A stretch of 64,000 nucleotides of DNA from Planctomycetota bacterium (lineage in GTDB: Bacteria > Planctomycetota > Phycisphaerae > Phycisphaerales > Phycisphaeraceae): positions 3,968,001-4,032,000 of the forward strand of contig CP066225.1 of assembly GCA_016350165.1 (NCBI GenBank), read 5' to 3'. The translations under genes were made by a program, and so were the position numbers. Below are positions 1 to 64,000 of the stretch, piece after piece. The notes under the pieces are model-generated. The model had not been told where the DNA came from and searched no databases. It saw nothing but the letters and a program-made list of their open reading frames with translations. The number at the start of each line of letters is the position of its first letter. Position 1 is the first letter of the stretch.

Positions 1-257
1 TCTGTTTCCAAGGCTTCGACGTTATCCTCTCACCCGCCGCCACCAGCGAAGCCCCCCTCATTACCGATTACCCAAACTACGCCTCCGAATACCAGGACGC
101 CTCCTCCCTCCTTCACCTCCCCGCCATCACGCTCCCCATCTTCCAAGGCCCCAACAACCTCCCCGTCGGCCTCCAGATCCTCTCACAACAATACAACGAC
201 CAAACCCTCATCCGCTGCAGCCTTTGGCTAAACAACTTCTTCAACCCCACCCAATAA
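1..257 (+). CDS. Amidase signature family enzyme, C-terminal fragment
   Basis: This is the last 84 codons of a gene that begins before the window; the reading frame starts at base 3. The visible residues include DVILSPA, then LPAITLPIFQG and LPVGLQILS. This order is typical of the C-terminal part of amidase signature enzymes such as GatA and related amidases, which hydrolyse amides with a Ser-Ser-Lys triad. The triad lies in the missing N-terminal part, so GatA (aminoacyl-tRNA amidotransferase subunit A) cannot be separated from a stand-alone amidase. The next gene runs on the opposite strand, so the two converge. Confidence 0.7.
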   Translation, partial: CFQGFDVILSPAATSEAPLITDYPNYASEYQDASSLLHLPAITLPIFQGPNNLPVGLQILSQQYNDQTLIRCSLWLNNFFNPTQ

Positions 258-276
258 CGATAAACCGCCGCCCAAT

Positions 277-528
277 CTACTTCTCGACTTGTTTGCATCG
301 CGATAGGACAAGTCTTTTATATAGCATGGCCACGAATCCCGGTGAAAGTATTACAAGACCAAACCATATCATCACCCAAATTGACATCTCAATGATCGGA
401 TAAAGCTCATCCGATATCCAAGAAACAACAATACCACCCAAAATGAAAATACCAATCAGAATCAGCAGGACAGTAAAGATTACTCGTATCAGTAGACCAA
501 TTTTAGTCGATCGTTTTAGTTCACACAT
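277..528 (-). CDS. Small two-helix membrane protein, unknown function
   Basis: An 83-residue protein that I do not recognise. It has a short charged N-terminus (about 1-10), a hydrophobic segment at about 11-36 (rich in I, L, V and G), a short acidic loop (SDELYP), a second hydrophobic segment at about 45-68, and a basic C-terminus (YKRLVLSRCK). This is consistent with an inner-membrane protein of two transmembrane helices with basic ends in the cytoplasm. It converges with the amidase gene and is separated from upstream tyrS by a terminator, so it probably has its own promoter near 540-600. Confidence 0.5.
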   Translation of the reverse strand: MCELKRSTKIGLLIRVIFTVLLILIGIFILGGIVVSWISDELYPIIEMSIWVMIWFGLVILSPGFVAMLYKRLVLSRCKQVEK

Positions 529-600
529 ACATTGCCCCTTGCAGCATTTCGGTGAAATTCACTTCGTATTGTCCATGATGGGTTTGTTTGTAGTCAACAA

Positions 601-630
601 AAAAACACGCCATTTCTAGCGTGTTTTTTG
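601..630 (-). terminator. Rho-independent terminator of tyrS
   Basis: ACACGC (605-610) pairs with GCGTGT (619-624) around an 8-nt loop. A-tracts on the left give a T-run for the minus strand, and T6 on the right could also serve the plus strand. It lies 60 bases beyond the tyrS stop codon. Confidence 0.75.
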
Positions 631-691
631 AATTATTACTGCAACTATTAGATACCTCGCTTGCGTCAAGCACTAGTCCCTAGCACTAGCA

Positions 692-1969
692 CTATTTCGA
701 ATCAAACCGGTGCATTCTCTTCTTACCAGCACGCAGCAGAATATATCCATCCTTCACATGCTCGTTCGTAACCTTCATCAAAAAGTCACTCACTTTTTCG
801 TCATGCAAACGCACGCCACCGTTCATGATCAGCTTCTTCGCTTCACCCTTCGACTTGGTGAACCCAGCTTTGCAAAGCAGATCACGCACATCCAAACTGC
901 CATCTAACTCATCGTTAGAGAGTTCCGAACTCGGGATCGCATCACCCGTCACATCCACTGCACCACTAAACGCTTTCTTTGCAGATTCAGCCGCAGTGTT
1001 CGCAGCATCCTCACCATGAATCAGCTTCGTCACTTCAAACGCCAAACGTTCCTTCGCAGGATTAAGCTTCACGCCTTCGCAATCCGTCAAAGCATTCACT
1101 TCTTTCATATCAACAAACGTGAAGAAGCTCATGAAACGCTTCACATCAGCATCAGCAACGTTACGCCAGAACTGATAGAAGTCGAACACGCTCGTGCGTT
1201 TCTCATCAAGCCAGACATTGCCAGCTTCACTCTTACCAAACTTACCACCATCAGCCTTCGTGATCAGCGGGAACGTCAAACCAAACAGCGATGCATCATT
1301 CATCTTTCTGCCCAGCTCAATACCCATCACGATGTTGCCCCACTGGTCCTGGCCGCCCATCTGCACAGTACAACCTTCAGTCTCATTCAGGTAAGCAAAG
1401 TCATACGCCTGCATGATCATGTACGAAAACTCAAGGTAGCTAATCCCATCACCGTCACCACTCATGCGGCCCTTCACACTCTCCATCGAAAGCATGCGGT
1501 TCACACTCACACGTGAACCCACTTCACGAAGCAGTTCAATCCAGGTCAGATCCTTAATCCAATCCGCATTGTTCACCAGCTTCGCACCGGTAGGCGAATC
1601 ATCAAATCGTACAACCCGGCCAATCTGTTTCGCAATGCACTGAACATTGTGATTCACATCATCAATCGTCAGCATCTGACGCGCTTCTGTTTTACCAGAC
1701 GGGTCACCCACCAGACCAGTCGCACCACCAACCAAAACCAAAGGCCGGTGTCCGCATCGTTGCATATGAGCCAAACCCATGATCGGCACCATAGACCCAA
1801 TATGCAGCGAATCCGCCGTCGGATCAAAACCACAATACGCCGTCACCGGCTTCGACAGAATCTCACGGATATTCTCATCCGTCGTCTGCGCATAAAGCCC
1901 ACGCTCCTTGATTACATCAAACAAGTTACGGGTTTCGGATACGGTCTCTATTGGGGTGTCATTGTTCAT
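692..1969 (-). CDS. tyrS: Tyrosyl-tRNA synthetase
   Basis: Charges tRNA(Tyr) with tyrosine in the cytoplasm. The 425-residue length matches bacterial TyrS (class Ic). Near residue 50 is CGFDPTADSLHIGS, which holds the HIGH-type ATP-binding motif. Around residue 240 the KMSKS-equivalent KFGKS is visible. MGGQDQWGN, typical of the tyrosine and tRNA pocket, lies between them. The C-terminal ~70 residues (VRDLLCKAGFTKSKGEAKK) form an S4-like RNA-binding domain. The start has only a weak GGTGA ahead of it, and a TAAAAT box lies 9 nt upstream, so the mRNA may be nearly leaderless. Confidence 0.97.
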   Translation of the reverse strand: MNNDTPIETVSETRNLFDVIKERGLYAQTTDENIREILSKPVTAYCGFDPTADSLHIGSMVPIMGLAHMQRCGHRPLVLVGGATGLVGDPSGKTEARQMLTIDDVNHNVQCIAKQIGRVVRFDDSPTGAKLVNNADWIKDLTWIELLREVGSRVSVNRMLSMESVKGRMSGDGDGISYLEFSYMIMQAYDFAYLNETEGCTVQMGGQDQWGNIVMGIELGRKMNDASLFGLTFPLITKADGGKFGKSEAGNVWLDEKRTSVFDFYQFWRNVADADVKRFMSFFTFVDMKEVNALTDCEGVKLNPAKERLAFEVTKLIHGEDAANTAAESAKKAFSGAVDVTGDAIPSSELSNDELDGSLDVRDLLCKAGFTKSKGEAKKLIMNGGVRLHDEKVSDFLMKVTNEHVKDGYILLRAGKKRMHRFDSK

Positions 1970-1978
1970 AGTTCACCC

Positions 1979-1984
1979 ATTTTA
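1979..1984 (-). promoter_or_regulatory. Probable -10 box of tyrS
   Basis: TAAAAT on the minus strand ends 9 nt before the tyrS ATG. A TTCGCT 17 bases further upstream is a weak -35 candidate. The distance implies transcription starting at or very close to the start codon. Confidence 0.45.
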
Positions 1985-2214
1985 GCGTCATTCCCACATC
2001 GAGCGAATCCACCTGCTTCTCTCCATCAATCCTCCACCATTCATCCCCCACATCTCACCACGATCATTTGCCTTTCTCACCCAAAAACTTGGCAATACTG
2101 ACCATTTTCTCCAGACCCCCATCCCTCAAACTCCGCGTCTGATACATTATTTACATCTCATTCATCGCACACCAACCTCACCCAACTACACCTCACCAAT
2201 AACCGGAGTAGATC

Positions 2215-3531
2215 ATGGACCGTTACACCATCTCCCAAATCCTCCAGCCGATCATCGATCAAACCCCCATCATCGACCTCCATACCCACACCTTCTCCCC
2301 AGCCTTCGGTGATTCACAAAACGCCAATACCCCCTTAGCCGAAAACGGGGGGGGATTGCTCTGGGGCGTTGATGAACTCGTCACCTACCACTACCTCATC
2401 GCTGAACTCTTCCGCGTCATCTCACCAGACCAACTGACTCCCGATCAGTTCTACAATCTCCCCAAAACCGAACAAGCCGATCTCATCTGGTCCGAACTCT
2501 TCATCAAACGCACACCCATCTCCGAAGCATGTCGAGGCGTCATAACAACGCTCCACAAGTTAGGCCTCGACCCAAACACTTCTACTCTCACACCCATCCG
2601 CAACTGGTTCAAAGAGCAAAACGCCTCCGATTTCGTTGACCGCGTCATGTCCATCGCCAACGTCAACCTCATCGTCATGACCAATGAAGTTTTCGATCCA
2701 CACGAACAACAACTCTGGTTAGCGCAACCTGAAAAACTCAAACAAGACTCACGCTTCCGTGCCGTTCTCCGCGTTGACGCCCTTCTAAACGATTGGCCAT
2801 CCGTTCAAAAATCCCTGCAAAACCTAGGCTATTCCGTCACATCCGAATTCAACCAGTCCTGCATCGATCCAATCAAACAATTCCTCACCGACTGGATCGC
2901 ACGCATGGACCCGCTTTACATAGCAACCAGTTTTAGTCCTGACTTTGTCTATCCATCGAATAGTCACGACACTTCCTCACAACCCCACATCCGTGACACC
3001 ATCATCGACCAAGCCCTCATGCCTATCCTCAAAGATCACAATCTCCCATGGGCCCTCATGATCGGCTCAAAGCGTCACATCAACCCAGCACTCAGATCCG
3101 CAGGCGATACCTGTGCCAAAGCCGATGTCCAAACTGTCGCAAACCTTGCCGCCAACTACCCACAAAACAAATTCCTCATCACCATGCTCTCACGGGAAAA
3201 TCAGCACGAACTCTGCGTCGTCGCACGCAAGTTCGGCAACCTGCTCCCCTTCGGCTGCTGGTGGTTCCTCAACAACCCATCCATCATCGAAGAAATGACC
3301 CGTCAGCGCATCGAACTCCTAGGCTCATCCTTCGTTCCGCAACACTCCGATGCCCGCATCCTCGATCAACTCATCTACAAATGGGACCACTCACGCAAAA
3401 TCATTTCAAAGGTTTTACTCGACAAATACACCGATCTCGCCGCCTCGGGTTGGCACATCACCGAATCCCAAATCCAATCCGACGTAAACCGCTTCTTCCA
3501 CCAAAATTTCAAAGATTTCGTCGGTCTATAA
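2215..3531 (+). CDS. uxaC: Glucuronate isomerase family protein
   Basis: A 438-residue member of the UxaC family, metal-dependent TIM-barrel enzymes of the amidohydrolase type that interconvert uronates and keto-uronates (D-glucuronate to D-fructuronate). The metal-binding IIDLHTHTFSPAFG is at residues 19-32, followed by LLWGVDELVTYHYL and an alpha-helical segment with LPKTEQADLIWSELF, as in UxaC. Near the C-terminus WWFLNN and HSDARILDQLIYKWDHSR match the expected active-site region. E. coli UxaC is about 470 residues, so this one is somewhat short and divergent, and substrate identity is uncertain. The start follows CCGGAGTAGATC (GGAG, 6 nt spacing). No other uronate-pathway gene is adjacent. 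Confidence 0.75.
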   Translation: MDRYTISQILQPIIDQTPIIDLHTHTFSPAFGDSQNANTPLAENGGGLLWGVDELVTYHYLIAELFRVISPDQLTPDQFYNLPKTEQADLIWSELFIKRTPISEACRGVITTLHKLGLDPNTSTLTPIRNWFKEQNASDFVDRVMSIANVNLIVMTNEVFDPHEQQLWLAQPEKLKQDSRFRAVLRVDALLNDWPSVQKSLQNLGYSVTSEFNQSCIDPIKQFLTDWIARMDPLYIATSFSPDFVYPSNSHDTSSQPHIRDTIIDQALMPILKDHNLPWALMIGSKRHINPALRSAGDTCAKADVQTVANLAANYPQNKFLITMLSRENQHELCVVARKFGNLLPFGCWWFLNNPSIIEEMTRQRIELLGSSFVPQHSDARILDQLIYKWDHSRKIISKVLLDKYTDLAASGWHITESQIQSDVNRFFHQNFKDFVGL

Positions 3532-3627
3532 AACATCTAACCAACGATTAGTACGACCAACCATTAGCCGGTGAGCTACGATCGGCGCTCATTCCTCACA
3601 TCTCCACACCTCAAATAATCCATCCAT

Positions 3628-4398
3628 TCACTCCGCTAAAAACTGCTCAATCACTTGCCCCAAAATCTCACCTTGCTCATACTGAGCAGCATGCCCAGCC
3701 ATCGGCAAATTGCAGCATTTAACCCCCGGCAAAATTTTCCCAATATCAACCAACAATTCTCGTGGCACCAAAAAGTCTTCATCACCTCTCACAAACAACA
3801 ACTCACTCTCCAAACCCTTGATCCGATCACCCGGATACCCCGCCTCACGCTCATCCAACCACATCGCCACAATGCTTTTCATTAGCCCATCAAAATCAGC
3901 TTCAGGATTCAATTTTTCATACAACTTTACTGACCCCGGAAACTGCTCACGCCAATCATCCGCACTAACCGTTGAATAGATTTCTTTCACCTGACCCACA
4001 GGCACATTCCAATCCGAGCCAATCGTCACCAATTTTTTAACAAGCCCCTTATTCTCAATCGCAAGCCGATACCCCACCGTGCCACCATCACTGAACCCAA
4101 TCACGTCACACGAGCTAATACCCAACGCATCTAACACGCGATTAGCATCTTTCATCAGCCGCTCATAACTAAGTGCCTCAACTCCCAACATCGACATGCC
4201 ATGCCCACGACTGTCAATTCCAACGCACCGATACTTCTTCGCAAACCGCTCGATCACAGGCAAAAAATCTTCAATGCTCCCCAATCCACCATGCAGAAAA
4301 ACCAACGCCTCGCCATCCATCACCCCCGCCTGTTCAACATAAATCCTCGCACCCTCAATTTCAAAATACTCACCACTTTCATGTTTGAATGCTGCCAC
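3628..4398 (-). CDS. Alpha/beta-hydrolase fold protein
   Basis: A 256-residue hydrolase with the standard fold order: oxyanion-hole HGGLG near residue 36, DSRGHGMS near residue 63, nucleophile elbow GFSDGG near residue 100 (Ser between F and D), a late acid in RGDEDFLVP and the catalytic His in MAGHAAQYE. It has no signal peptide, so it is probably cytoplasmic. The substrate cannot be inferred; esterases, lactonases and peptidases share these motifs. The start codon is GTG, supported by GAGGAG six bases upstream. It converges with the isomerase gene, and the dispersed AATGG element lies behind its start. Confidence 0.85.
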   Translation of the reverse strand: MAAFKHESGEYFEIEGARIYVEQAGVMDGEALVFLHGGLGSIEDFLPVIERFAKKYRCVGIDSRGHGMSMLGVEALSYERLMKDANRVLDALGISSCDVIGFSDGGTVGYRLAIENKGLVKKLVTIGSDWNVPVGQVKEIYSTVSADDWREQFPGSVKLYEKLNPEADFDGLMKSIVAMWLDEREAGYPGDRIKGLESELLFVRGDEDFLVPRELLVDIGKILPGVKCCNLPMAGHAAQYEQGEILGQVIEQFLAE

Positions 4399-4495
4399 GA
4401 TGACTCCTCAGTCTAGTTGTTCATGAATCGTCAGGATTCTAAGTCAGAACTATTTTTTGAGCAATATGAAAGTTAGGATTATGTACGGTGAAACT

Positions 4496-4735
4496 TGTGC
4501 GCGCAAAAATAAAAGAACTCAAACAGCAAAACCTCGAAATGCGCGCACGAAACCAAGCAAACTTTCAATAAACAGCCCAAAACTCACCCAAACCATCGCA
4601 TTTCTGATGAAACCCAGCCCGTTATGACTTGTTTGGGCCCATTTCTAACCATTTCTGATTTTCAGCTTCTCGCAACACTCAACTACTGACAAAACAAACA
4701 TTTACAACTTCAAAATGCGGTTTTATGCGCGCAAA
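4496..4735 (-). repeat. Dispersed intergenic element, copy A (inverted relative to B and C)
   Basis: The 568-bp gap between the hydrolase and the first SDR holds no gene. On the minus strand it reads TGCGCGCA (4726-4733, inside an imperfect CGGTTTT/AAAACCG hairpin), then AGAAATGG units (complement at 4640-4656 and 4599-4606), then TGCGCGCA (4540-4547) and GTGCGCGC-type sequence (4497-4505). The two adjacent AATGG units are 10 bp apart. The same combination occurs at 17.9 and 38.0 kb on the other strand. This copy has the fewest units and looks the most decayed. Confidence 0.6.
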
Positions 4736-4966
4736 ACCGAACGCTTAGCTCCCAGCTTTTCTTTTGAATCCATAAACAAGTACATGCCCGTTCACACGCT
4801 CTCCATCACACCAATTAATAAAGGCTTGATAGATTTTTGTACGATTTTTAAATAAAAGACGCCAAGTCTCTTGACTTTGGAAATTGCCAGCCTAAATTAA
4901 AGACATGGTGTCATCAATAGGTGGCTGATTAAACAAATACACAATCAAAGCACTTGGAGTAAGGCT

Positions 4967-5806
4967 ATGAACACGAAAAATCAAAAGACCGTACTGGTCA
5001 CCGGTGCCTCAGCAGGCATCGGAAAGGCAACCGCAAAGCTCTTAAAAGAAAAAGGTTACAACGTCTACGCTTGCGCACGCCGCCTCGAAAAGATGGACGA
5101 TCTCAAGCAGCTCGGCATCCACCCCATCAAAATGGACGTCACCGACAACGCCTCGATGGAGCAGGGCATTGAGCAGATCAACCGTGAAGCAGGCGGCGTC
5201 GACATCCTCATCAACAATGCGGGTTACGGCTCCTACGGCTCAGTTGAAGATGTCCCAATCGACGAAGCTCGTCGTCAATTTGAAGTTAATGTCTTCGGCC
5301 TCGCCCGGTTGTCACAACTCGTTCTCCCACATATGCGTCAGCAAGCCTTTGGTAAAATTGTCAACGTAACTTCAGTAGGAGGCAAGATTTATACCCCAAT
5401 GGGCGGCTGGTATCACGCGACCAAGCATGCCGTCGAAGGTCTGTCTGACTGCATGAGAAACGAAGTGAAACCCTTCGGCATTGACGTCATCATTATGGAA
5501 CCCGGCGCCATCGCCACCGAATGGGCAGGCATCGCAAGTCAAAGCCTATTAAAGACTTCCGGCGATACCGCTTATAAACAGCAGGCCGAGCTTATGGGCA
5601 AAGTACTCGATGCCGCCGAAAGCACCCCCAAAATTTCCAAGCCCATCGTCATCGCTGAGGAAATCTATAAATCAATTTCAGCACGCAAACCCAAAACGCG
5701 CTATGTTGCTGGTCACATGGCCAAGACCGCACTTCGCATGCGTAAGTACTTATCTGACAAGATGTACGATCGCATGTTCCTCATGGCAATCAAGCGTTTC
5801 ATCTAA
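4967..5806 (+). CDS. Short-chain dehydrogenase/reductase (SDR), tandem copy 1
   Basis: A 279-residue classical SDR, a cytoplasmic NAD(P)-dependent oxidoreductase with a Rossmann fold. The cofactor motif TGASAGIG is at about residues 13-20 and the arginines of CARRLEKM suggest NADP preference. NNAGYG is present, and the catalytic Ser-Tyr-Lys appears as TSVGG followed by YHATK. The C-terminal ~80 residues extend past the core fold and end in a basic helix. GGAG lies upstream of the start. It is followed after 37 bases by a close paralogue and then by a TetR gene, suggesting one co-regulated unit. The substrate is unknown; steroid, retinol or short-chain alcohol types are all possible. Confidence 0.9.
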   Translation: MNTKNQKTVLVTGASAGIGKATAKLLKEKGYNVYACARRLEKMDDLKQLGIHPIKMDVTDNASMEQGIEQINREAGGVDILINNAGYGSYGSVEDVPIDEARRQFEVNVFGLARLSQLVLPHMRQQAFGKIVNVTSVGGKIYTPMGGWYHATKHAVEGLSDCMRNEVKPFGIDVIIMEPGAIATEWAGIASQSLLKTSGDTAYKQQAELMGKVLDAAESTPKISKPIVIAEEIYKSISARKPKTRYVAGHMAKTALRMRKYLSDKMYDRMFLMAIKRFI

Positions 5807-5843
5807 ACCACACACGCAAATATCAACACCAGAAAGTGATGCG

Positions 5844-6680
5844 ATGGACAATTCAAATAAAACGGTTTTGGTCACCGGGGCCTCCGCGGGCATCGGCAAA
5901 GCGACCGCAAAATTAATGAAGCAAAAGGGTTACAACGTTTATGGTTGTGCACGCCGCCTTGAGCGAATGGACGATCTCAAGCAAATCGGTGTTCACACCA
6001 TCAGAATGGACCTCACCGATGAGCCATCCATGGAGCAGGGTCTGAATCAGATCATGCAGAATCATGGCGGCATAGACATTCTCGTAAATAATGCTGGCTA
6101 CGGAGCTTGCGGCGCAATTGAAGATGTTGATCTCGATGAAGCACGGCGACAATTCGAAGTCAACGTTTTCGGCCTCGCACGGCTGACACAACTCATTCTT
6201 CCGCACATGCGCGAACAGAAATACGGAAAGATCATCAACATAAGCTCTGTTGGCGGCAAAGGTTATACGCCTATGAACGGTTGGTATCACGCATCAAAGT
6301 TCGCTGTTGAAGGCCTATCCGATTGTTTGCGAAATGAAGTAAAACCCTTCGGCATTGATGTCATCATCATCGAACCTGGTGCGATCAAAACAGAATGGCA
6401 TGGCCTCGCAACTGAAGAAATGCGCAAGATTTCGGGTCACACCGCATACAAAAAAACTGCGATGGCGATCGCAAAACTCTTCGATGATTACGGTTCGAGT
6501 CCCAAATCATCGAAGCCCAAAGTGATTGCAGATGTGATTCTAAAATCTGTTGAATCCAAGAATCCCCAAACACGATATGTGGCTGGTTATATGGGTAAGA
6601 CTGCAATTCGTCTGCGCAGATATATGACGGATAAGATGTATGATTGCATGCTTCGTATGCTGATTAAACGTGCAAGTTGA
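5844..6680 (+). CDS. Short-chain dehydrogenase/reductase (SDR), tandem copy 2
   Basis: A 278-residue paralogue of the preceding gene, co-linear over its whole length (TGASAGIG, CARRLERM, NNAGYG, SSVGG, YHASK, and a basic C-terminus). The frame is open further upstream, but that part overlaps copy 1. The ATG at 5844 gives an N-terminus aligned with copy 1, so it is preferred. The catalytic residues are intact in both copies, so neither is a pseudogene. Codon usage differs: copy 1 favours C-ending codons, copy 2 less so, which argues against very recent duplication. Confidence 0.9.
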   Translation: MDNSNKTVLVTGASAGIGKATAKLMKQKGYNVYGCARRLERMDDLKQIGVHTIRMDLTDEPSMEQGLNQIMQNHGGIDILVNNAGYGACGAIEDVDLDEARRQFEVNVFGLARLTQLILPHMREQKYGKIINISSVGGKGYTPMNGWYHASKFAVEGLSDCLRNEVKPFGIDVIIIEPGAIKTEWHGLATEEMRKISGHTAYKKTAMAIAKLFDDYGSSPKSSKPKVIADVILKSVESKNPQTRYVAGYMGKTAIRLRRYMTDKMYDCMLRMLIKRAS

Positions 6681-6776
6681 ACGATGAAAATGGTGTTGGA
6701 GGTTCTTGTGTCGGGCTGTAATACATGAATGCTGTTGTTTAGATATGATAGTAGTTCAATTATGGAGGTTTGATTC

Positions 6777-7418
6777 GTGACCTGGCAAAGAGCGCGTACA
6801 GATGAACAGATAGAACAGCGCATCAATGAGATTGTTGAGGCGACTGAGCGGTTATTTGAAGATCATGCGTATGATGAGATTACGTTTGTGATGGTTGCGC
6901 GCGAAGCGAAGTTTACACGCTCAAATCTTTATAAGTATTTCAGAACAACAGAGGAAGTACTGTTAGAAATCCTGAAGCGAGATTTGACTAACTGGCGGTT
7001 AGACGTTGAGAAAACGTTTGAAGGGAAGATGCCGCCAGTGAAGGATTTCAGTTTTGAATGGATGGAGGGATTGAAACGCCATCCAAGAGTGATGAGGCTT
7101 TTTGCGATCATGCATACGACGATCGAGAAGAATTCAACACTCGAAAAACTGATTGAATTTAAACAGCATGCAATGGATGAATGGGGGCATGTTGGTGCGG
7201 TGGTTTCGAAGATGTTTAAGTTTCGTGATGAAGCGAGTATATTACAGTTTGTGTATGCACAGCTCGCGTTTGTGATTGGTGCAAGCCCGCTTTGGGAAAT
7301 GACTGAAAATCAGATTAAGGCTATGCGGGCAGTGGGGTTAATGACGGATCATGATGTGATGGAGCGAATGTTTGCGGAGACGATTGCATCGATTTTGCAG
7401 GGGCTAATTGTTGATTAG
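6777..7418 (+). CDS. TetR/AcrR family transcriptional regulator
   Basis: A 213-residue one-component regulator. An N-terminal three-helix DNA-binding domain covers about residues 12-58: helix 1 INEIVEATERLFEDHAYDE, then VMVAREAKFTRSNLYKYFRT, which is the TetR recognition helix with the typical LYKYF core. The rest is a helical ligand-binding and dimer domain without clear similarity. The start is GTG behind TATGGAGGTTTGATTC (GGAGG). It lies about 100 bases behind the SDR pair in the same orientation, so control of the SDR genes is a reasonable inference but no operator was identified. Confidence 0.88.
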   Translation: MTWQRARTDEQIEQRINEIVEATERLFEDHAYDEITFVMVAREAKFTRSNLYKYFRTTEEVLLEILKRDLTNWRLDVEKTFEGKMPPVKDFSFEWMEGLKRHPRVMRLFAIMHTTIEKNSTLEKLIEFKQHAMDEWGHVGAVVSKMFKFRDEASILQFVYAQLAFVIGASPLWEMTENQIKAMRAVGLMTDHDVMERMFAETIASILQGLIVD

Positions 7419-7549
7419 GTTTTTGTGTGATCAGACGGTGGGGTAGGGGCATTTCTGAAATTTGTAATCGAAGTGAAATGAAACTGATTTGAGTACGACT
7501 TATGTATGTCGAGCGGTTATCAATTGAAATTGAGCCTGAGGATATACAT

Positions 7550-9154
7550 ATGAACTTTCTGGTGCGGATTTGCGTTTTAGTCTTGTTTAGTAGTGTGAAT
7601 TGTGTTGCGTATGGGTTAGACGGCAGTTTTATACTGACGGGGCAGGTTGTGAATGAGCAGGGAGAAGGTGTTGGAGGTGTGAAGTTATATCTTGCGACGG
7701 AAGCTAATCCTGTGCGAATTGAACAGGGATTAAAGATTGTTGATTCAGGAAATGGGCAGGGGTTAACGAAAGCGAATGGGCGGTTTGTGATGCAGGGTGT
7801 GGGAGATCGGTGGGGATTGATTGCGATTAAGGAAGGTGGTGGGATTGGTGGACATGAGGGGTGTGCGACTATTGGGAAAGAAGATTTTCTTGCGAATGGT
7901 AAGAAGATTGTGCTTAAGGCTTGGAGTGAGCTTGGGGTGAAGTTTAAGTTGCGAGATGAGATTGGTGCGGATAAGAAAATTGGGATGTCGTGGACGCTAC
8001 GAAGTAAAGTCGGCGAAATGTGGGTGACGGGCGATTTTGAAGGGAAGACTGATGAACATGGTCATTTAAGTTTGGGTAAATGTTTTGCTGGTCAATATAG
8101 TGTGGGTCATTTGAGTAGTGAGAAGGGGTATGGAAAACAGATTGGTCATGGACCTTCGATTATTGTTCGTGTAGATGATGGAGAGAAAAAGGTCGTTGCG
8201 TTGGGTGGTGGCGGCGTGATTGTGCGCGGACGATTACAACTAAATGATGGTTGGCGTAAGGGTTGGGGGCGAAGTGCTTTTTTACGAGTGAGTCGAAAAT
8301 TGCCAAAAGAATTGGATGTGACAAAGCATTTTCCGCTTGATCTGCAGGAATCGATTGGTGAAGAGCGATACTTGAAATTGGAAGTTTGGAAAAATACGAA
8401 AGAAGGAGCTGAATATATAGGGAAATTGGATCATTATGCTGAAACTCAGAGTGATTATATTTCGGTAGCTTTGGGAGATGAGGGTGAGTTTTTGATTGAG
8501 GATTTGCAGCCTGGCACTTATCGATTTTTGGCAAGCGTATATCAGCCTAAGCAAGGTGGGTCTTGTGGTGTGGGAGAATTGATAGGTGTTTATGATGAAG
8601 ACTTTGTTGTTAATGACGGGTCTAATGATGAGATAGACATGGGCGTAGTTGAGTTGAATCCGATTGTGTCGGTGAAGGTTGGAGAGGATGCGCCGTATTT
8701 TGAGCGTAAGGATTTGGATGGTCGTGTTGTGAATATTACTGATTTTAAAGGTAAAAATGTTGGTTTAGTGTTTTGGGGAAGAACGTGCTCGCCGCCGAAT
8801 GAGCAGATGAAAAAGTTGAATAAGGTGTGGGACCGCTTTGGCGTGCGAGAAGATTTTGTGATGGTGGGTATGAACCATGAGCCAGAGTCGCTCGCACTGA
8901 AGGGGTACTTGGAAGAGCATGGTATTGAGTGGTTTCAGCTACGAGATCCGTTTGATCCGAATGTTGGGCCGGGCAGTGATCTGTTTATGGAGTATGGCGT
9001 GACGGCATCGCCTGCGTTTTATCTGATTGGGCCTGATGGGAAGGTCGTGCATAAGAATATTAGTGCGGGGGATGTGATGTATGTGGTTGATCGCTATTTC
9101 AAGAAAGTTGATGCGGGTCAAGAGAAGGACGTTGAGGAAGAAGCTACTCAGTGA
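7550..9154 (+). CDS. Secreted protein with carboxypeptidase-regulatory-like region and C-terminal redoxin domain
   Basis: A 534-residue exported protein. The start at 7550 is chosen because it gives a signal peptide (MNFLVRICVLVLFSSVNC) and has GAGGA nearby; an earlier in-frame ATG at 7502 would bury it. About residues 28-400 are beta-rich with repeated GxV/GxF patterns, resembling carboxypeptidase regulatory-like (Ig-like) modules. The last ~150 residues form a thioredoxin-fold redoxin (VNITDFKGKNVGLVFWG, later ASPAFYLIGPDGKVV). The TlpA-type CxxC is replaced by CSPP, so only one of the two redox cysteines is left. It could be a one-Cys peroxidase-like protein or a non-reducing thiol carrier. 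Confidence 0.7.
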   Translation: MNFLVRICVLVLFSSVNCVAYGLDGSFILTGQVVNEQGEGVGGVKLYLATEANPVRIEQGLKIVDSGNGQGLTKANGRFVMQGVGDRWGLIAIKEGGGIGGHEGCATIGKEDFLANGKKIVLKAWSELGVKFKLRDEIGADKKIGMSWTLRSKVGEMWVTGDFEGKTDEHGHLSLGKCFAGQYSVGHLSSEKGYGKQIGHGPSIIVRVDDGEKKVVALGGGGVIVRGRLQLNDGWRKGWGRSAFLRVSRKLPKELDVTKHFPLDLQESIGEERYLKLEVWKNTKEGAEYIGKLDHYAETQSDYISVALGDEGEFLIEDLQPGTYRFLASVYQPKQGGSCGVGELIGVYDEDFVVNDGSNDEIDMGVVELNPIVSVKVGEDAPYFERKDLDGRVVNITDFKGKNVGLVFWGRTCSPPNEQMKKLNKVWDRFGVREDFVMVGMNHEPESLALKGYLEEHGIEWFQLRDPFDPNVGPGSDLFMEYGVTASPAFYLIGPDGKVVHKNISAGDVMYVVDRYFKKVDAGQEKDVEEEATQ

Positions 9155-10186
9155 TTAGACGGTTGTGAGAGGCTCTTGGTCTTCAGCTTGAATACGATCT
9201 AGGCCTGCTTGTAGGAAGTCGTGCATTTCAGGTGCGGTTTTGATGTATTGGATGTCGCGCTTGAGGTTTGGCCAGGGTTGGAGGTGTGGGGAGTAACGTG
9301 ACATGCGAATGCGGATGGTGTTGGTGGCGATGCGCTCGTCACGCATTTCGAGCATGTTTTGGAAGTGTTTTATGACACATTTCATGCGATCGATGCGCGG
9401 GTAGGGTGTGGGGAGTTCGCCAGTTTCTAAATGATAGACGATGTCTCGGAAGAGCCAAGGTTGTCCCATTGCTCCGCGTGCAACCATGATGCCATCGCAA
9501 CCGGTTTGGTCTATCATGCGCTTAGCATCTTGTGGGGTTTTGATGTCGCCGTTGCCGATGATGGGGATGTCGTGATGTTGTTTGAGTGCTGCAACGGTTT
9601 CGGCGATTTGTGGGATGCGGACTGAGGGTTTAAATTTTTGTTCGGTGGTTCGGCCGTGGACGGTGATCATGGCGATGCCAACGTCGGCGAGTTGTGAGGG
9701 CAGGGTCGTGTGGATGAGTGAGTCATCGTCCCAGCCTAGACGGATCTTTGCGGTGACGGGGATATCGACGGATTTAACTATTTTTTCAGCGAGTTTGATG
9801 GTGTTTTGTGCATCGCAGAGAAGTTTTGATCCGCCGTTGCGTTTGGTGACTTTGTCGACGGGGCAACCCATGTTGATGTCGATGATGGTTGCGCCATGAG
9901 CTTGTGACCATTGTGCGGCTTGGGCCATGATGTCGGGGTTGGCGCCATAGAGTTGCATGCAGACAGGTTTGTCATGTGGGGATGTTGCGGCAAGCCAGAG
10001 AGATTTGTCGTTCTCGGAGAGGAGTGCTTGCGGGCAAAGCAGGTCGGTACATGTGAGTCCGACAGCGGCGTGGCCGTTGTAGCCGGGGACTGAGCGTACG
10101 ACGAGTCGGTAGGCGAGGTCAAAGTAGCCTGCGACTGGAGCGAGGAACGCGTTTGAGGGAAGTTGTACGTTGCCGACTTGGAGCAT
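9155..10186 (-). CDS. dus: tRNA-dihydrouridine synthase
   Basis: A 343-residue FMN-dependent enzyme that reduces uridines in the D-loop of tRNA. Visible family features are the N-terminal FLAPVAGYFD, CMQLYG, the catalytic loop NMGCPVDKVTKRNGGS with its active cysteine (about residue 108), TAKIRLGWDD, TVHGRTTEQ, and the FMN-phosphate loop IIGNGDIKT and GIMVARGAMGQPWLF. The order is closest to the DusB type, but the subgroup is uncertain. It converges with the redoxin gene with no gap. No Shine-Dalgarno is visible; a promoter sits directly at the start codon. Confidence 0.92.
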   Translation of the reverse strand: MLQVGNVQLPSNAFLAPVAGYFDLAYRLVVRSVPGYNGHAAVGLTCTDLLCPQALLSENDKSLWLAATSPHDKPVCMQLYGANPDIMAQAAQWSQAHGATIIDINMGCPVDKVTKRNGGSKLLCDAQNTIKLAEKIVKSVDIPVTAKIRLGWDDDSLIHTTLPSQLADVGIAMITVHGRTTEQKFKPSVRIPQIAETVAALKQHHDIPIIGNGDIKTPQDAKRMIDQTGCDGIMVARGAMGQPWLFRDIVYHLETGELPTPYPRIDRMKCVIKHFQNMLEMRDERIATNTIRIRMSRYSPHLQPWPNLKRDIQYIKTAPEMHDFLQAGLDRIQAEDQEPLTTV

Positions 10187-10192
10187 GGAGGG

Positions 10193-10220
10193 ATTTTAGA
10201 TGATTTATGGAGTGAAGCAA
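10193..10220 (-). promoter_or_regulatory. Promoter of the dus gene, probably leaderless
   Basis: On the minus strand TTGCTT (10215-10220), 16 bases, then TAAAAT (10193-10198). Only 6 bases separate the -10 box from the ATG, so the transcript should start at the start codon. Confidence 0.55.
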
Positions 10221-10362
10221 GGGGAAGGGGAGATTAGAGCAGTGGTGTGTGGGGAGAGATGTTGAGAAGTAGTAGAGGGGTGAGTGATGAACACAGCGAG
10301 CTTGTTTTGCTTGCTAGTGGCGTATAAACATATGTTGTGTGTTGAGTCAGTCTAATTGGTGA

Positions 10363-11520
10363 TTAGATGATGAGCGGAGTGATTGGATTTGAGGCATCGG
10401 TAAAGTCGGCTGTTGAGAGCTTGACGATGGATTGTTCTAGAGCGGCGAGTGCAGCGCCTTGGCAGACAGCTTCTTCTCCAAGCTTTGCGTACTGAATGTT
10501 AATAACACGATCAGGAACGGGGATGAGTTGTGCGGGAAGATTTTTGTTGAGGAAGTTGAGGAGTTGCTGATTTTTAAGGGGGAAGTTAGTGCCGAGGACG
10601 AATGCTTGTGGATCGAGAAGGTTTGAGATGATCGCGAGTGAAGTGAGTAATTGATCTGCGTAATCGAGGAGTGTGTCATCGAGTTGGCCGCTTGGGTCAG
10701 CGAGTGTGTCAAGATGATCCTGGGTGATGATCTTGTCGTATTTGGGGTAAAGTCTGTGATCAATTTCACCAGCAGCGTGGTTGAAGCCGGTTTGATGTTG
10801 GCCGTCGAGATGGATGGATGAGCCGTAACCTTCGAGTGAGAAGCCGTTGTTTTTGCGGATGATGCTAATCATGAGATAGATGAAGGAGTGAAGATCGCGT
10901 GCGGAGCCATGTGCATTTTCAGCGAGTGCCGCGGCATCGGCATCGTGGAGTGTGCAGATTGGTACATCTGGGAATTCGTTGCTGAGTTTTTCACGTAGTG
11001 GGTAGTTTGTGAGATTGAGGTCAGCGGATTTGAGTATGACACCTGTTTCAGGTTGAACGATGCCGGGCAGGCCGAAGCCGAGGCCGAGGAGCTTGCCGGG
11101 AGGGGCATCATATTCAGCAAGGAAGAGGTTCATCGTCTTGCGAAGAACTGTAGGGAGTTGTTCAATGTCATCGGGTATCGCGACAGATTTACGAGCGAGT
11201 GGTTGGCCTGCAGCGTTGTAATAGATGAGGGAGATATTGCCAGCGAAGACGGAGATGCCCGCAGCCCAGCCGAGTTCGTGGTTGATTTCGAGGAGGACTT
11301 GTTTTTGGCCAACGGTTTTGGATTGTCGTTTTCCTGAGGTGCGGAGAATGTTTTTATCGAGAAGTTCGCGCACGATGTATGAGAGAGTGGAGTTTTGGAG
11401 GCCGATCATTTGGGATAGCTGTCGCCGAGAGAGCTGGCCGTGGTGTTGTAGGAGTTTGATTGCGAGTGCACGATTGTGTGCAGCGGCGAGTTGTTGATTT
11501 GCTTTAGTGATCTTAGCCAT
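10363..11520 (-). CDS. ROK family transcriptional regulator (NagC/XylR type)
   Basis: A 385-residue protein with an N-terminal winged helix-turn-helix (about residues 18-75: LSRRQLSQMIGLQNSTLSYI) fused to a ROK kinase-like domain. LGLGFGLPGIV and the sugar-pocket region TLHDADAAALAEN follow the ROK pattern. The usual zinc-binding CxCGxxGC is absent; HAAGEIDHRLYP occupies that region. Such proteins usually sense a sugar or sugar phosphate and repress transport and catabolic genes. No sugar operon is adjacent here, so it may act elsewhere. A perfect TATAAT lies 7 nt before the ATG. Confidence 0.85.
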   Translation of the reverse strand: MAKITKANQQLAAAHNRALAIKLLQHHGQLSRRQLSQMIGLQNSTLSYIVRELLDKNILRTSGKRQSKTVGQKQVLLEINHELGWAAGISVFAGNISLIYYNAAGQPLARKSVAIPDDIEQLPTVLRKTMNLFLAEYDAPPGKLLGLGFGLPGIVQPETGVILKSADLNLTNYPLREKLSNEFPDVPICTLHDADAAALAENAHGSARDLHSFIYLMISIIRKNNGFSLEGYGSSIHLDGQHQTGFNHAAGEIDHRLYPKYDKIITQDHLDTLADPSGQLDDTLLDYADQLLTSLAIISNLLDPQAFVLGTNFPLKNQQLLNFLNKNLPAQLIPVPDRVINIQYAKLGEEAVCQGAALAALEQSIVKLSTADFTDASNPITPLII

Positions 11521-11527
11521 GGGTGAA

Positions 11528-11533
11528 ATTATA
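11528..11533 (-). promoter_or_regulatory. -10 box of the ROK regulator gene, probably leaderless
   Basis: Perfect TATAAT on the minus strand, 7 nt before the ATG and with no Shine-Dalgarno. TGTAAC at 17-bp spacing is a weak -35. Confidence 0.55.
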
Positions 11534-11586
11534 GGGGGTAATGTGTTGGTGTTACAGGTTCAGTTTTACAGAGGGTTGGCGGGCGG

Positions 11587-11619
11587 AAAAAAACGCTCAA
11601 TGCGTTTGCACTGAGCGTT
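11587..11619 (-). terminator. Rho-independent terminator of folC
   Basis: AACGCTCA (11592-11599) pairs with TGAGCGTT (11612-11619), followed on the minus strand by a run of T (A7 at 11587-11593 on plus). It lies 25 bases past the folC stop. Confidence 0.85.
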
Positions 11620-11643
11620 TGAATTATCAATGACCTATGTAGG

Positions 11644-13113
11644 TTATTTCTTTGCTTTTTTGTTGGCAAGGTCGAGGAAGAATTTGCGTGTTTCACCAGC
11701 GAGGTAGAAAGAGCCCGCGACGACGATTATGTCTTCACGAGAGACTGCACGAGAGGCAAGTCTTAGTGCATCTTCGAGTTTCGGAGCGCATTGGGCCATT
11801 TTACCAGAGAGCTCAGTAAAGTCTGACATGAGATCTTCAGCGTCGACAGCACGTGGATTGTGCTTGGCGCGAGTGAAGATGACTTTGTCAGCACCGAGTG
11901 CGACTTCCTGGAGCATGCCATTGACGTCTTTGTCCTGACCGCAGCCGAAGACGAGGACGAGTGAGTCGTATGCGATGTGAGCACCGAGTGCTTTAATGAG
12001 AGCTTTGATTGAAGCAGCGTTGTGTGCGCCGTCGATGATGACGCGAGGCATTGGGTGGACGACTTCCATGCGGCCAGCGAGTGAAGTTTTTTCGAGGCCT
12101 TCGATGACTTTGTCTTCGGGAAGATTGAAGCCGTGGTTCTTGAGTTTGTCGATCATTGCCAGAGCGAGGCCACAGTTAAGTGACTGATGTTCGCCTTGCA
12201 GTGGGACAGGGAGGTGTTCGAACTTTGAAGTTTCTGTGGTTACGCAAACACGTGTGTGTGGACCTAACTCACGGTTAGCTTCGAATCGGAATGAGAAGTC
12301 AATGTCTTCGCCGGTGAACTGAAGTGGTGTACCGGTTTCTTCAGCACATTGCTTAAGGACTTCGGTTACGTCTTCAGCTTGTGGGACAGAGACTGCAGGT
12401 GTATTTGGTTTGAACGTACCAGCTTTTTCCTTGGCAATATCAGTGAGTTCGTTGCCGAGGAGGTTGGTGTGGTCTTTAGAGATTTGTGTGATACCGTTGA
12501 CGAGTGTGTCACAAACGGTGGTGCAGTCAAGGCGACCTCCGAGACCGGTTTCGAGTACCACGATGTCGACGCATTCATCTGCAAAGTAGCAGAGTGCGGC
12601 AGCGGTCATGATTTCGAAGAAGGTAGGAAGGTCTTTGCCGAGTGCTTTTTCGACGGAAGCAATACGCTTGAAGATATCCGCACAGTCGGGGTATGAGATG
12701 AGATTGCCATCGATGGTGATACGTTCACGCAGGTCGATGAGGTGTGGTGAGGAATAGAGCCCGACGGTGTAGCCGCAGGATTGGAGCATGGAGGCGAGCA
12801 TGGCACAGGTTGAGCCCTTGCCCTTGGTTCCAGCAACCTGGACACACTGGAGCATCTCGTGTGGATTACCGAGCAGGTCGAGCAGCTTGCGCATGCGGTC
12901 GAGCTTGAATGTGTCCTCATTGTAATTAATGAGGCGCATTCGCTCGTAGTCGACGTGGTCATAGAGCCATCGCAGAGCGGTGGTGTAGTTGGTAATTTGA
13001 GATGCTGGAAGTACTTTGACGTTATTTGGGGCTTTAGAAGCGCCGGCAGCGGTACCCGTGGTCGCCTTCGCCGAGCGCGACGATTTTTTCTTCGAGGCAG
13101 TAGTCGTTGGCAT
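11644..13113 (-). CDS. folC: Folylpolyglutamate synthase / dihydrofolate synthase
   Basis: A 489-residue Mur-ligase-like ATP enzyme that adds glutamate to folates, and in many bacteria to dihydropteroate. The P-loop GTKGKGSTCAML is at about residue 95, LYSSPHLIDLRERI follows, then TGLGGRLDCT, and the C-terminal domain has IIDGAHNAASI and FGCGQDKD. It exceeds the usual ~420-430 residues because of a basic, low-complexity N-terminus of about 30 residues (SKKKSSRSAKATTG). This resembles the lysine-rich tails of two other proteins in this window. It is preceded by a good promoter only 9 bases from the ATG. Confidence 0.94.
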   Translation of the reverse strand: MPTTTASKKKSSRSAKATTGTAAGASKAPNNVKVLPASQITNYTTALRWLYDHVDYERMRLINYNEDTFKLDRMRKLLDLLGNPHEMLQCVQVAGTKGKGSTCAMLASMLQSCGYTVGLYSSPHLIDLRERITIDGNLISYPDCADIFKRIASVEKALGKDLPTFFEIMTAAALCYFADECVDIVVLETGLGGRLDCTTVCDTLVNGITQISKDHTNLLGNELTDIAKEKAGTFKPNTPAVSVPQAEDVTEVLKQCAEETGTPLQFTGEDIDFSFRFEANRELGPHTRVCVTTETSKFEHLPVPLQGEHQSLNCGLALAMIDKLKNHGFNLPEDKVIEGLEKTSLAGRMEVVHPMPRVIIDGAHNAASIKALIKALGAHIAYDSLVLVFGCGQDKDVNGMLQEVALGADKVIFTRAKHNPRAVDAEDLMSDFTELSGKMAQCAPKLEDALRLASRAVSREDIIVVAGSFYLAGETRKFFLDLANKKAKK

Positions 13114-13122
13114 AGTCGTGCC

Positions 13123-13151
13123 AGTGTAGCAGAACCTGTTGAAAACGTCAA
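13123..13151 (-). promoter_or_regulatory. Promoter of folC
   Basis: On the minus strand TTGACG (13146-13151), exactly 17 bases, then TACACT (13123-13128), with the ATG 9 nt beyond. This is a near-consensus housekeeping promoter with almost no 5' UTR. Confidence 0.7.
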
Positions 13152-13655
13152 ACTAGGGGTTGTAACTTATGCAAATATAAGGGTTTATGTGTATTTGTCG
13201 TAAATGTCTAACAGGTGCCTTTTTGGCAGTTTTTGATTACTCGAAATGGTTTAATTGTGGTTTATTAACTTCCGTGATAATAATTGCAGAAATGTTTTAA
13301 TATGCTGTATATGGAAGGGTTATAGAATAATTAGTGCAATGATTGATTGAAATGGGTAAGAAGATTCGATTGAAGTACAAGGCAGCAGTGGTTTGAATTC
13401 AAGAGCAATTGCTGATGAGAAAGAAAAACAGATTTTTGTGTTAATTCGGGGTGTTTTTACTAGTAAATAGGGTTTGTAGAGTTGTGTCGATGGTGTTTGG
13501 CTTTAAATAGTACTAATTTGATGTCGTAGGTTGTGATTGCTGTGTATGCGTGTTAATGTCAGATTGTCGCAATGTGCTGACAGCTCCTACGTTGGTGAGC
13601 ATGTTGCTGTAATTGAGAAACGCGAAACTAATCTTTATCCAAGAGAGATGGATCA
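13152..13655. other. AT-rich intergenic region between divergent folC and a PEP-CTERM gene
   Basis: About 500 bases with no convincing coding frame. A small TGCC-TTTTT-GGCA hairpin followed by T5 (13216-13233) could end a short transcript. The right end should contain the promoter of the PEP-CTERM gene, but no clear -35/-10 pair is visible. Nothing else was recognised. Confidence 0.4.
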
Positions 13656-14861
13656 ATGTTGAGAAATACCGGAAGTTTTTTGGGGTGTGCTGTTGTATTG
13701 GCTGTGGCGGGGCAGGCGAGTGGAGATATTGTGGAGGGTGCGTTTAGCGGGGCGTCGTTCTGGGTGGATGGCTCGAGCCAATTTGGCATGGGTAACAGCA
13801 CGGGTATAGCAGGGAGCGTGCAGTTTAATAGTGATGAGATATTTGGGAACGTTGCGAGTAACAATAAGAGTGTGATTTTGATTGGTGACTTTTTCACGCA
13901 GCCCGGGTTCGATTTTGATTTGAACATGGGGAGTTTGTCATTTAGTCGTGATCATATTTCACATAAAGAGTTGCAGAATTCCGCGACTTTGCAATTTGAT
14001 ATCGATGGAGATAAATGGTCGTTTGAAGGGCTGTTCGCTCAGTTGGATTTCAGTGCATCCGGCAAAGATTATCGTCTTGAACAGAGCGGATTTACTTGGG
14101 AGATCAAAGAGCGAAATCCAGATGGGTCGACGACGTTAAAGCCCACGTTGGTCTCGGGGTATTGGAATTACGGTGAACTGAACATTACGAATTTGAATAA
14201 GCCGAAGCCTGTCGCTGATGCCGGTGGTGATTATATATGGACCGCGAGTGACTTCTTTTTGAATCTTGATGGTTCGGGTTCAAATAGTCCTGATCCAGAT
14301 CCACTGCTTTATGTAAATGAATATAAGTGGACGGTGAATGGAAATGAATTTAGTGGCGTGAATCCGCAGCTTGGTTCGTTTGATGTTGGTTTTGCAAGTA
14401 CAACTGATTCTGTTGAAGTTTCACTAGCAGTGAAAGATTCGTTCGGCGTGTGGAGTGAGACAGATGACACCGCCACGATTAGTTATGAAAATACTGCACC
14501 AGTGATTGATTCGTTTGATGCAGTAAATACAGATGAAGGATTGTCACTTGACGTTGCATTTAGCGATGCTGATTTGAATGCAATATTTGGGTTCTTTTCA
14601 CCAGACTTTGAATCGCATGACATTGCGTTTTACTTCGGCGATGAATTATTGGGAGAAGGCGAATCAGTATTGCTAGATTTTGAAAAGCTTGCTGAAGTTT
14701 TTGGCGAGAGTAATGAGTATGACCTGAAGGTTGTCGTAACAGACGCTGCAGGCGAGAGCGTGAGTGATACGTTGTTGGTACCGATAGCTGTGCCTGAGCC
14801 AAGTGCTTTAGCGATAATGGGATTGGCTGGATTGGTTATGCTACGACGTAAACGTGCGTGA
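13656..14861 (+). CDS. PEP-CTERM secreted protein with PKD-like domain
   Basis: A 401-residue exported protein. The N-terminus (MLRNTGSFLGCAVVLAVAG) is a signal peptide ending near GQASGD. Residues about 180-290 resemble a PKD/Ig-like domain (VADAGGDYIWTASD, LDGSGSNSPDPDP), usual in extracellular proteins. The C-terminus is a canonical PEP-CTERM tail: VPEP, a hydrophobic helix (ALAIMGLAGLVML) and RRKRA. Such tails are recognised by an exosortase, which processes the protein at the membrane; no exosortase gene lies in this window. GAGAG eight bases before the ATG supports the start. Ligand or role is unknown. Confidence 0.85.
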   Translation: MLRNTGSFLGCAVVLAVAGQASGDIVEGAFSGASFWVDGSSQFGMGNSTGIAGSVQFNSDEIFGNVASNNKSVILIGDFFTQPGFDFDLNMGSLSFSRDHISHKELQNSATLQFDIDGDKWSFEGLFAQLDFSASGKDYRLEQSGFTWEIKERNPDGSTTLKPTLVSGYWNYGELNITNLNKPKPVADAGGDYIWTASDFFLNLDGSGSNSPDPDPLLYVNEYKWTVNGNEFSGVNPQLGSFDVGFASTTDSVEVSLAVKDSFGVWSETDDTATISYENTAPVIDSFDAVNTDEGLSLDVAFSDADLNAIFGFFSPDFESHDIAFYFGDELLGEGESVLLDFEKLAEVFGESNEYDLKVVVTDAAGESVSDTLLVPIAVPEPSALAIMGLAGLVMLRRKRA

Positions 14862-14891
14862 AGTTGATGATCGATTATTGGTAAAATAAAA

Positions 14892-14918
14892 AAGCTGCTC
14901 AAAGGTGAGCAGCTTTTT
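14892..14918. terminator. Bidirectional terminator between two PEP-CTERM genes
   Basis: AAGCTGCTC (14892-14900) pairs perfectly with GAGCAGCTT (14907-14915) around AAAGGT. There is an A-run on the left and T5 on the right, so it can end both the plus-strand PKD gene and the minus-strand LRR gene. Confidence 0.85.
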
Positions 14919-14943
14919 GTTTGGTATTAAAATTATAGTAGTT

Positions 14944-16059
14944 TTATGCGGTTTTACGCTTACGGCGAGTGAATGCTAGAGGGCTTAGTGATGTGAGTAA
15001 GAGTAAGGCTGTGGATGGTTCGGGGATGATGAGGGTGTGACCATCGCGATGGCCCCATCCTGAGAGGTAGCCTTGTGTATCAGCGCTGAGTGAATCCCAT
15101 GTGCCAGTGAGGTTGAGGGTGGACATTGGGTCAATGTCGTTTGCATCGAACAAACTGAGTAGCAGGAATTCATCAAGGTTGATTGCATTCTGGACTGACA
15201 GGGTGAGATCGGAACCTTGTTCGATTGCATCTGCGAGATTCGAGAAATCACTGATGTTTGCGAAGTCAATTTCGTCAAGGATGATTTCTTGCAATATCGT
15301 CTCGTTTGCTAAATCATAGAAAATTTCACTAAATGACATTTGTGACAATAACGCGCGTGTGAGGGTGACGGTTGATATGTCGTTGTCTTCTATCTGTATA
15401 TACTCCAAATTTGCTAGCGAAGCATCAGTTAAATTCAGATTCGTAATCTCATTGCCCCATATGCTCAGTCTTATGAGCTTGTCGAGGTTTGCAAAGGCTT
15501 CATCTTCAATTGTGCTGATTTGGTTTGCGTACAAAAATAACCGAGTCAGATTGTCAGCTCCCTGGAATGCATTACTTTCGAGGGTCGTTATCTTGTTGTA
15601 AGCTATGTTTGCATAGTCGAGTTTGTCGAGGCCGTTGAATACACCTGCTTGGAGCCTCGCGAGGTGGGACTGATATAATCCCAAACGGTCAAGATTGCTA
15701 AGTCCATTAAAAGCATCTGTTTGGATGCTGGTCAGATCAAAGTTTCGGCTGAGGTCGAGTTCTTCGAGATTTTCAAGGTTGCTGAATGTATTGGGGGCAA
15801 TTGTGGTTAAATCATTGTCGGCAAGTGATAGTTCTGTAGCGTCTGTGAATTCATTTACGCCATCCAAATCCTGAATCCCTAAATCACCGAAATCTACAAC
15901 AGCATTATCTTTTTGAGTCGCAAAATTAGCATGCTCATTCACGTCTAGCAGGTCATCACCGTCGAGGTCGATAGCGTAAAGACTGGAGGAGCACAGGAGT
16001 AAGGCTGTTAAAGCAGGCAAGCTGGTTCGTTTGGTGAAACTTCTAAAAGTTATGGACAT
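14944..16059 (-). CDS. Leucine-rich repeat PEP-CTERM protein
   Basis: A 371-residue exported protein. The start at 16059 is preferred because GGGAG lies 5-6 bases upstream and it opens a signal peptide (SLPALTALLLCSSSLYA); an ATG directly before it and one further upstream are alternatives. After a DxDGDxLxD calcium-type motif (DLDGDDLLDVNE), about seven leucine-rich repeats of ~24 residues follow (NLENLEELDLSRN, GLDKLDYANIAYN, GADNLTRLFLYAN, NLDKLIRLSIWGN). The C-terminus is IPEP, a hydrophobic helix and RRKRKTA, a PEP-CTERM tail. Likely surface protein for binding another protein; partner unknown. Confidence 0.82.
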   Translation of the reverse strand: MSITFRSFTKRTSLPALTALLLCSSSLYAIDLDGDDLLDVNEHANFATQKDNAVVDFGDLGIQDLDGVNEFTDATELSLADNDLTTIAPNTFSNLENLEELDLSRNFDLTSIQTDAFNGLSNLDRLGLYQSHLARLQAGVFNGLDKLDYANIAYNKITTLESNAFQGADNLTRLFLYANQISTIEDEAFANLDKLIRLSIWGNEITNLNLTDASLANLEYIQIEDNDISTVTLTRALLSQMSFSEIFYDLANETILQEIILDEIDFANISDFSNLADAIEQGSDLTLSVQNAINLDEFLLLSLFDANDIDPMSTLNLTGTWDSLSADTQGYLSGWGHRDGHTLIIPEPSTALLLLTSLSPLAFTRRKRKTA

Positions 16060-16281
16060 CATTTCTCCCTTCGTACAATTGAAAATGTTGTTTTCACATA
16101 ACAACATATGTTTACGCAACAATACTTGATATATACAAGGCACCATTCAGGGCTATACGAATTAGCACCTGATGAATTTTCACGTTGCGGTACATATATA
16201 TACGTAAAAACTGCTCGCTATAGGACAGCCCATGTTTTTTGCGAGATGTTTAATAGCAGGCATAGAAATGACATCACTACA

Positions 16282-17607
16282 CTACAGGGAGGGAGCGATT
16301 TTTTTCATGTTGCCCATGTAGGGGCGGAGGCATTCGGGAACGGTGATCGAGCCATCTTCGTTTTGGTACATCTCCATGACTGGGATCAAGATGCGTGGCG
16401 ATGCGATGACGGTGTTGTTAAGTGTGTGGCAAATTTGGACTTTGCCTTCTGCGTCACGGTAGCGAAGGTTGAGGCGACGAGCTTGGAAATTGTAGAAGCG
16501 TGATGCGGAGTGTGTTTCGCCGTAGGATTCGCGTGATGGCATCCATGTTTCGATGTCGTACTTAGCGACTTGGCCCATGCCGAGGTCACCTGAGCAGACG
16601 TAGACGACACGGTATGGGAGGCCGAGGCGTTGAAGGATTTCTTCAGAGTTCTGAAGGATTTCGTCGTGGAACTTCTTGGAAGTTTCTTCATCGTTTTCGC
16701 AGATGACAACTTGTTCGACTTTATCGAATTGGTGGATGCGATAGAGACCGTGGGTGTCCTTGCCATAGGTGCCGGCTTCGCGGCGGAAGCAAGTGGACAT
16801 TGCAACGGTCTTGAGCGGCAGATCTTTGTGATCGAGGATCTCATCCATGTGATAAGCGGTGAGCGAAACTTCTGAGGTGCCGACGAGGAAGGCGGTTGGA
16901 TCTTCCTCTTTCATCTCGTAAGCCTGGTCACGACCTGCGGGGAGGTAGCCGGTGCCTTCCATTGCGTGCTCACGAACGAGCAGCGGAACGTTTTGCGGCT
17001 CGAAACCCTTTTCGAAAACCATCATGTCATAGGCTAAACGCAAGATGGCTTGGTGGAGTAGGGCACCTGCACCGGTGAGATAGTATGAACGTGAGCCAGC
17101 GATTTTGACGCCGCGTTCAACGTCGATCATGCCGAGTTCTTGGCCGAGGGCGACATGGTCTTTTGGCTCGAAGTCGAAGGTTGGGATCTCGCCAACCTTG
17201 CGAAGTTCAACGTTTTCCGCATCGTCTTTGCCGAGTGGAACGTCGTCAGCTTGTGGCTGCGGTACTCGGAGAAGCAAGTCCTTACGCTCAGGCTCGATGG
17301 CTTGGATACGCTCAGTGAGTTCTTGCTCTTGGTTTTTAATTTCGGATGGGCGAGCTTGCAGGTCCTTCATTTGCTTTTGAAGGTCAGCTTTCTCGTCATC
17401 GGAAGCTTTTTTCATGCGGCCAGCGATTTGGCCGATCTGCTTGCCGATCTGGTTCTTTTCAGCAGTGAGGTGCTGCTGCTTGGAGAAAAGCTCGCGATAT
17501 TCGTCGTCAAGCTTGATCAGCGCGTCGATATCGACGCCGATGTGCTTGTCGGTGGCGGCTTTGCGGAATTTGTCAGGATTCGAACGGAATTCTTTGATAT
17601 CGATCAT
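16282..17607 (-). CDS. serS: Seryl-tRNA synthetase
   Basis: Charges tRNA(Ser) with serine; 441 residues. The first ~110 residues form the antiparallel coiled coil that grips the long variable arm of tRNA(Ser) (charged heptads such as ELFSKQQHLTAEKNQIGKQ). The class II core shows motif 2 (CFRREAGTYGKDTHGLYR), the serine pocket VGTSEVSL and motif 3 (PECLRPYMG). MIDIKEFRSNPD is a typical SerS N-terminus. No Shine-Dalgarno is visible, and a TAAAAT lies 9 nt before the start. Confidence 0.97.
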   Translation of the reverse strand: MIDIKEFRSNPDKFRKAATDKHIGVDIDALIKLDDEYRELFSKQQHLTAEKNQIGKQIGQIAGRMKKASDDEKADLQKQMKDLQARPSEIKNQEQELTERIQAIEPERKDLLLRVPQPQADDVPLGKDDAENVELRKVGEIPTFDFEPKDHVALGQELGMIDVERGVKIAGSRSYYLTGAGALLHQAILRLAYDMMVFEKGFEPQNVPLLVREHAMEGTGYLPAGRDQAYEMKEEDPTAFLVGTSEVSLTAYHMDEILDHKDLPLKTVAMSTCFRREAGTYGKDTHGLYRIHQFDKVEQVVICENDEETSKKFHDEILQNSEEILQRLGLPYRVVYVCSGDLGMGQVAKYDIETWMPSRESYGETHSASRFYNFQARRLNLRYRDAEGKVQICHTLNNTVIASPRILIPVMEMYQNEDGSITVPECLRPYMGNMKKIAPSL

Positions 17608-17616
17608 AGTGAAGGG

Positions 17617-17622
17617 ATTTTA
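17617..17622 (-). promoter_or_regulatory. Probable -10 box of serS
   Basis: TAAAAT on the minus strand, 9 nt before the ATG. No convincing -35. It would give an almost leaderless transcript. Confidence 0.4.
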
Positions 17623-17724
17623 ACCGGTATCGAGGCGAGGGGCGAGTTGGCGAGATGGAGCTATGGACGAGGGGGAGACGCGGGAAGACGGGAGAGGGTG
17701 GTGAGGGGTGAGGGTGTGGTGCGG

Positions 17725-18037
17725 CGCGCATGAAATGGTTAGAAATTTGTTTTGTAAAAGCGCATAAAAGTGCTGGAATTTGGCGTTTTTTTTGATGGAA
17801 TAGGGGTTGGGGTGGTAAGGCTGGGGGGGGAGTTGTTGCTAATTCAGGGGTTATGGATTTTGGAGATTTGGGGAGCGCGCATGAATACGCTTTTGTGCGC
17901 ACAAAAGCGTGTTTTTTAGGGTTGAAAATGGTCAAGAATGGACAGAAACGGCGCGGAATGGGTTAGAAATGGTCAGAAAATGGTTAGAAATGGACAGTTT
18001 TGAAAATGCTGATTGCGTGTTTATGCGCGCGTTTTGT
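17725..18037 (+). repeat. Dispersed intergenic element, copy B (longest)
   Basis: Lies in a 594-base gap without genes. A partial unit at 17725-17750 has GCGCGCATGAAATGG followed by TTAGAAAT. The main unit holds a 24-bp palindrome (17887-17910), an array at 17921-17997 in which AATGG recurs every 10-11 bp joined by TCAGA, TTAGA or ACAG-type linkers, and a conserved end (18011-18037) containing GATTGCGTGTTTATGCGCGC. That end matches copy C at 38037-38063 almost base for base. Function is unknown; iteron-like protein binding or a transcribed structured RNA are both possible. Confidence 0.65.
17887..17910. repeat. Perfect 24-bp palindrome followed by T6
   Basis: The two 12-base halves (ACGCTTTTGTGC and its exact complement) meet at GCGC. 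The right arm is followed by GTTTTTTAGG. As RNA it would form a terminator-like hairpin; as DNA it is a two-fold symmetric site. It belongs to copy B of the dispersed element. Confidence 0.7.
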
Positions 18038-18201
18038 ATTGCGGGGTGGCGTATTGGGGTTATGTGTGGAGAGATGTTGTTTGGTGTTGCGGGGTGTGGT
18101 TTGAGGTGGTAATGGTTTGTTTCACTAGAACGTATCGTTGGTTGAGGGATATCAATTGGCAGAGTTGTTGTTTGTAAGCTATGCAGTGAGTTGATAAATC
18201 G

Positions 18202-18447
18202 TTAACTCATCCAGCTTAACTGTTCAGGTAAATCGCCTTCTAGCCAAGCATTATGAACTTTGTATGCTGCGCGCATGAATTGAAATTCACTGTATGTGCT
18301 TTCGGGTAAGGTTTCATCAAAAACAATCTCACCGTCTTTTCGATTAATGATTAGTCGGCCAGGAATTTCCTGGTTCAAAAATCCATATTCGTAAGTTGCA
18401 GACTCGGAGTCTTTTTTGATTCTTTTGATTTCGATGATTACTGCCAT
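18202..18447 (-). CDS. Hypothetical protein, 81 residues
   Basis: A small soluble protein with no recognised family. It begins with alternating charged and hydrophobic residues (MAVIIEIKRIKK), has a beta-strand-rich middle (GRLIINRKDGEIVFDE) and an acidic C-terminal part containing WLEGDLPEQLSWMS. It has no signal peptide or membrane helix. It lies 61 bases behind another unknown gene in the same orientation, so the two may be co-transcribed. The frame is open, codon use is normal and it does not overlap another gene, which supports coding. Confidence 0.5.
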   Translation of the reverse strand: MAVIIEIKRIKKDSESATYEYGFLNQEIPGRLIINRKDGEIVFDETLPESTYSEFQFMRAAYKVHNAWLEGDLPEQLSWMS

Positions 18448-18508
18448 GAATATGATTATTCTAATCGAAGATTAACTTTTTTGGGAATTGGTATTGTGAG
18501 TAGCTTTG

Positions 18509-19117
18509 CTATTTAACGAAATAATCATCTTGAGAAGTTATCCAATAAGTATGATTGCTGTTATTGGTGATATTGTCTGTCGAAGTGATGATCAATGTGT
18601 TTTGGGTATTACCATCAATTCCCCTACATTTAAAAATGAATCGCATGCCTTCATTAATTGTAAAATCTGTGCATGTATACAGATTCACAGTGTTTTCATC
18701 AAGTACAATGACAACTGCGCATATTGACTTGCCATTGAAAGTTAGTTCTCCGGAAAGCGGCATGTTAGCAGGTAATCTGTCGTTTTTTTCGATGAAGGAG
18801 CCTAATGATCTTTGCCAATGATGATCGGGTTTGATTTCATCAGCAACGATACGCATGGAAAGGTTATCATGTTTGCCATTAATCATCGCAGGAGCGATGT
18901 TGGATATATGCTTTGAAAGGTGGTGTCTTGCTGAGCCATGCGATAGTCCCCACGCTGAGGTTACTTCGTAAGGTTCACTTGTAATGATATCGTAAACCGT
19001 AAATGGTGGATCTTTAGGTTTAGGTGTGAAATTCCAATCACAACATGCCATTGAGATACTTGTTTTCTTTAGTTTCCACCAATAATGGGCATCATCACTA
19101 AAAACAAATGCATTCAT
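18509..19117 (-). CDS. Hypothetical protein, 202 residues
   Basis: I do not recognise the family. The N-terminus (MNAFVFSDDAHYWWKLKK) has no signal peptide. The chain contains scattered aromatic residues and a CAVVIVLDENTVNLYTC strand pair, suggesting a beta-rich soluble fold. It follows the TPR gene at 19126 with an 8-base gap and precedes the 81-residue gene, all on the minus strand, so the three probably form a transcription unit headed by the TPR gene. Confidence 0.5.
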   Translation of the reverse strand: MNAFVFSDDAHYWWKLKKTSISMACCDWNFTPKPKDPPFTVYDIITSEPYEVTSAWGLSHGSARHHLSKHISNIAPAMINGKHDNLSMRIVADEIKPDHHWQRSLGSFIEKNDRLPANMPLSGELTFNGKSICAVVIVLDENTVNLYTCTDFTINEGMRFIFKCRGIDGNTQNTLIITSTDNITNNSNHTYWITSQDDYFVK

Positions 19118-19125
19118 GTAATTGA

Positions 19126-20481
19126 TTAGCCCTTTACGAATTTGGCTTTAATGGCGGTCCACCATTCTTTGAGGGTCAGTTGGCGGAGGCGGTGGATTAG
19201 GGGGGTGATCTCATCACTGTGTGGAGCGACTTGGCGGAGGCGGCGGAGCCATGCTCTTGCGCGGGTGAGGTCGTTCATTTCGAGGTAGGCGAGGGTGAGG
19301 TTGCGAATGGCTTGGGCGTTGTCGGGTTTGGTTTGTAAGCAGTGTTTGAGTGAAGCGATGCCACGATCGGTGTCATGGATTTGGAGACGGGCAATGCCGC
19401 CATAGAGGCAGGCATGTGCGAGTTGTGAGGGGTCGCTGATGACGTAATCGCCTGTGGAGTTTTCGAGGGTTATCAGTGCGTCGAGCGCTTCTTCGGGCAG
19501 GTTGAGTTCGATGAAGAGTCGGGTCATGTCGAGGAGTTGCTCGACGGACTGGCCGATGTTTTCGAGTTCGGCGAGCATGTGCTTGCGCGCTTCGTCGAGC
19601 TTGCCACGTTTTTGTGCGATGATGGCGAGACCGAGGAAGATGCCGGGGCGTTGTGGGTCGAGACGTTTGGCTCGTTTGAATCTTCGTTCAGCAGCATCGA
19701 CGTGGCCGCGTTTGAGTGCGAGTTGACCTAGCTCTGCGTGAGCTTCGGCGAGCGTGGGGTCGAGTTCGAGTGCCTGGCGAAGTTTCTCGGACCCTTCGGA
19801 GTCATAGCCCATGTCGATGAGGAGGTATGCGAGTTGAAGGAGTGTATCGAGATCGCCTGGTTCGACACGTAGTTGGCGGAGGAAGAGTCTGCGTGCACGT
19901 TCCTGATTGCCCATGCGCATGTGTATGCGAGCCAGGTTGCCTCTAACTCCAGGATAGGAGGGGTCGAGTCGAAGGGTTTGCTGCCAACACCAGATGGCTC
20001 GTTTGAATTCGCTGCGATATGAGAGTGACTGTGCGAGAAAGTCATAACAGATGGGGCATTCGTCTTCGATCTGGCGTGCGAGGTAGAACATTTCCTCGGC
20101 TTTATCGTGGTCGCCGAGCTGTGTGTATGCGGCGATACGTTGGCAGTAAGTTGCTTCGTTGCCGGGCTCGGTCTGCTCGATGTTTTCTAGAAGTGTGATG
20201 GCGCGGCGGGGTTTGCCGATACGGATGTAGTCGACGGCAATGCACATCATGGATTCGGTATCGTCGGGGCTTAAATTGACGGCTCGTTCGTAGCTTTCGA
20301 TGGCTTCCTCGTAGCGTTCCATGGCGTCGAGGGTCATACCGAGTCCGTAATGCCATTCGGGTTTGTGAGGATTGTGGCGCAGCGCGATGGATAACTCGTC
20401 GTAAGCTTGCTCCCACTGACCAGCTTCGGCGAGGCGGTGTGCTTTTTCGGCATGTTGTTCGGCTTCGAACCAGTCACTCAT
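19126..20481 (-). CDS. TPR-repeat protein
   Basis: A 451-residue cytoplasmic protein built of tetratricopeptide repeats from about residue 5 to 430. Typical units are AYDELSIALRHNPHKPEWHY, AIESYERAVNLSPDD and GSEKLRQALELDPTLAE, each with the conserved small, aromatic and Pro positions. TPR arrays bind other proteins and assemble complexes; no enzyme domain is present. The start at 20481 (MSDWFEAEQHAEKA) is preferred because the longer frame adds a non-TPR stretch; no clear Shine-Dalgarno is seen at either site. Two unknown genes follow closely. Confidence 0.8.
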   Translation of the reverse strand: MSDWFEAEQHAEKAHRLAEAGQWEQAYDELSIALRHNPHKPEWHYGLGMTLDAMERYEEAIESYERAVNLSPDDTESMMCIAVDYIRIGKPRRAITLLENIEQTEPGNEATYCQRIAAYTQLGDHDKAEEMFYLARQIEDECPICYDFLAQSLSYRSEFKRAIWCWQQTLRLDPSYPGVRGNLARIHMRMGNQERARRLFLRQLRVEPGDLDTLLQLAYLLIDMGYDSEGSEKLRQALELDPTLAEAHAELGQLALKRGHVDAAERRFKRAKRLDPQRPGIFLGLAIIAQKRGKLDEARKHMLAELENIGQSVEQLLDMTRLFIELNLPEEALDALITLENSTGDYVISDPSQLAHACLYGGIARLQIHDTDRGIASLKHCLQTKPDNAQAIRNLTLAYLEMNDLTRARAWLRRLRQVAPHSDEITPLIHRLRQLTLKEWWTAIKAKFVKG

Positions 20482-20764
20482 AAGAGCCCACGCATTCTTT
20501 ATACGGCAGCTAAAAACTGCAGTGAATCCTATAACTTCTATCGGCCAGTGTACCATCAGAGCGGCCTGAAAATAAAGAACTTTCGCGAATGTGTGACATG
20601 AATGACGGTTGTTAAAACTTTGGGATCTGATAAACGTATACTTATGTAGGAAATGTTATAGAAAAAGGTCGTTAAATCGGCCCCAGAATTGGAAAACGGC
20701 AGGTATGGGATTCAGGACATATTGGCGATTATTTTTCGGAAATAGCACAAGGAAGCATGTTTCG

Positions 20765-22909
20765 ATGTCCCGATCCTGTGGTTTGTTAATTTTTATAAGT
20801 TTGGGGATTTTGCAGGGGTGTGGGACGTCGCCTAGCCATGTGATATCGGATGTGATGGTTGAGGTGCCTCAATTGCGAGGTGAATCTAGTGATGCGTACA
20901 CACTTTTGAGTGGTGAGCAGACGCCTGCGGATGAGCGTGTTGAGGCAGCGAGCATGTTGCTGTCGATGGGTGATAACCGTGCGACAAGTTTGTTGAAGAA
21001 GACTTTGGCGGTGGATGCGGATAAGAAGGTCGCGGATGCTGTTCTGCAAGCGATTATTGTGTCGCAGCATACTCCGCCACGTGGGCTGTATGAGCCGCTG
21101 AAGAAATTGCTGCTGAATAGTGAAGGGGCTTTGCAATATCGTGCTGCGGAAGCGATGGGGCGTTATGCCAATGAACAGGCGGTTATGACCGAATTTGTTC
21201 AGTTGGCGGCTGATAAGAATGCTGAAGTGAAAGATCGGCAAGCAGCGATTCTTGTGCTATCTCGTATGCATACGAGGACGGCAGTGCAGACGTTGATTAG
21301 TCTGACAGATCCTGAGCAGCCAGAGGTGATACAGTCGGATGCTTATATTGCATTGGCTTTGATGACAGGCAACGATACGTATCGTAATAATCGTGGTAAG
21401 TGGTTGGCTTGGTGGAAGCAGGCGCGTAATTGGTCGAAGGATCGCTGGTATGCGTCGTTGATTGATTCGACAACAAGACAGAACGCGCGGCAACGACTTG
21501 AGCTTGAGGAAACCCAACGATATCTCTTTGCATTAGGGCGTTCGAGTTATCGCAATGCGAGTGAAGCGGATCGTGAAAAAATACTTGCGTACATGCTCAC
21601 GAATTTACGACCTGTGCGTGAGTTGGCGATGGAACTTGTACTCGAACGTATCCTTGGTGGGCAGCCGATTGATGAGGATTTGATCGAAGCTTTGCGCGGT
21701 CGATTATCTGATCCTGATCCGAAAATTCGTCACCTCGCTGCACTGCGTTTGAATGATTTGGCTGATGAAAAGTCGGCTGACATTATTGCTGAGCGTTTGG
21801 TTGGTCATGAAGAGAGTTCGCCACTGACGTTACACGATGATTTGTTATTGTTAACGAATATGCCTAGAAAACAAGCGATTCCTGTTGCGATTACTTTACT
21901 TGATGATGAGACACTCAGCCCGACAGCTGCGGGGATGTTGGTATCTGCTAAAGAACATGGTTTGATGACTGAACAGCAGATGAAGCAAGCGTCTGATCGA
22001 GTGCATGCGCTGATTAGACCGGGTAAATTACCGCACCCTCAGTATATTGCGCTGCTTGCAAGTATGGGGGAAATGGAAGACTGGGCCTACTTAAAAGAGC
22101 TGATCGATTCACCTGATGATACGGTGAAAGTGGCTGCTGCAAAGGCATGGGCAAGTTCAGATAAATCGCTCAGTGTGTTGGCTGATCATATTGATGATCC
22201 GGTGATATTGCCGATCATGATTGCCGCCGCTGCGGAGCGTGGTAAGGATGAAGAAACATTACGCGTGCTCGCAGATAATCCGCCTGATCAGGCACAAGTT
22301 CTCGAAGCTTGGACGCATGCGATGATTGAAGTATCTAAGCATGTTGAAGGCGAGTTTGTACTTGAGCTTGCGAGTGAGATTACAAAGCTGGAGATACCAA
22401 GTGCAAGCCAATCGATGACGTTGGCAATCGATATTCTGTCTGCTGCAATTGATCAGTTGCAAGCGGAGGATGCTGCTGCGATGTCGGTGATGCAGTTGAA
22501 TCTGCTTGATCGGCTCGTCATGTTGCGGGCACAGATATTACTGGAATCCAACAACACCAACGGCGCGCTGATGGACTATCAGTTGCTCGACAAATCCTTT
22601 GATGACATGGATCTTTATATGCAGGAAGCGATGTTGCGTGGGTACATCACGACACTCCTGCGACGCGATGAAATTGACGATGCATTTGCGCAGTACGAAC
22701 GGCTTGATGATCTGCTCGTAAAGCAAGGTAAGAGTCCGGTTGAAGACACAATGCTTGAAATGTTTCTTTATCAGGCGGACACTTACGCTGATGTGAACCG
22801 CTCTGCTGAAGCACAAAAAGTCGTCGATCAGTTACGAGATATACTCGGCGAGCAGGTTCCGCCACGTATTGAGCGTCGTCTAGAAGCTCTGGATACCAAG
22901 CTCCAATAA
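20765..22909 (+). CDS. HEAT-like repeat lipoprotein
   Basis: A 714-residue protein. The start at 20765 is chosen because AAGGAAG lies 9 bases upstream and it opens a lipoprotein signal (MSRSCGLLIFISLGILQGCG) with lipobox LQGC. About residues 55-420 carry helical repeats of HEAT or PBS-lyase type (ALQYRAAEAMGRYANEQ, DPKIRHLAALRLNDLADE, DDTVKVAAAKAWASSDKS), a scaffold for protein contacts. The C-terminal ~150 residues are helical and TPR-like (TNGALMDYQLLDKSFDDMD). Membrane-anchored scaffold is the likely role; partner unknown. Confidence 0.72.
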   Translation: MSRSCGLLIFISLGILQGCGTSPSHVISDVMVEVPQLRGESSDAYTLLSGEQTPADERVEAASMLLSMGDNRATSLLKKTLAVDADKKVADAVLQAIIVSQHTPPRGLYEPLKKLLLNSEGALQYRAAEAMGRYANEQAVMTEFVQLAADKNAEVKDRQAAILVLSRMHTRTAVQTLISLTDPEQPEVIQSDAYIALALMTGNDTYRNNRGKWLAWWKQARNWSKDRWYASLIDSTTRQNARQRLELEETQRYLFALGRSSYRNASEADREKILAYMLTNLRPVRELAMELVLERILGGQPIDEDLIEALRGRLSDPDPKIRHLAALRLNDLADEKSADIIAERLVGHEESSPLTLHDDLLLLTNMPRKQAIPVAITLLDDETLSPTAAGMLVSAKEHGLMTEQQMKQASDRVHALIRPGKLPHPQYIALLASMGEMEDWAYLKELIDSPDDTVKVAAAKAWASSDKSLSVLADHIDDPVILPIMIAAAAERGKDEETLRVLADNPPDQAQVLEAWTHAMIEVSKHVEGEFVLELASEITKLEIPSASQSMTLAIDILSAAIDQLQAEDAAAMSVMQLNLLDRLVMLRAQILLESNNTNGALMDYQLLDKSFDDMDLYMQEAMLRGYITTLLRRDEIDDAFAQYERLDDLLVKQGKSPVEDTMLEMFLYQADTYADVNRSAEAQKVVDQLRDILGEQVPPRIERRLEALDTKLQ

Positions 22910-23128
22910 GGCTGTTTTTTACGGTTAGCCCACGCCAGATTTAGTGGCAATGAGCTTCTATCATTCAACAACGATAACGTGCGGACCCGCCTTGGGATGA
23001 TCTTCAACCATCCTTGCGGTATACTGCTACCCCGCTCAGATTGCAGTATCAGCGGCTGTTTGCTCCTCAGAACCTACTTTGAGCAACGACAAACCCTTGC
23101 TGCGAGCGTATTTTACGGAGACTTAGAC

Positions 23129-23692
23129 ATGGAAAATATCATCACCGGCAAAGCCTACGTCCTCGGCGATGACATCGATACCGATCAGATCATCCCTGCT
23201 GAATTCCTCTCATACGACCCTTCAAAGCCTGAAGAACGTAAGTACTTCGGCATGTACGCTAACTGCGGCGTCCCTGAAGGCCAGCGTGGTCTCCCAGACG
23301 GCAACATCCCGTTTGTTCCTGAAGGTGAGTTTGCATCTGAGTTCAAAATCGTCATTGGCGGCAAAAACTTCGGTTGCGGCTCCTCACGTGAGCACGCTCC
23401 ACTCGCGATCGCTGAAGCTGGTGCTACTGTCGTGATCGCAGAGTTCTACGCTCGTATCTTCTTCCGTAACTGCGTCAACGGCGGCTACCTGCTTCCATGC
23501 GAATCTGTTGAACGCCTCGTTGAAGAAGTCAAAACTGGCGATGATCTTGAAGTGAACCTCGAAAAAGCTGAAGTTCGCAACCTCACCAGCGGTAAGACAT
23601 ATGCACTTAAGCCACTGGGTGATGTGAAGCCAATTATCGAAGCTGGCGGTGTCTTTGACTACGCTCGTTCTTCAGGCATGCTTGATAAATAA
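23129..23692 (+). CDS. leuD: 3-isopropylmalate dehydratase small subunit
   Basis: A 187-residue swivel-domain subunit that with LeuC isomerises 2- to 3-isopropylmalate in leucine synthesis. The characteristic start GKAYVLGDDIDTDQIIPAE is present, followed by the substrate-recognition loop FGCGSSREHAPLAI (about residues 72-85) and FARIFFRN-like YARIFFRNCVNGG. The start has GGAG 8 bases upstream; the longer frame has no support. LeuC is not adjacent, which is unusual compared with the common leuCD pairing. A strong terminator follows. A TATACT at 23020-23025 could be its -10 box. Confidence 0.93.
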   Translation: MENIITGKAYVLGDDIDTDQIIPAEFLSYDPSKPEERKYFGMYANCGVPEGQRGLPDGNIPFVPEGEFASEFKIVIGGKNFGCGSSREHAPLAIAEAGATVVIAEFYARIFFRNCVNGGYLLPCESVERLVEEVKTGDDLEVNLEKAEVRNLTSGKTYALKPLGDVKPIIEAGGVFDYARSSGMLDK

Positions 23693-23723
23693 TCACGCAG
23701 CAAACCCACATATAAATTTCCAG

Positions 23724-23750
23724 ACCCACCCCTCGAAGGTGGGTTTTTTT
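23724..23750 (+). terminator. Rho-independent terminator of leuD
   Basis: ACCCACC (23724-23730) pairs with GGTGGGT (23738-23744), followed by T7. It lies 32 bases past the stop. Confidence 0.9.
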
Positions 23751-23934
23751 ATGTCCAGCCCTTGATCTTGATCATTTTGACGCAATCCTTACGATTCACG
23801 CATAGATGAATCATGACTTTCATGCGATTTTGCCGACATTTATTGATTGTCTGGGCGGAATAAATCAGCCCTCGGGGTCGGTTAGTCGCATGAGTACACA
23901 ATTTATTTCTACACAGCACCAGACGGAGATCCCC

Positions 23935-24501
23935 ATGGACGCACAATTCCTCAAAGCCATCCACGATAAGGCCACTGACTACAAGACCTACCTTGCTACC
24001 GGCAAAGAGCAGCAGCAAGCTGACTGGACTGAAATCTACAATCAGGTCGGTCTCACCGATGCTCAAAAGCAACTCCTTGCTGATTTCTCACGCGAAATGA
24101 AGATCATCGTCGTCTCAGGTATCTGGTGTGGCGATTGTGTGCAGCAAGTTCCACTCATCGAAAAAATCGCAGAAGGCTCAGGTAACATCGATCTTCGCTA
24201 CGTTGATCGTGATGAAGTCCCGGAACTGCGTGATCAGATCATGATTAACCAGGGCACACGAGTCCCTGTTGTCATCTTCTGTGCAGAGGATTACGAACTC
24301 GTCGGCTGGTATGGTGACCGCACTCTCTGCCGCTACCGTCGTCTGGCTGCTCAGCATCTCGGCGGTGCATGCCCACTTCCTGGTGCACCAGTCCCTGATG
24401 TCGAACTGGAAGAGTCTTTGCAGTGTTGGCTCAACGAGTTCGAGCGTGTGCAATTACTTCTCAGACTCTCAGGCCGCCTGCGTCAGAAACACGGCGATTA
24501 A
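23935..24501 (+). CDS. Thioredoxin-family protein
   Basis: A 188-residue cytoplasmic protein with a thioredoxin-like fold. Near residue 65 MKIIVVSGIWCGDCVQQVPL carries a WCxxC-type redox site (WCGDC). NQGTRVPVVIF provides the cis-proline strand and a further Cys-rich loop (GGACPLPG) lies near the C-terminus. The N-terminal ~55 residues form a helical extension (MDAQFLKAIHDKATDYKTYL) not found in plain thioredoxin. The ATG at 23935 has GGAG 7 bases upstream and is preferred to an in-frame ATG at about 23890. Likely a disulfide reductase; target unknown. Confidence 0.8.
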   Translation: MDAQFLKAIHDKATDYKTYLATGKEQQQADWTEIYNQVGLTDAQKQLLADFSREMKIIVVSGIWCGDCVQQVPLIEKIAEGSGNIDLRYVDRDEVPELRDQIMINQGTRVPVVIFCAEDYELVGWYGDRTLCRYRRLAAQHLGGACPLPGAPVPDVELEESLQCWLNEFERVQLLLRLSGRLRQKHGD

Positions 24502-24808
24502 GCCATATCTGATGCTACGCAGAAGTACCTAAATTCAGAAATATCCGAATCTTAGGCTAAGGGTTAATCTGTATCGGTCATGCGAGGCCAATAGAACCGA
24601 AGTTCTACAGATAGCGAAAATTGCTTGCGAATTGCTTGGCCCAAAGTTAAGATTCTGCCACCTCAGACTCAAGAGTCTGATTCACATGAGAGAGAGTTCC
24701 GGAATCTTTCGCATCACCCGCCTGGTTGAACCGGTCATTGACATGATAGCTCTTTCTCTTCCTTAGTTGTTTCAGGACAACTGTTTACAGCTCTCACGGA
24801 GTGATACT
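24502..24808 (+). promoter_or_regulatory. Structured leader ahead of the DksA-like gene
   Basis: About 300 bases without a gene. Inverted repeats suggest a folded 5' UTR: GGCCAA (24586-24591) can pair with TTGGCC (24636-24641), enclosing the hairpin AGAAC/GTTCT (24593-24606, CGAA-type loop). A second perfect hairpin CAGACTC-AA-GAGTCTG follows at 24664-24679. There is no T-run behind either, so a terminator is unlikely. It matches no riboswitch class I can name. Confidence 0.4.
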
Positions 24809-25588
24809 TTGGCTAAGAAGAAAGCTGCCAAAAAAAAAGTTGCCAAAAAGGCGACCGGCAAGAAAAAGGTAGCCAAAAAGGCTGCAACTAAAAAAGCTGC
24901 AACTAAAAAAGCGGCTTCCAAGAAATCCACGTCCAAAAAGGTGACCAAGAAAAAAGCTGCAACTAAGAAAAAAGTTGTCAAAAAAGCTGCAACAACTAAA
25001 AAAGCAGCAACGACCAAAAAGACAACCAAAAAAGCTGTAGCTAAAAGTGTGACCAAGAAGGCTGCTGCGAAAAAGCCTGTTGCTAAGAAAAAGGTTACAA
25101 AGAAGGTTGCTGCGAAGACCAAACGTCCCGCACCAATCATCCCACCTGCACCTAAAGAAGAACCAATCGACGATTTCCTCACCGAACTCACTGATGAGCA
25201 ATTGCTCAAGATTAAATCTGGCCTCTCAAAAGCCGACCTCGAAGAGTTCACTGAACTGCTCATGGAGAAGCGTGAAGAAATCATCGGCGACGTCGAACAT
25301 ATGGAATCCGCGCGTGATAAAGCGGGCAATCTTTCCAATATGCCCCTTCATATGGCTGATGTTGGCACGGACAACTACGAGCAAGAGTTCACACTCGGCC
25401 TCCTGGAATCTGAACGCCGACTACTCCGTGAAATCGATGCTGCACTTGTGCGTGTCCAAAAGGGTATTTACGGCATCTGCATGCAGTCTGGCAAACCAAT
25501 CCAGCGTGTTCGCCTCGAAATTAAACCATGGGCCAAGTACTCAATCGAAGTTGCCCGTGAACGCGAACGTCGTGGTTTGCCAATCTGA
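24809..25588 (+). CDS. DksA/TraR-like protein with histone H1-like lysine-rich N-terminus
   Basis: A 259-residue protein. The TTG start at 24809 is supported by GGAG 7 bases upstream and yields MAKKKAAKKK. Residues 1-104 are almost only Lys, Ala, Thr and Val in KKA/TKK repeats, like bacterial histone H1-like proteins that coat DNA. Residues ~125-259 resemble DksA/TraR: a coiled coil (LLMEKREEIIGDVEHMESARD) and LLREIDAALVRVQKGIYGIC. The zinc finger is degenerate: CMQS keeps one cysteine of the four and the second pair is replaced by YSIEVA. DksA-type proteins bind the RNA polymerase secondary channel; this one may combine that with DNA binding. Confidence 0.82.
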   Translation: MAKKKAAKKKVAKKATGKKKVAKKAATKKAATKKAASKKSTSKKVTKKKAATKKKVVKKAATTKKAATTKKTTKKAVAKSVTKKAAAKKPVAKKKVTKKVAAKTKRPAPIIPPAPKEEPIDDFLTELTDEQLLKIKSGLSKADLEEFTELLMEKREEIIGDVEHMESARDKAGNLSNMPLHMADVGTDNYEQEFTLGLLESERRLLREIDAALVRVQKGIYGICMQSGKPIQRVRLEIKPWAKYSIEVARERERRGLPI

Positions 25589-25717
25589 TCGGCCGCTCCC
25601 TTTTGTTAGGCACTAATATGGCTGAGTTGAATTGACACGCTCAAATTCTGCAATTCAATCTTCAGAGGGGACCGATATAACTCAAGGAGCGTGACCGACG
25701 TACCATTGAGTATCATG

Positions 25718-25743
25718 ACGCTCCCATCTCGGGAGCGTTTTTT
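25718..25743 (+). terminator. Rho-independent terminator of the DksA-like gene
   Basis: ACGCTCCC (25718-25725) pairs with GGGAGCGT (25731-25738), followed by T6. Confidence 0.9.
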
Positions 25744-25799
25744 CTTTATCATTAGTCATTCACTCGTAAACTCAATACCACACCATCGCATACCTCCGC

Positions 25800-25805
25800 T
25801 ACAAT
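25800..25805 (+). promoter_or_regulatory. Probable -10 box of lspA
   Basis: TACAAT about 55 bases before the lspA start. The same TACA[AT]T box appears before thrC (27422-27427) and uxaC (2143-2148). No clear -35. Confidence 0.35.
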
Positions 25806-25859
25806 ATATCCCTCAAAAACGAATATATCACCGACTAACTCGCGATTAGAGGACACATC

Positions 25860-26564
25860 GTGACCACAGATCAAGACAACTCACAATCATTTTCTTCACA
25901 ACCCGATTCAACCAATGGGGCAGGGCCTCTTCCAAAGCTCGCCTACAAATCAGCGTGTGCCATCACCGTTTTTCTGCTCGTTACCATCTCCCTCATCGCA
26001 GCAGATTTGCTCGTCAAGTATTACTCATTCGAGTGTGTTGCACCGCACCCTGTCGAGATCCTTCAGGCAGAGCCGGACATGGAACCTTCCAATAATCCTG
26101 CGCTCTCACCCGATACCATGCGATATCAGGTTTACGTCTTTAAAACTGAAACCGATGTTATCCCTTCACGCGATGAGCCTGTCGTTGTCATACCTAAGCT
26201 GTTGAATCTTCAACTCGTCCTAAACCCCGGAGCAGTCTTCGGCCTCGGCAAAGGTGGACGCACTATTTTTATAGGCGTTTCTATCGCTGCCATCATCGTG
26301 ATCGCATACTTTTTCTCACGTTCACCCGCCAAAGCGATCATGTTCCATCTCGGCCTCGCATTCATCCTCGCCGGCGCATTAGGAAACATGTACGATCGCG
26401 TTACCTTTGGCGTCGTACGTGATATGTTTTACATGTTCCCTGGTACTCGACTTTGGCCGTGGGTATTCAATGTGGCCGATGTCGAATTAATTATTGGGGT
26501 TGGGCTTGTGATTCTGCACGGTTGGCTTTATAGCGACGAGCAGCCTCAACAACCAAAGAAATAA
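25860..26564 (+). CDS. lspA: Lipoprotein signal peptidase (signal peptidase II)
   Basis: A 234-residue inner-membrane aspartyl protease that cleaves diacylglyceryl-modified prolipoproteins just before the lipobox cysteine. The first helix (about 33-52, ending in LVKYY), NPGAVFGL, the GNMYDRV catalytic Asp and the second Asp in FNVADVELIIGV are all present. A periplasmic insert of roughly 60 residues after the first helix makes it longer than the usual 160-170 residues. The start is GTG with AGAGGA upstream. Several lipoproteins in this window (20765, 40273, 41577, 60057) would be its substrates. Its 3' end overlaps the convergent amidotransferase gene. Confidence 0.92.
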   Translation: MTTDQDNSQSFSSQPDSTNGAGPLPKLAYKSACAITVFLLVTISLIAADLLVKYYSFECVAPHPVEILQAEPDMEPSNNPALSPDTMRYQVYVFKTETDVIPSRDEPVVVIPKLLNLQLVLNPGAVFGLGKGGRTIFIGVSIAAIIVIAYFFSRSPAKAIMFHLGLAFILAGALGNMYDRVTFGVVRDMFYMFPGTRLWPWVFNVADVELIIGVGLVILHGWLYSDEQPQQPKK

Positions 26565-27210
26565 CACCCAGTCCGCACGCATCACGCGCACTTCTTTCAG
26601 GATGCCATTGCACGCCCAGATAGAACGGCTTGTTCGGATCATCAATCGCTTCAACCGTGCCATCTTCATCACGCGCAACAATACGCAAGCTGCCCGGATT
26701 TTCAATCGCCTGGCGGTGATAGCTTGTCGTCAAACCCGTTACATCGTTCAGCACTGAGTCGTTCACAACCAGTTCAACCGGATGCTTCAGGTCATTCATA
26801 TGCTTCGCATGTGATTCCAATGTTTCAGGCAAGCACTGGTTAATACGACCGCCATGCATGAGCGCCATCAACTGCATACCCAAACAGATCGCCAAGACCG
26901 GGTACTCCGAATCTTTATGGATCTCGTTATACAGTGCTGTTTCAAACTCCTGCCTCTTCGGGCAAAGCAGATTCGATTTTGGATGTTGCTCGTGACCAAA
27001 CTCGGACATATCCAAGTCGTCGCCGCCAGTGAAGATCATGCCGTCGCATAATTCGACGTACTCTTTCACCAGTTCAACGCGCTGTGGCAACAAAATCGGG
27101 ATTCCACCCGCTTCTGCAACGTAATTCGAATAACCCAGCCCAGACTGATATTTGCCTGAGTCCCAGGTGTTGTCTTTTGTATCTACGGTAATTCCAATAA
27201 TGACTGACAT
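26491..27210 (-). CDS. Class I glutamine amidotransferase-like gamma-glutamyl hydrolase (peptidase C26)
   Basis: A 239-residue cytoplasmic hydrolase of the PuuD / gamma-glutamyl-GABA hydrolase group. MIFTGGDDLDMSEFG is the family signature near residue 55, the nucleophile elbow is LAICLGMQLM (Cys about residue 107), and the catalytic His-Glu is in GVQWHPERS. It has no partner synthetase domain, so it acts as a hydrolase rather than an ammonia donor. The exact substrate is uncertain. Its last 74 bases overlap the end of lspA on the other strand. A TAAAAT box lies 7 nt before the ATG. Confidence 0.88.
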   Translation of the reverse strand: MSVIIGITVDTKDNTWDSGKYQSGLGYSNYVAEAGGIPILLPQRVELVKEYVELCDGMIFTGGDDLDMSEFGHEQHPKSNLLCPKRQEFETALYNEIHKDSEYPVLAICLGMQLMALMHGGRINQCLPETLESHAKHMNDLKHPVELVVNDSVLNDVTGLTTSYHRQAIENPGSLRIVARDEDGTVEAIDDPNKPFYLGVQWHPERSARDACGLGVISLVVEAARRYKANRAESQAQPQ

Positions 27211-27217
27211 GCCGACT

Positions 27218-27223
27218 ATTTTA
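27218..27223 (-). promoter_or_regulatory. Probable -10 box of the gamma-glutamyl hydrolase gene, leaderless type
   Basis: TAAAAT on the minus strand ends 7 nt before the ATG. No Shine-Dalgarno and no clear -35. Confidence 0.4.
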
Positions 27224-27505
27224 CAAATTGTTATATAAAAATCTCGCCTAATTTCGATCCAATCGCGTGTTTATTTCCAATGAATGTCAACACATCCACA
27301 CCAGCTGGCTAACGTAAGTCACATTTTCATAAATCGACCGACTTTTCAACGCGATAGATGCTGCAAACGACATTAAATCATCTTGAAATCTATCATTTTT
27401 TCCCTCTCACCTCCCCCCTGATACAATACTGACTCTCAGTCCTCATTCCCACATGACTCACACACCTCAAACCTCGTTTCCCAGACCATAACCGGAGTAA
27501 TCACC

Positions 27506-28924
27506 GTGCGTTACATCAGTACTCGTGGAACAGCCGAACCCGTCGATTTCGAAGGCGCTCTCATGACCGGCCTCGCCCGTGACGGCGGCCTCTACGTCCC
27601 AGAAACTTGGCCCACACTCACCGCCGATGACCTCCGCTCAATGCGAGGCCTCTCGTACCCCGAAATCGCCTTCCGCGTCATGAAACCCTTCGTCTCACCT
27701 TGCATCCCCGACGAAGACTTCAAAAAGATCATCGACGAATCCTATGCGACTTTCGTAAACCACTCCGTCGCTCCCCTCACGCAGCTCGGACCCAATCTTT
27801 GGCTCATGGAGCTTTATCACGGGCCAACTCTCGCATTCAAAGACGTTGCCATGCAAGTGCTCGGCCGTCTCTACGATTACGTCCTCAATAAACGCGACAA
27901 GCGCATCACCGTCGTCGGCGCAACCTCAGGCGACACCGGCTCCGCAGCCATCGAAGCTATCCGTGGCCGCTCACGTGCATCCATCTTCATCATGCACCCC
28001 AACAACCGCACCTCCGAAGTCCAGCGCCGCCAGATGACCACCGTCGATGCAAACAACGTCCACAACATCGCCATCGAAGGCACATTCGACGATTGCCAAA
28101 ACCTTCTCAAAGCCATGTTCAACGATCACGACTTCCGCGACGAGATCAAAATCTCAGGCGTGAACTCAATCAACTGGGCACGCATCATGCCTCAAATGGT
28201 GTACTACGTCGCAGCCGCCGTTTCCCTCGGTGCTCCCGACCGCTCAATCAACTTCACCGTCCCAACCGGCAACTTCGGCGACATCTTCGCTGGTTACGCC
28301 GCTAAACAAATGGGCGTTCCAATCGACAAGCTTGTCATCGCATCCAACCTCAACGACATCCTCACTCGCGTCATGAACACCGGCGCTCACACCCTCGGCG
28401 AAGTTCACCCAACCATGTCCCCATCAATGGACATCCAAATCTCATCCAACTTCGAACGTCTTCTCTTTGACCTCTACGATCGGGACGGCAAAGCCATCGC
28501 TGATCTTATGACCCAACTCACCGAAGACGGCACCTTCACCCTCGGCCAAGCCCAACGTGAAAAAGCACTCAAACTCTTCACCGCTCAACGCGTTGATGAA
28601 GAGCAAACACTCAAAACTATCGAAATGGTCTATAAACAAAGCGAAAAACTCATCGACCCGCACACCGCCGTTGGCGTCGAAGCCGCTTGGCGTGAACAAG
28701 ACGCAGCCATCGACAAGACCACACCTATGGTCACACTCTCAACCGCTCACCCAGCCAAGTTCCCAGCCAACGTCGAAAAAGCGACAGGTGTTCACCCACC
28801 ACTTCCACAACACATGCTCGATCTTTACGATCGCGAAGAGCGTTTCGTTGTCTTACCCAACGACCTCGAAACAGTCACCACCCACATCCGCAAAACCCTC
28901 GCAGCTGAATCGCAAACCGTCTAA
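27506..28924 (+). CDS. thrC: Threonine synthase
   Basis: A 472-residue PLP enzyme that converts O-phosphohomoserine to threonine. MRYISTRG is the usual N-terminus. The PLP lysine is in HGPTLAFKDVAMQ (about residue 112). TVVGATSGDTGSAAIEA binds the cofactor phosphate region and NFTVPTGNFGDIFAGY follows. The length fits the long bacterial and yeast-type class. The start is GTG, behind CCGGAGTAATCACC (GGAG). A TACAAT at 27422-27427 is a probable -10 box. Codon use is strongly C-ending. It shares the homoserine branch point with metX 8 kb downstream. Confidence 0.96.
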   Translation: MRYISTRGTAEPVDFEGALMTGLARDGGLYVPETWPTLTADDLRSMRGLSYPEIAFRVMKPFVSPCIPDEDFKKIIDESYATFVNHSVAPLTQLGPNLWLMELYHGPTLAFKDVAMQVLGRLYDYVLNKRDKRITVVGATSGDTGSAAIEAIRGRSRASIFIMHPNNRTSEVQRRQMTTVDANNVHNIAIEGTFDDCQNLLKAMFNDHDFRDEIKISGVNSINWARIMPQMVYYVAAAVSLGAPDRSINFTVPTGNFGDIFAGYAAKQMGVPIDKLVIASNLNDILTRVMNTGAHTLGEVHPTMSPSMDIQISSNFERLLFDLYDRDGKAIADLMTQLTEDGTFTLGQAQREKALKLFTAQRVDEEQTLKTIEMVYKQSEKLIDPHTAVGVEAAWREQDAAIDKTTPMVTLSTAHPAKFPANVEKATGVHPPLPQHMLDLYDREERFVVLPNDLETVTTHIRKTLAAESQTV

Positions 28925-28961
28925 TCAAAGGTTAGATACGAAACTAAAGTACACAAAAAAT

Positions 28962-28985
28962 CCGCTTCTTTCGAGGCGGCTTTTT
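28962..28985 (+). terminator. Rho-independent terminator of thrC
   Basis: CCGCTTC (28962-28968) pairs with GAGGCGG (28973-28979) with one G-T pair and loop TTTC, then C and T5. Confidence 0.8.
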
Positions 28986-29019
28986 CTTTACATCAATATT
29001 TCCAGCATTCCCATGTCTA

Positions 29020-29751
29020 TCAACGTGGTTTCGCAATCAATGTCAACATCCCTCGTTGATTATCTTGGAAACTGATCTTGAACTGATTCGACTCAAGTTC
29101 ACCAATGAGCCAATCAATCGGAATAATCAACTTCTCATACGTACTTGTTGCCATCCCCCATTCCGAATCCGCATTCGCACGATTATAAAAGATATCACTG
29201 ACTTCAACCTTCTCACCGTTATATGCAAGCACGCATGTCGCAATCCGATTCGCTTCGCTTCGCACCGGAATCACTGTCTGTGCCGTATCTTTCTGTGCAG
29301 ACAAATCACGGTATGACAGAATCAAAGTCCCCTCATCCTTCAACGCAGTTTTCGCATCACGAATAAGTTCGCTCACATCCTTCAGTGATTCAAAGTGGCT
29401 TAGTGTGTCACCCATACAAAGAACTACATCAGCATTTTCTTTAAGTGTCGGCAAGTATTTGCATATATCCGCATGAACTGCCGTGACATTCGCATCCTCT
29501 CTGGCAGCATCCAATTCATCAAGCAAATCTTCGCACAAATCAACCGCCAGAACGCGATACCCCATCTTTGCAAGTGGCAAACTATGAAACCCAGGCCCCG
29601 CACCCAAATCAACAATCAATGCTTCATTTCCACTTGCTGGAAGATGCTTCGCATAGAATGCCGAATTATTTGCTTCATTAAATACCCTGCCACCAAATAG
29701 CCATGTGTAGTTAGTAGCGAGTGTCTGTTTGTAGTGATCAAGAAAACTCAT
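29020..29751 (-). CDS. Class I SAM-dependent methyltransferase
   Basis: A 243-residue Rossmann-fold methyltransferase. Motif I is ALIVDLGAGPGFHSLPLA (about residue 43), with the acidic loop AVDLCEDLLDEL, then HADICKYLP, motif IV-like VVLCMGDTLSHFES, and LILSYRDLS. The start at 29751 is chosen for GGAG five bases upstream; the longer frame has none. The substrate is unknown; the lack of extra domains suggests a small molecule. It converges with thrC across the thrC terminator. Confidence 0.85.
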   Translation of the reverse strand: MSFLDHYKQTLATNYTWLFGGRVFNEANNSAFYAKHLPASGNEALIVDLGAGPGFHSLPLAKMGYRVLAVDLCEDLLDELDAAREDANVTAVHADICKYLPTLKENADVVLCMGDTLSHFESLKDVSELIRDAKTALKDEGTLILSYRDLSAQKDTAQTVIPVRSEANRIATCVLAYNGEKVEVSDIFYNRANADSEWGMATSTYEKLIIPIDWLIGELESNQFKISFQDNQRGMLTLIAKPR

Positions 29752-29959
29752 GGCGACTCCGACGTTAGGTGGTAGGGAGAGAGCATTATAAATATTGCTA
29801 GCACATGAAGAAACTTGCTTAATACAAGTAATATTGAACATCACTTGATCTGTTGATGTGGCATTAAATGAGGTGGTTATCTAGAAATGCGCAGTATTGT
29901 GTTTTTCCATTTTGGATCATGCTAAAAACTGAAGGCTTTTATAATCTTTTTAGCGTCTT

Positions 29960-30517
29960 TTACCTTGGATACATCGGCGTATAGGTCTGTATCTTTTTCG
30001 ACTTGGCATCACTGATAATTGTACCACGGATCAAGCCAACCATTAGACAAATGCCAGCAACTGCGAATGCGAATCCAAGTATCATTCCAAAGTAAATTCC
30101 TGCCGTTACACTTTTATCTAATAAGCTGACCGAAGGGTCGCTAGGCAGGTAAAACACTTCGATTTGATTGTCATCACTGATATGTTCGTTCAACCATGCT
30201 CTGGCATCGCTTTGATTGCGGTAATATAAATCTTCTCCCAGCATGATCTTGTTGTTTTTGTATGTTTGTCCATCCACGACAAAACGATACGACACTTTGA
30301 TCAGGTACTTTATGTGGCCCTTTCTTTGCCATCTCTTGTTAATAGTATGTGACTCAACTTGTCCTATGACCGATTGGAACTCGTCGATGCGCCACGACAG
30401 ACGCATTTGATGGATCTCATAGCCAACCAAAATGCATCCACCTGGCAGTATGTGAAAAACAAAAAGCCAGAGAAGGAGCTTAGAAACACGGGGCGGTAAC
30501 TTACTTATCAAACTCAT
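29960..30517 (-). CDS. DUF3592-type membrane protein
   Basis: A 185-residue protein with two membrane helices (about 12-32 and 135-162) that flank a beta-rich domain facing outward. That domain has the pattern of DUF3592 proteins: GQVESHTINKR, YLIKVSYRFVVDGQTYKNNKI, an Ala-rich helix and IEVFYLPSDPSVSLL. The function of the family is not known. Its neighbours (methyltransferase, pseudopilin) give no clear hint. Confidence 0.65.
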   Translation of the reverse strand: MSLISKLPPRVSKLLLWLFVFHILPGGCILVGYEIHQMRLSWRIDEFQSVIGQVESHTINKRWQRKGHIKYLIKVSYRFVVDGQTYKNNKIMLGEDLYYRNQSDARAWLNEHISDDNQIEVFYLPSDPSVSLLDKSVTAGIYFGMILGFAFAVAGICLMVGLIRGTIISDAKSKKIQTYTPMYPR

Positions 30518-30691
30518 TGGGTTTTGCCTCCAGATGAGTAAATGAAATAGTATTTAAAAAGTACTAATAAATAGGGATGAGTTGTATTCTAAATACATGT
30601 TCATTATTTGAAAGCAATTTTTATGTTCGCATGAATCTCAGCGTTGATTTTTTTGATATCACATGCACAAAGGCTAATTAAATGCTAAAAA

Positions 30692-30719
30692 ACCTGAGAC
30701 CTCTTACGAAGCCTCAGGT
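30692..30719 (-). terminator. Terminator of pseudopilin-like gene 1
   Basis: ACCTGAG (30692-30698) pairs with CTCAGGT (30713-30719); the minus strand continues into T6. It has the same CCTGAGG core as the terminator of the paralogous gene at 32.25 kb. Confidence 0.8.
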
Positions 30720-30774
30720 CAGATTGGGATTGCTCGATCCTAAGATCGAACAGGTGGTGTGGGGTCAAATTAAT
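30720..30774 (-). promoter_or_regulatory. Conserved 3' UTR of pseudopilin-like gene 1
   Basis: Directly after the stop codon the minus strand reads AATTTGACCCCACACCACCT, then a short TCGATC/GATCGA hairpin, then an AATCCCAATCT-type stretch. The same series follows the paralogue (32274-32325). Conservation of untranslated sequence between the two genes suggests an RNA-level role or recent duplication. Confidence 0.6.
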
Positions 30775-31587
30775 TTAGTTCAAGCCCGGCTTACCATTGA
30801 TGGTCCATGGGTTAGTCTCATCAGCAGTATTTGCACCGAGAAAAGCTTCGGTTTCATATGGCTTCGTTACATCAGCAACCGCTTCGCCTGCACCGTGACC
30901 GTCTGCATACGCAACGTTACATGACTTATTGTGGCGTGGTGATACACGACCTCTCGCCCATGATGCCGTTGAAACAGATGAGTACAGCAAGTAAATGCCG
31001 TTAGGCCCATCTTCCTCATCCATCGTTGATGCATTTGTTGAGTCAGCAAAGAGGATCGTGTTCGTTGGGTTGCGCAACTGTGCTTCTTTTGCCGTTGCAC
31101 GTGTCGCACTTTGGCCGCCCTTGTCTTGATTCGCGCCCCAACCGATCAGTGAGCCAATGTGGCGATAGTTGTACCCATAGTGGATTGACTGGAAGTTGTC
31201 ACTGCCTGGATCGCTTGAATCTTCTTCAACAAACCATGACGCAGCATCATCCATCTCTGGACACTGATACGCATCCAAACCACTGGTGTAACCGCTCGAA
31301 AGATATAAGCCAGGCCAGTACGTCTTGCGACTGCCAGCAGGGCCCCATGTAGTTCCATCAGTCTTAACATGTACAAAATGACCATCGTTGTCATTGTTGT
31401 ACATCGCTGAAACTAAACCCAGTTGGCGAATACTGCTCAAACATTTCACGCTTTGTGCCGTTCTTCTTGCTGCGCCGAGTGCTGGCAACAGAATGCCGAT
31501 CAGCAAAGCAATAATCGAAATGACAACAAGTAATTCAATCAGGGTAAAAGCGCTGTTTCTTAAACTATGTTTTGTGAAAAGATGCAT
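30775..31587 (-). CDS. Type II prepilin-like protein with ADGH C-terminal motif, copy 1
   Basis: A 270-residue protein beginning with a class III (prepilin) signal: basic leader, then [19 protein letters not shown], where cleavage before Phe and N-methylation are expected by the prepilin peptidase. The body is a globular pseudopilin-type domain (NIRQLGL-like SSIRQLGLVSAMYNNDNDG). Near the C-terminus is NVAYADGHG, the H-X9-DG type motif common in planctomycete and lentisphaere families that occur in many paralogues. Role is unknown; secretion-system or surface fibre subunits are possible. A close relative lies 0.7 kb upstream. Confidence 0.85.
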   Translation of the reverse strand: MHLFTKHSLRNSAFTLIELLVVISIIALLIGILLPALGAARRTAQSVKCLSSIRQLGLVSAMYNNDNDGHFVHVKTDGTTWGPAGSRKTYWPGLYLSSGYTSGLDAYQCPEMDDAASWFVEEDSSDPGSDNFQSIHYGYNYRHIGSLIGWGANQDKGGQSATRATAKEAQLRNPTNTILFADSTNASTMDEEDGPNGIYLLYSSVSTASWARGRVSPRHNKSCNVAYADGHGAGEAVADVTKPYETEAFLGANTADETNPWTINGKPGLN

Positions 31588-31767
31588 ATGTCACTGCTCC
31601 TTAGAACCAATACAAATAAACGGCACCAAAACATTCCTGCCAAGTTTCATAGATGAACACTCGACGATGCGTGCCGCGTCGAATTGCGGCTTTCTGCCCT
31701 TAACTCGGAAACCGCCCCTTAGCCAGAAGTTCGTATTATAATAATTCATCCAAAAATGTGTAATTCT

Positions 31768-31797
31768 TATATAACAAATAGCGTGTTTTTAGTTTAA
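31768..31797 (-). promoter_or_regulatory. Promoter of pseudopilin-like gene 1
   Basis: On the minus strand TTAAAC (31792-31797), 18 bases, then TATATA (31768-31773) within GTTATATAAG. The paralogue has the same layout. The predicted 5' UTR is about 175 nt. Confidence 0.5.
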
Positions 31798-31799
31798 CA

Positions 31800-32243
31800 C
31801 ACGTTCGCTGTGGTGTGATATCAAATTCTACATATTATTTAAATTGATATGAATCAATTAGTTATACGTATTAGCTAGTTTAGTTGTAATTGTAAAAAAA
31901 AAATCAATGAATCATTATTTTGTTAATTTTATAACTTTTACGCGTGATACCATGAATTCGAAATTCGTAAGATGCGAAAAACGTACGATTTAGTTAACAA
32001 TAATGCCTCTGGCTTATTTTTAAACAGTACTACGTTAATAGCTATAAAATGGCACTCCATCGGTATCTCTTGGTGAAGCTTCGTTATTTTTTACATCGTA
32101 TCGGAGATGGCTGGATACTCGATGTGCGATATTCGCCCTTGATCTCCATAGAGCCGCTCCTTTGGCCTGCCGGGCCGTTTGGGCTAGATGGCAATGGGCC
32201 GCTCTGGACTAGCAGGAGGAGGGCTGGCAAGGTGGGCGCATGG
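31800..32243. other. AT-rich intergenic region with a GC-rich insert
   Basis: No convincing gene. 31.80-32.10 kb is very AT-rich. From about 32130 to 32240 the composition changes sharply to GC-rich (GGCCTGCCGGGCCG and similar). A 70-codon frame on plus (32049-32261) runs through it, and a second open frame exists on minus. Neither has a Shine-Dalgarno or a known family, so I treat it as a possible repeat or gene remnant, not a CDS. Confidence 0.35.
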
Positions 32244-32273
32244 AAAAACCTGAGGTCGTGAAACCTCAGGTTT
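32244..32273 (-). terminator. Terminator of pseudopilin-like gene 2
   Basis: An 11-bp stem: AAACCTGAGGT (32246-32256) with ACCTCAGGTTT (32263-32273), and T5 on the minus strand. Confidence 0.88.
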
Positions 32274-32325
32274 AGATTGGGTTGTTCGATCTAAAAGTCG
32301 AACAGGTGGTGTGGGGTCAAATTTA
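32274..32325 (-). promoter_or_regulatory. Conserved 3' UTR of pseudopilin-like gene 2
   Basis: Minus strand after the stop codon: AATTTGACCCCACACCACCT, a TCGACTTTTAGATCGA hairpin, then AACCCAATCTAAACC. It matches the 3' UTR of copy 1 in sequence and order. Confidence 0.6.
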
Positions 32326-33174
32326 TTAGCGGATGTCCCAGACGTTTTCAGCATCTTGCTTGTTGGTGTGGATAAGCCATGCGTCGGCTAGGACGTCCTC
32401 GGCGTATGCTGAGTATTTGATATCGTCTGGTGTGCCGAATTCGTTAACCTGCCAGTTGGCGTTAGCTGTGTCAACGTGGCCGTCTGCCCATGTGACGTTA
32501 GCTGAACCGCTGTGGCGTGCGTGTACTTCGCCGTTGCCGCTGTTCATATCGTTCCATGAGTCGCGAACCATGAAGATGCCGCCTTCTTGATTGCTATCCA
32601 TCCATGCAGGGCAGTATGAGTCAGCAAACATAACAGTATTGGTTGGGTTTCTTACTTCAACCATCTTGTGTGTGTAAGGTGTTGCGTTGCCGTCAGATGT
32701 GAGCCATGGGCCTTCGTGAGTCTTGTATGTCAGTACTGAACGAGCCATTGAACCGAGGTTCATGTAGTTATAGCCGTACTGAATGTAGAACCAGTTTGGA
32801 TCCTTGGGATCGTTGACATCAATGTCGTTGAGCAGCTGATCGCGTTCAGGTTGCCAGCCTGGGCAGCTGAAAAATTCTGCAGATTTCAGGATGCCGCTAG
32901 CGTTCATAATACCTGACCAGTACTTACGATCTGATGTAGTAACACTACCCCAGTGAGTTTGGCAAGGCATCAGGAAGTCGTCTGAATCAGTCATATAAAC
33001 ATATGCTGCGATACCGATCTGGCGTTGGTTACTTGCACATGCAATTTTTTGTGCAGTTTTACGTGCAGCACCCAATGCAGGCAGAAGAATACCGATCAGC
33101 AATGCGATGATTGAAATGACAACGAGAAGTTCGATTAGTGTGAAAGCATTTCTTTTCTGTTGAAACAAAACCAT
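32326..33174 (-). CDS. Type II prepilin-like protein with ADGH C-terminal motif, copy 2
   Basis: A 282-residue paralogue of the gene at 30775. The start at 33174 is chosen because AGGAG lies 9 bases upstream and a short basic leader (MVLFQQKRN) precedes the prepilin helix [38 protein letters not shown] and the C-terminal VTWADGHVD mark the same family. The body contains many aromatic residues and conserved cysteines (ACASNQ, FSCPGW). It should be processed by a prepilin peptidase encoded elsewhere. Function unknown. Confidence 0.85.
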
Positions 33175-33344
33175 TGTTCCGTTCTCCTTTCCCCCGGAAA
33201 ACAAAACTGTCAAGAATCAGGCCGTACTAATTAGTGAAGATTCGCATATCCCCGTAGGGAGAATTATCTTCAAAAGGTTCGTGTGAGTGAGTCCTAAAAG
33301 AGGGTCTGAAACACCCGAATGTGAAATTAAATTTGTCTCTTACT

Positions 33345-33374
33345 TATATAACACTAGGGACATACACTAGTCAA
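33345..33374 (-). promoter_or_regulatory. Promoter of pseudopilin-like gene 2
   Basis: On the minus strand TTGACT (33369-33374), 18 bases, then TATATA (33345-33350) in GTTATATAAG. The predicted 5' UTR is about 165 nt. A perfect TGTTATATAACA palindrome at 33611-33622 repeats the core. Confidence 0.55.
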
Positions 33375-34074
33375 CCTACATGTTTCTTATTAATTAAAAT
33401 TATTTATTTTCCAGACATTCTATCTCTTTGTCAAAGCTCGCTGTCATACATGTTGTATGTGGATAACGTAGGATTGTAAATAATTTAAAAATATAAGGTT
33501 ATGTACATTATGTGTCATGTCGTATACCTTTTCGGTAGGCACTTCGTACCCTAGACTGACCATTGTGACCTATATTAATACAACTTGGAAAATGAAACAC
33601 TTTGGTGGTTTGTTATATAACACTTAGTTTTGCCTCAGAAATGTCTTAATTAAAATTATATAGCAATTTAAATGATGGGTTATACAAATCGCACTCAGCG
33701 AAACGCTCTCACTGCCTCTAAATCCACTTTTTCAGTTTAAATTATCCGAACGTACCTTCGGCAGTTTTTCTCGTCTAAAAATTCACAATTGTGTTAATTC
33801 TTATACTCAAACCGCTCCAGCTCTTTTGCAGTCATTTTCAATCTGTACAAAATTCGTACGCACCCATGATTTCGCCTCAATTTCCACTTTCTCAGAGGTT
33901 TTTTCCCAGTTTCTCACCATTTAACATAGCAAGCAGCCTTTTTGTGGATTACTTACACCATCACATAAACAGGCCAATCAGTATTCTGTTCCCCTATCCT
34001 GTAATTGAAAACCTTGATTTGTCCATTATCTGGGAAATTTGTTCGAAATTTTGGATAAAATCGCCCCGAACCCC
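33375..34074. other. AT-rich intergenic region
   Basis: About 700 bases with no gene I can support. A 119-codon plus frame (33791-34150) has no family, no Shine-Dalgarno and an unlikely composition. The palindrome TGTTATATAACA (33611-33622) is the only distinct site. Confidence 0.4.
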
Positions 34075-34193
34075 TTGGCAGGCCAATTTCTCCCCGCTAA
34101 GCTACCTTCATCGATGCAGCGGTGTGGCTGCACCTGTGTTACCCACTTAACAACAGAAAATGTCTGGAACGGGACCCTACCTATATAGTCCCG
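34075..34193 (+). promoter_or_regulatory. Folded 5' leader of metY, riboswitch candidate
   Basis: Three hairpins lie in a row: TTGG-CAGG-CCAA (34075-34086), TGCAGC-GGTGTG-GCTGCA (34115-34132) and CGGGAC/GTCCCG (34170-34193, 12-nt loop). They are followed by about 105 nt to the metY start. The conserved cores of SAM-I and cobalamin riboswitches are not visible. Control by SAM or a related metabolite is an inference from position. Confidence 0.35.
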
Positions 34194-34301
34194 CCGGCCA
34201 AACCATTCGAACCCAATCTCGCTTCCCTACGACCGCACCGTCGATCGCCAATACGGCAAGGGATCAAAAGAGCAGGGTGAGAAGACACGGAGAACAGACC
34301 A

Positions 34302-35621
34302 ATGTCAGATCAGAACTACTCCATTGGAACTCAAGCCCTACACGCTGGGCAAGTCGTTGACCCCACAACAAATTCACGTGCGGTACCAATCTACGCAACG
34401 ACTTCATACAACTTCAACGATACAGATCATGCTGCTGACCTCTTCGCACTCAAAGAGTTCGGCAACATCTACACGCGTCTGATGAACCCAACAACCGACG
34501 TCCTCGAAAAACGCATCGCTGCACTCGATGGCGGGGCTGCCGGTCTCGGTTTCGCTTCAGGCATGGCCGCAATCACCGCCTCAATACTCACAATCGCACA
34601 CCCAGGTCAAAACATCATTGCCTCGACCTCTCTTTACGGCGGCACATGGACGCTCTTCACACAAACATTCAAACAGCTCAACATCGAAGTCCGTTTCTTC
34701 GATCCGCTTGAGCCTGAAAAGATCAATGAACTTGTTGATGAAAACACGCGATGTGTCTACATCGAGTCCATTGGTAATCCCAAGTGTGACGTTCCTGACT
34801 TCCAGAAAATCTCGGATACCGCACACGCTCATGACATCCCTGTGATATGTGATAACACTGTCACAACACCTGTGCTTCTCAAGCCAATCGATCACGGCAT
34901 CGATATCGTTGTCTACTCAACGACCAAATTCATTGGCGGTCACGGCACACATGTTGGCGGTTGCATCATCGACTCCGGCAACTTCAAGTGGGCGGATAAC
35001 CCAGAAAAATGGCCTGAGTTCTGTGCACCGTGTGACTCATACCACGGCGTCGTCTTCGAAGAAGCACTCCGTCCAATCGGCAACATTGCATACATCATTC
35101 ATATACGCACCAACTGGTTGCGTGATACCGGTGCTGCAATGAGTCCATTCGCTGCGTTTATCTTCCTGCAAGGCCTCGAAACACTACATCTTCGTGTACC
35201 TCGCCATGCTGAAAACGCAATCAAAGTTGCCAAGTATCTCGAAGCACATCCTGCTGTCGAGTGGGTCAACTATCCCGGCCTGGAATCACATAAGACATAC
35301 GAAAACGCGAAGAAGTACCTGCCAAACGGCCAAGGTGCAATCCTCGGATTCGGCGTCAAGGGCGGCATCGAAGCAGGTAAGGCAGTTGTTAACAACGTTA
35401 AACTGCTTTCACACCTCGCAAACGTTGGCGACGCGAAATCACTGATCATTCATCCAGCTTCTACAACTCACTCGCAACTTGATGAGCATGAGTTGAAAGC
35501 AACTGGTGTGAGCCCAGAATTTGTACGTGTATCTGTCGGCATCGAAGACGCTGACGATATCATCGCGGACTTAGAACAAGCTTTGAAAGCTGCCAGCGCG
35601 ATACCCGCAACGGCAAGCTAA
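34302..35621 (+). CDS. metY: O-acetylhomoserine sulfhydrylase
   Basis: A 439-residue cytoplasmic PLP enzyme that makes homocysteine from O-acetylhomoserine and sulfide. The N-terminal TQALHAGQVVDP and RAVPIYATTSYNF are typical. YTRLMNPTTDVLEKR, the phosphate-binding GFASGMAAI and the PLP-lysine loop VYSTTKFIGGHGT (Lys about residue 209) follow. The C-terminal LIIHPASTTHSQL is a MetY hallmark. GGAG lies 9 bases before the ATG. The gene is followed by a terminator and then metX, whose product makes its substrate. Confidence 0.95.
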   Translation: MSDQNYSIGTQALHAGQVVDPTTNSRAVPIYATTSYNFNDTDHAADLFALKEFGNIYTRLMNPTTDVLEKRIAALDGGAAGLGFASGMAAITASILTIAHPGQNIIASTSLYGGTWTLFTQTFKQLNIEVRFFDPLEPEKINELVDENTRCVYIESIGNPKCDVPDFQKISDTAHAHDIPVICDNTVTTPVLLKPIDHGIDIVVYSTTKFIGGHGTHVGGCIIDSGNFKWADNPEKWPEFCAPCDSYHGVVFEEALRPIGNIAYIIHIRTNWLRDTGAAMSPFAAFIFLQGLETLHLRVPRHAENAIKVAKYLEAHPAVEWVNYPGLESHKTYENAKKYLPNGQGAILGFGVKGGIEAGKAVVNNVKLLSHLANVGDAKSLIIHPASTTHSQLDEHELKATGVSPEFVRVSVGIEDADDIIADLEQALKAASAIPATAS

Positions 35622-35735
35622 TTGATTTGATTGACAGCCCGTATCGTGGCTGTGTGAGATTCAACCTTTAATCATGAATTGGATCTGATCTGATTGGATT
35701 CAAGTTCGTACTAACTTAATGTTAGGTAACATAGA

Positions 35736-35763
35736 GGGCGGAGCGAAAGCTCCGTCCTTTGTT
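35736..35763 (+). terminator. Rho-independent terminator of metY
   Basis: A 9-bp stem from GGGCGGAGC (35736-35744) and GCTCCGTCC (35749-35757) with a GAAA tetraloop, then TTTG. Confidence 0.85.
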
Positions 35764-35892
35764 TGCAAAAAAAGTTTTCAGTAACATACTGCAATTCGCC
35801 TGTGTTTTATGTGTTGAGTGTTTTGTGTGTGCCGATGACATGCAAGAGGGTTAGACGGGGATTGGGGAGCGGGATAGTTAGAGTGAAGACCA

Positions 35893-37704
35893 ATGACAGA
35901 GCAATTGCCGACTAGTAGTGATGACGTGCGTTCAAACGCACCTTTGAAATATGCCAAGACCGTCACCTTTGACGGCCCCATCGTTCTTGAGCAGGGTGGT
36001 GAGTTTTCATCGATCGATGTTGTGTATGAAACTTACGGCACGCTTAATCCCCAACGTGATAATGCGATCATGATCTGTCATGCACTGACGGGCGATTCGC
36101 ATGTTGCTGCTCATGATGAGAATGATGATGCGGGTTGGTGGGAGATCATGGTTGGTCCGGATAAACCAATCGACACGAATAAGTACTTCATTATTTGCTC
36201 GAATGTGTTGGGTTCATGTCGTGGCACGACTGGGCCGGGCAGTATTAATCCGGCGACGGGTCAGCCTTATGGCAAAGATTTCCCGTTTATCACAATTAAA
36301 GACATGGTGGACGTGCAGTCGCGCGTTCTTGATCATTTGGGCATCAATAAGCTTTTTGCAGTTGTTGGCGCATCATTGGGTGGCCATCAGGCATTGTGTT
36401 GGGCGACGGAATATCCAGAACGTGTTGGTGCGATTGCTTCGATTGCAACTGGGCCGACATTGACGAGCCAGGCGCTTGCGTTTGATGTGGTGGGTCGTAA
36501 TGCGATTACTTCTGATCCACATTTTCATGGTGGGCAGTATTACGATAAAGAAACAAAACCAAATACAGGTTTGGCGATTGCTCGTATGTTGGGTCACATC
36601 ACGTATTTGTCGCGCGAGTCGATGCGTGAGAAGTTTGATGAGAACAGGTTGGAACCACGTGAGGTTGATACGGAGTTTGAAAAGTACTTCAGTATCAGTA
36701 GTTATCTTGCGTATCAGGGTGATAAGTTTGTTGAACGTTTTGATGCGAACAGTTATGTGGTGATTTCGCTTGCGATGGATCACTTTAACTTGGGTAATAC
36801 GCATGACCAGTTGGCGGATTCGTTGGGTAAATCTGATTGTCGTTGGTTGATTATGAGTTTTAGTAGTGACTGGCTGTTCCCGCCGTTCCAAGCGAAGGGG
36901 ATGCGTAACGCGCTGATTAGCCGTGGTAAGTATGTGAGTTACTGCAATATTCAAAGTGAATGCGGTCACGACGCGTTTTTGTTGCCGAACGAGTTTGAGA
37001 GTTATGGCGGGATTGTCAGAAGGTTCCTTGATACAACGACGGTGGATGCGACATTTGCGGATGTAGATGAGAGCAAGCTGCCGGTGGATGTGCGAAGCAT
37101 CTTTAATCATGAACGTTTGGATTATGATCAGATTTGTAATTTGATCGAGAAAAACAGTAGTGTTCTGGACTTGGGTTGCGGGCAGGGCGGTTTGCTGTTG
37201 CGATTGGCAAGACAGTGTGAGGCATCACGTTTAGTGGGTGTTGAACTGGATGAAGCGAATTTGCAGAAGACTATTTCTTTGGGTTTCGATGTGATTCAAT
37301 CGGACTTGGAGAAGGGTGTTCCGATGTTTGGGGATCAGGAATTTGATTATGTGGTGCTGAGCCAGACGTTGCAGTCGGTGATCAGTACAGAGCAGTTGAT
37401 TGAACAGATGGTGCGGATTGGTAAGAAGTGTATTGTGAGCTTCCCGAACTTTGCGTACAAGGATTTGCGAAACGAGTTGTATCATGAAGGTGTGAGTCCG
37501 GGGACGGAACATGGGCAGTTGAGTTTTAACTGGTTTGATACGCCAAATCGAAGATTCCTGTCGATTAAGGACTGGGAGAATTTCTGTGATCGCAAGGGCG
37601 TGAAGATTTTGGATGCGGTGTGTTTGCAGAGTGAGACGGGGGAGCGGGTTTATGATGATCCGAATCTGAATGCGGACTTGGCGATTTATGTCATTTCCAA
37701 ATGA
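35893..37704 (+). CDS. metX: Homoserine O-acetyltransferase fused to MetW-like methyltransferase domain
   Basis: A 603-residue fusion. Residues ~15-380 are MetX, an alpha/beta-hydrolase-fold enzyme that transfers acetyl from acetyl-CoA to homoserine: NAIMICHALTGDSHV, VLGSCRGTTGP, nucleophile elbow GASLGGHQAL (Ser about residue 160), late Asp in SSDWLFPP and His in SECGHDAFLLP. After a linker, residues ~405-600 are MetW, a SAM-type Rossmann domain (SSVLDLGCGQGGLLLRLA, YVVLSQTLQ, GQLSFNWFDTPNRRFLS). MetW usually is a separate protein encoded right after metX and is needed for MetX activity in several proteobacteria. Fusion here fixes their ratio. Confidence 0.94.
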   Translation: MTEQLPTSSDDVRSNAPLKYAKTVTFDGPIVLEQGGEFSSIDVVYETYGTLNPQRDNAIMICHALTGDSHVAAHDENDDAGWWEIMVGPDKPIDTNKYFIICSNVLGSCRGTTGPGSINPATGQPYGKDFPFITIKDMVDVQSRVLDHLGINKLFAVVGASLGGHQALCWATEYPERVGAIASIATGPTLTSQALAFDVVGRNAITSDPHFHGGQYYDKETKPNTGLAIARMLGHITYLSRESMREKFDENRLEPREVDTEFEKYFSISSYLAYQGDKFVERFDANSYVVISLAMDHFNLGNTHDQLADSLGKSDCRWLIMSFSSDWLFPPFQAKGMRNALISRGKYVSYCNIQSECGHDAFLLPNEFESYGGIVRRFLDTTTVDATFADVDESKLPVDVRSIFNHERLDYDQICNLIEKNSSVLDLGCGQGGLLLRLARQCEASRLVGVELDEANLQKTISLGFDVIQSDLEKGVPMFGDQEFDYVVLSQTLQSVISTEQLIEQMVRIGKKCIVSFPNFAYKDLRNELYHEGVSPGTEHGQLSFNWFDTPNRRFLSIKDWENFCDRKGVKILDAVCLQSETGERVYDDPNLNADLAIYVISK

Positions 37705-37734
37705 TCGATTGAATCTATTTGAATAAACGAATGG

Positions 37735-37766
37735 ACGTGCGTGCAGATATGTGCGCACGTTTTGTT
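37735..37766 (+). terminator. Terminator of metX
   Basis: ACGTGCGTGC (37735-37744) pairs with GTGCGCACGT (37751-37760) with two G-T pairs, then TTTGTTTT. The arm GTGCGCAC is the same palindrome core as in the dispersed element that begins just downstream. Confidence 0.75.
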
Positions 37767-37884
37767 TTGGTTTTGGATTTTCAGGGTTAAAAAAAGTGGG
37801 TTTTGAAAATGTGATTTGGTTGATTTTGTTAAATGGATGAGCGGTAAAGTGAAATAGGGATTGGTTTTTAAGGAGTTATGAAAA

Positions 37885-38063
37885 GTGCGCGGCGCATTTG
37901 TGCGCACGAATGTGAAGGTCGATTGATTTTCGGTGATTTTCCCGTAGTAAGAAATGGGCAGAAATGATTCGTAATGGCTAAGAAATGATGCGGAATGGAT
38001 TGGAAATGGTCAGAAATATGCAGGTTTTGAAGGGGCGATTGCGTGTTTGTGCGCGCGTTTTGT
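37885..38063 (+). repeat. Dispersed intergenic element, copy C
   Basis: In the 606-base gap between converging metX and the TPR gene. GTGCGCGGCGCATTTGTGCGCAC (imperfect palindrome, 37885-37907) is followed by an array at 37948-38024 where AATG(G) recurs every 10-11 bp seven times. It ends with GATTGCGTGTTTGTGCGCGC (38037-38056), nearly identical to copy B. No gene is seen in the rest of the gap. Confidence 0.65.
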
Positions 38064-38310
38064 TTGGTGGTTGGGTTTGGTATGTGGTTTGCTGGGGGAG
38101 TGGATAAGAAGGATTAGTTGCGGTGTCCTTTATGAGGCCGGACTGGCTATTGAGGGGTGAGTGAAGGATGTCGGTGAAGATGGGGTGGCGGGTTGAGGCA
38201 TCCGCGGAGCGAGGCTCTGCGGATAAGGGTGAGTTGCTTCACTGTAGCGTGTCGTTGGTTGGTGATATTTCACAGAAGTATATTGTTGGTTGTCGTTTGG
38301 TTATGGGATA

Positions 38311-40071
38311 CTAGTTGTGTTTAGGTTTTGTGCGAGTATCTTGTTTTTTGCTGCTCGTGCTTATGTGAGGTGGTAAGCATCCTAGTGGGGGTGGATATTT
38401 GAAGATTTTGATATGCTCAGGTTCACTGTTTAGATTTTGTTCTTTCATGATGTGTTGAATATCTGAGATCGCTTTTTGAGCATTTGGTTGGTCGTTTAAT
38501 TTTTCGTATAGATTGGATAGTTTACGGAGGATTGGGATCATACTTGGGCGATGATTGTGGCAGTGGATTGAGCGATCTTGTTGCACATGCTTGTAGCATC
38601 TCAATGCTTGTGAGTATTGCTCTTTTTGAACATAAATATCGCCTAAGATTTCAAGTGCGTTTAAGTGTTCAGTTGTGAATTGAGGGTATGAAGAGCGGTA
38701 GAATTGTTCTGCATATGATATTGTTGCTTGCGCATCGTTATATCGATTTAAGTCGATGAATATACATGCCATTTTTTGATTAAATTCAGCGAGGCTCATG
38801 ATTAGTTTATGTGTTTTGCAATAATTAATATGATTTTTAATTAAAGGGTTTGCATCTGAGGTACGGCCTGTAATTAGATAATAGCGTATTAATAATTCAT
38901 CACTTATCAGTTTAGGTACTGTGTGTTTTGGGTTATCGAAGTTAATGATTTTTCTTGCATTTTGAATACATTGAAATGCTTTTTTGTTTTGATTAAAACG
39001 AAGTCTGAAATCAGCAATTTCAAGGAGTTCTTCGGCGGTTTTGATATGATTTTGGCCGTATTTATCCGTAACCAGTTTCAATGTTTTTGTTAAGTGTTTT
39101 TCTGTGTTGTTATGTTTGGATTGAAGTGCGTTTTGGAGTGCTAAATTTCGTAGGATCAGCAATGAAATATTATGTTTATTGTGTTTAGGAAGGTGTCGGG
39201 TATATTTAAGTGCTTGATTGAATGCTTTGTTTGCTTGGGCAAAATTTCGTGCGGAAAGATAGGTGATGCCGTATCTGTTCCATGCTTCAGCATATAGATT
39301 CGCAGGGGGATCTTTAATTTTGTCGATATGATCTAGTGCTTTTTTAATAAGCGTTTGGGCTTCTGATATGTTGTGGTATAGGTATGGTACTTCGGATTTG
39401 TTGAGTAAAACGACTGCGATAGCGGCATGATTTTGAGGTACTGATTTTGTTAACGTTACTAAATAACGGGAAAGATCATGATTTGCAACTTGATGGTGGT
39501 GATACATTATACTGCCGGCTGTCGTATTGATATCAACCCAAAAACCTAGCTGTTGGAATTTGAAGTACTCTCTATTTGCAATTTTCATTTCCTCACTCTT
39601 ACCCATGTTTAGAGAGCGATTGAGAAAGACAAGTAGATTGGATAGTTCGTCGGTAACAAATTGTTTTTCTTCATCAACCGAGGTGTTGATATTGAAAATG
39701 CCTTCATGATCGTACTCTGAAACAGCGATGTAGCTAAGTAATGATTTAGCTTGAATAGATATATGATTGCGTTGGTATTTCCCTTCTTTGATCGCTTGCA
39801 CATAATCCATAATGAGCGTTTTGAAGTCTTCTTTGTTTTTGCTTTCACGCATTTTTATGATTAGTGGAATATCATTATTGTCGGATTCTGCGGTTGATTT
39901 GAGAATTTTGCGTATTATGGGTTTAGCTTCAGAAAAATTACCTTGCTTGATGAGCTCTCTAGCTTGATCGATTTCTTTTAGCCATGCCTCTGTTGAGTTA
40001 TTTGCGTTTAATAAGATGGAAAGATTGAACGATAGTACAACGCAAATAAGAAACATAATTCGGCATAACAT
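38311..40071 (-). CDS. Secreted TPR-repeat protein
   Basis: A 586-residue protein with a signal peptide (MLCRIMFLICVVLSFNLSILL) and GGAG 8 bases before the ATG. From about residue 25 it consists of helical repeats of the TPR/kinesin-light-chain type: EIDQARELIKQGNFSEAKPI, AQTLIKKALDHIDKI, ANKAFNQALKYTRHL, EHLNALEILGDIYVQKEQY and ALRCYKHVQQD. It is lysine- and asparagine-rich. No enzyme domain is present. It is divergent from two TPR lipoproteins that follow, sharing a ~200-bp intergenic region, so common control is possible. Confidence 0.75.
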   Translation of the reverse strand: MLCRIMFLICVVLSFNLSILLNANNSTEAWLKEIDQARELIKQGNFSEAKPIIRKILKSTAESDNNDIPLIIKMRESKNKEDFKTLIMDYVQAIKEGKYQRNHISIQAKSLLSYIAVSEYDHEGIFNINTSVDEEKQFVTDELSNLLVFLNRSLNMGKSEEMKIANREYFKFQQLGFWVDINTTAGSIMYHHHQVANHDLSRYLVTLTKSVPQNHAAIAVVLLNKSEVPYLYHNISEAQTLIKKALDHIDKIKDPPANLYAEAWNRYGITYLSARNFAQANKAFNQALKYTRHLPKHNKHNISLLILRNLALQNALQSKHNNTEKHLTKTLKLVTDKYGQNHIKTAEELLEIADFRLRFNQNKKAFQCIQNARKIINFDNPKHTVPKLISDELLIRYYLITGRTSDANPLIKNHINYCKTHKLIMSLAEFNQKMACIFIDLNRYNDAQATISYAEQFYRSSYPQFTTEHLNALEILGDIYVQKEQYSQALRCYKHVQQDRSIHCHNHRPSMIPILRKLSNLYEKLNDQPNAQKAISDIQHIMKEQNLNSEPEHIKIFKYPPPLGCLPPHISTSSKKQDTRTKPKHN

Positions 40072-40272
40072 TTTGATGCTCCACGGAAATTTGTGTAAAT
40101 AGCAAATATTGTGGCCGAGAGTGTACCTCAGATTTTGATTTGTAGAAAGATATATTAAATGCGGGATGACGGAAAAGTTGGATGTATTTTGCGTAGTAGT
40201 TGGATGAAGGATGAGTTATGATGTGGAGGCTTTGATTGAGGAAGCCTAGATTTTTCGGATGGAGCAAATGCT

Positions 40273-41364
40273 ATGAATACATTTAAAAAGATGATGGTTT
40301 TGGTAGTGGGGCTTTTGTGTGGTGTTGTGATGAGTGGTTGTGTGGGGATGCCTGAGACGAGTGAAAATTGGCGGGTGGTTTATGATGGGGCTGAAAGGGC
40401 GATGGCTGCGAACGATCCGTGGCGAGCGAATAATCTGGCGAAGCGCGCGTTAGAATTGGCGGAAGCGGCTGAGGTGCGAGATGAACTGCGGATTGTGAAG
40501 TCGCAGATGGCGATCGGTATTTCGGCTTATCAAATGGATGAAAAAGTGGAGGGGTTTTCGTATCTAGACAAGGTGGTTGCGGCGAAGGATGTAGAAGGTG
40601 ATGCGGATGTTGATGGATATGTTGATGTGCTGACGAATGTCAGTTTGTTTTATGGTGTAGTCGAGCAACATGAACGTGGATTGAGGGCTGAGAAGAGGCT
40701 GGTTGCGGTTTGCGAGAAGGCATATGGGAAAGATAGTCCGAAGTTGACGACCGGCTTGAATAATATGGGGTACACGTATTTTGAGATGGGCAGATATGAT
40801 GAGGCGGTGAAGGTTTTTCGCAGAACGCTTGGGATTTATAAAAAGGTGGGTGTGAATGGAACGGAAAATCAGGTGGGTACGCAGAACAATCTTGCGTTGG
40901 CGTTGAATGCGTTGGGTGATTACAAGGAGGCGGGGGAGATGTTTTTTGATTCAATGAGGAAGGCGGAGTTGTCGCTTGGTGAGAGAGATAAGCATGTGCT
41001 TGCGATGCGATTTTCGGCGGGTGTGATGTTTATGAAAGCGGGTGATGATGTTAGGGCTAAGCGCGAGTTAGAGTTGGTTGAGAAGATGTATCGCCAAATA
41101 TGGAAGCAGGGTGATTTGAGGTTGGCGTTGACATTGGATTGTTTGGCGAATGTCTATAAGAAATCGGGTCAAAGTAGTTTGGCGAGGGGATGTGCGGAGG
41201 AAGCTTTTGATTTGTATCGGGGTGTGATGGGTGATTATGAGGCGGAGATGGCGTCTCAGATGGAAAGGGCAGCATTGGGGATGCGTAAATTGAATCGTAT
41301 TGTGGAGGCGGAGATGATTGAGTCGAGGGCGAAGAAGGTTAGGGCTGGGGATTGGTCGTATTAA
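40273..41364 (+). CDS. TPR-repeat lipoprotein, tandem copy 1
   Basis: A 363-residue lipoprotein. The signal MNTFKKMMVLVVGLLCGV ends in lipobox MSGC, with GGAG 8 bases before the ATG. PETSENW follows the lipid site and is echoed in the next gene. The remainder is TPR-like: ANDPWRANNLAKRALELAEA, GLNNMGYTYFEMGRYDEAV, NNLALALNALGDYKEAG and GVMFMKAGDDVRAKREL. Likely a membrane-anchored adaptor; partner unknown. It is paralogous with the gene at 41577. Confidence 0.78.
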   Translation: MNTFKKMMVLVVGLLCGVVMSGCVGMPETSENWRVVYDGAERAMAANDPWRANNLAKRALELAEAAEVRDELRIVKSQMAIGISAYQMDEKVEGFSYLDKVVAAKDVEGDADVDGYVDVLTNVSLFYGVVEQHERGLRAEKRLVAVCEKAYGKDSPKLTTGLNNMGYTYFEMGRYDEAVKVFRRTLGIYKKVGVNGTENQVGTQNNLALALNALGDYKEAGEMFFDSMRKAELSLGERDKHVLAMRFSAGVMFMKAGDDVRAKRELELVEKMYRQIWKQGDLRLALTLDCLANVYKKSGQSSLARGCAEEAFDLYRGVMGDYEAEMASQMERAALGMRKLNRIVEAEMIESRAKKVRAGDWSY

Positions 41365-41391
41365 TGTTGTTGATTAGGTGAAGAAATTGAG

Positions 41392-41420
41392 AAAGCTAAG
41401 GTTTCGGCCTTGGCTTTTTT
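41392..41420 (+). terminator. Rho-independent terminator between the two TPR lipoprotein genes
   Basis: AAAGCTAAGG (41392-41401) pairs with CCTTGGCTTT (41408-41417) around TTTCGG, followed by T6. Confidence 0.88.
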
Positions 41421-41576
41421 GTTTGGGAGATTGTGGGGACGTGGTTGGGTTTTGCTCGCGTTTTTGGGGAGGGGGATTTAGAATTGAGGTTGAGTATTGG
41501 TGTGAGTATGTGCGTGGATGTTGGGTGGTGATGGTTAAATGATGGATCGAAAAAGGCAGGGGCTTTGGAGAATATG

Positions 41577-42689
41577 ATGGAATTAAGGCGCGTGATAGCG
41601 AAGTTGATGGCGGTGGTTTTGGTGAGTGTGGTTGGTTTAGGCGGGGGATGTATGCTTGTGCCTGAGACGAGTACGAACTGGTTGGAAGTTGAGGGTTGGG
41701 CGAAGTCGCGGATGAGTTTGGGGCAATATGATGAGGCGATCGGGTATGGGGAGCGGATGCTTGCGATTGCGAAGGAACAGTATGATGCGGATGGGATTGA
41801 GGTTGCGAGATCTTATGCGGTGATGGGCCGGGCTTATATTGGGAAGGGAGATCTTGTGCCTGGGGTGACGCTGTTGCGAAAGGCGACGGGTGTTGAGGCG
41901 ACGCGATTGGAAGAGAATCGTGTGATGCTGATGGGATTGCTTGTAGATCTGGGGCGGGTGTACAGTGAGATGGGGCAGTATGAAAACGCGGTGGATGCTG
42001 AGCGTGAGGGTCTGGCGATTGGTGAGGCGGTTTACGGTACGAAGGATTTGCGGCTGACGCTTTTGCTGAACAATCTTGGTTTTGATTTGTATTTGCTGAA
42101 TGAGGATGTTGAGGCTGAGGCGGTGTTGAAGCGACAGTTGGAATTGTTTGATATTTATGCGGTGGATGATCGGATGGAGGTAGCGGATAGTCACTTTAAC
42201 TTGGCGTTGCTTTATCAGAAGCTGGAGCGGTATGAGGAGGCGTTAGGTGAGTATCGCAGAGCGGTGAAGGTGATGGGTAAGGTTGAAGAGATGGATGTGA
42301 TTAAGGCTGCGTCATATCGATTGGCGTTTGGTTTAATGAGCATGAAGGTGGGTGATTATGAAGGGGCTAAGCGCGAGATAGAGCGAGTGGTAAAGGTTTA
42401 TGAGCAGGTGTTTGATAATAGTGAATTGCAGCTTGCAACGGGGAAGGCTGCATTTGCGTCGGTGGTGAGGCAGATGGGTGAGTATGAGAAAGCGGATGCG
42501 ATCGATAAGCAGGTGCAGGGGATGTATCAGGCTGTGATGGGTTATGACAAAGATGTGATTGCTGATAATGTTGTGGCGAGAGCGAATGAACTGAGGGAGT
42601 TGAATAGAGTGGTTGAGGCAGAGTTTATGGAAGCGTATGCGAAGCGGATTAGAGGGTGGACATGGGAAGGTGTGAAAAATCGTTTTTGA
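41577..42689 (+). CDS. TPR-repeat lipoprotein, tandem copy 2
   Basis: A 370-residue paralogue of the preceding gene. The ATG at 41577 is preferred: GGAG lies 6 bases upstream and it opens MELRRVIAKLMAVVLVS with lipobox GGGC. PETSTNW matches PETSENW of copy 1, and LNRVVEAEFMEAYAKRIR matches its C-terminus. TPR units include GQYDEAIGYGERMLAIAKEQ, GQYENAVDAEREGLAIGEA and ERYEEALGEYRRAVKVM. The strong terminator between the copies implies separate transcripts. Confidence 0.78.
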   Translation: MELRRVIAKLMAVVLVSVVGLGGGCMLVPETSTNWLEVEGWAKSRMSLGQYDEAIGYGERMLAIAKEQYDADGIEVARSYAVMGRAYIGKGDLVPGVTLLRKATGVEATRLEENRVMLMGLLVDLGRVYSEMGQYENAVDAEREGLAIGEAVYGTKDLRLTLLLNNLGFDLYLLNEDVEAEAVLKRQLELFDIYAVDDRMEVADSHFNLALLYQKLERYEEALGEYRRAVKVMGKVEEMDVIKAASYRLAFGLMSMKVGDYEGAKREIERVVKVYEQVFDNSELQLATGKAAFASVVRQMGEYEKADAIDKQVQGMYQAVMGYDKDVIADNVVARANELRELNRVVEAEFMEAYAKRIRGWTWEGVKNRF

Positions 42690-42731
42690 ATGCAGATTTG
42701 CACAGAGACTGTAAATATAGATAAAAAAGAG

Positions 42732-42749
42732 CCCCACCATTAGGTGGGG
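42732..42749. terminator. Bidirectional terminator
   Basis: CCCCACC (42732-42738) pairs with GGTGGGG (42743-42749), loop ATTA. An A-run on the left ends the minus-strand sulfatase; TTTG on the right ends the plus-strand TPR gene. Confidence 0.85.
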
Positions 42750-42803
42750 TTTGTCGTAAGGAGGTTGTACACCTAATCGTTGATTCGCTTGTTAGAAGTT
42801 TGG

Positions 42804-44246
42804 TCAGGTTAGTTGGGCAGCGAGTTGTTGGGTTTCTGGTGTGTAGTAATTTTTGTCTTCGGTGAACTTGTAAGGTTCGGGCAGATCGTTGATGGCTTGT
42901 CGAAGTTTCTGTTCGATATTGGTGTAGTTTGGGTTGCCTATGAGGTTGAGCTTTTCGTGTGGGTCGTGGGTGAGATCGAAGAGTTGGTCGGTGTAATCGT
43001 TGCGAAAATAGTGGACGTATTTGATGTTATGCTGTTTGGCGAGGACCCAGCCCTCTTCGTCGGAGGGGTTGAAGTATTCGGAGATGATGATGCGGTCTTC
43101 GAATTCTTGTGGGGGTGTGTCTGCATCGATGAGTGGTTTGAGTGAGGTGCCTCGGAGGTTTTCTTCGTGTGGGATGGGGAGGTTGGCGTAATCGCAGAGT
43201 GTGGGGAAGAGGTCGATGGTGGAGACGTTGGTTTTGATGCGCTTGTTTTGTGGGACGAGGGTTGGGTGGGAGATGAGGAAGGGAACGCGCGATGAGTGTT
43301 CGTGATGACGTGATTTGCCCCAGTAACCGTGATTGCCGATGAGTTCGCCGTGGTCGGAGTAGTAGATGATGAGGAATTGGTCGAGGATGTTGAGTTGTTC
43401 GAGTGTGTTGAGGACTTGGCCGATTTGTTGGTCGATGAACTCGACGAGTGCCCAGTAGGCGGCGCGGGCGTTTAGGATTTGCTCGTCAGAGATGTCCATT
43501 TTGGATGAAACTTCGTGGGATGCGTAGGGATGGAGGAGGTGTGATGGGGTTTCGTCGATGAGCGGCATGGAGATGCGCTGGCGGTAATAGTCGTAGAGTT
43601 CTTCGGGAGCTTCGAAGGGCCAATGGGGCGTTTTCCAACTGGCTTGGAAGAGCAGGGGGCGGTCGGGTGAGAAAATGGGCATCTGACGATTGGTGAAATA
43701 GTCTTTGAGGTTGAGGCAGGTTTCGCGTGTGGTGGATTCGTCGAACATGATGAAGCCGCCGTCGCCGTGGCCGGCGAGTCGAACCCAATCTGCGAGGGTG
43801 TTGCCTTGCGGGATGGTGTGCTGGTATGGATCGTGAGTGAAACCGGGGGTGAGTGGGTGGCCGTGAACGAGTTCCATGTCGCCGAAGGGACGGAACATCC
43901 AGCCGTGCATTTGCTCGAGGCCCATGAAATGCATTTTGCCGACGCAGGTGGTTTGGTAGCCAGCGCGTGTGAAGTGTTTTGGGTAGGTCCAAGTTTGTGG
44001 GTTGAGTGGGTCGCCGTAATGGAGTGAGCCGAGATCGCGTATGTATTTGCCGGTCATGGTGGCGTATCGGCCGGGCACGCAGATGGGGTTTGGACAGTAG
44101 GCGTTTTCGAAGATGGTGCCATGTTGGGCGAGACGGTCGAGGTTCGGTGTGCGTACGAGTGGATCACCCATGCAGCCCATGATTTGCGGGGCATGTTCGT
44201 CTGCTGTAAGCAGGAGGATGTGGGGTGGGTGATTGGATTGTGGCAT
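42804..44246 (-). CDS. Sulfatase (FGly-dependent)
   Basis: A 480-residue type I sulfatase. The metal-binding TADEHAP (about residues 14-20) is near the N-terminus. The sulfatase signature CVPGRYATMTGK begins at Cys56; this cysteine must be converted to formylglycine by a maturase not in the window. GKMHFMG, the second metal site YYSDHGELIGNHGYWGKS (Asp, His, and Lys) and a C-terminal HDPHEKLNL region follow. No signal peptide is visible, unusual for planctomycete sulfatases, so it may act in the cytoplasm. The substrate, possibly a sulfated sugar, is unknown. Confidence 0.9.
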   Translation of the reverse strand: MPQSNHPPHILLLTADEHAPQIMGCMGDPLVRTPNLDRLAQHGTIFENAYCPNPICVPGRYATMTGKYIRDLGSLHYGDPLNPQTWTYPKHFTRAGYQTTCVGKMHFMGLEQMHGWMFRPFGDMELVHGHPLTPGFTHDPYQHTIPQGNTLADWVRLAGHGDGGFIMFDESTTRETCLNLKDYFTNRQMPIFSPDRPLLFQASWKTPHWPFEAPEELYDYYRQRISMPLIDETPSHLLHPYASHEVSSKMDISDEQILNARAAYWALVEFIDQQIGQVLNTLEQLNILDQFLIIYYSDHGELIGNHGYWGKSRHHEHSSRVPFLISHPTLVPQNKRIKTNVSTIDLFPTLCDYANLPIPHEENLRGTSLKPLIDADTPPQEFEDRIIISEYFNPSDEEGWVLAKQHNIKYVHYFRNDYTDQLFDLTHDPHEKLNLIGNPNYTNIEQKLRQAINDLPEPYKFTEDKNYYTPETQQLAAQLT

Positions 44247-44380
44247 GATGCGTCTCGCGAATGAGTCGGGTAATGCATGGGTTACTTTTGCTATAGAATC
44301 TATAATGTAGCAATAATGCTATATTAAAGTCAAGTTTGAGTCTTTTATCGTGTAATTGTTTTGGATGTGTGAATGTGAAA

Positions 44381-44404
44381 CAACCCCGTTATTAGGCGGG
44401 GTTG
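44381..44404 (-). terminator. Terminator-like hairpin after FG-GAP gene 1
   Basis: CAACCCCG (44381-44388) pairs with CGGGGTTG (44397-44404). The flank GTGAAA and the stem are repeated at 48.74 and 50.98 kb. The T-run on the minus strand is short. Confidence 0.65.
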
Positions 44405-44433
44405 TTGTTAATGATATGGTTTTTGGTGTGGGG

Positions 44434-45681
44434 TTATTTGCGTCGCTTGATTAGGAGTAGAGTGCCGAGGGAGAGTAGTGCGAGTGATGCGGGTTCGGGG
44501 ACGGTGTAGAGGTATGCGGAGCCAGAGCTGTTGCCGTGGTCGTCGTCCCAATTTGCGCCGACGATTGCGGTGTAGCCATCGATGCCAACGAATGCACCGA
44601 ATTGGTCTGACTGTGCACCATCGGAAGCGGTGAGTTTAGCGACTTCTAATCCTGTGTTGATATCGAAGATGTATGCGGCGCCGGTAAATAAGCCGTTGTT
44701 TTGGTTGTGTATTGCGCTGACGATTGCAAGACCATTTGAGATGCCGACGGAGTAGCCGAATTGGGCACCAGCAGCAGCATCGGAGGCAGTTAGTTTTGTG
44801 ATCTCATTACCGGTAGTGGCATCGAAGAGGTATGCGGAGCCGGAGCCGGCGCCGTTGTCGCCGTTATTAGGTGCACCGACGATGGCGATGCCATTGGAGA
44901 TGGCGACGGAGGAGCCAAAAAAGTCTAATCCTGCAGCATCGGAAGCTGTGAGTTTTGCGATTTCAGATTCGGTTGTGGTATCGAAGAGGTATGCGGATCC
45001 AGAAAAGGCGCCGTGGTCGTTGTTGCCGGGTGCGCCGACGATGGCGGTGTTGCCGGAGATGGCGACGACGTTGCCGAATTTGTCACTCGCAGCGGCATCG
45101 GAAGCGGTGAGTTTTGCGATTTCGTTGCCGGTGTTGGCATTGAAGAGGTATGCAGAGCCTGAGTTGGAACCGTGGTCGTTGTTTTGTGGTGCGCCGATGA
45201 TTGCGGTGCTGCCGGAGATGCCGACGGAGAAGCCGAAGTTGTCATCGTCTGCTCCGACCTCTGTTGCGGTGAGTTTGTGTACTTGTTTGCCCTTTTGATT
45301 CATATCGAAGATGTATGCGGAACCGGATTCTGGGCCGTTGTAGTCTTCACCATGTGCGCCGACGATGGCGAGATTGCCGGAGATGCCAACGGAGTAGCCG
45401 AAATTATCACCTGCAGCAGCATCGGAAGCGGTGAGTTTACGTACTTGATTGCCTGTGGTGGTATCGAAGATATATGCGGAGCCTGATTCGGGGCCGTGGT
45501 CATCGTTGCCATATGCGCCGACAATGGCGAGATTGCTGGAGATGTCGAGGGTTTGGCCGAATACATCCGACATTGCAGCGTCGGAAGCGGTGAGTTTGAT
45601 TTCGGCGTGTGCTATAGGGACGGTGAATGCAGTGATAGCAGTCAGGCTGATAGCCGTCTTAACGAATGTTGCGCGTAGCAT
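44434..45681 (-). CDS. FG-GAP repeat PEP-CTERM protein, copy 1
   Basis: A 415-residue exported protein. A signal peptide ends at AHA-E (about residue 27). Seven repeats of ~50 residues follow, each with LTASDAA, FGxSVxISG, AIVGA and SGSAYxFD patterns. Seven FG-GAP-type repeats suggest one closed seven-bladed beta-propeller, as in integrin alpha chains. The tail is VPEP, a hydrophobic helix and IKRRK, a PEP-CTERM sorting signal. Function unknown; surface binding is likely. A paralogue with the same architecture lies at 48797, on the other side of the RING gene. Confidence 0.85.
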   Translation of the reverse strand: MLRATFVKTAISLTAITAFTVPIAHAEIKLTASDAAMSDVFGQTLDISSNLAIVGAYGNDDHGPESGSAYIFDTTTGNQVRKLTASDAAAGDNFGYSVGISGNLAIVGAHGEDYNGPESGSAYIFDMNQKGKQVHKLTATEVGADDDNFGFSVGISGSTAIIGAPQNNDHGSNSGSAYLFNANTGNEIAKLTASDAAASDKFGNVVAISGNTAIVGAPGNNDHGAFSGSAYLFDTTTESEIAKLTASDAAGLDFFGSSVAISNGIAIVGAPNNGDNGAGSGSAYLFDATTGNEITKLTASDAAAGAQFGYSVGISNGLAIVSAIHNQNNGLFTGAAYIFDINTGLEVAKLTASDGAQSDQFGAFVGIDGYTAIVGANWDDDHGNSSGSAYLYTVPEPASLALLSLGTLLLIKRRK

Positions 45682-45699
45682 AATAAATATAATCTTTCT

Positions 45700-45806
45700 C
45701 TACCTACAGGCAGATTGTGCCAACTACTTTGTGATGAAACACAGGCGAAACGAAGAAGTGTTTGAAATCACAGGCGTTTAAGAAGCGCTATCTCCTACAG
45801 ATAGCG
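45700..45806 (-). promoter_or_regulatory. Conserved 5' leader hairpins of FG-GAP gene 1
   Basis: 18 bases before the ATG the minus strand has CTGCCTGTAGGTAG (a short hairpin). About 90 nt further upstream is a perfect 8-bp hairpin, CGCTATCT with AGATAGCG (45786-45806), carrying GTAGG in the loop. The paralogue at 49975 has the first element at the identical distance and a variant of the second. Confidence 0.5.
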
Positions 45807-46120
45807 AGGTTAGATTACTGATAAATTGAGAGGCTGCAATCTGGGACTTATCCTATATATAGTATTTGTGGATTATTCTTATAGAAGTCTGTGGTTAGTT
45901 ATAAGCTTTGAAAATGATGTTTGCTGTAGGTGTTACAAGGAGGGATGTATTTTCTAAAACTGTGCTCAGATAAATATATATTTCGTTTGTTGTTATTGTG
46001 TGTATTTCAATTTTTTGATTTGAGGATAATATGGATGCGGGAGGCTTAGCCTGAACTTCCTTCTAAAATCTACTGAAATAGTTCAGGCGATTTCCTCCCT
46101 TTTATTTGATCGGGGGCATT
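45807..46120. other. AT-rich divergent intergenic region
   Basis: About 310 bases between the FG-GAP gene and the RING gene. It should hold promoters for both, but no clear -35/-10 pair was recognised. No coding frame is supported. Confidence 0.35.
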
Positions 46121-48709
46121 GTGGATCACAAGCAGCATACTTTACGGGAAATGTTTCTGGTTAAGCAGGGGATTGTGTTGTTGCCAGGCATAGAGAAAGC
46201 TTGTTCAGGCAAGCGCGTTCGTGCGGTTGAGTTAGAGTTGGCTGACATTGGTTATTTGCCAACCCGGAAATTGAGAGAACGTTTAAAGAGGTGTTCCCGG
46301 CAAGAGTTGGATGAGTTTGGGAAGTGGAGCCGCAAGGCACTGCTTGAAAGTGTGGGAGGTGGACATGAACATGTTCCTTTGTTCAGAAAATTTCCGAAGT
46401 TAATTCCAGTTGATACAAGTGAGTTGTGGTGGAAGAATGTGTTGGTGCATTTTTTGCAGGCGGAGGGGCAGGCATGTATTACTTGTGGTGAGGTGGGTAC
46501 GACGCATGTGTTGAAGCCGTGTGAGCATGTTGTATGTGATCATTGTTTTGATGGCGAGAATTATAGTGCGTGTCCGGTATGTGGAAGAGAAGCTGATTTG
46601 TCATCCCCGTTTTTTAAAGAAGGGGAGAAACGTGGCCGACCTGTTGAACGGGTGACGTTTAAGTTGCTTGATTTGGGGGAGAGTGAGGTTGCGGAATCGA
46701 AGCGGTTGTTTTTTAGTTTGTGTGAGCGTACGCAGGCGCTGTCGCCGAATGACCGTGAGAGTTTGATTTGTATTATTAAGCATTGGGGGTTGGATGTTCT
46801 GTCGTGGTTGCCGAGCGAGATACCGTTGCGTGAAAATGTTGCGGTGGTGTTTGGTGTGTTGTTAGAGAAACATTGTGATAAGCACGTGATTGAACATGCA
46901 CGAAAGTATTTGAAGACTGCGACGGATGTGTTGCGTCTTATAGCAGTTTATTCGGGGGCTGATGGGAGTTTGCAGTCAGAAACCAAGATAGAGGAAGTTC
47001 AATTTGAGGTTCCGTCGCTGAGATTTGTGGAGTATGTCGAGAAGGTGTGTGTGTTGGAAAGCCACCAAAGGGCGACGATGGCGTATCTGCCGATTCAGGT
47101 TAATCGCTTTAAGGTTGCGAAGATGCCACGTTGGTTGCGACGTGAGTTGATGGGGAAATTAGAGGGGATTGGGCGGCATCAATTAATTGAGGATATGCTT
47201 CGGCATCAATCTTATTGGGTATGGGTGGGAGAGTTTTTACATCCCTCTGAATACGCGGATAGGTATCCGAAGGTTGCAGATGCTTTTAAGGTGGTGCGTA
47301 AAAAATCTGAGGATGGTGAGCGTGCGCCGAAATTCAGGAATTGGTATGGGCGTGTTGAACATTTGCTTGCGAGTGGGGATATTGCGGGTTTGGTGGATGT
47401 GTTATCTGAGAGGCCGGGAGAGTTTGGCCGGCGTTTGGATCATGTTTTGCAGTTGGTTGTGGGGGATGAAGGTAAGGCTGGGTTAGTCGTTGATCGCTTT
47501 GTTGGGTTGATTCCGGAGTTGGCAACGCCGATGTTGTTGACGCTGTATAAGCATTTGCCAAGCAGATTGGAGAAGGTGCCTGTTCGTGTTTATTGGCCAA
47601 AGGGTCGTGTTGCGATGGGAGCAATGGGGGAAGATAAACGTGTGATGCTAAGCCGTGCTGTCGTGGAACCGATTACGGTGGCGATCCGTGATGAGTTGTT
47701 GAAGCGTTTCGGGGAGAAGAAAGGGTTTGAGAGGTGTGTTATTGATGAGCAGTTGGGGAGTGTGATGGTGCCGTTTAATGAAAGGACGGCGAGTCGTTCG
47801 GCAGTATCGTTGCCTCGAGGCTCAAAGATATCGTTTGATATGAGTAAGGTTGTGCGGTTGTTTTTGCATTGGTGTGAGCCTAAGGCAGATCATAATGGAA
47901 CAGATTTGGATTTGTCGGTCGCGTTTTATGATGAGCAATGGCAGTATAAAGGTGTGTGTTCATATTATGAGCTGACGCTTAAGGATAGTGGTAGGCGGGT
48001 TGTGGCTCAGAGTTCGGGCGATCGGCTAAATGCGCCGTGGCCAAAGGGAGCGACTGAGTTTGTGGACGTGAATGTTGAGAAGGCAAGGGGTATGGGGGCG
48101 AGATATGCGGTTACAGTGATCAATGCCTATTCAGGGTTGCCGTTCAGTCAGCTTGAGCGTGGATTTGCTGGGGTGATGTTGCGCGATGATGCTGATGGTG
48201 AGTATTTAGATCCGAGGACTGTTGAACTGAAGTTTGATTTGGATGGCGAGAATGGGATCTTTATGCCTATGGTGATTGACCTTGAAGAAGGGGTGTTGCA
48301 TTGGCTTGATGTGCAGTCGAAGGGTGAGTTGTGCATGAATAATGTTGAAAAATCAAATGTACACATCTCGAGGATATGCCCGAATGTGATGGCGTATTTT
48401 GATGCTGGGTTGCGGCCTTCGATGTTTGATTTGGCGCTGTTGCATGCGGCGGCGCGATGTGAACGTGTGGTGATCCGGGGTGATAATGTTTGCGAGTATG
48501 TAAAAGATGATGGTGAGGTGGCATCTGATTTTTATAAGCGGATCAAAGATGATGCGAAAGGTGGTGCTGGCGTGAGGATTGAGAGTAGTGGTCAGGTATT
48601 GGGTTTTTTTTACAAGGGGAATGTGGAAGTGGCTGGGGATAGTGAGGTGTATGCATTATTCCGTGAGGGCTTGACGACTGTAGCCTCAGCGCCAGATTTT
48701 CTTTCGTGA
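46121..48709 (+). CDS. RING-finger protein with TerD-like C-terminal region (MXAN_6230/SCO0854 type)
   Basis: An 862-residue cytoplasmic protein. Start GTG at 46121 follows GGGGG; ATG at 46151 (MFLVKQG) is the alternative. Residues ~118-155 hold a complete C3HC4 RING zinc finger: CITC, CEH, CDHC and CPVC with usual spacings. RING domains are typical of eukaryotic E3 ubiquitin ligases but occur in a bacterial family known from Myxococcus and Streptomyces, which this resembles (VPLFRKFP and the RING position). The middle is helical. The region ~575-720 (DLDLSVAFYDEQW, GARYAVTVINAYSG) resembles TerD calcium-binding beta-sandwich domains. Function is unknown; no ubiquitin-like gene is nearby. Confidence 0.82.
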   Translation: MDHKQHTLREMFLVKQGIVLLPGIEKACSGKRVRAVELELADIGYLPTRKLRERLKRCSRQELDEFGKWSRKALLESVGGGHEHVPLFRKFPKLIPVDTSELWWKNVLVHFLQAEGQACITCGEVGTTHVLKPCEHVVCDHCFDGENYSACPVCGREADLSSPFFKEGEKRGRPVERVTFKLLDLGESEVAESKRLFFSLCERTQALSPNDRESLICIIKHWGLDVLSWLPSEIPLRENVAVVFGVLLEKHCDKHVIEHARKYLKTATDVLRLIAVYSGADGSLQSETKIEEVQFEVPSLRFVEYVEKVCVLESHQRATMAYLPIQVNRFKVAKMPRWLRRELMGKLEGIGRHQLIEDMLRHQSYWVWVGEFLHPSEYADRYPKVADAFKVVRKKSEDGERAPKFRNWYGRVEHLLASGDIAGLVDVLSERPGEFGRRLDHVLQLVVGDEGKAGLVVDRFVGLIPELATPMLLTLYKHLPSRLEKVPVRVYWPKGRVAMGAMGEDKRVMLSRAVVEPITVAIRDELLKRFGEKKGFERCVIDEQLGSVMVPFNERTASRSAVSLPRGSKISFDMSKVVRLFLHWCEPKADHNGTDLDLSVAFYDEQWQYKGVCSYYELTLKDSGRRVVAQSSGDRLNAPWPKGATEFVDVNVEKARGMGARYAVTVINAYSGLPFSQLERGFAGVMLRDDADGEYLDPRTVELKFDLDGENGIFMPMVIDLEEGVLHWLDVQSKGELCMNNVEKSNVHISRICPNVMAYFDAGLRPSMFDLALLHAAARCERVVIRGDNVCEYVKDDGEVASDFYKRIKDDAKGGAGVRIESSGQVLGFFYKGNVEVAGDSEVYALFREGLTTVASAPDFLS

Positions 48710-48740
48710 TTAGCGATATCAGAGGCGGTGTTCATGTGAG

Positions 48741-48765
48741 ACAACCCCGCGTTGGGCGGGGTTGT
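48741..48765. terminator. Hairpin terminator between the RING gene and FG-GAP gene 2
   Basis: ACAACCCCGC (48741-48750) pairs with GCGGGGTTGT (48756-48765). It lies between two converging genes. Without long T-runs it may act as a weak or Rho-assisted terminator. Confidence 0.7.
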
Positions 48766-48796
48766 GGATTTTGATTTGGTTTTGGTTGGTGTGAGG

Positions 48797-49975
48797 TTAT
48801 TTGCGTCGTTTGATTAGGAGTAGGGAACCGATTGCGAGTAATGAGAGTGATGCGGGTTCGGGGATGGCGTAGATGTAAGCTGCGCCTTGGTAGTCGTTGC
48901 CGGGAATGTGGGTGAATTGTGCACCGATGATGACGGTACTGTTGTCGATGCCGACGGAATCGCCGAAGGATTGGTATGAGGTACCGTCAGATGCTGTTAG
49001 TTTTGCGATTTCGTTGCCTGTTGAGAGGTCAAAGACGTAAGCGGCGCCGGTTGAATTGACGTTGCCATCGGCGTTTTGTGCGCCGACGATCGCGTAGTTG
49101 CCGGAGATACTGACGGAGGAGCCGAACCGGTGAGATGTGTTACCGTCAGAGGCGGTGAGTTTAGTGATTTCGTTGCCTGTGTTGACATCGTAGAGGTAAG
49201 CTGCGCCAGTGGAGTTGTTGTCAGCGTCGCCGACGATGGCAACGTTGCCTGAGATAGAAACGGAGCGTCCGAATGAAGAGAAGGCAGTGGGGTCGAAGTC
49301 GGATGCAGTGAGTTTAAAAAGTTCGTTGCCAGAGGATACGTCGAAGAGGTATGCGGCACTTGCGTTGGGAGCCGCGACGATGGCGGTGTTGCCTGAGATA
49401 TCGGTGACCTGCCCGAAGTTATCACCGGTGTTGCCATCGGAAGCGGTGAGTTTATGCAGTTCGTTGCCGGTGTTGTTGTCGAAGATGTATGCGGCGCCGG
49501 TGAAGAAATTACTACTAGATGCCCCAACGATCGTGTAGTTTGTGGTTGTGGCGACGGAAACGCCGAAGCCATCGCTTGGGGTGACGTCAGAGGCGTTGAG
49601 GGTGTGGAGTTCAGAGCCTGTAGTTGCGTCGAACAGGTAAGCTGAATGTTTGCCTGTAGCCCCGACGGCTGCGAAATTGCCTGAGATGTCGACGGATCCA
49701 CCGAAAACATCGTTGGCGTTGGCGTCGGGGGCGGTGAGTTTGTGTAGTTCTATGCCGGTGTTTGTGTCGAAGATGTAAGCGCTGCCTGTAAAATTGTTTT
49801 TGAAACTTGCGGCAGCGATGGCTTTGTTGCCGGAGATTGCGGTGGAGATGCCGAAGAAGTCATATGCGGCGCCGTCGGAGTTGGTGATTTTGATTTCGGC
49901 GTGAGCGAGTTGTGTTGTGGACGCAGTGATCGCGGCGAGGCAAATCGCCACGGTGGTTAGACGTTTGGATAGCAT
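48797..49975 (-). CDS. FG-GAP repeat PEP-CTERM protein, copy 2
   Basis: A 392-residue paralogue of the gene at 44434. The signal peptide ends at AHA-E. Seven repeats follow (for example LTASDGNTGDNFGQV with AIVAA, LTASDGNTSHRFGSS with YAIVGA), again enough for a seven-bladed propeller. The tail is IPEP, a hydrophobic helix and IKRRK. Repeats are slightly shorter than in copy 1 because DDHG-type calcium-like loops are missing in several. No enzyme motif is present. Confidence 0.85.
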   Translation of the reverse strand: MLSKRLTTVAICLAAITASTTQLAHAEIKITNSDGAAYDFFGISTAISGNKAIAAASFKNNFTGSAYIFDTNTGIELHKLTAPDANANDVFGGSVDISGNFAAVGATGKHSAYLFDATTGSELHTLNASDVTPSDGFGVSVATTTNYTIVGASSSNFFTGAAYIFDNNTGNELHKLTASDGNTGDNFGQVTDISGNTAIVAAPNASAAYLFDVSSGNELFKLTASDFDPTAFSSFGRSVSISGNVAIVGDADNNSTGAAYLYDVNTGNEITKLTASDGNTSHRFGSSVSISGNYAIVGAQNADGNVNSTGAAYVFDLSTGNEIAKLTASDGTSYQSFGDSVGIDNSTVIIGAQFTHIPGNDYQGAAYIYAIPEPASLSLLAIGSLLLIKRRK

Positions 49976-49993
49976 AATTGTTGTTTTCTTTCC

Positions 49994-50101
49994 CTACCTA
50001 CAGGCAGTTTTGCCTACGACGTTGTGATGTGAACACGAAAAACAGAAATGGTGTTGACATACACAGGCTGATGTATGAAGTGCTAGTCTCCTACGAATAG
50101 C
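49994..50101 (-). promoter_or_regulatory. Conserved 5' leader hairpins of FG-GAP gene 2
   Basis: CTGCCTGTAGGTAG lies at 49994-50007, 18 bases before the ATG as in copy 1. Further upstream GCTA/TAGC (50082-50101) encloses GTAGGAG, matching the loop of copy 1 although the stem is weaker. Confidence 0.5.
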
Positions 50102-50188
50102 GTTTTTAATGTACAACGAACAAGAAATGATTCAATGGAGGGGTTGTCCTAGGCATTTTTGTGGGATGGGGATGAAGGTGTTGGTGTT

Positions 50189-50758
50189 TTAGTTGTATGT
50201 GGTGACGATTTGGCCGTGGGTACCGGATTCGATGTATTGGAGATATGCACGAGCGACGTCGATGGCGGGTTGGCCTTGTTTGGGGTCGAGGTTCATGGCG
50301 ATGAGCGTTTCAGTGATCCAGCCAGGTGAGATGACGCCGATGCGAATGTTGGTGTCGAGTTCGACTTTGCAAGCGGCGATCATGCCTTCGACGGCGGCGT
50401 TGACGGCGGTGAATTGGGATGAGCCGACGATTGGGTTTTGAGTGAGTATGCCTGTGGTGAGGACGATTGCGCCGTGGGGATTGACTTTGGGGAGAGCGTA
50501 TCGAATGGTGTTGATTTGGCCTAAGAGTTTGTTGTGGATGCTGAAAGTCCAGTCGTTGTCGGTGGAGTCGGCGATGGTTTTGAATGTGGCCATGCCTGCG
50601 GTGCAGACGACGGCGTCGACGGATTTGGGGTCTGCGATGTCGAGTTGGTGTTGGCCTGCGGAGCGAGAAGCGGTGATGATTTGGTATTGATTTTGGGCGA
50701 GTTCGACGATTTTGGAGCCGATGAGTCCGCTGGCGCCGATGACGAAAAGTTGTTTCAT
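50189..50758 (-). CDS. Short SDR-family oxidoreductase
   Basis: A 189-residue short-chain dehydrogenase. The Rossmann glycine motif is GASGLIGSK (about residues 8-16). VVCTAGMATF replaces the usual NNAG strand. The active-site Tyr-Lys pair of classical SDRs is not obvious: the segment SSQFTAVNAAVEGM has Phe-Thr where YxxxK is expected. VISPGWITET follows as in family members. Short SDRs of this kind (about 200 residues) may be atypical or non-classical. GGAG lies upstream. No operon partner is visible. Confidence 0.78.
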   Translation of the reverse strand: MKQLFVIGASGLIGSKIVELAQNQYQIITASRSAGQHQLDIADPKSVDAVVCTAGMATFKTIADSTDNDWTFSIHNKLLGQINTIRYALPKVNPHGAIVLTTGILTQNPIVGSSQFTAVNAAVEGMIAACKVELDTNIRIGVISPGWITETLIAMNLDPKQGQPAIDVARAYLQYIESGTHGQIVTTYN

Positions 50759-50986
50759 GATGATCTCCGAGGGGGAGTGGGGTTCATGTTTGTTGGTATG
50801 GGATGGTAGTCACGGGTGTGTGGATGAAGGTGCGGGTTAGTGGTTTAATCGATGAAATTTGGGTTGGGATGGCGAAAAATGTGATTGGGATGACTGGGAT
50901 ATTGGGGAGTAAAGAATAGAGGGGTGAGGAGAGGGGGCGGGAAGAAAAGGGGTGGTGGAGAAGATTTGATGGTTGCGCACGTGAAA

Positions 50987-51009
50987 CAACCTCGCGGGGA
51001 GCGAGGTTG
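50987..51009 (-). terminator. Terminator of rpsT
   Basis: CAACCTCGC (50987-50995) pairs with GCGAGGTTG (51001-51009). The flank GTGAAA gives TTTCAC on the minus strand. It belongs to the same terminator family as at 44.38 and 48.74 kb. Confidence 0.75.
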
Positions 51010-51041
51010 CTGGGTCGTTTAATTTTAGATGCTAAAGCGTA

Positions 51042-51314
51042 TTAGGCAGCAGCTTTGCGCTTGTTGAGCTTGGTTGCTAGGCGGCCTTTGTAGCGTGAAG
51101 CAGTCTTCTTGTGCATCGCAGGTGTAGAAGCGGCCTGGTCGAGGATCTTGTAGATCTCGGTGAGTTTAGCTTCACACTGTTCGACGGTGCCGTGAAGGAT
51201 GAGTTCCTGGAAGTCTTTGATAGCTTCACGGTATGTACGTTTACGCCAGCGGTTAAGTGCGCGGCATTTATCGTTTTGGCGGATACGCTTTTTGGCACTC
51301 AGGGAGTGAGCCAT
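51042..51314 (-). CDS. rpsT: 30S ribosomal protein S20
   Basis: A 90-residue primary 16S rRNA-binding protein. MAHSLSAKKRIRQNDKCR is the canonical S20 start, followed by the basic helices RWRKRTYREAIKDF and KTASRYKGRLATKLNKRKAAA. AGGA lies about 9 bases before the ATG; the frame is open further upstream but without support. It is monocistronic with its own terminator. Confidence 0.96.
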   Translation of the reverse strand: MAHSLSAKKRIRQNDKCRALNRWRKRTYREAIKDFQELILHGTVEQCEAKLTEIYKILDQAASTPAMHKKTASRYKGRLATKLNKRKAAA

Positions 51315-51914
51315 ATTTCTAATTCCTGTGCAAAAATGCTTACATTTTAGTGCGTTTTGCGAACATGCTTTCTCGATGACCAATGGTCGAGACGTATTAA
51401 ACGTCATTGATGTCAACCTGCAGCCGAAAAAGTCAGTTGTTGACGTCGAGAAATACTCACGCAAATTGCTGTACAGTTACAAATCCACAATAAAGGGACT
51501 GTTTTGGCCTTGTGGGCCTATGAGAGCAAGTCGAGCGAGGTATTATGCGCGATTGGAGGTGAGTTATCAAGTCGGGGGTGGGATGTTGAGGGGGTGAGGA
51601 AGCTTGTATTGTAGGTTGGTTGCAGTGAAGCGAAGTGAATGGGAGGTGATTGGGGCGGATTGACGTAAGAAAAGGTTGATTGTGGGGGTGGAAATGAGGT
51701 TTTAGAGGAAAATGAAGGGGTGAGTGGGGGATAAGTGGGAACGTGATTTGGGTTAGTTGAGTTAGGGTGATGGTGAAGTGAGGATGTGGTGAATGGGGAG
51801 ATGGGTAAGATGCAATTGTGGATGAGGGAGGGGGAAAGCCGATAGTGTGGGGTAAGGTTGTGTGAGAAATGGATTTGGGAGCGATTTAAAGTGTGGAGAG
51901 GATGGTGGGGAATC
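51315..51914. other. Non-coding, purine-rich intergenic region
   Basis: About 600 bases upstream of rpsT and before the candidate RNA. The rpsT promoter should be at its left end. The plus strand is very rich in G and A between 51590 and 51910. No supported gene or repeat was found. Confidence 0.35.
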
Positions 51915-51942
51915 TTGACAGTGCGGGGGGAAGCTATAGACT
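51915..51942 (+). promoter_or_regulatory. Housekeeping-type promoter of the candidate RNA
   Basis: Perfect TTGACA (51915-51920), 16 bases, then TAGACT (51937-51942). Transcription should begin near 51949. Confidence 0.6.
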
Positions 51943-51948
51943 AATTGT

Positions 51949-52298
51949 TTCAACCACGGGCGTCGTGCGCTCGTAGTTGCGACTTTGTTTCGAATTGACA
52001 AGCCTGAGGCGTAAGCGAATGCGACACGAACGTGCACATTCAATTGGAGCGTTGGCACAGTGATGGGCGTTTATTTGGCCCATCCTGGACGTTGCCTGCT
52101 GCCGGCACTGATGACCTTTGAAGGTCGTCGGATGGATCACAAATATGTGATCTGTTCGAGGATCGTGAAGAAAAAGGAGGTCGCAGTGTAGCGATGTGTT
52201 ATACATTCGCGGCTGCTGCCGATCAGACTCTATCTATAGTAGAGTTGAGATTGGTGATGCGTCTTGGGCCACGTTTCCATTGAGGAACGTGGTTTTTT
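51949..52298 (+). ncRNA. Candidate structured small RNA or nusA-operon leader
   Basis: About 350 nt between a consensus promoter and a terminator, without a supported coding frame. It is dense in hairpins: CACG/CGTG (51955-51967 area), GCC-TGA-GGC, GTGC/GCAC, GATGGGC/GCCCATC (about 52062-52084), GACCTT/AAGGTC (about 52110-52123) and GATCACA/TGTGATC (about 52134-52151). It shows no hallmark of tmRNA, RNase P RNA, SRP RNA or 6S RNA that I can see. A GGAGG at about 52180 precedes a 28-codon frame but with poor spacing. Read-through would make it the nusA leader. Confidence 0.4.
52269..52298 (+). terminator. Terminator of the candidate RNA, upstream of nusA
   Basis: CCACGTT (52269-52275) pairs with AACGTGG (52286-52292), followed by T6. 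It lies about 170 bases before nusA. Confidence 0.8.
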
Positions 52299-52471
52299 GT
52301 TTTTCGGAGCAGGGTGAAGCAAGGTTGGGTGGTCGGGATCATGGGAAATCATGGGGAGAGGGAGACGTTCTCACGGTTAGTGAGCTTTGTGCCTGAGAGT
52401 AAACGGGTGCGAGGCGGAATGTGAGAGCGACAATTGAATAGCTAACAACTGAATAGATGGAATTTGGACAT

Positions 52472-53935
52472 ATGAACTCAAGTGAAATGCTGCGGCTAAT
52501 CGATTCAATCGCACGTGAAAGAAACGTGGATAAGGATGCATTGTTTGCAGATATTGAACAGGCGATGGTGAGTGCTGCTCGGAAGCACTTTAATACTGAA
52601 GGTACGGAAGAATTCCGTAGCGAGGTTGATCGTCTGACTGGTCAGATTCGTCTTTGGCATGAAGAAGAAGAAATTGATTTGGAAGAATTGGGTCGTATTC
52701 CTGCACAGACAGCGAAGCAGGTGATGATTCAGCGATTCCGTGAGGACGAGCGTTCGAGCATCTATAACGAGTTTGCTGACCGTGTTGGTGAGTTGGTTAC
52801 AGGAATGGCCCAGCGTTATGAAGGTGGCGCGTTGGTTGCACAGATTGGTCGTGCGGAAGGTTTTATGCCTCGCAGCGAGCAAATTCCAGGAGAGCAGCAT
52901 CAGGCTGGTGAGCGTGTGCGTTGTTTGATTTTGGATGTGCGTGAGAGTGGCAATCAGGTGAAGATTGTGCTGAGCCGTGCGTCGACTGAGTTTATTCGTC
53001 GCTTGTTTGAGGTAGAAGTACCTGAAGTAAGTGAACGTATTATTGAGATTAAGGCGATGAGCCGCGAGCCGGGTCATCGTACGAAGATAGCGGTGAGTTC
53101 GATTGACTCTAAGGTTGATGCAGTTGGAGCGTGCGTTGGCGTGCGTGGTAGCCGCATTAAGAATATTGTTGATGAATTGGGTGGTGAAAAGATTGATATT
53201 GTGCGTTGGAATGAGTCGAGCCAAATCTTGATTCAGAACGCATTGAAGCCTGCAGAAGTGGTTGAGATTTCACTTTGCTTCGAGCTTGGTCGTGCGACGG
53301 TTGTTGTTGCAGATGATCAGTTGTCACTGGCGATCGGTAAGCGTGGTCAGAACGTGCGTTTGGCTGCGAGACTGACGAACTGGGATATTGATATTCTGAC
53401 GCCGCCTGAATATACGAAGAGCTTGGATGCGATGGAAGCATGCTTGCGTGAAGTAGAAGGCATGGACGATTCAACGATCGATAAGCTGGCGGCACTTGGT
53501 GTTGTTAGTGTGTTTGATGTTGAAGAAGTTGGTGGCGATTATCTTGCTGAGCAGCTTGAGATTGAATCTGAGCTTGCAGAGAAGATGGTCGATGCAGCGA
53601 TTGAGCGTGGCAAGGTTCTGAGTGAAGAACAAGCTAAGGAGAAGGACGCTGCTGCGAAGCGTAAGGCTGTAGAGAAGGATGAGATTGCAAACATGCCGGG
53701 CGCTGCTCAGGCTGCTGCGATTCTGGGTGATATTTTGACCCCAGCGCCAACTGCAGAAGAAACGCCAGCAGAAGAAGTTGCTGCGGAAGAAGAAGCAGTC
53801 GTTGAAGAAGCTCCTGCAGAGGAAGCTGCTCCCGAATCTGATACAGAAGAGGGTAGCATTGTCGATATGTTGGAAAAACAGCACGAAGCGGCTGATTCTG
53901 AAGCTGAGAAGGCTGAAGAAGATAAAGCTGAGTAA
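52472..53935 (+). CDS. nusA: Transcription termination/antitermination protein NusA
   Basis: Binds RNA polymerase and nascent RNA to modulate pausing, termination and antitermination. Length is 487 residues from 52472; an ATG at 52457 is also possible. The N-terminal polymerase-binding domain (MLRLIDSIARERNVDKDALF) is followed by S1 (about 106-180, GQLV-like GELVTGMAQRYEGGALVAQIG), KH1 with GVRGSR (about 221) and KH2 with AIGKRGQNVRLAARL (about 285). One helix-hairpin-helix repeat follows (about 325-380). The last ~80 residues are an acidic, Ala/Glu-rich low-complexity tail. RimP, usually encoded just before nusA, is absent. Confidence 0.96.
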   Translation: MNSSEMLRLIDSIARERNVDKDALFADIEQAMVSAARKHFNTEGTEEFRSEVDRLTGQIRLWHEEEEIDLEELGRIPAQTAKQVMIQRFREDERSSIYNEFADRVGELVTGMAQRYEGGALVAQIGRAEGFMPRSEQIPGEQHQAGERVRCLILDVRESGNQVKIVLSRASTEFIRRLFEVEVPEVSERIIEIKAMSREPGHRTKIAVSSIDSKVDAVGACVGVRGSRIKNIVDELGGEKIDIVRWNESSQILIQNALKPAEVVEISLCFELGRATVVVADDQLSLAIGKRGQNVRLAARLTNWDIDILTPPEYTKSLDAMEACLREVEGMDDSTIDKLAALGVVSVFDVEEVGGDYLAEQLEIESELAEKMVDAAIERGKVLSEEQAKEKDAAAKRKAVEKDEIANMPGAAQAAAILGDILTPAPTAEETPAEEVAAEEEAVVEEAPAEEAAPESDTEEGSIVDMLEKQHEAADSEAEKAEEDKAE

Positions 53936-54166
53936 GTGTAAGTTGAATAAAGGGAGGGGCGGCCTGTGTGGTCGCAAGTCTTGTTCGTTGTGATAACGGA
54001 TTAAGGCTGATCGGAACCTGCGTTGGGTTCTGATAGAAAGAATGACAGTTTGGTGATCGTGTTGTGCATTGACGAGAAGGAAAGTCAGTGCAAGGCAAAT
54101 GCCTCGACCAGCATGTGACCCGGCTACAACTAACCGCCGATCGAGATTGATCGGAAGGAGTGAGCA

Positions 54167-57100
54167 TTGGCAAAAGCCAAGCGCGTATTTGAGCTCGCCA
54201 AAGAACTTGGTGTAAAGAGCAAGGCAATCGTTGATAAATGCCAAGCCGAAGGTGTGCCGGGCATAACGAACCACATGTCAACGGTGAAGCTGGGTCTAGC
54301 GGAGACAGTCCGCCAGTGGTTCAGTGACGCTGCTGCCGCCTCTGATAGTACGGCAGTCGAGACAGCTGAGAAGGTTGATCTTGAGAAGGCGAAGGCAAAG
54401 GCGAAGGCTCGCAAGAAAGCGAAACCTCTAAAGACATCAGTCGAATCGAAGGCTACAGCGAAGAAGCCAGTGACAGTTGTGAAAGAAGCAGTTGTTGTGC
54501 AGGATGAATCGCTTGCGGAAGCTGTCGTTGAAGCTGAAGTTAAGGTTGCAGAGCCTGTTGCAGAAACAGCGGCTCCGGCAGCACCGGCACCGGTTGTTGA
54601 AGAGCCGAAGGTTGAAGAACCTAAGGAGCAGATAGCAGCTGAAGTGAAGGTTGAAGATCAGCCAGCGGTTGTCGAGAAGAAAGAAGAGAAGAAGGCTGAA
54701 GAGGAAGCACCGAAGCGTCCTGAGAAGCCAGCGGTTGTGACTCCTGAACAGATTGCAGGTAAAGCGAAGGCTAAGCCTAAGGTCGTGAAGAGGGAAGATA
54801 AGGGCGGCGATAAGGGGCGTGGTGGCAAGAAAAAAGACTTCGATAAGAACCGAGGCAAAGGCAACAAGGGCGGTCACGCACCGGTTGTGAAGAAGCAACC
54901 AGTGCCAGTGGTTAAGGGTCCTCGTGTTGTGAAGCCAATGGGACAGGTGAATGTGCCTGACCGTCCAGAGATCATTAAGCCAGTTGGCCAGATGATGGAG
55001 AAACCGAAACAGGTTGCTCTGAAGGGTCCAAAGGTTATCCGTGTTGAGAAACCTGAGCCAGTGGTTCAGCGTCCTCCACGTGGTGGCAATGGTGGTCCTC
55101 GTCGTGGTGGCGGTGGTCAAGGCGGCGGTGGTCCAAGAGGCGGTCGCGGTCCAATGGGCGGTGGCGGCGGCGGTCCAAGAGGTCCACGTGGCCCAATGGG
55201 CGGCGGTGGTGCAGGAGCACCTCCAATGGACATGGGTGCTGTTGAAGGTATCTCAAGATCACGTGGTCCAGCTCGTGGCCGAGGTGCCGGCGCTGGAGCA
55301 GGCGGTGGACAAGGCGGCCAAGGTGGCGGCGGTGGTCCACAGCGTGGTGGTCCACAACGCGGTGGCAAGGGCGGCGGTCGTCGCGGCATGAACCAACGTC
55401 GTGGACGTAGCGGTTCAGCGGCATTGCCATCAGGTCCAAGTAAGTTTTCACAGGCGGACATGGAGGAACTAGATGCACGGCTGAAAGGCGCATCTGGTTT
55501 CATGAAGCAACGCCGTCGTGATATGAACAAGCGTGGCCAGCAAGTTGCACCGACCCCAGCGATGGTTGGTGGTAAGGTTGAAATTGCTGAGCCAATTACG
55601 ATTAAGAGCCTGAGTGCTGCGACCGGTATCAAGGGCGCAGACATCATGAAGTACTTGTTCGCCAAGGGCATCATGGCGACGATCAACTCAGCGATCGATA
55701 CAGAAGCAGCGATGGAAGTCGCACTTGAGTACGACATTGAGTTAGAAGTCAAGGAAATGGAAACTGCGGAGCAAATGCTCGTCAAGCAGTTTGAAGGTCG
55801 CGAGAAGGTCGATGTTAAAGGCCGTCCTCCAGTGGTTACCGTGCTTGGTCACGTTGACCATGGTAAGACGAGTTTGCTTGACCGAATCCGTAAAGCAGAC
55901 GTTGCTGCACACGAAGCTGGTGGTATCACTCAGCACGTTGGTGCGTACCGTGTGACGATTAAGGGTTCGGATGCTAGTGATAAGACGGTTGTGTTCTTGG
56001 ACACGCCTGGTCACGAAGCGTTTACATCGATGCGTGCTCGTGGTGCTGGTATGACCGACATGGTTGTATTGGTTGTTGCCGCGGACGACGGTTGTATGCC
56101 TCAGACGATTGAGTCGATCAACCACTCAAAGGCTGCGGGCGTACCGGTTGTTGTCGCACTGAATAAGTGTGATACGCCGCAAGCGACACCTGAAAATATT
56201 CAGAAGATTTATGGCCAACTTGCTGAGCATGGGTTGAACCCAACTGAGTGGGGTGGCGAAACTGAAATCATCAAAACTAGTGCAATCACAGGCGAAGGTG
56301 TTGAGGATCTGATTGAGATTCTTGACTACCAAGCTGAACTGCTCGACTTGACTGCTGATTACGGCGGACCAGCGAGAGGTACAGTTGTCGAAGCTGAGAT
56401 GCAGACCGGTCGTGGTAGTGTTGCGAGAGTGTTGCTACAGGAAGGCCAAATGAAGGTCGGCTCCTATATCAACATTGGTCGTGCATTCGGTCGTGTCCGT
56501 GACATGTCTGACGACAAGGGCAAGAGCTTGAAGAGTGCTGGCCCAGCGACACCACTTGAATTGTCCGGTATCGACATTTTGCCTGACGCTGGTGATAAGT
56601 TCTATGTGACAGATAGTCTGCAACAGGCAGAGCAGGTTGCACAGCAGTACCGCGATGCGGAACGTATGCAAATGCTTGCTGCTCAGACGAAGGTGACACT
56701 GGACAACTTCGCAAGTGCTATTAAGGAAGGCCAAAAGCAGGATCTGCGTGTTGTCTTGAAGGCAGACGTGCAGGGTACGCTGAAGGTGCTGCGTGATAGC
56801 CTTGAGAAATTGTCGAATGATGAAGTCCAAGTCAAGGTGCTGCACAGTGCTGTTGGCGGCGTGACCGAGTCGGACGTTGTTCTGGCTGACGCATCTGATG
56901 CGATCATCATTGGTTTCCACGTTGCGATCACTCCAGCGGTTCGTGAAATTGCAGAAGCTCGTAAGGTTGACGTAAGACTCTACCGCGTGCTGTACGAACT
57001 GACTGACGAAGTGAAGCAGGCACTTGAAGGCATGCTTGCTCCAGAGAAGAAGGAAGAGCAAGTCGGCGTGGCGGAAGTCAAGGAAGCGTTCAAGATCTCG

Positions 57101-57361
57101 AAGCTCGGCATGGTTGCGGGTTGCATCGTTGAAGACGGTGCAATGCGTAAGGATTGCAAAGCGAGAATCACACGTAACGGTGTTGTTGTTACAGACGAAC
57201 GTGATATTGAGAGCATTCGCCGCGTGAAGGACGAGGTGAAGGAAGTTCGTGCTGGTACCGAATGTGGTATCAGGCTCGTGGGCTTCGAAGACATCAAGTC
57301 CGGCGACCGCATCGAATGCTACCGAGTTATCGAAGTGAAGCGTAAGCTTGAACTTGGATAA
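54167..57361 (+). CDS. infB: Translation initiation factor IF-2
   Basis: GTPase that brings initiator tRNA to the 30S subunit; 1064 residues. TTG start behind AAGGAG (6 nt spacing). The N-terminal IF2N module (RVFELAKELGVKSKAIV) is followed by a long low-complexity region: Lys/Glu/Ala/Pro-rich to about residue 300, then Gly/Arg-rich RGG-like repeats (about 303-414). A second IF2N-type module is at ~470-540. The G domain shows GHVDHGKTSLL (about 560), DTPGHEAFTSMRARG and NKCD. Domains II-IV and the C2 tRNA-binding domain complete it. It follows nusA in the common order, but without ylxR. Confidence 0.97.
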   Translation: MAKAKRVFELAKELGVKSKAIVDKCQAEGVPGITNHMSTVKLGLAETVRQWFSDAAAASDSTAVETAEKVDLEKAKAKAKARKKAKPLKTSVESKATAKKPVTVVKEAVVVQDESLAEAVVEAEVKVAEPVAETAAPAAPAPVVEEPKVEEPKEQIAAEVKVEDQPAVVEKKEEKKAEEEAPKRPEKPAVVTPEQIAGKAKAKPKVVKREDKGGDKGRGGKKKDFDKNRGKGNKGGHAPVVKKQPVPVVKGPRVVKPMGQVNVPDRPEIIKPVGQMMEKPKQVALKGPKVIRVEKPEPVVQRPPRGGNGGPRRGGGGQGGGGPRGGRGPMGGGGGGPRGPRGPMGGGGAGAPPMDMGAVEGISRSRGPARGRGAGAGAGGGQGGQGGGGGPQRGGPQRGGKGGGRRGMNQRRGRSGSAALPSGPSKFSQADMEELDARLKGASGFMKQRRRDMNKRGQQVAPTPAMVGGKVEIAEPITIKSLSAATGIKGADIMKYLFAKGIMATINSAIDTEAAMEVALEYDIELEVKEMETAEQMLVKQFEGREKVDVKGRPPVVTVLGHVDHGKTSLLDRIRKADVAAHEAGGITQHVGAYRVTIKGSDASDKTVVFLDTPGHEAFTSMRARGAGMTDMVVLVVAADDGCMPQTIESINHSKAAGVPVVVALNKCDTPQATPENIQKIYGQLAEHGLNPTEWGGETEIIKTSAITGEGVEDLIEILDYQAELLDLTADYGGPARGTVVEAEMQTGRGSVARVLLQEGQMKVGSYINIGRAFGRVRDMSDDKGKSLKSAGPATPLELSGIDILPDAGDKFYVTDSLQQAEQVAQQYRDAERMQMLAAQTKVTLDNFASAIKEGQKQDLRVVLKADVQGTLKVLRDSLEKLSNDEVQVKVLHSAVGGVTESDVVLADASDAIIIGFHVAITPAVREIAEARKVDVRLYRVLYELTDEVKQALEGMLAPEKKEEQVGVAEVKEAFKISKLGMVAGCIVEDGAMRKDCKARITRNGVVVTDERDIESIRRVKDEVKEVRAGTECGIRLVGFEDIKSGDRIECYRVIEVKRKLELG

Positions 57362-57379
57362 AAAAGAAAACAATGAAGA

Positions 57380-57413
57380 GCGGGTCATGAAAGTGGCCCG
57401 CGATCTTCTTTTT
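57380..57413 (+). terminator. Terminator-like hairpin after infB
   Basis: GCGGGTC (57380-57386) pairs with GGCCCGC (57395-57401), with a T-rich tail (TCTTCTTTTT). It may partly uncouple infB from downstream genes. Confidence 0.65.
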
Positions 57414-57428
57414 GATAATCAAGTGTGA

Positions 57429-57725
57429 ATGAGCATGATCATTGGTGTTCTGCAAGTTGAGCTGGTTGTTGATGGTGCGATGTCGTTGAAAGATAAGCGA
57501 CGGGTAGTGAAGAGTCTGAAAGACAAGCTTCATAATGAGCATCAGGTATCGGTGGCTGAGATTGATTTGCAGGACAGTGTTACGACGGCGGTGCTCGGGA
57601 TCGCAATGGTCAGCAATGATGTGCAGTACACACAAGGGGCGATGGATAAGCTGATCGAAAAGATTAAAAAGGGCAGAGGTTACTTTGTTCAAGATTTTGA
57701 TCTTCAGATTCTGACGGGGCAATAA
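57429..57725 (+). CDS. DUF503 (YlxP-like) family protein
   Basis: A 98-residue ferredoxin-like-fold protein. The family pattern is evident: MIIGVLQVELVVDGAMSLKDKR, then VVKSLKDKLHNEHQVSVAEID, and a C-terminal basic helix. DUF503 genes often lie between infB and rbfA, as here, and may bind RNA or the ribosome, but function is not established. ATG at 57429 or 57435. Confidence 0.88.
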   Translation: MSMIIGVLQVELVVDGAMSLKDKRRVVKSLKDKLHNEHQVSVAEIDLQDSVTTAVLGIAMVSNDVQYTQGAMDKLIEKIKKGRGYFVQDFDLQILTGQ

Positions 57726-57823
57726 TGGGGTTGTGAGTGGTTTGGAATTAGGTATCAGGCATTGGCTATTCAAGAGTTAGATGGCTAATTGTCTGAACTG
57801 AGTGACAGGGAAGAAAAGATTTA

Positions 57824-58234
57824 ATGTCGCATAAGATTGCACAAGTTGAAGCAGTATTGAGTAAAGCGATCGCAAAGGTTCTTCAGCAGAAGATTTCTGA
57901 TCCTCGCATTCGTGGCATGATTAGTATCACGAAGTTGAAGGTGGCGAAAGATATGAGAACTGCGACTGTTCGTGTTTCAGTTATGCCCGATCAGTATCAG
58001 AAGCTGACGGTAAATGGCTTGAATCATGCTCGTGTACACATTCAGCATTTAGTGCGAAAAGAAGTCGCATTGCGTATTGTGCCTCATTTTGAGTTTCGTT
58101 TAGATGAAACTCTTAAGAAGCAAGCTGAGATTTATGCTGCGATCAATGAGGGTATGAAAAAAACCGGTGTTGAGGATGCTGAGACGGCTCAAGAAGAAGA
58201 CGGACCAGAAGAGGGGCAGACCGAAGAAGTTTGA
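57824..58234 (+). CDS. rbfA: Ribosome-binding factor A
   Basis: A 136-residue KH-like protein that binds the 5' helix of 16S rRNA and is needed for late 30S maturation, especially in the cold. Visible features are AKVLQQKISDPRIRGMISITKLKVAKDMRTA and FRLDETLKKQAEIYAAINE near the end. The last ~15 residues are acidic (EEDGPEEGQTEE). It follows DUF503 with a 98-base gap in the nusA cluster. truB, a frequent next gene, is not here. Confidence 0.95.
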   Translation: MSHKIAQVEAVLSKAIAKVLQQKISDPRIRGMISITKLKVAKDMRTATVRVSVMPDQYQKLTVNGLNHARVHIQHLVRKEVALRIVPHFEFRLDETLKKQAEIYAAINEGMKKTGVEDAETAQEEDGPEEGQTEEV

Positions 58235-58297
58235 GTCTGTAATCAGTGATGAACAGCCACGGGCTCAGATGACGTGGGTTAGATAAGGAATATCAAA

Positions 58298-59116
58298 GTG
58301 AGTGATCAAGCGAAAAAGTTTGAAACGCTGCTTGGAAAAATAAAGAAGAAGTACAAGCCAGAAGAGTTTCCGCCGCGCGATGGTGTGACGCAATTGATGG
58401 TTGGTTTCTTAACATGGGAAGCGACACGTGATCAAGCCGAGGATGCACTCGGAGCTCTCATGGAGGCGATGGTCGATGTGAATGAGTTGCGTGTGACACA
58501 CGTTTCAGAGTTGATCGACATTATCGGCAAGAAATATCCGTTTGTGGAAGAGCGGATTATCCGTTTGAAAGAAGCGCTAAATGCTGTTTACAACCTTGAG
58601 CACGGTGTGACGATGAAGTCCATCGACGGTAAAGGTAAGAAAGAGCAGAAGGCTTATTTAGATACTTTGCCAGCAGTACCAGCGTTTGTTAAAGCGCAGG
58701 TCATGCTGTTGTGTTTCGGTGGTCACGCGATGCCTGTGGACCGCCGCTTGGGTTATTTATTGGAAAAAGAGGGGATAGTCGACAATGGAGGTGATCTTCC
58801 AGCGGTCGAATCGTTTTTGCTGAAGCAAGTAAAAGCGAGCGACTGTTTGGAGAGTCATTTGTATCTTCAAGCATGGGCAGATGATCAAAAGATTACCGGC
58901 CTGAAAATGAAGAGTACGGTTATCGAAATTGAAGACAAGTCCCGTAAAACTGTGAAGCCTACTGCTAAGAAGAGCACTAAGAAGGGCAGCAGTAAGAAAG
59001 CTGAAGCATCGTCAAGTAGCAAGAAATCTACAACCAAGAAGACGACTGCAAAAAAAACAGCTGCAAAGAAAAGTTCCAGTAAACAAACCTCGAAGAAATC
59101 GAGTAAGAAAAAGTAG
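58298..59116 (+). CDS. HhH-GPD-like (endonuclease III fold) protein with lysine-rich tail
   Basis: A 272-residue protein; GTG start with AAGGA upstream. Residues ~5-200 are helical and resemble the endonuclease III / HhH-GPD DNA glycosylase fold: FPPRDGVTQLMVGFLTW, then LPAVPAFVKAQVMLLCFG in place of the hairpin-helix-hairpin, and HAMPVDRRLGYLL where the catalytic Asp (VDRR) is retained. The catalytic lysine and iron-sulfur cysteines are not visible. Residues ~216-272 are Lys/Ser/Thr-rich (KKSTKKGSSKKAEASSS), histone-like. It may be a DNA-binding protein rather than an active glycosylase. Co-oriented between rbfA and hisG. Confidence 0.65.
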   Translation: MSDQAKKFETLLGKIKKKYKPEEFPPRDGVTQLMVGFLTWEATRDQAEDALGALMEAMVDVNELRVTHVSELIDIIGKKYPFVEERIIRLKEALNAVYNLEHGVTMKSIDGKGKKEQKAYLDTLPAVPAFVKAQVMLLCFGGHAMPVDRRLGYLLEKEGIVDNGGDLPAVESFLLKQVKASDCLESHLYLQAWADDQKITGLKMKSTVIEIEDKSRKTVKPTAKKSTKKGSSKKAEASSSSKKSTTKKTTAKKTAAKKSSSKQTSKKSSKKK

Positions 59117-59124
59117 AAATAACG

Positions 59125-60009
59125 ATGAGTGAGAATCAAGACAAGATGTTAAAGATTGGTATTCCTAAGGGTAGCCTTCAGGATGCGACTGTTGATCTAT
59201 TTGGTCGTGCAGGCTATTCAGTGAGAGTACCTAGTCGCTCTTACATTCCAGTGATCGATGATGATCAGATGAGCGGTGTTTTGTTCCGTGCCCAGGAAAT
59301 GAGCCGATACGTAGAAGACGGCGTCGTGGATATGGGTATTACAGGACACGACTGGGTGGTGGAGAATGACTCGGATGTTGTTGAAGTGTGCGAGTTAAAG
59401 TATTCCAAAGCAACCAGCAATCCTGCACGTTGGGTATTGGCTGTAGCTGAGGAAAGTGGCATGGACAAGATTGAAGATCTTGAAGGTAAGATCATCGCAA
59501 CTGAATTGCCTGAGACGACGAAGCGTTTCTTCAAAGAGAAGGGCGTTAATGCGAAGGTCGAATTCAGTTGGGGTGCGACAGAAGTGAAAGCTCGTTTGGT
59601 TGACGGCATCGTTGACGTGACCGAAACCGGCTCATCACTTCGTGCAAATAAACTTAAAGTGTTGGCAGAACTTTTGAGTTCCACCACACGTTTAATTGCT
59701 AACAAGGACGCATGGAATGATCCTTGGAAGCGTCAGAAGATTGAAGACTTAGCGTTGCTTCTTCAAGGTGCGATCGCGGCGAAATCCAAGGTCGGTTTGA
59801 AGATGAACGTTGAGAAGTCAAAACTCGATGAAGTATTGAAGCTTCTTCCGTCGGAACAGTCACCGACGGTGAATCAACTCGCAGATGATGCGTGGGTTGC
59901 GATTGAAGTGATCGTTGAATCTAAGATTGAACGTGAGATCGTTCCTCAATTGACACGCGCTGGTGCGAAAGCGATCTTCAGCTATCCGCTGAACAAAGTG
60001 ATCTCCTGA
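59125..60009 (+). CDS. hisG: ATP phosphoribosyltransferase (long form)
   Basis: First, feedback-controlled step of histidine synthesis: ATP plus PRPP to phosphoribosyl-ATP. At 294 residues it is the long form, with a C-terminal ACT-like regulatory domain (about 215-294, SPTVNQLADDAWVAIEVIV). The catalytic part shows LKIGIPKGSLQDAT, MGITGHDWV, TELPETTKRFF and the PRPP loop VDGIVDVTETGSSLRAN. It starts 8 bases after the HhH-like gene, so the two are co-transcribed. No other his gene is near. Confidence 0.94.
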   Translation: MSENQDKMLKIGIPKGSLQDATVDLFGRAGYSVRVPSRSYIPVIDDDQMSGVLFRAQEMSRYVEDGVVDMGITGHDWVVENDSDVVEVCELKYSKATSNPARWVLAVAEESGMDKIEDLEGKIIATELPETTKRFFKEKGVNAKVEFSWGATEVKARLVDGIVDVTETGSSLRANKLKVLAELLSSTTRLIANKDAWNDPWKRQKIEDLALLLQGAIAAKSKVGLKMNVEKSKLDEVLKLLPSEQSPTVNQLADDAWVAIEVIVESKIEREIVPQLTRAGAKAIFSYPLNKVIS

Positions 60010-60056
60010 GCTTGATGACTGACAAGCGAGAGGGATTGCGCTTGGTTAGGTAATCG

Positions 60057-63000
60057 ATGAACAGACCGAAAATTGGGTGGATTGTAGTTACGGCTATATG
60101 TGGTAGTGTTGCAGCATGCGGCACTTGGCCAACGGTTGGGGATAGCGATGTTGAGGTTTCTGCGACGTCAGAAACTGAAGCGGTCGTGCAAACGGTTGAC
60201 GTCGTCGAAGCGAAACCTGAGAAGAAACCTGCCTCTGGTTATAAGAGGATCAATGGCAAAGCAGGTGTACGCAAAGTTGACGTACCAGAAGGTCTGATTG
60301 CTGAGCGCGTAGCGCCTTTGGCTTCAATGGGTATTGAACCAAATGAAAAGACGCTATTAAAAACTGAAGAAGTAATTGAACGAGTGGCTCTGCCTGAATA
60401 CCTGCAAAATAAGCAGGAAGATGGGCAGAGCCATTCTGTTGTTAATGAGCAGCCTAATCATGAAATAGGTCATGAGGAAGCTGTTGATGAAGTGAATGCT
60501 TCAGAGGTGGGTGAGTATGATCATCTTTGGAAGGGGAGCGAAACACTCTCGTGGGCAGAGCAGTTAGATGGTGTGGTGAATGTTGAAGTGGGTGAGGTGT
60601 TAGTTCCTGAAAGCGTTGAAGATGAACCTGCATTAGAAGCGCAGTATGCGTTTGATCGTGGTATGCAGGCAATGCTTGATCGCGATCTTGGGGAAGCAAA
60701 GAAAGCATTTGAAGAAGCATTAGAGATAGAGCCTGAAAACAGTTCAATTATGCGGCAATTAGGATGGGTTTACACCGGAGCCGGTAATAAAGCGAAGGGT
60801 GCGTGGTATTTCAAGAAAGTGCTCATAAAGCAACCCGATGATATTGAAGCAATGCATCTGGTAGGGCGTCATGAATTAGATGAGGGGAATTGGGATCAAG
60901 CGATTGCAATGCTTGGGGATGTCTATCAAAGATTGAAAAAACAAGAGGTTGATGCAGACAATGCACTTCTACCCTTAACGCAATACTATCTAGCTGCTGC
61001 ATTGCGACAGGGGGGATATTTGTTTGCAGCAAGTGATATGTTTGAAGATTTTTTAACGAGTCCTAAGCGTGTCAGTGGGGCGACAACGTTTGGCCGTGAA
61101 TTGCTATTTGTTGGCAGACAGATTGGTTTGATTTGGTTGGCTGCAGGCGATTTACGCAACCAATTGGATGAACCAGACGTTGCGATGCTGATGTATAAGC
61201 AGGCATTTCAAAGAGGTGTAAAAGCAAACGAAAAGATGCTCTTGCGTGTTGCTTACACTAAGCTTCGGTTAGATGATAATCTTGGAGCGATGCAGTCTGT
61301 TGCGCAATTACTAAGAAGTAGCGATAACCATATTGTAACGATGCGTGTTGTTAACTGGGCTTTGTCTCAGGGTGAGAGTCGTGATGCATTGGTTGATGAA
61401 CTGCTGAAGGTATACGAAGAAAAAGATGGCGCGGATGAAAAACTTGCGATTGTTATCAGTGAAGTTAGTGGTGACAAGCGTGGTAAATTGTTATTGATGG
61501 AGCATTTGAGAGGCTACCCTGAACATGAAGTTGTTTTTGAGTATATTCTTAAAGAATGGGTGTTTGGTTCATTGAATCAAGGGGTAAATGTTGGAGAGGT
61601 TGGTGAAGAACTTCGTATTCGTGAGGCACTTGGGATCTGTCTTGATGCGATGGAAAGTGCACCTGAAAAAGCAGGTGAGTATGCACGCTTAATGTTACGG
61701 ATGGCTAGAGATTGGTCGCGTGTTGAGAAAATTATCGAGCAGATGGATGAGCGTGAGCGAGGCCGTGCTGTCGTTCAGGTTGTTTATGGTTTATCTAAAG
61801 CTGCAAGTACCGATTTATCTAGCGCCAGTATTGCATTTGAAAATGCGTTTGAACGCGATCCAAAATTACTTGTAGCTCGACTTGAGCTTGCGAAGATGAT
61901 GGTGGTGATGCGCCGTTATGATCGTGCGAATGATTTACTTTCAGGTGTTGAACCTGCAAAAGAGAATGATACTGAAGTCATTCGTTTAAGAGCCAAGATG
62001 TTTGAGCAGCAGAGTAAGCTTGAAAGTGCAATCAACATTTATCAAAAAGCGATAGATGCTGGAAATAAAGACGTTTTGCTGCATATTGGCAAAGCTGATG
62101 TTCAGTTGAAGATGAATCTAATTAAGCAATGTGAACAAACTTTGCTTGATGCGATTAGTGTGTATCCCAAAGAAGAGCAGCTATATGAAGCTGTGTTCAA
62201 ACTGTATGACACACGTAATCTTGAATTGAGTGATATGCAGCGACGTTATCAACGTATTCTTGCACGTTTGATGGGTACGTTGCCAGATAGCCGAATTGCA
62301 CGTTTGAAGCGAGGTGAGATTCTAGCTGCACGCGGTGACTATGAAGAAGGCACGAAGCAGTTGAAGGTATTGCTTGAAGAATATCCTCGTGACATTGAAA
62401 TTATGAGCCGAGTAATTCAGGCATACATGCGCAGTAATCAAACAACTAAAGCAGAATTATTTATCGAAGATTACGCAGCGAAATGGCAGAAAGATGTTGG
62501 TGTTCTGCAGCTGACTATTGATTATTTTAAAGCTGTGAAGAATATGGAGAAGGTATTTGTATACAGCGAAAAAATGATCCTGCTTGAGCCAGAGAATCAT
62601 CAGCGTGAGATCAAATTGGCATCTCTTTATGTTGCATGGCAAAAAGATCTCAAGGCTGCTGCTGTTTTGGGGCGATTGATTGAAGATCAAACGATCAAGC
62701 AGCCTCACGTTGTCGTAGGTATGTTGTGGTCAGCGTTGCATCGAGTCGATATGGCAGAGCAGGGCGAAACGGAAGTGCGTAAGGCAATGACTCGTTTCCC
62801 TGATCATGCATCAGATATCTTTTTCCAGTGGGCGATCCTTGTCGAAAGCACAGGTGATAAGCAGCGTAGTGAAGAACTCATGATTGAATTGTTAGCAGCA
62901 AATCAGAATTATGCGCCAGCTAATAATCAGCTCGGTTACCGATGGGTTGTTCGTGGTGAGAATCTTCATGAAGCGAAAGCTATGATTGAGCGAGCTGTGA

Positions 63001-63311
63001 AGGTGGAGCCAGAGAACGGTGCTTATATGGATTCACTTGGCTGGGCTCACTATAAGCTTGGCGAGTATAAGGAAGCTGTGAGCTGGCTTCTCAAATCGAC
63101 GCAGACAGCAGATGGTGAATATCCTGTGATCTTAAGTCATCTGGGCGATGCCTACTGGGCTCAGGGAATGAAAGGTGAGGCAATACGAGTTTGGGAAAAA
63201 GCCCGGCTGAAGATGGAGAATGAGCCAGGCAGATATACGGCTGATCGTGACCCAGAGCTAGACGGTCTACAAGAGACGCTAGGCAAGAAAATCATGAAGG
63301 CTGGCGAGTAA
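60057..63311 (+). CDS. Large TPR-repeat lipoprotein
   Basis: A 1084-residue protein. The signal MNRPKIGWIVVTAICGS ends in lipobox VAAC (Cys21). Residues ~25-190 are acidic and probably disordered. From ~195 to the end there are many tetratricopeptide repeats: GMQAMLDRDLGEAKKAFEEA, EIEPENSSIMRQLGWVYTGA, ASIAFENAFERDPKLLVARL, GARGDYEEGTKQL-type units and a final AVSWLLKSTQTAD. It resembles scaffold proteins of outer-membrane complexes. It is 47 bases behind hisG, so it may be part of the same unit. Function unknown. Confidence 0.8.
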   Translation: MNRPKIGWIVVTAICGSVAACGTWPTVGDSDVEVSATSETEAVVQTVDVVEAKPEKKPASGYKRINGKAGVRKVDVPEGLIAERVAPLASMGIEPNEKTLLKTEEVIERVALPEYLQNKQEDGQSHSVVNEQPNHEIGHEEAVDEVNASEVGEYDHLWKGSETLSWAEQLDGVVNVEVGEVLVPESVEDEPALEAQYAFDRGMQAMLDRDLGEAKKAFEEALEIEPENSSIMRQLGWVYTGAGNKAKGAWYFKKVLIKQPDDIEAMHLVGRHELDEGNWDQAIAMLGDVYQRLKKQEVDADNALLPLTQYYLAAALRQGGYLFAASDMFEDFLTSPKRVSGATTFGRELLFVGRQIGLIWLAAGDLRNQLDEPDVAMLMYKQAFQRGVKANEKMLLRVAYTKLRLDDNLGAMQSVAQLLRSSDNHIVTMRVVNWALSQGESRDALVDELLKVYEEKDGADEKLAIVISEVSGDKRGKLLLMEHLRGYPEHEVVFEYILKEWVFGSLNQGVNVGEVGEELRIREALGICLDAMESAPEKAGEYARLMLRMARDWSRVEKIIEQMDERERGRAVVQVVYGLSKAASTDLSSASIAFENAFERDPKLLVARLELAKMMVVMRRYDRANDLLSGVEPAKENDTEVIRLRAKMFEQQSKLESAINIYQKAIDAGNKDVLLHIGKADVQLKMNLIKQCEQTLLDAISVYPKEEQLYEAVFKLYDTRNLELSDMQRRYQRILARLMGTLPDSRIARLKRGEILAARGDYEEGTKQLKVLLEEYPRDIEIMSRVIQAYMRSNQTTKAELFIEDYAAKWQKDVGVLQLTIDYFKAVKNMEKVFVYSEKMILLEPENHQREIKLASLYVAWQKDLKAAAVLGRLIEDQTIKQPHVVVGMLWSALHRVDMAEQGETEVRKAMTRFPDHASDIFFQWAILVESTGDKQRSEELMIELLAANQNYAPANNQLGYRWVVRGENLHEAKAMIERAVKVEPENGAYMDSLGWAHYKLGEYKEAVSWLLKSTQTADGEYPVILSHLGDAYWAQGMKGEAIRVWEKARLKMENEPGRYTADRDPELDGLQETLGKKIMKAGE

Positions 63312-63375
63312 TAACAAGCACAATATAGCCCTGTAAAACAGACGTATGAGGGGGAAATGGCAGGGTTTTGGAAGG

Positions 63376-63398
63376 GGTCCTATGAAAGGGCCTTTTTT
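63376..63398 (+). terminator. Terminator of the nusA-to-TPR cluster
   Basis: GGTCC (63376-63380) pairs with GGGCC (63388-63392) with one G-T pair, followed by T6. Confidence 0.6.
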
Positions 63399-63609
63399 GC
63401 CCATTTTTTCGTTTGTAAGTAATTGTAATAGATAGACTTGTGTTAGGCCTCTTTGTGTTGGCAGGGAGGGGTCTGATGTGGTAAAATTAGAAGACTTTTA
63501 ACTTGCGAAATGACAGCTTCAGGGTGAGGTTCGGTCGGTGGGATTGAGGGTGTGGTGATGGTGAACGAATCAAGCTGTCAGAACATTTTACAGACAGGAA
63601 CGCAGGCAC

Positions 63610-64000
63610 ATGACAGACGGTGCTGAGAATCATAAAACCGGCTCTGAGGGCGGTGTAGATAACGAACAGAAACAGGTATACGGTGAGGACCAAATTAAGG
63701 TGCTCGAGGGCCTTGAGGCTGTCCGTAAACGTCCTGGTATGTACATCGGTGACACGACTAGCCGTGGCCTTCATCACCTCGTGTATGAAATCGTCGATAA
63801 CTCAATCGATGAGCATATGGCTGGACGCTGTGATAATATCCGTGTGAAAATCAATGCTGACAATTCTATCTCCGTCATCGATGATGGCTCGGGGATTCCT
63901 GTCGGTCCTTTCAAAGGTAGCAATCCGCAACATCAGGGGCGCCCAACGGTTGAGATTATTCTCACTGTTCTTCACGCTGGTGGTAAGTTTGAAAATGACG
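63610..64000 (+). CDS. gyrB: DNA gyrase subunit B, N-terminal part
   Basis: The first 130 codons of GyrB, cut by the window end. GyrB drives ATP-dependent supercoiling with GyrA. After a ~25-residue acidic leader come [31 protein letters not shown] (ATP-binding Asn and Glu), [11 protein letters not shown] and [13 protein letters not shown], all of the GHKL/Bergerat ATPase. ParE would look similar over this range. The start at 63610 has AGGA 9 bases upstream. Confidence 0.9.

What the first reader, a model, noticed from the sequence alone, without database searches (positions are those of the whole stretch)
17725..18037. Intergenic element with AATGG units in helical phase and TGCGCGC palindromes (copy B)
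Seen directly: at 17921-17997 AATGG recurs about six times at 10-11 bp steps with similar linkers (TCAGA, TTAGA, ACAGA). It is bounded by a 24-bp palindrome and by a TGCGCGC end. Two other copies of the same design lie at 4.5 and 38.0 kb. Spacing equal to one DNA turn puts all units on one face of the helix, as in iterons or cooperative protein-binding arrays. I know no described element with this structure. It could be a nucleoid or segregation site, a regulator array, or a mobile non-autonomous repeat.
Basis: partly seen in the sequence, partly recalled or inferred. Interest (0 to 1): 0.75.

Follow-up and report, generated by a model that had tools for sequence, protein, structure and literature searches.

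The report
Many origin-like sites across bacterial chromosome
The repeat belongs to a family of about 130 evenly spread DNA elements in a marine bacterium, and nearly every copy tested lies at a spot where the strand composition of the chromosome flips abruptly, as it does at a replication start point, which suggests a bacterial chromosome that is copied from many places instead of one.

Summary
The array is real: copy B has seven AATGG/AACGG units at 10-11 bp steps. It belongs to a ~157-bp family with 130 loci in a 5.23-Mb chromosome whose length equals Poriferisphaera heterotrophicis ZRK32. Sister species P. corsica has at least 56.

Where sampled, GC skew in both species is a sawtooth: at elements it steps from negative to positive on the + strand, whichever way the element points, then declines gradually. 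The step is positive at 76 of 78 elements tested (mean +0.45). All 20 strong steps in 664 contiguous kb lie within 3.3 kb of an element. Genes of both orientations carry the same skew. Stretches of six relatives show no sawtooth. Two elements without a P. corsica counterpart have no step there. No gap between loci is under 10.8 kb, against 28 gaps under 10 kb expected.

Best reading: origin-like sites every ~30 kb, a massively multi-origin bacterial chromosome. This is inferred from sequence only. Leading-strand polarity is unproven and gene orientation argues mildly against it. Copy B itself shows no step.

The parts
17875..18031 (+). Copy B of the element (the finding): palindrome, phased array, GCGC-rich right end
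   Evidence: Sequence; repeats; model match 17920-18031, 59 bits, positions 49-159 of 160, so its left part is atypical
17884..17913 (.). Copy B palindrome, centred on GTGCGCAC (17895-17902)
   Evidence: Inverted repeat I2
17927..17993 (+). Copy B array: seven AATGG/AACGG units at 10-11 bp steps
   Evidence: Unit starts listed
18020..18031 (+). Copy B right end TTTATGCGCGCG (consensus TTTGTGCGCGCG)
   Evidence: consensus
17724..17748 (+). Partial extra unit upstream of copy B: GCGCGCATGAA and one AATGGTTAGAAAT
37897..38057 (+). Copy C, full element: left TTTGTGCGCAC (37897-37907), CCCGTAG (37941-37947), array 37953-38009, right TTTGTGCGCGCG (38046-38057)
   Evidence: Sequence; model match 37911-38057, 97.9 bits
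38078..38093 (+). sigma54-like -24/-12 motif TGGTATGTGGTTTGCT downstream of copy C
   Evidence: consensus TGGCACGN4TTGCW is recalled; one RpoN gene in the genome
38200..38262 (+). Downstream hairpin (38200-38224) and TTGCTTCACTGTAGCGTGTCGTTGGTTGG (38234-38262), a motif repeated downstream of many copies
   Evidence: 9-mer enrichment +250..+1200
4541..4661 (-). Copy A, degenerate element on the - strand
   Evidence: model match 23 bits
6000..6600 (.). Skew switch (- to +) of copy A, upstream of it in its own orientation (change point about 6574)
36300..36900 (.). Skew switch (about 0 to +0.46 over 6 kb) of copy C (change point about 36614)

Best explanation
The elements are sequence-specific, origin-like sites: DNA synthesis starts repeatedly in a 0.3-2.7 kb zone just upstream of each element and two forks leave in opposite directions, so the chromosome is copied from more than 100 places about 30 kb apart. 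Shown: a phased-array element family, and its tight, gene-orientation-independent coincidence with sharp minus-to-plus GC-skew steps in two species. Inferred: that the skew comes from replication, that the G-rich strand is the leading strand, and that the element causes the step. Proposed mechanism (inference): the helically phased AATGG units place protein subunits on one face of the DNA between two GTGCGCRC palindromes and build an initiator or DNA-bending complex. In many copies a sigma54-type promoter fires away from the zone; negative supercoiling behind it could help melt the zone. Termination is not fixed: forks meet at variable places between elements, giving the smooth decline.
For: Step positive at 76 of 78 elements, >0.2 at 72; mean -0.25 left, +0.20 right; 40 plus-strand elements +0.47, 38 minus-strand +0.43. 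Random positions over 6 kb from elements: mean -0.12, 0 of 2529 above 0.3, against 77% of elements. All 20 steps >0.25 in 664 contiguous kb lie within 3.3 kb of an element (two of those elements lie too near a stretch end to be in that call's own list and come). GC3 skew on the element's strand is equal in forward and reverse ORFs: about -0.5 upstream, +0.6 to +0.7 downstream. Change point upstream of the element in its own orientation, -2.66 to -0.27 kb, at 70 of 77. Smooth decline between elements; 15 sharp up steps (14 near an element) and 0 sharp down steps. All 6 elements in 200 kb of P. corsica show the step. Six relatives: 2-kb skew sd 0.03-0.10 against 0.26 and 0.31. Two elements absent at the syntenic P. 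corsica places: no model match at E<=1, best step -0.08 and 0.00 there against +0.60 and +0.70 here. Regular spacing in both species. Relative G009 has negative skew on the low-coordinate side of dnaA, as expected if the leading strand is G-rich.
Against: Three elements in the contiguous stretches have no step, among them copy B and the full-length copy at 240553. Of 130 homology-supported ORFs placed relative to a switch, 84 face the element, i.e. would be transcribed head-on to outgoing forks. rpoB in this genome and one ATP-synthase gene in both genomes face the nearest element, while the L2 ribosomal gene in both genomes and one P. corsica ATP-synthase gene point away. Both rRNA operons lie in near-zero skew. 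No enrichment of DnaA boxes near the elements, no motif at the switch itself, which is not AT-rich, and no upward step in the 3.5 kb around dnaA. No replication measurement was available.
Confidence: 0.6

Rival explanations
1. Terminus or fork-barrier reading: the leading strand is C-rich in this genus, forks converge on the elements, and initiation is dispersed between them.
For: 84 of 130 placed ORFs face the element, which would be co-directional with incoming forks; rpoB and an ATP-synthase gene face it as well.
Against: G-rich leading strands are the rule in bacteria (recalled), and relative G009 fits it. It needs over 100 sharp two-way traps with diffuse initiation, and the switch lies beside, not at, the element. 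The L2 ribosomal gene points away from the element in both species.
Confidence: 0.15
2. Another bidirectional strand-asymmetric process centred on the elements, such as programmed breaks with repair synthesis, recombination-dependent replication, single-strand export, or long non-coding transcription outward.
For: Only strand asymmetry is observed, and the sigma54-like promoter (27 of 77 copies) could drive a transcript.
Against: The skew is the same in genes of both orientations. Resection from a break exposes the strand that would give the opposite sign if cytosine deamination is the cause (reasoning). Copies without the strict promoter motif have larger steps (0.50, 50 copies) than copies with it (0.36, 27 copies).
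Confidence: 0.15
3. Scrambled single-origin chromosome: strong skew cut into blocks by inversions at repeats.
For: Repeats with both orientations exist, and one inverted block between the two species was seen.
Against: Inversions give equally sharp steps in both directions; here 15 sharp up steps and 0 sharp down steps, with a gradual decline between.
Confidence: 0.03
4. Mobile repeat or regulator-binding array that merely lands at switches made by something else.
For: Multi-copy family; sigma54-like motif in 27 of 77 copies; partial tandem copies.
Against: 20 of 20 strong steps at elements, and at two places where P. corsica lacks the element the step is missing as well.
Confidence: 0.07

Closest known systems
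Iteron origins of plasmids (RepA/RepE/pi type; recalled)
   Same: Direct repeats in helical phase on one side of the DNA, with flanking palindromes and polar layout
   Different: Chromosomal, about 130 loci, 5-bp core with variable linker, no rep gene found beside the three copies in the window, no AT-rich switch region
Bacterial oriC with DnaA boxes
   Same: Sharp minus-to-plus GC-skew switch
   Different: More than 100 per chromosome, no DnaA-box enrichment, no upward switch around dnaA itself
Eukaryotic N-domains (human skew domains bounded by origins; titles and abstracts in listing, otherwise recalled)
   Same: Sharp upward skew steps with gradual decline between
   Different: Bacterium, domains of about 30 kb instead of about 1 Mb, each step tied to a recognisable sequence element
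Multi-origin archaeal chromosomes
   Same: Several origins on one circular chromosome (passages of PMC3269012)
   Different: Two to four origins (recalled), Orc1/Cdc6 origin boxes; here about 130 loci of an unrelated element
sigma54 promoters with upstream activator sites
   Same: TGGYAYGN4TTGC motif with a repeat array and palindromes 100-200 bp upstream; an RpoN gene is present
   Different: Strict motif in 27 of 77 copies only; does not explain skew; no common downstream gene identified

Membership tests
Bacterial chromosomal replication origin | Skew switch from lagging-type to leading-type composition | tested here: met
   76 of 78 elements, assuming the G-rich strand is leading
Bacterial chromosomal replication origin | Clustered DnaA boxes | tested here: not met
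   TTATCCACA: 2 sites within 300 bp of 77 elements, no clusters. So it is not filed as a DnaA-type oriC
Bacterial chromosomal replication origin | Measured initiation (marker frequency, nascent strands, autonomous replication) | not testable with these tools
   No reads or experiments available
Plasmid iteron origin | Direct repeats in helical phase | tested here: met
   Peaks at 10, 21, 31, 41-42, 52, 62 bp over 77 copies
Plasmid iteron origin | Cognate Rep protein encoded next to the array | tested here: inconclusive
   No Rep domain among the nine window ORFs scanned, which include the neighbours of the three window copies; other copies not scanned
sigma54 promoter | -24/-12 motif with correct spacing on the element's strand | tested here: met
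   27 of 77 copies strict match in +20..+170 forward; seven control zone/strand combinations give 0 or 1. Transcription not tested
MITE / REP-type mobile repeat | Terminal inverted repeats with copies at unrelated sites | tested here: inconclusive
   GYGCGCRC at both ends and 130 dispersed loci; but 6 of 12 P. corsica elements are at conserved positions; target-site duplication and transposase not tested

The most novel reading that the evidence does not exclude
A naturally massively multi-origin bacterial chromosome: about 130 sequence-specific origins with eukaryote-like spacing of about 30 kb, built on a helically phased AATGG array, acting without a visible dnaA-linked oriC, and possibly present in at least two more families of the same class.
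Probability: 0.55. Interest if true: 0.98.

Novelty: categorically new. Interest (0 to 1): 0.95.

Why it matters
Bacterial chromosomes are taught to have one origin. [quoted passage not shown] skew-based suggestions of a few origins exist for Wolbachia, Wigglesworthia, Synechocystis and Mycoplasma pulmonis (PMC3269012, passages). If these elements are origins, a cultivated bacterium has a replicon layout like that of eukaryotes, which reopens how bacteria limit initiation to once per cycle and why one origin is the norm. If they are not, an unknown process imprints strand asymmetry of up to about 0.6 around more than 100 specific sites. Both readings are testable with ordinary coverage data from two cultivated, non-pathogenic marine species.

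Tried and rejected
Rejected: a structured RNA of a known family (no Rfam match in the window). Transcription as the cause of the skew. Inversion scrambling. A sharp motif at the switch: no strong shared k-mer. DnaA boxes. Replichore-wide orientation: element strands are mixed around the chromosome (71 of 130 plus).

Led nowhere or weak: an exact-pattern scan of genome contigs gave 3 single hits in unrelated genera, about what I estimate by chance; viral contigs gave 0. Polarity from highly expressed genes is mixed. The Fourier test on the consensus was not clean: the information content peaked at 11.0 bp and other tracks at 9.9, 5.2 and 5.1; the pair-distance histogram is the evidence for phasing. 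In one search one of ten sharp up steps in this genome was not near an element in the list used, from which I had removed two elements without steps. One search used 77 of 78 elements (one too near a stretch end). My notebook says 72 of 77 change points lie upstream; the recount is 70 of 77 between -2.66 and -0.27 kb. The relatives were sampled over 60-200 kb each only. Of the 80 elements drawn at random, only the first 60 by position were fetched. The step sizes are aligned on fitted change points and so are flattered at the join.

Papers: PMC4403523 part 1 of 2 read. Passages only of PMC10945688 and PMC7783415, PMC7111523, PMC5587575 and PMC3269012. All others seen as search listings; one search found none.

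Full report
Observation. Copy B of the finding holds seven AATGG/AACGG units at 10-11 bp steps (17927-17993), and no chain longer than two exists elsewhere in the window. It is bounded by a palindrome at 17884-17913 and by TTTATGCGCGCG at 18020-18031. Copy C at 38.0 kb is a full copy; copy A at 4.6 kb is degenerate and on the other strand.

The family. The pattern AATGGNNAGAAATGG (up to 1 mismatch) has 97 hits in the genome against 13 for the reversed pattern. Aligned copies share one layout on the AATGG strand: TTTTGTGCGCRCG, about 20 bp, TGATTTWCCCGTAG, the array with one GCGCG-type linker, then TGCGTGTTTGTGCGCGCG (consensus of 72 matches). From the positions, the distance between left and right TGTGCGC motifs is exactly 149 bp in 8 of the 28 copies parsed, 146-148 in four more, 158-159 in two (one turn more) and 128 in copy B (two turns fewer); in the rest I could not pair the motifs cleanly. 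Unit distances over 77 copies peak at 10, 21, 31, 41-42, 52 and 62 bp, one DNA turn and its multiples. A sequence-only model built from 14 copies finds 144 matches at E<=1; the 135 at E<=0.0136 form 130 loci after merging matches under 2 kb apart. There is no gap under 10.8 kb; 28 gaps under 10 kb are expected for uniform placement and the lowest of 5000 simulations had 14; the coefficient of variation of gaps is 0.66 against 0.99 +/- 0.09. The median gap is about 31 kb.

The genome. Its length, 5,234,020 bp, is that of Poriferisphaera heterotrophicis ZRK32, and the only same-genus genome among those searched, G001 at 4,291,168 bp, is that of P. corsica KS4T; both lengths are given in passages of PMC10945688, the second also in PMC7783415. 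These are Phycisphaerae (Planctomycetota). The names are inferred from lengths.

Strand asymmetry. In 400 contiguous kb the GC skew runs as a sawtooth between about -0.6 and +0.5 with steep rises at elements. Over 78 elements (60 of a random draw, 15 in the contiguous stretch, 3 in the window) the step from the left 5 kb to the right 5 kb on the + strand is positive in 76 and above 0.2 in 72, with mean +0.455. Plus- and minus-strand elements give the same sign (+0.47 and +0.43). At positions more than 6 kb from any element the mean is -0.12 and 0 of 2529 exceed 0.3. In 664 contiguous kb (this genome 400 kb, window 64 kb, P. corsica 200 kb) all 20 steps above 0.25 have an element within 3.3 kb (with the element list for two that lie close to a stretch end). 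Three elements have no step: 212464 and copy B, both truncated matches, and the full-length 240553. Between elements the skew declines gradually, with no sharp downward step.

Cause of the skew. Third-position skew on the element's strand is the same in forward and reverse ORFs, near -0.5 upstream and +0.6 to +0.7 downstream, so it does not follow gene transcription. The maximum-likelihood switch lies upstream of the element in its own orientation, between -2.66 and -0.27 kb in 70 of 77 cases; no sequence motif or AT-rich patch marks it. Elements closer to consensus have smaller steps (Spearman -0.42, p 1.5e-4), as expected if new copies need time to imprint a skew, though other readings are possible.

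Comparison. P. corsica has at least 56 copies (candidates were capped), with no gap under 15.4 kb, and shows the same sawtooth at all six elements of a 200-kb stretch. Of 12 P. corsica elements whose neighbours could be compared with the stretches held, six lie at the same distance (within 55 bp) from the orthologous gene in both species, two more lie in the same neighbourhood with local insertions, and four could not be judged. Two elements of this genome have no counterpart at the syntenic P. corsica place: no model match at E<=1 there, and the step is absent (best -0.08 and 0.00 against +0.60 and +0.70 here). In both places this genome has about 3-4 kb more DNA between the flanking orthologues than P. 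corsica, so insertion here or loss there are both possible. Stretches of 60-200 kb from six relatives (same family or order, higher GC) have 2-kb skew sd of 0.03-0.10 against 0.26 and 0.31 in the two Poriferisphaera. Among 41 near relatives only the genus has more than one match; two more have a single marginal one. Among 298 genomes of the class, two from other families, G245 and G268, have weak matches; searched permissively they have 13 and 30 matches at E<=0.1, while five other genomes in that call, chosen for many first-look candidates, have 2, 1, 1, 0 and 0. Several of these lie at contig ends, as repeats do in drafts. Their sequences were not read.

Promoter-like part. A strict sigma54-type motif (TGGYAYGN4TTGC; consensus recalled) follows the element on the same strand in 27 of 77 copies, against 0 or 1 in seven control zones. 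The genome has one RpoN gene, as have 23 of 25 genomes searched. Copies without the motif have larger, not smaller, steps (0.50 against 0.36), so it is not needed for the skew. Further downstream a motif TTTCACTnnAGCGTATCGTTGGTT recurs.

Interpretation. A sharp minus-to-plus step independent of gene orientation is the signature of a bidirectional origin when the leading strand is G-rich, as in nearly all bacteria (recalled) and as fits relative G009, where the stretch on the low-coordinate side of dnaA has a negative replication component. I therefore read the elements as origin-like sites, one per about 30 kb. Against this: 84 of 130 homology-supported ORFs placed relative to a switch face the element; rpoB here and an ATP-synthase gene in both species face it, while the L2 ribosomal gene in both species and one P. 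corsica ATP-synthase gene point away; the two rRNA operons of this genome lie in near-zero skew. If the leading strand were C-rich the elements would be termini. Sharp, element-bound switches and diffuse opposite switches favour fixed initiation and diffuse termination. There is no upward step in the 3.5 kb around dnaA and no DnaA-box enrichment near elements. The order has two DnaA-domain genes per genome in 23 of 25 genomes, so that is not special to this genus.

Prior art. The searches listed no paper, by title or abstract start, that describes such elements or such a skew in Poriferisphaera or other Planctomycetota. Gao 2015 and Xia 2012 discuss possible multiple origins in bacteria on a scale of a few per chromosome, and the Achromatium paper reports 23 potential origins across the diverse genomes of a polyploid cell, fewer than six per single-cell genome (passages).

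Verdict. The element and its coincidence with skew switches are firmly shown; that the element causes the switch is well supported by the two cross-species differences but not proven; that the switches are replication origins is the most likely reading (0.6). The copy named in the finding is a truncated copy without a step of its own, so the importance lies in the family and not in that copy.

Noticed in passing
G245 and G268 (other families of the class), coordinates: 13 and 30 weak matches to the element model at E<=0.1, many at contig ends: the system may exist in at least two further families.
   Followed up: partly
L087-L089 (G000:C1:502000-534000): A 32-kb block of flat, slightly positive skew (about +0.03 to +0.12) without any element, in a sawtooth region: perhaps a recent island.
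   Followed up: no
window 38200-38262 and downstream of many copies: A second repeated motif, TTTCACTnnAGCGTATCGTTGGTT, often with a hairpin before it, 200-2000 bp downstream of elements and on the same strand.
   Followed up: partly
77 elements of G000: Homology-supported ORFs downstream of the switch point back towards the element in 58 of 81 cases.
   Followed up: partly
G000:C1:720216-721724 and 215929-217437: Both rRNA operons lie where skew is near zero or crosses it.
   Followed up: partly
window 35893-37704: One ORF joins an alpha/beta-hydrolase part and a MetW part.
   Followed up: no
CTACTGTnnnnACAGTAG and TCTAATCnnTGATTAGA palindromes downstream of some copies (sequences): Two other recurrent small palindromes near the elements, not analysed.
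   Followed up: no
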